Of a stretch of 18,863 nucleotides of DNA, positions 1 to 18,863 are shown piece by piece. Position 1 is the stretch's first letter; every line of letters begins with the position of its first letter. Source of the stretch: a bacterium (lineage in GTDB: Bacteria > Krumholzibacteriota > Krumholzibacteria > LZORAL124-64-63). The position numbers and the translations under genes were made by a program. The notes beneath the pieces are model-generated. The model had not been told where the DNA came from. It saw only the letters and a list, made by a program, of their open reading frames with translations, and searched no databases. The stretch spans positions 1 through 18,863 of the forward strand of contig VGXH01000002.1 of assembly GCA_016873405.1 (NCBI GenBank), read 5' to 3'.

Positions 1-928
1 CGCCTTCCAGGCGGCGCTCGCCCGGATCGACGTAGCCCTCGATGACGAAATCGGCCTCCGCCGGCACCTCCAGGTCGCAGGTCAGCGCCTTGACCATCGA
101 CACCGGCTGGCCGGTCAGGAACCCGGCGAACAGCGCCTCGTCGATGTCCGGCGGCAGCGGCGCCGTGGCGGCGTAGGTCAGCACCGGCGGCCCGCCGATC
201 GCCACGCAGACGGGCATGCGCTCGCCGCGCTTTTCGTAACCGGCGTGATGGGCGGCGCCGGTCTTGTGCACCTGCCAGTGCATGCCGGTGGTGCGCCGGT
301 CGTAGACCTGCATCCGGTACATGCCGATGTTGCGGCGCCCGTTCTCGGGGCTGCGCGTGATCACCAGCGGCGTGGTGATGTAGGGGCCGCCGTCGCGCGG
401 CCAGGTCGTCAGCACGGGCATGAGGTCGAGCAGCCCGCGCCGCGCCAGGTCATCGCCCTGCACGACCACCTCCTGGCAGGCGCCGCGGCCCACTGACTTC
501 GGCGCCGCCTCGCCCCACTCCTTCAGCTTGCCCAGCAGGTGGATCTTGTCCCAGAGCCCTTCGGGCGGGCCCAGGCGCAGCGGCTCCTCCACGCGCGCGG
601 CCACCTCACCCAGCGTCTCGGCGCCCAGCGCCCAGGCCATCCGCCGCCGGGACGCGAAGAGGTTGATCACCAGCGGCACCGGGCGGCCCTCCGGGCCCGT
701 GGCCTGCGGGCGCCCCCCGGCGGCCGCGCTCCAGCGCCCGGGCGCGGGGTTCTCGAAGAGCAGGGCCGGGCTCTCCCCCGCCTTGACGAAGCGGTCGGCG
801 ATCTCGGTGATCTCCAGGCAGGGGTCCGCCGGCTCGCGGACGCGGACCAGCTCGCCGCGCTCCTCGCACAGGCGCACGAAGGCGCGGAGGTTCGGCGCGG
901 GCAGGCCGGCGGGCTTGTTCCTGGGCAT
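1..928 (-). CDS. ubiD: UbiD-family prenyl-FMN-dependent decarboxylase (partial, N-terminal 309 residues)
   Basis: The frame reads leftwards from ATG at 928-926 and runs off the left edge without a stop, so 309 residues are visible of a family usually about 490-610 long. The N-terminus has the UbiD pattern: a GELVRV segment (26-31), LEITEIADR (38-46) and ALLFENP (55-61). RNIGMYRMQ (199-207) corresponds to the conserved prenyl-FMN and metal site region, followed by GMHWQVHK (215-222) and the VPAEADFVIEGY block (288-299). UbiD enzymes decarboxylate aromatic or unsaturated acids using prenylated FMN; in quinone-making bacteria the usual substrate is a 4-hydroxybenzoate-type or naphthoate-type precursor of ubiquinone or menaquinone. 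An FCB-type organism would more likely make menaquinone, so an MqnL-like role is possible; the sequence alone does not decide the substrate. The gene is divergent from the LysR regulator, whose putative operator lies in the shared gap. Family certain, substrate not. Confidence 0.93.
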   Translation of the reverse strand, partial: MPRNKPAGLPAPNLRAFVRLCEERGELVRVREPADPCLEITEIADRFVKAGESPALLFENPAPGRWSAAAGGRPQATGPEGRPVPLVINLFASRRRMAWALGAETLGEVAARVEEPLRLGPPEGLWDKIHLLGKLKEWGEAAPKSVGRGACQEVVVQGDDLARRGLLDLMPVLTTWPRDGGPYITTPLVITRSPENGRRNIGMYRMQVYDRRTTGMHWQVHKTGAAHHAGYEKRGERMPVCVAIGGPPVLTYAATAPLPPDIDEALFAGFLTGQPVSMVKALTCDLEVPAEADFVIEGYVDPGERRLEG

Positions 929-1175
929 GGCGGACCTTGTCTGCGGAGGGCCGAGAGCGCGCGCGGGGCCGCCCGGTGGCGGCGCCTGAAGAACCTAGCA
1001 GAGGGGGGCGGGGGCGGCAAGGCGAGCGGACCGGGTCCGGGCTGGACAGATGGGCAGGCGGCCCCGTCGCCCTGGGGGACGCGCGGGGCCGCTGTCCTCG
1101 GACCACCGGAAGGTCGCCCGCCCTTCCCGTGTCCGCGGAATCGGGGACATCCAGGAGCGTTCAGGGTAACGTTTC

Positions 1176-1194
1176 AATTGATTCGTGACCAATT
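1176..1194. promoter_or_regulatory. LysR-type operator dyad (T-N11-A) in the ubiD/lysR gap
   Basis: The sequence shows a perfect inverted repeat, AATTG (1176-1180), nine bases, CAATT (1190-1194). It contains T1179-N11-A1191, the signature half-site geometry of LysR-family boxes. It sits in the only AT-rich patch of the 399-base gap between the divergent UbiD and LysR genes, where an auto-regulatory LysR site is expected, and it overlaps the candidate -35 of the LysR gene. Binding by the neighbouring regulator is inferred. Confidence 0.45.
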
Positions 1195-1206
1195 TATTGT
1201 CATGAT
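1178..1206 (+). promoter_or_regulatory. Candidate promoter of the LysR gene
   Basis: TTGATT (1178-1183) and CATGAT (1201-1206) each match the sigma70 consensus at 4 of 6 bases with a 17-bp spacer. The predicted transcript would have a leader of roughly 115 nt that includes the heptanucleotide repeat. The -35 lies inside the LysR dyad, consistent with negative autoregulation. Called by eye. Confidence 0.35.
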
Positions 1207-1231
1207 CTCGCGATCGATCCAACTAATGCCG

Positions 1232-1287
1232 CTGGCCGCCGACCACCGACCGCCGACCGCGGACCGCCAGCCGCCGGCCGCCGGCGC
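1232..1287. repeat. Degenerate heptanucleotide tandem repeat, about 8 units
   Basis: Read in steps of seven from 1232 the units are CTGGCCG, CCGACCA, CCGACCG, CCGACCG, CGGACCG, CCAGCCG, CCGGCCG and CCGGCGC, consensus CCGACCG. The array lies between the candidate promoter and the LysR start codon, so copy number would alter leader length only. The units are diverged, which suggests an old or slowly changing array. Confidence 0.6.
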
Positions 1288-1327
1288 TCTCCGCCTGTCG
1301 CCGGACACCTCGGAGGTCCTGGACCGC

Positions 1328-2188
1328 ATGCAGCTGTCGTCCCGCCAACTGGAAGCCTTCGTCGCCGTGGCCCGCACGCTCAATTTCACGCGCGCCGCCG
1401 AACGCCTTTGCCTGACGCAGTCGGCGCTCTCGCAGCGCATCCGCAAGCTGGAGGAGGAGTTGGGTGCCGCCCTGTTCGTGCGGGCTCCGGGAGCTGTCCG
1501 CCTGACCGACATCGGCAGCCGCATCCTGCGCTACTGCGAGGCGAAGGAGGCGCTCGAGGCCGAGATCCTGGCCGACCTGGTCACCTCGCGCACCGGCGAG
1601 CTGGCCGGAGTGATCCGCGTGGCTGGGCACCTGTCGGCCATGCGGCCCGTCGCGCTGCCGGCCCTCGCGCCGCTGCTGCGCGAGAATCCTCGGGTCCAGT
1701 GCGAGTTGATCACGGCCCAATTGAACGCCCTGCCGGGCGTGCTCAAGCGAGGCGAGGCGGACCTGGTCATCCTCGATCAGGAGTTGCCGTGGGCGGCGCT
1801 GGAACGGTTTCGCCTGGGTGAAGAAACCTACGTCGCCGTCGAGAGCGCGGAGCATCCGACGCGCCACGACGTCTGGCTGGACATCGACCCCGACGACACG
1901 GTCACCGAGCGTTTCTTCCGGTTCCAGGGCACCGCTTCGCGCTACCGCCGGTCGTTCCTGTCCGACGTCTACGGCATCATCGACGGCGCCGCCCTCGGCA
2001 TGGGCCGGGCGGTCGTGCCCCGGCACATGCTGGCCGGGCGGACGGATGTCCGGATCCTGACTGAATACCGTGCGCAGAAGGCGGACATCTGGATGCACCA
2101 CTACACGCTGCCCTGCTATTCCCGCCTGCAGCAGGCGGTGGTGGCGGACCTCCGCCGGGCCTTCCGGGCGGTCCTCGTGGCGGCTTGA
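1328..2188 (+). CDS. LysR-family transcriptional regulator (ArgP/LysG-like)
   Basis: A 286-residue protein of normal LysR length. The N-terminal winged helix-turn-helix is clear: LSSRQLEAF (3-11), then FTRAAERLCLTQSALSQRI (20-38) and KLEEELGAALFVR (40-52). A linker helix and an effector-binding domain (about 92-286) follow. The phrase LTQSALSQRIRKLEEELG resembles ArgP/LysG, regulators of basic amino acid export or synthesis, but the effector domain is not distinctive enough to assign a ligand. The ATG at 1328 was chosen because the domain begins right there; GGAGG at 1312-1316 is its likely ribosome-binding site, although the 11-nt spacing is long. The open frame extends upstream without a stop, but that part is GC-rich filler including the heptad repeat. 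The gene is divergent from UbiD and may regulate it as well as itself. LysR identity sure, ArgP likeness tentative. Confidence 0.9.
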   Translation: MQLSSRQLEAFVAVARTLNFTRAAERLCLTQSALSQRIRKLEEELGAALFVRAPGAVRLTDIGSRILRYCEAKEALEAEILADLVTSRTGELAGVIRVAGHLSAMRPVALPALAPLLRENPRVQCELITAQLNALPGVLKRGEADLVILDQELPWAALERFRLGEETYVAVESAEHPTRHDVWLDIDPDDTVTERFFRFQGTASRYRRSFLSDVYGIIDGAALGMGRAVVPRHMLAGRTDVRILTEYRAQKADIWMHHYTLPCYSRLQQAVVADLRRAFRAVLVAA

Positions 2189-2202
2189 CGCGGCGGCCTG
2201 TA

Positions 2203-2212
2203 CCCCCCCCCC
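2203..2212. repeat. Homopolymeric C10 tract
   Basis: Ten consecutive C residues begin 15 bases after the LysR stop codon and end 96 bases before the preferred start of the signalling gene downstream. Tracts of this length are prone to slipped-strand change in many bacteria. It is in non-coding DNA, so any effect would be on transcription or leader structure. Confidence 0.85.
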
Positions 2213-2262
2213 ATTTAAGGGAAAACCGACATCAAGTGCGCCGTTCGCGGGGCGATAACCAA

Positions 2263-2301
2263 CCCGTAGCCGTGACGCCCGACGGTCCGCAATACGGGAA
2301 G
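2263..2301 (+). promoter_or_regulatory. Possible stem that masks the ribosome-binding site of the HDOD-GGDEF gene
   Basis: CCCGTA (2263-2268) is complementary to TACGGG (2293-2298). Inside it CCGT (2270-2273) can pair with ACGG (2282-2285). The right arm includes the GGG of GGGAAG (2296-2301), the likely Shine-Dalgarno sequence for GTG 2309, so the fold would limit translation. I compared the leader with a cyclic-di-GMP (GEMM) riboswitch and could not fit the conserved core. Confidence 0.3.
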
Positions 2302-2308
2302 TGTGCGC

Positions 2309-4366
2309 GTGAGTCTGACCGACAACTCGATTCTCGCCGAGCTCAAGGCCTCGGGAAACCTCCCTTCGCCCACGGGCATCGCCCTGACCATCCTGGAGAT
2401 GACGCGCGACCCGCTGGTGTCCACGGACGACCTGGCCAAAGCCCTGCAGGGCGACCCCGCGCTGACCGGGCAGGTCCTCAAGTACGCCAACAGCGCCGAC
2501 TCGGGCGCGCGCGTCCACGTGGTCGCCTTGCGGGACGCGCTCATGCGGCTGGGGCTGGCCCAGGTCCGGCAGCTGTGCTTGAGCTTCTCCATCCTGGCGA
2601 ACGCGCGCAGCGGACCCTGCGCCGCCTTCGACTACGAACGCTACTGGACGCGCTCGCTGGCGATGGCCGTCAGCTGCCAGGCCATCTCGCGGCTGGTGCG
2701 CTCGCTGAACGCGGACGAGGGCTTCACCTGCGGCCTGCTGGCGCACATCGGCCGCCTGGCGATGGCCAGCGTCTACCCCGACGACTACGCGGAAATCCTG
2801 GCGCGCTGGAACCGTGGCGCGCCCGAGGAACTGGCCGCGCTCGAGCGGAGCGTGACCGGTCTGACGCACACCGACGCGGCCGCCGCCATCCTCGCGGACT
2901 GGCGGCTGCCGGAGCACGTGATCACCGCGGCGCGCTGCCAGGAGGACGCGAGCTGGATCACGGGCGCGTGCGTGCCGCAGGCGCCCGATCGCGGCAAGCA
3001 GTTGGGACGCGTGCTGCACGCGGCGGGGCTCGCCGCCGACATCTGCATGGAGACCGGGCCGCGCCGTCATCTGATGGTGCTGGGCTTCATGAGAGCCGGT
3101 GTCTCGCTCGGCTTCGAGGAGTTGCCCTGGATCTCGATGTACGACGAGATCCTGGTCGAATGGGAGCGCATGGGCGGCGTGCTGGACATCGTCACCTCGC
3201 ACGTGCCGTCGCTCGAGACCCTGGTGGCGAAAGCCCGCGCCCAAGGCGAGGTCATCGACGACCGCGCCCGCGCGCGGGGCGACCACGCCGACGCGGCGAC
3301 GACGACCGCGCCGCGACCGTCCCGCGCGACGGACCCGGCCGGCGACACCGCGGACATCGCGGCCGCCGCCACCGCGGAGATCCCCGCCAACGCCGCCCGG
3401 GACCCGGGGCTGGACATCCTGATCGCCACCGACAGCCCGATCGAGATGACGGTGCTGACGCAGAAGCTGCAGCAGCTGGGTCACCGCATCACCGGCGCCG
3501 CGGATGGACGCCAGGCGCTCGAACTGGCGCTCAAGACCGCCCCGCAACTGATCGTCTCGGACTGGGTGCTGCCGAAGCTCGACGGCCTGGAGCTGTGCCG
3601 CATGCTCCGCTCGTCGCCGCAGACGCAGGGCATCTACTTCATCATCAACACCAGCAACGACACCGGCGAGGATCTGGTCGCGGGCTTCGAGGCCGGCATC
3701 AACGACTACGTGGTCAAGCCCCTGAACCACCGCCTCCTGGCCGCCCGCCTGCGCGGGGCGTCGCAGGTGATCCACCTGCGCGAGCAGAGCCTGCGGGACC
3801 GCGAGGAGATGCGCCGACAGCTCAGCCACATCAACAAGCTGAACCGCAAGCTCGAGAGCCTGGCCATGGAGGACCAGCTGAAAAGTCTGCCCAATCGTCG
3901 CGCGGGACTGGAGTTCCTCAACGAGACCTGGGCGCGCGCCACGCGCAGCGGCGAGTCGATGGTGGTCATGATCATGGACATCGACTACTTCAAGAAGGTC
4001 AACGACACCTGGGGCCACGACGCGGGCGACGTCGTGCTGCAGCGGACGGCTGCCGTGATGCGCGACGCCGTGCGCGAGTACGACAAGGTCAGCCGCTACG
4101 GCGGCGAGGAGTTCCTGGTCGTCTGCCCGGGCGCCGACGTGAAGTCCGCCAGCGACATCGGCAACGGCATTCGCGAGGCGGTCGAGAAGAACCGCATCGC
4201 GTCGCCCGTCTTCAACGGGAGCGTGACCATCTCGATCGGCGTCTCGGTCCGCGGCCCGGAACACCAATCCACGCTCGAGCTGCTGCGCGAGGCCGACGAA
4301 GCGCTCTACTTCGCCAAGGAAGCCGGGCGCAACAAGGTCTGCATCCAGGCGCCCGTCGAGAATTGA
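2309..4366 (+). CDS. HDOD - response receiver - GGDEF signalling protein (probable diguanylate cyclase)
   Basis: A soluble multidomain protein of 685 residues, without membrane segment or signal peptide. Numbering here is from the alternative GTG at 2303; GTG 2309 is preferred because GGGAAG (2296-2301) then lies 7 nt upstream. Residues 13 to about 215 form an HDOD domain, the HD-related fold that lacks the metal-binding HD pair. An Ala/Arg/Thr-rich linker (about 310-368) follows. The receiver (about 370-490) has acceptor Asp420 in LIVSDWVLPKLDG, a Thr/Ser switch in INTSND (448-453) and the VVKPL lysine (470-474). A coiled-coil linker (about 490-520) leads to the GGDEF domain (about 522-685) with MDIDYFKKVND (558-568) and the active-site GGEEF (600-604). 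The inhibitory I-site RxxD (REYD, 591-594) is present at the usual five-residue spacing. Expected activity: phosphorylation-controlled synthesis of cyclic di-GMP with product inhibition. No cognate kinase is in the window. Confidence 0.93.
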   Translation: MSLTDNSILAELKASGNLPSPTGIALTILEMTRDPLVSTDDLAKALQGDPALTGQVLKYANSADSGARVHVVALRDALMRLGLAQVRQLCLSFSILANARSGPCAAFDYERYWTRSLAMAVSCQAISRLVRSLNADEGFTCGLLAHIGRLAMASVYPDDYAEILARWNRGAPEELAALERSVTGLTHTDAAAAILADWRLPEHVITAARCQEDASWITGACVPQAPDRGKQLGRVLHAAGLAADICMETGPRRHLMVLGFMRAGVSLGFEELPWISMYDEILVEWERMGGVLDIVTSHVPSLETLVAKARAQGEVIDDRARARGDHADAATTTAPRPSRATDPAGDTADIAAAATAEIPANAARDPGLDILIATDSPIEMTVLTQKLQQLGHRITGAADGRQALELALKTAPQLIVSDWVLPKLDGLELCRMLRSSPQTQGIYFIINTSNDTGEDLVAGFEAGINDYVVKPLNHRLLAARLRGASQVIHLREQSLRDREEMRRQLSHINKLNRKLESLAMEDQLKSLPNRRAGLEFLNETWARATRSGESMVVMIMDIDYFKKVNDTWGHDAGDVVLQRTAAVMRDAVREYDKVSRYGGEEFLVVCPGADVKSASDIGNGIREAVEKNRIASPVFNGSVTISIGVSVRGPEHQSTLELLREADEALYFAKEAGRNKVCIQAPVEN

Positions 4367-4384
4367 ACCCCGGCCGAGGAACCC

Positions 4385-4864
4385 TCAGGCTTTCGCCTCG
4401 AACCGCCGCCGCAGGTCCAGGTGGTAGTCGGCCAGCGGCCGCATCGCCTGGTCCACGCCCAGCACCGCCATCGCCCGCTCCCAGTCCTCCGGGTGCACAT
4501 GCATGATGTAGCGATAGCCGCCGCGCCCGTCGGTGATGCCGTTGGCGCTCGACACGTTGATGTCCGCGTCGCACAGTTTCTCGTGGATGCTCACGAGCGC
4601 GCCCAGTTCGTCGTCGCCCTGGACGATGAACGCGTGATGCGGTCCCTGCAGCACCAGCCCCTCGTGCCGCGCGAAATCGCCGAGCCAGATCGGATTGAGC
4701 GGGTAGATCACCAGCTGGGTCCGCTCGCGCCCCACCGGGAAGGCGTTGAAGGCGACGAGGTTGACGTCCTCGGCGGCCAGCGCCCGCAGGAAGCGGCAGC
4801 CTTGGCCCGGGCGGTCCTCGACGGTGGTGTAGTAGTAGTCCACGGGATAGATGCGGGCTGCCAT
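4385..4864 (-). CDS. Tandem ACT-domain protein (putative amino-acid sensor)
   Basis: A 159-residue cytoplasmic protein made of two ACT-like modules, about residues 8-60 and 74-140. The first has VEDRPGQGCRFLRALAAEDV (15-34), the usual ligand-loop and helix pattern of ACT domains. The second begins HHAFIVQGDDELGALVSIHE (76-95) and has INVSSANGITDG (102-113). ACT domains bind amino acids and regulate metabolic enzymes; a stand-alone pair with no catalytic domain implies a sensory or partner role, and the ligand cannot be read from sequence. The start at 4864 has a strong AAGGAAGG ribosome-binding site 7 nt upstream. The gene is convergent with the HDOD-GGDEF gene, 18 bases apart. There is no enzyme of amino-acid metabolism beside it, so its partner is unknown. 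Confidence 0.85.
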   Translation of the reverse strand: MAARIYPVDYYYTTVEDRPGQGCRFLRALAAEDVNLVAFNAFPVGRERTQLVIYPLNPIWLGDFARHEGLVLQGPHHAFIVQGDDELGALVSIHEKLCDADINVSSANGITDGRGGYRYIMHVHPEDWERAMAVLGVDQAMRPLADYHLDLRRRFEAKA

Positions 4865-4971
4865 GGCGGGACCTTCCTTCGTTCGCGCAAGGTTGGCCAG
4901 GGCCGCGCCGGAGCCGTCGGGTGGGACGGCGCGCCGGGCGCGCAGGCCGGAACGGACGTCCGGCCGCTCCC

Positions 4972-5000
4972 ATCATAGCAGGTTCCGGCGCCGATGAGAA
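4972..5000 (-). promoter_or_regulatory. Candidate promoter of the ACT-domain gene
   Basis: On the minus strand TTCTCA (5000-4995, 4/6) is followed after 17 bases by TATGAT (4977-4972, 5/6). The leader would be about 100 nt. The rest of 4865-5056 holds no gene. A GC-only stem, CCGGCCGC (5026-5033) with GCGGCCGG (5048-5055), lies directly after the nucleotidase stop codon and might end that transcript, but it has no T run. Confidence 0.42.
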
Positions 5001-5056
5001 CCCGTGATCATGGCGCGCCTTGCCGCCGGCCGCGTCCGGTGGCGCCGGCGGCCGGG

Positions 5057-6682
5057 TCAGCGCGCGGGCACGTCCCGGATCCGGCCGGCGGCGGGCGCGG
5101 CGACCGTGCCGGCGCGCTCGATCGCGGCCGCGGCGACCTGCGACAGCTCCCGCCCCGTGTCGGTGAACGGCGGGTTGGGGCGGCCCAGGTAGACCGGCGC
5201 CATCATCGCCACGAAGTCCGGCATGGCCGCCAGGTAGGTGGCGTCCGGGTCCAGGGGCCGGCCGCCGACGGCGACCGCGCCCGCCCGCGCCGGCGCCCCC
5301 GGCTCGCCGGGCACGATGGCGTACTCCAGGCCCGAGACCTGCAGGATGCCGTGGTCGCCGCTGACCTGCGCGGCGGCGTTCCAGTCCGCCACCGCCGCCA
5401 GCTCGGCGCCGCTCAGGCGCACGGTGACCAGCGAGTTGGCGAACGGCAGCACCTCGTGGATGTGCAGCGCGGTCACCGGGCCCGCCACGAGGTCGCGCCG
5501 GATGCCGCCGGAATTGATCAGGCCGACATCGGCCGCGGCCGCCTCGCGCAGCACATCGGCCAGCCAGTTGCCCAGCGCGCTCTCGCCGCGGCCGCGCCGC
5601 AGGTCGGTCGCCAGGGTGCCCAGCACGCGGCCGAACTCGCCGCGCACGCGGTCCTCGTAGCCGTATGCCAGCGCGGCGATCCCGTCCAGCTCGCCGCTCG
5701 CAGCCAGCGAATCGGCCCACAGGCTGACCAGGCGCCCGTCGTAGCCCGCGACCCGGTCGTCCTCCACCCGCAGGTCCAGCCGGCCCAGGTTGGTCAGGGC
5801 CGAGCCGGCCTGCACGATCAGGATGCCTTCGACCAGTTCCGGCTGGCGCATCCGCGTGTGGCTGTGGCCGCCGACGATGACGTCGATGCCGGCGCCGGCC
5901 AGTTCCGCGGCCAGCCGGCGGTCGCCGTCCAGGCCGTTGTGCGTCAGCACGACCAGCAGGTCGGTGACCGGATCCAGGCCGGCGGCCTGCTCGCGCAGCA
6001 GCGGCGCCTGCGGCGCCATGCTCAGGCCGGGGAACCGACTCGGCGCCACGACCTCGGCCATCTCCGCGCAGGAGACGCCCAGGATGCCGACGCGCACGCC
6101 GCCGCGCTCGAGCACCACCGGTTCGGCGCGGAAGGCCGGCCGGCCCTGCCCGTCGACGATGTCGGGGGCCAGCACCGGGTGCTCGAACCGCGGCAGCAGG
6201 CGCCGCAGGTCGTCCAGGCCGATGTCGAACTCGTGGTTGCCGATCAGCCCCGCGTCGTAGTCCAGCGCGTTGAAGAGCCGCGCGATGGCCGCGCCGGGCA
6301 CGCCGTCCTCGCGCAGGTTGCAGACCGGGTTGCCGGTCATGAAGTCGCCGGCATCCACCAGCAGGCTGGCCGGCGCCGAGCGGCGCTGCTCGGCCAGGTG
6401 GTGGGCCAACGCCACGATCCCGCCCACGGACCGGCCGTCGTCGCGCCAGTCGGCCGGGCGGGCGAACATCCCGGCGTGGGTGTCGTTGGTGTGGAAGAGG
6501 GTCAGGTTCCAGGGACCGGACCCGGGCACCGGGGCCGGCCCCTCCGCGGCGGCCAGGGGCAGGGCCGCGGCAAGGGCGGCCGCCCCCAGGAACCCCGGCA
6601 GCCGCCCGGGGCGCCGCCACCGGCCTGCCGCCGGTCGAGGCAAGTCCGCCGGGCCCGTCGACGACCGTCCGCGGGATGCCAT
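5057..6682 (-). CDS. Exported 5'-nucleotidase / UshA-like metallophosphatase
   Basis: A 541-residue two-domain protein. The N-terminal metallophosphatase domain (about 56-320) carries every metal-ligand motif in order: FHTNDTH (63-69), DAGDF (110-114), GNHEFD (148-153), THNG (247-250) and GGHSHT (271-276). The C-terminal nucleotide-specificity domain (about 340-530) carries LINSGGIRRD (388-397) and LPFANSLVTVRLSG (412-425). Residues 1-46 are a long basic signal peptide with hydrophobic core FLGAAALAAALPLAAA, so the enzyme acts outside the inner membrane. The family removes phosphate from nucleoside monophosphates and may cleave nucleotide sugars, usually for phosphate or nucleoside salvage. 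ATG 6682 was chosen because AGGAGGAG lies just upstream; the frame is open further but without a better site. No lipobox or C-terminal anchor is evident. It is divergent from the membrane protein gene. Confidence 0.94.
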   Translation of the reverse strand: MASRGRSSTGPADLPRPAAGRWRRPGRLPGFLGAAALAAALPLAAAEGPAPVPGSGPWNLTLFHTNDTHAGMFARPADWRDDGRSVGGIVALAHHLAEQRRSAPASLLVDAGDFMTGNPVCNLREDGVPGAAIARLFNALDYDAGLIGNHEFDIGLDDLRRLLPRFEHPVLAPDIVDGQGRPAFRAEPVVLERGGVRVGILGVSCAEMAEVVAPSRFPGLSMAPQAPLLREQAAGLDPVTDLLVVLTHNGLDGDRRLAAELAGAGIDVIVGGHSHTRMRQPELVEGILIVQAGSALTNLGRLDLRVEDDRVAGYDGRLVSLWADSLAASGELDGIAALAYGYEDRVRGEFGRVLGTLATDLRRGRGESALGNWLADVLREAAAADVGLINSGGIRRDLVAGPVTALHIHEVLPFANSLVTVRLSGAELAAVADWNAAAQVSGDHGILQVSGLEYAIVPGEPGAPARAGAVAVGGRPLDPDATYLAAMPDFVAMMAPVYLGRPNPPFTDTGRELSQVAAAAIERAGTVAAPAAGRIRDVPAR

Positions 6683-6751
6683 ACCGTCTCCTCCTGCTTT
6701 CGGCTCGCCCCGGAGACCACGACCGGCGCCGGGACGGGCGGGGATTCCAAG

Positions 6752-6781
6752 GGCATAACTGAAACGTCGCGCCGGTGTCCA
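6752..6781 (-). promoter_or_regulatory. Candidate promoter of the nucleotidase gene
   Basis: On the minus strand TGGACA (6781-6776, 5/6) is followed after 18 bases by TATGCC (6757-6752, 3/6). Its -35 abuts the candidate -35 of the divergent membrane-protein gene. Weak -10. Confidence 0.3.
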
Positions 6782-6811
6782 TTGCCGCGGCGACGTCCGG
6801 AGGGTTATTAT
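6782..6811 (+). promoter_or_regulatory. Candidate promoter giving a leaderless or near-leaderless mRNA
   Basis: TTGCCG (6782-6787, 4/6), 18 bases, TATTAT (6806-6811, 5/6). The -10 ends only 10 bases before the ATG at 6822, so transcription would start about 4 bases from the start codon. There is no ribosome-binding site at normal spacing; GGAGGG ends 17 bases upstream and would be outside the transcript. Confidence 0.42.
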
Positions 6812-6821
6812 TAGCGCCGAC

Positions 6822-8114
6822 ATGAAGATTCTCAAAGCCCATGGGCCGATATTCCTGCTGATGCTGGCAACGGTGTTCGCGGCGTTCGGCCGACTTACCA
6901 CCACCCCGCTGTGGGACGGCGCCGATGCCCTGGTCATCTGCGACGCCCACGCGCTGTCGCGCGATCCGGACGCGGTGTTCGGGCACCTCGGCTTCTATTT
7001 CAGCCAGCCGCTGCTCCAGTTGGCGTTCCTGGCCCAGTACCGCCAGTTCGGCCTGGACACCACGGGCTACCTCGCGATCAACCTGCTGATCCACGCGCTG
7101 AGCTCGTTCGTCGTCTACATGCTGGTGAACATGCTGTTCCCGCGGCGGGGACTGGCCGTCGTGGCGGCCGTGCTCTTCGCCCTGGGCGTCGGCAGCTACG
7201 GTCGCGTGTTCACGACCGTCCACGCCCAGGAGAGCCTGCTGCTGGCGTTGCTGCACCTGCTGGTGCTCTACTTCTTCATCCGCAACGATTTCCGCCGCGA
7301 GGGACGACTGCGCTCGCCGCTGTTCCTCGCCGGTCTGGCGCTGTTCCTGGTCTCGGGGCTGACGCGGGCGTCGTCGTTCTCCCTGGTGTCGTGCCTGGTC
7401 GCGTACAAGGCGTTCTTCCACCGGCGTCGCGGGCGACCCGTGTGGTCGCCCGACCTCCTGATCTTCGTCGCCGTCGGCGCGGCCTTCTACCTGGGCCAGG
7501 CGCGCTGGGGTTTCGAACAGGCGACCGTCTTCGGACAGCAGGTCGAGCAGACGCGCTTCTCGCCGCTGTCGATCAAGAACCTGTTCCGCTACCTGGTCCT
7601 GATGCTCTTCCCGCTGCAGAAGAGCCCGCTGCTGGAAACCGCGCCGTTCTGGCTGGAATGGCTGTTCGCCGCGCGGACCTGGATCCGCTTCGGGTTGACC
7701 ATCGCCATCGTCTCCTACAGCTTCTTCGGGTTCGTCTTCGGCAGCCGCGCCATCCGCTTCTTCCTCGCCTGGACCTACATCACCCTGCTTCCGTTCCTCG
7801 CGCACACCGAGGCCGGCCAGTGGCTCAACCTGAACCATCTCTATCTGGCCTCGCTGGGCTTCTGCGTGGTCGTCGCCGCCGGAGCTGTCGGCTGCAGCTC
7901 GCTGCTGGCCCGGGCGGGCCGGCGACGCTTCCTGCCGTACCTGGTTCCCCTGTTCCTGGCCGCCATGTCCCTCGGGCTGACCCACCAACTGGACGGGAAG
8001 TACAAGACGCTCGCTCGCTACCCGGCCTCCGAACTGCTGCGTGCACAGGTCCGCGAGGCCTGCTCGGCGGCGGCCGTCGGCCGGGAGCCCGGCGATCCCC
8101 TGCCGCGGCGCTGA
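6822..8114 (+). CDS. Polytopic membrane protein, GT-C glycosyltransferase-like
   Basis: A 430-residue protein with roughly nine to eleven hydrophobic segments, including 8-28, 82-104, 111-124, 138-153, 166-180, 210-225, 255-265, 290-306, 312-327, 340-363 and 370-386. The first external loop contains WDGADALVI (31-39), and the second segment begins GYLAINLLIHALSSFVVYML (82-101). Both resemble the GT-C fold proteins (ArnT/PMT and TMTC-like) that use polyprenyl-phosphate sugars and have an acidic residue in the first loop; Asp32 or Asp35 could be that residue. No tetratricopeptide repeats follow. The likely role is transfer of a sugar, or membrane handling of a glycan, at the outer face of the inner membrane. 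Substrate unknown and the assignment rests on pattern alone. The start at 6822 is supported by the hydrophobic N-terminus. It ends 53 bases before a convergent gene. Confidence 0.72.
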   Translation: MKILKAHGPIFLLMLATVFAAFGRLTTTPLWDGADALVICDAHALSRDPDAVFGHLGFYFSQPLLQLAFLAQYRQFGLDTTGYLAINLLIHALSSFVVYMLVNMLFPRRGLAVVAAVLFALGVGSYGRVFTTVHAQESLLLALLHLLVLYFFIRNDFRREGRLRSPLFLAGLALFLVSGLTRASSFSLVSCLVAYKAFFHRRRGRPVWSPDLLIFVAVGAAFYLGQARWGFEQATVFGQQVEQTRFSPLSIKNLFRYLVLMLFPLQKSPLLETAPFWLEWLFAARTWIRFGLTIAIVSYSFFGFVFGSRAIRFFLAWTYITLLPFLAHTEAGQWLNLNHLYLASLGFCVVVAAGAVGCSSLLARAGRRRFLPYLVPLFLAAMSLGLTHQLDGKYKTLARYPASELLRAQVREACSAAAVGREPGDPLPRR

Positions 8115-8167
8115 GCGGGGATGCCGGCGCCGCGACGGGCGGCGCGCGCCAGGTTCGGCGGCGGCGC

Positions 8168-8620
8168 TCAGCGCCCGGTCACCGTCATCGCCTCGGCGGG
8201 AGGCGGCGCGGCCGGCCGCGGCGGTCGCGGCCCGAGCACGTGCAGGCGGCGGCGGAACGCCACGAGGATGGCCGGGATGCGCGCGGCCTCGCGCGGCGAC
8301 AGCCACCGGCGCTGCAGGCGCGCCGGCTCGACGCCCAGCTGCCGCAGCGCGAGCGTGCCGTCGTGGATGTGCCGGAACGCGTCGAGGTCGCCGCAGGCTT
8401 TCAGGCAGGCGCGGCCGAGGCAGCCCAGCACGAGGACGCCGTCGGCCCCGTCGAGGTAGGCCGCGGCCAGGCGCGAGCCATCGACCTCGGTCTCGCAACA
8501 CTCCACCAGGCGGCAGCCGTGTCCGGCGGCCGCGGCCGTCTGCCCGCAGCAGCGCGGGCAATGGAAGATCGTGATCCGGGGCTCGTGCCCGCGGTAGCCG
8601 CCGCCGGGATCGTGGGCCAT
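8168..8620 (-). CDS. FlpD/MvhD-type iron-sulfur protein (hydrogenase delta-subunit-like), orphan
   Basis: A 150-residue cytoplasmic protein. The core GADGVLVLGC (58-67), then RAC (70-72), LALRQLGVEPARLQRRWLSP (90-109) and a final helix match the FlpD/MvhD family, known as the delta subunit that passes electrons between a hydrogenase or formate dehydrogenase and heterodisulfide reductase-like complexes. Nine cysteines fall within residues 21-76: Cys21, 24, 25, 36, 41, 42, 67, 72 and 76. The first cluster reads CPRCC rather than the CxWC form I expect, so cluster ligation may differ. The start at 8620 has GGAGGGA 6 nt upstream. The last 20 residues are Pro/Ala-rich. No hydrogenase, Hdr or formate dehydrogenase gene is nearby, so its partner must be elsewhere. 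The upstream gap holds paired dyads resembling sites for a CRP/FNR-type regulator. Confidence 0.8.
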   Translation of the reverse strand: MAHDPGGGYRGHEPRITIFHCPRCCGQTAAAAGHGCRLVECCETEVDGSRLAAAYLDGADGVLVLGCLGRACLKACGDLDAFRHIHDGTLALRQLGVEPARLQRRWLSPREAARIPAILVAFRRRLHVLGPRPPRPAAPPPAEAMTVTGR

Positions 8621-8657
8621 GGGTGTCCCTCCGAGAATTGCCTAGCCTGTCGGTGGG

Positions 8658-8686
8658 AGCGTAGCAAACAGACCGGCGGCGGTCAA
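8658..8686 (-). promoter_or_regulatory. Candidate promoter of the FlpD-like gene
   Basis: On the minus strand TTGACC (8686-8681, 5/6), 17 bases, TACGCT (8663-8658, 3/6). The leader would be about 30 nt and contains the GGAGGGA ribosome-binding site. Confidence 0.38.
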
Positions 8687-8746
8687 ATTATTTGTTAAAC
8701 AATTGGCAACCAGATCCACTCATACATCATGTTGTTTCGCAACAAC
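8684..8746. promoter_or_regulatory. Paired dyads with TTGTT/AACAA half-sites upstream of the FlpD-like gene
   Basis: The sequence shows GTTGTT-TCGC-AACAAC (8731-8746), a perfect 6-4-6 inverted repeat, and TTGTT-A-AACAA (8692-8702) with the same half-sites. CAAAT-T-ATTTG (8684-8694) overlaps the latter. The two TTGTT dyads are centred about 42 bases apart, close to four helical turns. Relative to the predicted transcript start of the FlpD-like gene (about 8651) the centres are near -46 and -88, as expected for activator sites. TTGTT-N4-AACAA has the geometry of CRP/FNR-family sites (TTGAT-N4-ATCAA). The regulator is unknown. Confidence 0.45.
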
Positions 8747-8792
8747 TTACACTCGTGGCACGGGTACCTTGCCGAACCGGAGTCGCGCCCGT

Positions 8793-9602
8793 TCAACGCG
8801 GCTGATAGTACGGCAGGGCCTCGGCCATGTACTCGCCCAGCTTTTGGACCCGCGTCTCGTCGGAGGGATGGGTGCTGAGGAACTCGGGCGGCGCCGCGCC
8901 GCCGCCGGCGGCCATGCGCTCCCAGAACTTCGGCGCCTCCCGCGGATCGTAGCCCGCCATCGCCATGAAGATCAGGCCCAGGCGGTCGGCCTCGCTCTCG
9001 TGCTGGCGGCTGAACGGCAGCATCACGCCCACCTGCGCGCCCAGCCCGAACACGCCCATCCACAGGTTGCGCGTCTGCTCGGGCTTCGAACTCATCGCCT
9101 CGGACAACGCCAGCCCGCCCAGCTGCAGCGCCAGCTGCTGGCTCATCCGCTCGCTGCCGTGCCGCGCGATGGCGTGCGCCACCTCGTGGCCCATGACCAC
9201 GGCGATGCCCGTGTCGTCCCTGCAGACCGGCAGGATCCCGGTGTAGAAGGCGACCTTGCCGCCGGGCATGCACCAGGCGTTCTTCTGGTCGCTCTCGATC
9301 AGGTTGAACGCCCAGGCGTAGCCCTCCAGCTCGTGCGACATCCCCTGCTGATGGAAGTAGCGCTCGACCGCGCCCTGGATCTTCGCGCCCACGCGTTTGA
9401 CCTGCGCCGTGGCGGCGGCGTCCTGGCTGAGCTTGCTCTCCTTCAGCACCTGGTCGTACTGGGAGAAGCTCATCGCGTTCATCTGGCTCTCGGGGATCAG
9501 GCTGAGCTGGCGACGACCGGTGATGGGCACCGTGGCGCAGGCGGCAACCAGGCCGCACAGGACGGCGGCCCCGACGACGGTCAGGAGCAGGCGGCGGTTC
9601 AT
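8793..9602 (-). CDS. M48-family metalloprotease lipoprotein (BepA/LoiP-like periplasmic quality-control protease)
   Basis: A 269-residue zinc protease. The N-terminus is a lipoprotein signal ending in lipobox VAAC, with Cys22 as the lipidated residue. The catalytic HEVAH (139-143) sits in MGHEVAHAIARHG, and the third zinc ligand is in HESEADRLG (201-209). The STHPSDETR block (243-251) near the C-terminus is typical of this M48 branch. There is no tetratricopeptide domain, so it is closer in layout to LoiP/YcaL than to full-length BepA. Expected role: degradation of misfolded outer-membrane or periplasmic proteins from an envelope-anchored position. The start at 9602 is preferred because the signal peptide begins there and GGGGGAAG lies 8 nt upstream; a longer in-frame opening upstream is GC-rich filler. 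It ends 172 bases before the FlpD-like gene on the same strand. Confidence 0.94.
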   Translation of the reverse strand: MNRRLLLTVVGAAVLCGLVAACATVPITGRRQLSLIPESQMNAMSFSQYDQVLKESKLSQDAAATAQVKRVGAKIQGAVERYFHQQGMSHELEGYAWAFNLIESDQKNAWCMPGGKVAFYTGILPVCRDDTGIAVVMGHEVAHAIARHGSERMSQQLALQLGGLALSEAMSSKPEQTRNLWMGVFGLGAQVGVMLPFSRQHESEADRLGLIFMAMAGYDPREAPKFWERMAAGGGAAPPEFLSTHPSDETRVQKLGEYMAEALPYYQPR

Positions 9603-9660
9603 GACTTCAGCTTCCCCCCGGGGCTGACTGGTGGCGATGGCGGGACTTCCCGACGCCGAC

Positions 9661-9689
9661 AGTCTAGTCCGCGCGCCGCGCGGCGTCCA
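9661..9689 (-). promoter_or_regulatory. Candidate promoter of the M48 protease gene
   Basis: On the minus strand TGGACG (9689-9684, 4/6), 17 bases, TAGACT (9666-9661, 4/6). The leader would be about 52 nt. The flanking 9700-9735 is a C and GCGCC-rich low-complexity stretch without a gene. Confidence 0.33.
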
Positions 9690-9775
9690 GTGGCGGGCCC
9701 CCGCCCCCCCCCGCGCCGCGCCGCGCCGTGCGCCACCGCGCGGGCGACCTGAGGCGATCCGGCCGCGGGACCGGC

Positions 9776-10669
9776 TCAGTCCTTCATGATGATGACGTGC
9801 TTGACGGCCCGGAACGCTTCCTTGTCCAGGATGCGCAGGGCCATCTGTTCGCCGTTGACCTCCAGCGCGTAGCTGTCGGCGGGCTGGGCGCTGACGACCT
9901 TGGCCTTCTTCGCGTCGATGGGAATGTAGGTCGCCCGGTCGGTGTCCAGCGCCGTGAACTGGCCGCCCTCGGTGCGGCCGGTCGGACGCACGGTGCGGCC
10001 GATGCCGAGCAGGCCGCCCTTGGACTCGACCAAACCCTGGCGCGACAGCTCCTTCTTCGTGCCGATCACGTAGTAGACCGTGCCCAGCCGCTGGCGAGAC
10101 TGCTCCAGCGACGCGGTCTGCTGTTGGATCGTCTCGTCCTGCCGGCGGATCGTCTCCTGGCCGACGGCCACCTCGGTCTGGAGCCCGGCCACCTGCGTCT
10201 GCAGCTCGCCCACGCGCGTGGTCAGGGCGGCGATCTCCTGCTCCTTCTCCGCCACCGTCTGCCGCAGGCCCCTGATGAGCTTCTCCAGCCCGGCGATCTT
10301 GACGTCGCCCTGCTGCAGCTTTTCCTCCAGTTCCCGTATGCGGTCGTTCGCGCGCTCGACGCCGGCCTTGATCTCGGCGATGCGCGCCATCGTCTGCTCG
10401 CCGCGGTCCTGCGACAGGTTCTGCTCCTGCGCCAGCTCGGTCTGCAACGCCTGCGTGCCGTGCTCGCCGAGGTCGATCTCCTTGAGGCTCTCCTGGATCG
10501 AGACGACCTCGTCGATCGCGGCGGCGTAGCGCGCGCTGGTGGCCTGCTCCTCGGCCTGCAGCGTCGCGAAGTCGGCGCGGCTCTGGCCCAGCTTCTGGTT
10601 CAGCGACAGCACCCAGGCCGCCAGTGCGACGGCGACCACGACCAGGATGCCCACCACGATCTTGCGCAT
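9776..10669 (-). CDS. Membrane-anchored coiled-coil protein with conserved C-terminal domain, function unknown
   Basis: A 297-residue protein. Residues 4-22 form a single hydrophobic anchor. Residues about 25-196 are an almost unbroken coiled coil rich in Gln, Glu and heptad Leu/Ile/Val. Residues about 197-297 form a compact domain: VYYVIGTKKELSRQGLV (198-214), a GGLLGIG loop (218-224), FTALDTDRATYIPIDAKKAKV (238-258), SYALEV (266-271) and a final hydrophobic strand HVIIMKD. I recognise the pattern YYVIGTKKEL...GGxLGIG...IPI..KKAK...P..SY as one seen in unnamed Bacteroidota coiled-coil proteins; I know of no established function. The layout suggests an envelope protein with the coil in the periplasm. 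ATG 10669 has AAGGAG nearby upstream and begins directly at the basic anchor; the 15 codons before it in frame lack signal features. The gap to the CDF gene contains six CGC repeats (10728-10745). Confidence 0.85.
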   Translation of the reverse strand: MRKIVVGILVVVAVALAAWVLSLNQKLGQSRADFATLQAEEQATSARYAAAIDEVVSIQESLKEIDLGEHGTQALQTELAQEQNLSQDRGEQTMARIAEIKAGVERANDRIRELEEKLQQGDVKIAGLEKLIRGLRQTVAEKEQEIAALTTRVGELQTQVAGLQTEVAVGQETIRRQDETIQQQTASLEQSRQRLGTVYYVIGTKKELSRQGLVESKGGLLGIGRTVRPTGRTEGGQFTALDTDRATYIPIDAKKAKVVSAQPADSYALEVNGEQMALRILDKEAFRAVKHVIIMKD

Positions 10670-10780
10670 GCTCCACGCTCCTTGCCGGTCCGTTGTTCGG
10701 GGACTGCCCCACAATATGGCGCCGGATCGCCGCCGCCGCCGCCGCGCGCCCGCCGGGCGCGGACGGGGTCGCTCCCGCGG

Positions 10781-11749
10781 TCAATCCCCGCCGTCGTCCG
10801 CGGGCTCCACGTGCACCGTCACGTCGGAGCCCGGCAGGACCCGGCGCACCAGCTCCTCGATCTGCTCGGTCAGGTCGTGCGAACGGCGCACGGTCATGTC
10901 GCCGCCGACCGTCACATGCATATCCACGAACCAGGTCCCGCCCGAGGCGCGGATCCGGATGTCGTGGGCGTCGATCACGCCGGCCAGGGCGGAAACCTCG
11001 CGCTCGATCGTCTCGCGCTCGCCGCCGCGCGGCGAGGCGTCCAGCAGCGCCTGCAGCGAGCGCCAGCCCAGGCGCAGGCTGACCATCGCCACGATGGCGG
11101 CCACCGCCAGGGCCGCCATGCTGTCGCCGTGCTCGAGGAAGGACAGCTGCGGCACCGCGCGCGCCAACAGCACCTGGCCCAGGCCCAGGATCACCACGCA
11201 CGAGGACCAGATGTCGGTGCGGAAGTGCAGCGCGTCCGCCTCCAGCGCCTGCGAGCGGTGCTTGCGCGCGGCGGCGTCCAGACGGCGCGAGCGCGAGACG
11301 TCCACCGCGATGGAGACGCCCATCACGCCGAACGCCCACCAGGTCACCTCGACGTGCGTGCCGGGATTCAGCAGCCGCTGCACGGACTCCCAGACGATCC
11401 AGATCACGGTCGCCAGCAGCAGCAGCGTCTCGAAAAGGGCCGAGAGGTTCTCGATCTTTCCGTGGCCGTAGGGGTGGTTGCGGTCGGCCGGCCGGTCCGC
11501 GGCGCGGACCGCCACCCAGGTGGTGAACGCCGCGACCAGGTCCAGGGCCGAGTGCACGGCCTCGGCCAGGATGCCCAGCGAGCCGGTCAGCACGCCGACG
11601 ACGCCCTTGAGCGCGGTCAGCGCGACGGCCGCGAAGACCGAGCTGAGCGCGACGGCCGACTTCTCGCGACGCGCCTCGCGGGCGGCCGCGGCGGCGGCGC
11701 TCTCGGCGGGGTCGCGGGCGGCGGCGGTGCTGTCGACAGCGCGTGCCAT
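10781..11749 (-). CDS. Cation diffusion facilitator (CDF) metal transporter, probably zinc
   Basis: A 322-residue inner-membrane metal/proton antiporter. The N-terminal 30 residues are Ala/Arg-rich and cytoplasmic. Six membrane segments follow between about 33 and 235. TM2 carries His66 and Asp70 (AEAVHSALD) and TM5 carries His175 and Asp179 (ADALHFRTD), the four-residue transport site. The family loop NHPYGHGKIE (91-100) follows TM2. The C-terminal cytoplasmic domain (about 240-318) has VIDAHDIRIRASGGTWFVDMHV, the ferredoxin-like dimerisation fold. In this family a His-Asp/His-Asp site, as here, is associated with zinc, whereas Asp-Asp/His-Asp sites also admit iron or cadmium; zinc is therefore favoured but inferred. 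Start at 11749 has GAGGAG close upstream. The DNRLRE-like gene ends 37 bases upstream, so the two could be co-transcribed. Confidence 0.94.
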   Translation of the reverse strand: MARAVDSTAAARDPAESAAAAAAREARREKSAVALSSVFAAVALTALKGVVGVLTGSLGILAEAVHSALDLVAAFTTWVAVRAADRPADRNHPYGHGKIENLSALFETLLLLATVIWIVWESVQRLLNPGTHVEVTWWAFGVMGVSIAVDVSRSRRLDAAARKHRSQALEADALHFRTDIWSSCVVILGLGQVLLARAVPQLSFLEHGDSMAALAVAAIVAMVSLRLGWRSLQALLDASPRGGERETIEREVSALAGVIDAHDIRIRASGGTWFVDMHVTVGGDMTVRRSHDLTEQIEELVRRVLPGSDVTVHVEPADDGGD

Positions 11750-11786
11750 GGACTCCTCGGCAGGGGTGGCCGGTCGCGGGCGCCGG

Positions 11787-12479
11787 TCAGCGCCAGACGG
11801 CCTTGAGCTGCGACCAGGTGGTCGTCTGCGCGGCGACCGCGCCGTCGTAGGTGATGACCAGCCGCGGGGGCGCCGTGTAGGCGCAACCGCCGACGGAGAT
11901 CCAGGTCTCGTAGCCGATCTCCGGATAGACCGGGGCCACCAGCAGCCCGGCCTTGGCGGCGCCGGCGGCCACCCACCCCTGCACGGCCGCGGTCACGTCG
12001 AACGACAGGTCCGTGTTGGCGGCCGGCGGATAGAGGATGTCGAGCGCCGTCTCCGGCGTCAGGTCGTCGCGGGCGACCGGGACCTCCGGGCCGACCGGAT
12101 CGTACGCGTAGGCGCCCAGGTACGTGAAGCCCTCGGAGTCGTCCGAGCAGCCGGTCTTGCGGACCACCAGCACGGCGCTGTGCACGGGCGCGCCGGCGGG
12201 CACCGGCCCGAGGTCGAACTCGAACGACGCGGCCCACTCCGAGTCGCAGCCCCAGGTCTGGCCGCCGATCATCAGGTGCTGCTCGCCGCTGGTCACGCCG
12301 GCCTTGAAGTGGGTCTCCTGCGGGCAGGCGCCGGCGCCTTGCTCGCGCTCGTCGTGGCCGCAGAGGGAGGGGGGCAGGGGCGCTTCGGCGGCGGATGTCT
12401 CCGCGACGGGAACGATCGCCACCAGCACGCCGACCAGGAGGCGGCCTGCGAGACCATTGGTTCTGGACAGACGAGACAC
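11787..12479 (-). CDS. Secreted DNRLRE-like beta-sandwich protein with C-terminal KAVWR tail
   Basis: A 230-residue exported protein of unknown role. Starting at GTG 12479 gives a clean signal peptide (basic MSRLSRTNGLAGR, hydrophobic LLVGVLVAIV, cleavage near TSA-A) and a GAGGG ribosome-binding site 5 nt upstream. A longer version from TTG 12557 is possible but puts 26 unlikely residues before the signal and overlaps the promoter. The mature part has SFEFDLGPVPAGAPVHSAVL (85-104), DVTAAVQGWVAAG (161-173), AGLLVAP and PPRLVITYD (204-212), the usual beginning, middle and end of DNRLRE-type adhesive modules. Six cysteines (Cys40, 52, 78, 111, 199 and Cys13-less signal) hint at disulfides outside the cell. 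The last 18 residues GAVAAQTTTWSQLKAVWR closely match those of the next secreted protein, suggesting a shared sorting or anchoring signal. Confidence 0.78.
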   Translation of the reverse strand: MSRLSRTNGLAGRLLVGVLVAIVPVAETSAAEAPLPPSLCGHDEREQGAGACPQETHFKAGVTSGEQHLMIGGQTWGCDSEWAASFEFDLGPVPAGAPVHSAVLVVRKTGCSDDSEGFTYLGAYAYDPVGPEVPVARDDLTPETALDILYPPAANTDLSFDVTAAVQGWVAAGAAKAGLLVAPVYPEIGYETWISVGGCAYTAPPRLVITYDGAVAAQTTTWSQLKAVWR

Positions 12480-12509
12480 GGCAACCCTCGAAGCGGACCC
12501 AGGCGGGGG

Positions 12510-12536
12510 CGGATGATGGCGCCGATCCATCATCCG
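12510..12536. promoter_or_regulatory. 10-bp inverted repeat over the -10 of the DNRLRE-like gene
   Basis: CGGATGATGG (12510-12519), a seven-base spacer, and CCATCATCCG (12527-12536) form a perfect dyad. It overlaps the candidate -10, so it looks like a repressor operator rather than an RNA hairpin. No regulator is encoded next to it. Confidence 0.45.
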
Positions 12537-12557
12537 GTTCCCGCCATCTGGAGTCAA
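12529..12557 (-). promoter_or_regulatory. Candidate promoter of the DNRLRE-like gene
   Basis: On the minus strand TTGACT (12557-12552, 5/6), 17 bases, GATGAT (12534-12529, 4/6). The leader to GTG 12479 would be about 43 nt. Confidence 0.42.
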
Positions 12558-12598
12558 GGGTGCCGTGCAGGCTGCCGGGTGTGAGTGGTGGGGGCAAC

Positions 12599-12633
12599 GA
12601 GGGCCGCCTTCCCCCTGAGGGAAGGCGGCCCTC
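12599..12633 (-). terminator. Strong stem-loop after the LamG-like secreted gene
   Basis: GAGGGCCGCCTTCCC (12599-12613) and GGGAAGGCGGCCCTC (12619-12633) form a perfect 15-bp stem with loop CCTGA, 18 bases beyond the stop of the minus-strand gene. There is no T run on either side, so it may be a non-canonical terminator or an mRNA 3'-end stabiliser. Confidence 0.6.
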
Positions 12634-12651
12634 GACTTGGGTCACTCCATA

Positions 12652-13389
12652 TCAGCGGAACAGCGCCTTGACGCCGCCGAACGTCGAATTCTCGGTCGCA
12701 ACCGCGCCGCCGACCACGTCGGCGAACGAGGTGCCCACCAGGATGCCGCTGACGTGCTGGATCGACGTCGAGCCGGAGCCCTGACGCAACGCGTACGAGT
12801 TGATGAGGTCGCCGGGAGAGCCGCCGGTGCTGGTGATGCTCGGGCTGGCTTCAGCGACCGGGTCGACCCACAGCCTCGTCGTGCTGGTTGCAGCATTGTA
12901 CGAGGTCACGACGAGGTACTCCTGGTTGAAGCCGAGACCGGTGGGCCAATAGACGATGGGCGTCGTGCCGCTCGAGGTCGTGCTCAGGCCGAAGCGGAAG
13001 TCGCCGCCGCCGGACGGGGCCGCGATGTAGACACGCGCCGGGTAGAGGAACGTCGCCGACCGGAAATGGGCGAAATAGTCGCCGGCGCCGAGCGTCGCGG
13101 CCGACGGCACCTTGACCTTGAAAGCCGCGTAGGTCACGTCAGCGGCGCCCCGAGCCGGAAACGGGACATTGGCGTCTTCGCGCGAACCGCTGCCCTGCGA
13201 GAGAATGGCCTGGCCGTCCAGAAGCTGGATGGGAGCTGAACCCCCGGCGTTGTGGGCGGTCCAGCCGCCGTTGCCGACCAGGTTGCCATTGGGGTAATTG
13301 AACTGCTCGACGAGCAGCATGGACGCTCCGGCCATGACCGGGAAGGCGGCGATGGCCACGACGCTGAGAACGACCGCAAACTTCTTCAT
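12652..13389 (-). CDS. Secreted LamG-like beta-sandwich protein with C-terminal KALFR tail
   Basis: A 245-residue exported protein. Signal peptide MKKFAVVLSVVAIAAFPVMAGA, cleavage about residue 22. The mature start LLVEQFNYPNGNLVGNGGWTAHN followed by GDYFAHF (103-109), ARVYIAA (118-124), FRFGLSTT (131-138) and EYLVVTSYN (157-165) fits a domain I recognise from secreted Bacteroidota proteins (FDY-xxG-xL-xxNGWTAH ... YFFHL ... ARVF ... FGLS ... YLVV.KY), a concanavalin/LamG-like sandwich of unassigned function often joined to nucleases or adhesins. Here it stands alone. The last 18 residues GAVATENSTFGGVKALFR parallel the neighbouring DNRLRE-like protein. ATG 13389 has AAGGAG 8 nt upstream. It has the clearest promoter in the window and a leader beginning with a stem-loop. 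Likely surface or extracellular; no catalytic residues seen. Confidence 0.84.
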   Translation of the reverse strand: MKKFAVVLSVVAIAAFPVMAGASMLLVEQFNYPNGNLVGNGGWTAHNAGGSAPIQLLDGQAILSQGSGSREDANVPFPARGAADVTYAAFKVKVPSAATLGAGDYFAHFRSATFLYPARVYIAAPSGGGDFRFGLSTTSSGTTPIVYWPTGLGFNQEYLVVTSYNAATSTTRLWVDPVAEASPSITSTGGSPGDLINSYALRQGSGSTSIQHVSGILVGTSFADVVGGAVATENSTFGGVKALFR

Positions 13390-13420
13390 AAGTGCACTCC
13401 TTGGTGGCGTGAGCGACGAC

Positions 13421-13439
13421 AGGACGGTGCCCCCGTCCT
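13421..13439 (-). promoter_or_regulatory. 5'-leader stem-loop of the LamG-like gene
   Basis: AGGACGG (13421-13427) and CCGTCCT (13433-13439) form a perfect 7-bp stem with a five-base loop, within about 8 nt of the predicted transcript start (about 13447) and 32 nt before the ATG. A stem at the extreme 5' end can protect mRNA from decay. Confidence 0.5.
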
Positions 13440-13453
13440 ACCACTGCTGCAAT

Positions 13454-13482
13454 ATCGTAGCACCTGCGCGGGTTGGTTTCAA
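13454..13482 (-). promoter_or_regulatory. Promoter of the LamG-like secreted gene
   Basis: On the minus strand TTGAAA (13482-13477, 5/6), exactly 17 bases, TACGAT (13459-13454, 4/6). It gives a leader of about 58 nt with a 5' stem-loop and a strong AAGGAG site. The -35 coincides with the end of the CRISPR-repeat-like segment. Confidence 0.55.
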
Positions 13483-13515
13483 TCCCCAAGGGACTATTAT
13501 TGATGAAATTAGCAC
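13476..13515 (-). repeat. Single CRISPR-repeat-like segment (no array)
   Basis: Read on the minus strand the 40 bases start GTGCTAATTTCATCAATAAT, contain TCCC-TTG-GGGA as an internal short dyad, and end in ATTGAAAC, the 3' terminus common to many CRISPR repeats. The segment is AT-rich compared with its surroundings. I find one copy only, no regularly spaced second copy and no cas gene. Its ATTGAAAC end also serves as the -35 of the LamG-like gene, so the resemblance may be coincidental. Confidence 0.25.
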
Positions 13516-13516
13516 C

Positions 13517-14012
13517 ATATCAACATTCGACGCAGCCATGAAAGGTCAGAATACGGGGCGACACGTCAAGTCAAATGATGACAGAGAGTTGAATCGAACA
13601 CGCGGGCAAGATTCCCAGCCGTCGGTTCGTCGGCGCTCTCATCGATCGGCGGCCCAGGCCGGTCCGCGGTGGCGGGAGGGTCCACGCCGGCCGGACGCCC
13701 GCGACCGGGCCATCTGCACGATCGCCACGCCGGCGCATCGGTGAGCGCTTGCGAGCGGCCCCACCGGATCGCGGTCCCCGCTCACGGGCCACGGGCGGAT
13801 TGTCGGCGACGGAACAAGCAGGTGTGCGGGGTCCGCATGCTCCGACCAGCGCTCCGAATCGGGCCGCTGCCGCGCGTGGGGATGGCGGTCGTGAGGCGGA
13901 GGATCAAGCCATCGGCGCCGACCCGGTCGCCGCGCGGACGACAGCCGTCCGCGGCCGATGATCCGCGGGGCGCCGCCGACGTCGAAAAAATGGCTTCCAG
14001 ACGCGGATTTTT
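13517..14012. other. Non-coding stretch of about 500 bases between divergent genes
   Basis: The first 110 bases are AT-richer than the rest of the window; beyond 13620 the composition returns to GC-rich. Open frames here overlap in several phases and lack ribosome-binding sites and protein-like composition, so I call no gene. A T-loop-like string near 13590-13600 on the minus strand has no matching tRNA stem. Confidence 0.5.
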
Positions 14013-14042
14013 GTAACACCTCGCGCTGGAATGCGCTAGATT
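14013..14042 (+). promoter_or_regulatory. Candidate promoter of the HU gene
   Basis: GTAACA (14013-14018, 4/6), 18 bases, TAGATT (14037-14042, 4/6). A-tract and T-tract patches upstream (13985-13990 and 14008-14012) could act as an UP element. Predicted leader about 55 nt. Confidence 0.4.
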
Positions 14043-14054
14043 CCCGTCGTTCGT

Positions 14055-14072
14055 GGAAGCCCACAGGCTTCC
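14055..14072 (+). promoter_or_regulatory. 5'-leader stem-loop of the HU gene
   Basis: GGAAGCC (14055-14061), loop CACA, GGCTTCC (14066-14072): a perfect 7-bp stem about 6 nt from the predicted transcript start (about 14049). Same layout as the leaders of the LamG-like and selenoprotein genes, with unrelated arm sequence. Confidence 0.5.
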
Positions 14073-14103
14073 GTCGGCGCCAACTTAAGGAGGAACAGGC
14101 GCA

Positions 14104-14469
14104 ATGGCTCAGAAGAAGAAGACCAAGGCTGCGGCCAAGAAGGCCCCCGCGAAGAAGGCCCCGGCCGGCAACAAGCCGCCCACGAAGGGCGAGATCTACC
14201 GCGAGATCGCGGCCAAGACCGGCATGACCCGCAAGGATGTCGTGGGTGTGTGCGACACGCTGACCGAGATCATGACGAAGTCCGTCAAGAAGCACGGCGC
14301 GTTCAACTACCTCGGCCTGATGAAGCTGACGCTGGTCAAGAAGCCGGCGATCGCGGGCGGCAAGCTCGTGAAGAACCCCTTCACCGGCGAGATGGTCAAG
14401 CAGAAGCCCCGTCCGGCTTCGCGCTCGGTCCGCGTGCGCCCGATGAAGAACCTGAAGGACATGCTGTAG
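14104..14469 (+). CDS. HU-family DNA-binding protein with lysine/alanine-rich N-terminal tail
   Basis: A 121-residue nucleoid protein; ordinary HU is about 90, the excess being an N-terminal tail (1-27) made of AKKAP-type repeats like the tails of histone H1. The HU fold starts at TKGEIYREIAAKTGMTRKDV (27-46), continues through FNYLGLMKLTLVKKPA (66-81) in place of the canonical IGFGTF strand, and has the DNA-intercalating arm with KNPFTGEMVKQKPRPASRSVRVRP (90-113), where the NPxTGE core and its proline are intact. The final helix is MKNLKDML. HU proteins bend and compact DNA; the basic tail should add non-specific DNA contacts. The start has AAGGAGG about 10 nt upstream. The transcript is bracketed by a 5' stem-loop and two 3' hairpins, consistent with an abundant, stable message. 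Confidence 0.93.
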   Translation: MAQKKKTKAAAKKAPAKKAPAGNKPPTKGEIYREIAAKTGMTRKDVVGVCDTLTEIMTKSVKKHGAFNYLGLMKLTLVKKPAIAGGKLVKNPFTGEMVKQKPRPASRSVRVRPMKNLKDML

Positions 14470-14489
14470 GCTCCGGCTTTCCCGGAGCC
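14469..14489 (+). terminator. Hairpin overlapping the HU stop codon
   Basis: GGCTCCGG (14469-14476), loop CTTTC, CCGGAGCC (14482-14489): a perfect 8-bp stem beginning in the last base of the stop codon. Probably an mRNA end-protecting hairpin preceding the main terminator. Confidence 0.45.
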
Positions 14490-14515
14490 GGGCGGCCCGG
14501 AAGGAACCTGCAGGT

Positions 14516-14549
14516 GAACGACCCCCGGGCCTCGGCGCGGGGGTCGTTC
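14516..14549 (+). terminator. Intrinsic terminator of the HU gene
   Basis: GAACGACCCCCG (14516-14527) and CGGGGGTCGTTC (14538-14549) form a perfect 12-bp stem with a ten-base loop. It is followed by the modest T-containing tract CGTTGT. Confidence 0.62.
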
Positions 14550-14684
14550 CGTTGTCGGCGTCGCTGAGAGCTTCGCCGCTCGCGGCGCTGACGGTCGCCG
14601 ACCTGGTCGAGCGCTCGCGCGAGGCGGCGGCGCGGCGGCGCGGGCTGGTCGACTTCTCCATCTAGCGACCTGCCGCAATTCGTC

Positions 14685-14690
14685 GATAAT
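14685..14690 (+). promoter_or_regulatory. Possible -10 element of cysK
   Basis: GATAAT matches the consensus at 5 of 6 bases and lies 36 bases before the ATG, but no convincing -35 is at 16-18 bases. Tentative. Confidence 0.3.
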
Positions 14691-14726
14691 GTCTGTAGGG
14701 ACTGGTCTTTCTCCGGAGGCCTCGAA

Positions 14727-15680
<954 letters not shown>

Positions 15681-15683
15681 TCG

Positions 15684-15717
15684 GTCACGAGAACGTGACA
15701 GAGCCGGCTTTGCCGGC
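15684..15717 (+). terminator. Two short hairpins after cysK
   Basis: GTCACG-AGAA-CGTGAC (15684-15699) and GCCGGC-TTT-GCCGGC (15703-15717) are perfect 6-bp stems beginning 4 bases after the cysK stop. Neither is followed by a T run. Confidence 0.35.
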
Positions 15718-15757
15718 GGCCGCGCCGCCCCTGCGGCAGCGGCCCGACCGAATTCGA

Positions 15758-15786
15758 TTGCGCGTGTTCATCGACTCTTCTACGAT
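15758..15786 (+). promoter_or_regulatory. Candidate promoter of the selenoprotein gene
   Basis: TTGCGC (15758-15763, 3/6), 17 bases, TACGAT (15781-15786, 4/6). The -10 is identical to that of the LamG-like gene and the spacing is the same. Predicted leader about 53 nt. Confidence 0.38.
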
Positions 15787-15796
15787 CACGGGGCAT

Positions 15797-15813
15797 GGGC
15801 GCCATCGGCGCCC
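15797..15813 (+). promoter_or_regulatory. 5'-leader stem-loop of the selenoprotein gene
   Basis: GGGCGCC (15797-15803), loop ATC, GGCGCCC (15807-15813): a perfect 7-bp stem about 4 nt from the predicted transcript start (about 15793), placed as in the LamG-like and HU leaders. Confidence 0.5.
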
Positions 15814-15845
15814 CCGTCTTGCCGCCCGCATCCTGGAGGCACCAC

Positions 15846-17840
15846 ATGAACACCCGCCGAATAATCGCCGTCTCCCTGCTGCTGCTGGCGGCCGTGCCTG
15901 CGTTTGCACAGGTCCCGCGCTCGGTCTTCATCGAAGAGGGCGGAGCCACGTGGTGAGGCTACTGTCCCCGCGCCCGTGCCGGCGTGGCCGTGATGCTCTC
16001 CCGCTATGACGCGACCGAAGTGGACGCCGTCGAGTACTTCGCCTCGAGCGGCGGTCTGTCCTGTCCCGACGCCGACGCGCGCATCGGCTACTACGGGATG
16101 GACGGCTTCCCGACCCTGAAGTTCAACGGCGTTACCACCATCTCCGGCGCCGGCACCGACGCCATCAACGGCAGCGTCTACGACCCGGTCGTGCGCGGCC
16201 TGCTCGACGATGCGACGCCGCTGGCCATGCGCATCAGCGCCTTCTCGCTGGACGTGGGCAGCGCCTTCGTGACGGTGGACCTGCAGCTCGAGCAGCCGCT
16301 GGCCGACATCAGCCAGACGTACCTGCGGGTCGCCGTCGTCGAGAACAAAGTCATGGACGGCCCCACCGAGTACAACGACGTCCTGCGCGACATGCTGCCG
16401 GACCAGCCGCTGACCATCTCGCAGGCCGGCCAGACGCAGCAGGTGACGCTCAACTTCGCGGTCGACCCGACCTGGAACCAGTCCCGCCTGCGCCTGGTGG
16501 CGTTCGTGCAGAACGACCTTGACCGCAGCATCCTGCAGACCACCAACTCGCGCCCGGTGCCGCCCCACGCGCTGCGCTACTACGCGCTGGGCACACGCAC
16601 GGCCATCAAGCACGGCGCGCACGCCTTCGGCGAGATCGGGCTGTTCAACGCCGGCCTGAACCCCGACACCTACGTGGTATCGCTGGACACCGCCGGCCTG
16701 CCGGCGGGCTGGACCGCGCATCTGAGCTATGATGGCCAGGATGTGGGCAGCGCGACGATCCCCCTGGCTCCGGGCGAGCGCGCCCTGTTCAACCTGACGA
16801 TCGACGCCGCCACCGGCGGCGAGGGCACGGTGATCCTCACCATGCACGCGAACAGCGCCGGCACGCCGGACCGCCAGTTGCGCTACAAGGTGATCACGCC
16901 GGACCGGCGCGTCCTCCTGGTGGATGACGACGGCGCCGCCACGTTCGAGACGCAGTACTTCGCGCCGGCGATCGCGGCCGCGGGCAAGACCTTCGGGACC
17001 TGGGACCGGTCCGCGTCGCCGGTCACGGGCGCCGAACTGGCTGAGTTCGACATCGTCGTCTGGCAGTGCGGCCTGTCCTACCCGACGGTCGACGCCGATG
17101 ACCGCGCGGCGCTGACACAGTACCTGGACGGCGGCGGCAGGCTGTTCATCACGGGCCAGGAGATCGGCTGGGAGATGGCCGACCAAGGCGGCGCCGCGCT
17201 GGCCTGGTACAACACGTACCTGCACGCGAACTTCGTGCGCGACGACACCAACGACATGTCGATCACGGGCGTGGCCGGCGACCCCATCGGCGGCGGACTC
17301 ACGCTGACCATCAGCGGCGGCGACGGCGCGAACAACCAGACCTATCCCGACGCCATCAGCCCGCGCGGCGCCGGCGCGAGCGCCTGCCTGATCTACAGCC
17401 CGACCTACACGGCCGCCATCCGCGCGGACAACGGTAGCCACCGCGTGGTGTACCTGGGATTCGGGTTCGAGGCCATCAACAACCCCACCGCGCGGGCGAC
17501 GCTGATGCAGCGCTCGCTGGACTGGCTGCTGCCGTACGTGGCGGACGCGGGCGACCAGGTGCCGTCGCCGCGGCGCCTGACGGCCGCGCCCAACCCGTTC
17601 AATCCGCGCACCGAGATCAGCTTCGCGCTGGGGGCGCCGGGCGCGGTGCGCCTGGAGCTGTACGACCTGCGCGGCCACCTGGTGCGCGTGCTGGCCGACG
17701 GCGATCTGGAGGCGGGCGAGCACCGCGTGCCCTGGGATGGCCGCGACGATGCGGGCCGGGCCTTGCCCTCGGGCAGCTACCTGTGCCGGCTGGCGGCAGA
17801 GGGACGCCAGGTCGCGCGGAAGTTGACGCTCGTGCGCTGA
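15846..17840 (+). CDS. Secreted Omp28/thioredoxin-like protein with in-frame TGA read as selenocysteine (UGYC), FlgD-like C-terminal domain
   Basis: A 664-residue protein if TGA 15954-15956 (codon 37) is decoded as selenocysteine. Reading from GTG 15984 instead would lose the signal peptide and the active site. ATG 15846 has GGAGG 6 nt upstream and gives signal peptide MNTRRIIAVSLLLLAAVPAFA. The mature N-terminus runs VFIEEGGATW-U-GYCPRA: the TGA occupies the first position of a thioredoxin CxxC motif with Cys40 as resolving residue, in the context (EExxxTWCxxCP) seen in Omp28-related proteins. A cis-proline loop GFPT (87-90) completes the thioredoxin fold; the Omp28-like part continues to about 225. 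A beta domain (about 240-350), a Rossmann/GATase-like domain starting RVLLVDDDGAATFE (about 355-565) and an FlgD-like tail (about 577-664, PNPFNP to RKLTLVR) follow. Inferred role: extracytoplasmic thiol-disulfide redox enzyme, surface-sorted. The true stop is also TGA. Alternative: a pseudogene or a base error. Confidence 0.85.
15957..15989 (+). promoter_or_regulatory. SECIS-like hairpin directly after the in-frame TGA
   Basis: CCGCGCC (15968-15974) pairs with GGCGTGG (15981-15987) over 7 bp (one G-U), closing a six-base loop CGTGCC. GG (15957-15958) can pair with CC (15988-15989) below an internal bulge. Counting U of UGA as 1, the loop G and U are bases 23 and 24, the same distance as the essential loop GU of E. 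coli fdhF by my recollection. GC richness makes chance stems likely, so position and loop matter more than the stem itself. Confidence 0.6.
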
Positions 17841-17877
17841 TGGGCGCGGCGGGCGCGTCGCTGCGCCGGGCCGCCTG

Positions 17878-17923
17878 GATCCGCATGGCCGCATGCCCGC
17901 CGGGCATGGCGGCCATGCGGATC
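17878..17923 (+). terminator. Intrinsic terminator of the selenoprotein gene
   Basis: GATCCGCATGGCCGC (17878-17892) pairs perfectly with GCGGCCATGCGGATC (17909-17923), and inside it ATGCCC (17893-17898) pairs with GGGCAT (17902-17907), leaving one bulged G (17908) and a GCC loop: 21 bp in all. It begins 37 bases after the stop and is followed by the T-rich ATTCATTTT. Confidence 0.75.
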
Positions 17924-18071
17924 ATTCATTTTCGACTCGCCTCCGGCGCCGATACCATTGTGGCTGCGGGCTTGTGCCCACCGGCGTCGGGCCCCGTAAG
18001 GCCCGGTTCGTCGCGCGCCGCCGGCCGGTGGCCCGGCGCGAACGGCGCTCATCACCGACAAGGAGTTTCCC

Positions 18072-18398
18072 ATGTTCAGGCGTCTGGCATTCGTCATCAT
18101 CCTGGCGGCGGTCGGTGTCGCGGCGGCAACGGCCGCCCCGCTGCCCTGTCAGGTGCGGTCGGTCGCGGCGGACACCGTCGTCGTCAACGTCAAGTTCGAG
18201 AAGCCGCAGTGGATGAAGGAAGGGCTGCCCCTGCGCGTGGTCCGCGTGGAGAAGGAAGTCCTGATCGGCAAGTCGATGATCATCGGCGTCACCGACAGCA
18301 CGATCACCGTGCTGACACCCAAGGGCAAGGCCAAGAACCTCAAGCCCGGCGCCGACATCACCGTCGACAAGCCGCGGGCCGGGATGGCTGGCTGCTGA
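18072..18398 (+). CDS. Small exported protein of unknown function
   Basis: A 108-residue protein, mature part about 86 residues. Signal peptide MFRRLAFVIILAAVGVAAATAA, cleavage about residue 22. The mature sequence is a run of short beta strands: QVRSVAADTVVVNVKF (27-42), LPLRVVRVEKEVLIGKSMIIG (52-72), STITVLTPKGKAKNLKPG (76-93) and ITVDKP. It has the look of a small OB- or SH3-like barrel, which I cannot assign to a family. Two cysteines remain in the mature protein, Cys26 and the C-terminal residue Cys108, which might pair. AGGAG (18061-18065) lies 6 nt before the ATG. It sits between the selenoprotein terminator and a multihaem cytochrome gene on the same strand; the 104-base gap to the cytochrome includes a strong hairpin, so the two may be only partly co-expressed. 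Periplasmic location inferred. Confidence 0.78.
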   Translation: MFRRLAFVIILAAVGVAAATAAPLPCQVRSVAADTVVVNVKFEKPQWMKEGLPLRVVRVEKEVLIGKSMIIGVTDSTITVLTPKGKAKNLKPGADITVDKPRAGMAGC

Positions 18399-18414
18399 TC
18401 CGATGCAGCCGACA

Positions 18415-18454
18415 GGGCCGCCGCGCCGGCCGACCTCCTGCGGCGCGGCGGTCC
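18415..18454 (+). terminator. Intercistronic stem-loop
   Basis: GGGCCGCCGCGCCG (18415-18428) and CGGCGCGGCGGTCC (18441-18454) can form a 14-bp stem (one G-U) with a 12-base loop, 16 bases after the small exported gene. No T run follows, so it may be an attenuator or an mRNA-stabilising element. Confidence 0.4.
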
Positions 18455-18502
18455 ACCAACCGCATCCGGATCCGATCGACCCCAACTGCGAGGAGCGGCG
18501 AC

Positions 18503-18863
18503 ATGACCCTCAGGAAGCTGGTGCCCGTGGCCCTGCTCTGCGCGGCAGGCCTGGCCGGCGCGGCGTTCGGCGCGCCGGCGGCATCCGGCGTCGGGCGCGA
18601 CAAGACGCTGGCGGCGCTGCCCAAGGCCAACTCGATCGCCGAACTGGTGGCCCGCTACAACTCGGACTCCTGCATCGAATGCCATCAGGATGCGCACGAC
18701 GAGTGGGCCGCCTCCATGCACGCCCGGCCGCTGTTCGGCACCGGCCGCACCGCGATGACCTTCCGCACCTCGATCGACAACGGCTGCATGCAATGGGACT
18801 TCTCCGGCGTCAAGTCGGCGAAGGACGTGCGCGTGGAGCACCTGATGGGCTGCGCCAAGTCGG
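18503..18863 (+). CDS. Multihaem cytochrome c-like exported protein (partial, N-terminal 120 residues)
   Basis: The frame is open to the right edge of the window. Signal peptide MTLRKLVPVALLCAAGLAGAAFG, cleavage about residue 23. The first haem-binding motif is Cys57-Ile-Glu-Cys60-His61 in SCIECHQDAHDEWAASMHARPLF, the typical opening of multihaem cytochromes of the NrfA/c554-like and related groups, in which a conserved Trp and His follow the first haem. Further cysteines at 95 (NGCMQWDF) and 117 (MGCAKS) lie before the cut; neither is yet a CxxCH. AGGAG (18491-18495) is 7 nt before the ATG. Likely periplasmic electron carrier or reductase; which one depends on the missing part. Its neighbour upstream is the small exported protein. 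Confidence 0.82.
   Translation, partial: MTLRKLVPVALLCAAGLAGAAFGAPAASGVGRDKTLAALPKANSIAELVARYNSDSCIECHQDAHDEWAASMHARPLFGTGRTAMTFRTSIDNGCMQWDFSGVKSAKDVRVEHLMGCAKS

Follow-up and report, generated by a model that had tools for sequence, protein, structure and literature searches.

The best NCBIfam match of the protein described here is NF045500, 'Omp28-related selenoprotein', a family entered as 'hypothetical protein GOS_C', with a UxxC motif, in a 2026 review (PMC13188914). GOS_C was reported in 2008 with 74 selenocysteine (Sec) sequences and a thioredoxin-like fold (PMC2398784). A second point of reference is HBP35 of Porphyromonas gingivalis (5y1a), a surface thioredoxin that is left with no thioredoxin activity in the double mutant C48S/C51S (PMC2907840).

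Our analysis covered a stretch of 18,863 nucleotides (the window), in which positions 15846 to 17840 very probably form the gene for one secreted redox protein with Sec in its active site. Like NF045500/GOS_C, this protein has a thioredoxin-like fold (predicted here), a UxxC motif and Sec/Cys pairs among its relatives, but it differs in the extra domains beyond residue 237 and in a score below the family cut-off. Residues 24-234 reach 56.7 bits where the cut-off is 200, and eight relatives (P0003, P0034, P0119, L002, L010, L019, L022 and L023) score 21.1 to 63.9 bits, all under it, so the protein was filed as a divergent variant and not as a member. By analogy, the variant would work like the NF045500 selenoproteins. 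The modelled residues 20-237 match the fold of HBP35, which heads the Foldseek list and is followed mostly by beta-sandwich proteins; however, HBP35 carries Cys where the window protein would carry Sec, identity is 17% over the aligned part, and the match stops at model residue 237, while the solved HBP35 chain has 314 residues. Residues 81-235 also match Pfam Omp28 (PF11551, E 1.3e-5), at 25.5 bits and under the gathering score of 34.9.

The original prediction had presented the combination of an Omp28-like Sec thioredoxin with a GATase-fold domain and an FlgD-type tail as new. That combination was not found in the literature searched, but the claim of novelty went too far, since an Omp28-related selenoprotein family with UxxC, NF045500/GOS_C, was already catalogued. 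A literature search for Omp28 together with selenoprotein gave no match, and no title among the Sec literature matches listed linked Krumholzibacteriota or Eisenbacteria to Sec.

Layout of the gene, its domains and its neighbours

The gene reads in a single frame from the ATG at 15846 through the TGA at 15954-15956 and 627 further codons to a TGA stop at 17838-17840. Direct reading bore out the GGAGG, the signal-peptide-like start and the lone in-frame TGA that had been predicted, and translation gave the expected order Thr-Trp-TGA-Gly-Tyr-Cys-Pro, preceded by Ala. The features of the gene are as follows.

15835-15839, + strand: GGAGG resembling a ribosome-binding site, 6 nt upstream of the ATG, from the sequence
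15846-17840, + strand: whole proposed selenoprotein gene, 664 codons (TGA read as Sec) plus stop, from aligned homologues
15846-15908, + strand: signal-peptide-like stretch, residues 1-21, with an AFA-Q end, from reading the sequence
15954-15956, + strand: in-frame TGA, proposed Sec codon, residue 37, from the sequence and the alignments of relatives
15954-15965, + strand: proposed UxxC redox motif Sec-Gly-Tyr-Cys, CxxC in 24 of 24 listed full-length homologues
17878-17923, + strand: perfect inverted repeat with 15-nt arms, then ATTCATTTTCG, a possible terminator, from a repeat search

All six frames of the window were scanned for a TGA between open stretches (at least 30 codons upstream and 60 downstream), with Cys within four residues, and 12 places came up; 15954-15956 has the second-longest downstream frame among them and is the sole one in a TW-U-xx-C-P context. 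The terminator that had also been claimed corresponds to the perfect inverted repeat, which is terminator-like but was not called by a simple terminator scan.

As to domains, the protein divides into the following parts.

15903-16556, + strand: HBP35-like unit of a thioredoxin and a beta-sandwich, residues 20-237, from the fold match of the model
16110-16112, + strand: Pro89 of a GFPT loop, invariant across a 28-row alignment and expected to be the cis-Pro of the thioredoxin fold
16563-16895, + strand: second beta-rich domain, residues ~240-350, from the secondary structure of the model
16908-17540, + strand: GATase/ThuA/GH42-type domain, residues 355-565, from alignment and model
17643-17801, + strand: FlgD_ig domain, similar to a type A tail of the type IX secretion system (T9SS), residues 600-652, from PF13860 and TIGR04183 scores

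The claim of a GATase-like domain held as far as the predicted fold is concerned, but not for the catalytic residue. Where the nucleophile elbow (placed by eye) would carry Cys the protein reads GQEIGW, with G437-Q438 invariant in ITGQEIGW, and it therefore lacks the nucleophile Cys by which a class I glutamine amidotransferase is recognised. The tail passes PF13860 (39 bits, gathering score 27) and falls below the cut-off of 23 for TIGR04183, at 20.4 bits. Six of eight relatives pass TIGR04183 (P0034 24.2, P0119 32.3, L002 23.5, L010 23.4, L022 36.9 and L023 34.5 bits), P0003 scores 22.5 and L019 gives no match. SprA_N, of the T9SS translocon, was found in 14 of the 19 TGA genomes searched.

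The genes on either side of this one are listed below.

14727-15680, + strand: CysK cysteine synthase, upstream neighbour, TIGR01139 at 442.9 bits (cut-off 350.95)
18072-18398, + strand: ExtJ-like, downstream neighbour, NF040942 at E 1.4e-7 and 31.8 bits (cut-off 52.5)
18503-18863, + strand: start of an ExtKL-like multiheme cytochrome (seleno)protein, cut by the window end, NF040886

The ExtKL-like start matches profile positions 11-109 of 423 in NF040886 (E 6.3e-30, 104.1 bits, with a whole-protein cut-off of 250). It is possibly a second selenoprotein gene, with no TGA within 18503-18863, and the ExtJ-like gene stands directly upstream of it, an order as in the Geobacter ext cluster. ExtKL of the Geobacter extHIJKLMNOPQS cluster has been proposed as a Sec-containing cytochrome (PMC5877670). 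A tblastn search for cysK, ExtJ and ExtK (E 1e-5) gave no match in those loci of relatives that were searched, whose flanks reached at most 6 kb and were often shorter, and ExtKL was found in 0 of 20 relatives' genomes at E 1e-20, a search in which the controls gave no match either. Because an inverted repeat separates the genes and their arrangement was unseen in the loci of relatives, we claim no operon. Two genes elsewhere in the window, both on the minus strand, may also be recorded. That at 5060-6937 codes for a UshA/SoxB-like 5'-nucleotidase with a weak match to the UshA-like (seleno)protein model NF041198 (77.6 bits, cut-off 275) and has no inner stop, and that at 9779-10714 is over the cut-off of NF052320, the Cbp1 family adhesin (134.7 bits against 90), perhaps through mere general coiled-coil likeness.

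Codon 37 among the relatives

The protein search found at least 236 homologues among 7999 scored candidates, and 120 of them were listed, including the window's own protein (P0001). All 24 listed homologues longer than 650 residues have CxxC at the motif position. Another 91, of 595-630 residues, start at the equivalents of window residues 49-69, after residue 37 (79 of them at residue 50), and the remaining five are shorter fragments. These 91 appear to be truncated just downstream of the proposed Sec codon, nine on the evidence of DNA (they match fetched loci at 98.7-100%, and column 37 is TGA in 9/9) and the other 82 from the protein start. This is the loss of the 5' part by gene callers that had been foreseen for the window, whose automatic list of open reading frames holds the 618-residue part only, from the GTG at 15984.

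At the DNA level, 79 first-set loci gave 14 with TGA at the UxxC position (12 called by script, L022 and L023 re-aligned by eye) and 16 with Cys in a recognisable motif; the other 49, with the motif unaligned or aligned by chance only, were dropped. A second search, made in 80 genomes from the phylum to which G002 belongs, was followed up for 30 of its matches, and these loci comprised 15 with TGA (8 re-fetches and 7 new), 11 with Cys and 4 with neither. Apart from the window, the motif codon is TGA at 21 distinct loci in 21 genomes, L019 and L021 being near-copies, and neither TAA nor TAG occurs in this column among the loci read. The 14 first-set TGA loci are labelled Krumholzibacteriia/Krumholzibacteriota, Eisenbacteria, Holophagae, Thermoanaerobaculales or plain 'bacterium', and the TGA relatives as a whole span Krumholzibacteriota, Eisenbacteria, Acidobacteriota and bacteria without a name. 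The argument that a TGA would rarely fall by chance on the one functional residue is thus strengthened by the same TGA in 21 relatives, and the comparison with homologues that had been asked for at residue 37 returned an aligned TGA or Cys. Two of the distant relatives have their TGA in a C-G-U-x-x-C motif (L022, 6100-6102; L023, 6043-6045), and L025 keeps a similar sequence with Cys at that position.

A tree of 138 rows, built by a quick method with SH-aLRT support and with 34 inner branches left open, places the window with P0002-P0009. Groups of TGA or truncated rows enclose the Cys rows P0002/P0003, P0004 and P0034, a pattern suggesting that Sec and Cys have replaced each other repeatedly in one column, as expected of selenoproteins.

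The alternative that survives best is a sequencing or assembly error, with TGC or TGT as the true codon and a Cys form as the product. TGA is one base away from both, P0002 and P0003, the closest full-length relatives among the matches listed, are Cys forms, and the hairpin of the window, described below, is weak. Such an error would have to fall on exactly one of 664 codons, however, and at the very codon that is TGA at 21 other genome loci, while P0005-P0009, rows of the same close clade, are annotated only from downstream of the motif codon. We regard it as improbable.

A nonsense mutation, leaving either a pseudogene or an expressed downstream form of 618 residues, is less probable still. 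The listed frame does begin downstream and is open, but the form it would give has neither the signal peptide nor the first redox residue, the 664 codons hold no second lesion, and a decaying gene is hard to reconcile with a column from which TAA and TAG are absent in the loci read. It is also at odds with the selection seen in 16 Krumholzibacteriota-like TGA genes, the window included (120 pairs). In these genes, pN/pS over the 14 codons upstream of the TGA is 0.33, against 1.6 and 2.4 when that stretch is read in its two alternative frames. The codons ahead of the TGA therefore evolve like a coding region in this frame, under purifying selection; two stretches downstream gave 0.42 and 0.62. 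These results agree with the earlier view that both flanks look intact, and the pseudogene reading was rejected. A changed code, in which TGA would stand for Trp (code 4) or Gly (code 25), had nothing in its favour, was rejected as well and has next to no probability, since the gene's own stop is a TGA and its 24 listed full-length homologues have Cys, neither Trp nor Gly, at this place.

Selenocysteine machinery and a candidate SECIS hairpin

The reading of codon 37 as Sec is also supported by the genomes of the relatives. Matches over the cut-off were obtained for tRNA-Sec, SelB and SelA in 12 of the 14 first-set TGA genomes each and for SelD in 13, and every one of the 14 has at least two of the four components. 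The gaps concern tRNA-Sec in G005 and G013 (the latter 0.1 bit below the cut-off), SelB in G005, which bears a 218.8-bit fragment, and G007, SelA in G009 and G011, and SelD in G009. Of the 13 TGA genomes with SelD, 10 carry a TGA inside the SelD gene itself, one of them together with a TAG. SelA and SelB, the two components sought in the seven further TGA genomes, are present in all seven. ARAGORN, run on 12 fetched loci (10 of TGA and 2 of Cys genomes), recognised in each of them a tRNA-Sec whose anticodon is UCA.

Cys-form genomes were searched in the same way. The first set has 15 that are Cys-only, since G010, the genome of L014, also holds a TGA locus, and at least two of the four components occur in 6 of the 13 tested (L029 and L030 were left out). 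Of six further Cys genomes searched for selA and selB, five have both and G088 has selB alone. Counting genomes with two or more of the components that were looked for, the proportions are 21/21 TGA against 11/19 Cys genomes (Fisher p 0.001), and for SelB alone 19/21 against 12/19 (Fisher p 0.06), in both cases with kinship ignored and with the proviso that a Cys-form genome may also contain an unfetched TGA copy. Machinery is present in every TGA genome and in many Cys-form genomes too, and for this reason it is not specific to the TGA form. From the genomes of its relatives, the window organism would be expected to have it.

A hairpin of four pairs enclosing a five-base loop lies downstream of the TGA in the family; numbered from the T of TGA, columns 24-27 pair with 33-36.

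15977-15989, + strand: place of the family hairpin (a candidate SECIS), of which the window has a weak copy, with 3 of 4 pairs and the loop GGCGU

In the family, 73.8% of cells are paired against 57.8% after shuffling, covariation is 0.321 against 0.107, and for both measures, as for cells changed on both sides, 0 of 500 shuffles were as high; versions of the hairpin slid along the alignment were lower on all three. The two measures described for the tool as less misled by relatedness showed no excess, pairs changed on both sides being equalled in 77 of 500 shuffles and the number of pair types in 425 of 500. The hairpin was picked out visually, from the codon alignment and its likeness to the E. 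coli fdhF loop, before it was counted, so the count is not blind, and two of the four pairs are largely set by the codons for Ala-Gly-Leu-Ala. The family loop is often GGUCU, the loop of the E. coli fdhF SECIS, and the Gly codon at +9 is GGT in 12 of 20 genes against 4.1 expected from their own usage, relatedness being ignored.

Over 22 TGA loci whose folding energy was compared with that of synonymous recodings the mean z is -0.86 (Stouffer -4.0), but the window stands at +0.72, with five further loci also above zero, and its hairpin is no better than shuffles (z -0.06). RNAalifold gave very weak energies of -0.46, -1.61 and -2.32 kcal/mol for 22, 20 and 16 sequences, in structures that differ from the four-pair hairpin, and L022 and L023 have hairpins of 7 and 8 pairs about six bases nearer the UGA. 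Rfam at the gathering threshold gave no match in the whole window. Because the measures are mixed and the window copy is weak, a SECIS hairpin downstream of the UGA is proposed tentatively and at the level of the family.

Proposed activity and its meaning for the family

Taken as a whole, we consider it highly likely that the gene codes for an exported selenoprotein of 664 residues, with Sec37 obtained by UGA recoding; its role would be that of a surface thioredoxin. The prediction of Sec at residue 37 agrees with the TGA in 21 relatives, the Cys in 24 of 24 listed full-length homologues, the machinery of the relatives and the purifying selection upstream of the TGA. UGA codon 37 would be translated as Sec through SelA, SelB, SelD and tRNA-Sec, the protein would be exported by its signal peptide, and delivery to the surface would probably depend, in most relatives, on the FlgD/T9SS-type tail. 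By comparison with HBP35, Sec37 would be the attacking nucleophile and Cys40 the resolving residue within an HBP35/Omp28-type N-terminal thioredoxin unit, and the outcome of their chemistry may be disulfide exchange or reduction. Binding of a partner or ligand is the probable task of the middle domains.

The wider reading, to which we give an even chance, is that these genes form a large, multi-phylum branch of T9SS-delivered surface selenoenzymes, in which an HBP35-like Sec-thioredoxin is joined to a GATase-fold module, Sec and Cys have been exchanged repeatedly, and the whole has stayed hidden because gene callers start at the first Met past the UGA. The results show that GOS_C/NF045500 has a broad and divergent branch with scores under the cut-off of the curated model, and its truncation in the databases costs both the export signal and the active site of a redox protein that is probably directed to the surface. 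The same mis-annotation seems to affect relatives in other uncultured bacteria. Since closely related proteins alternate between Sec and Cys, the contribution of selenium outside the cell may be directly testable in this family.
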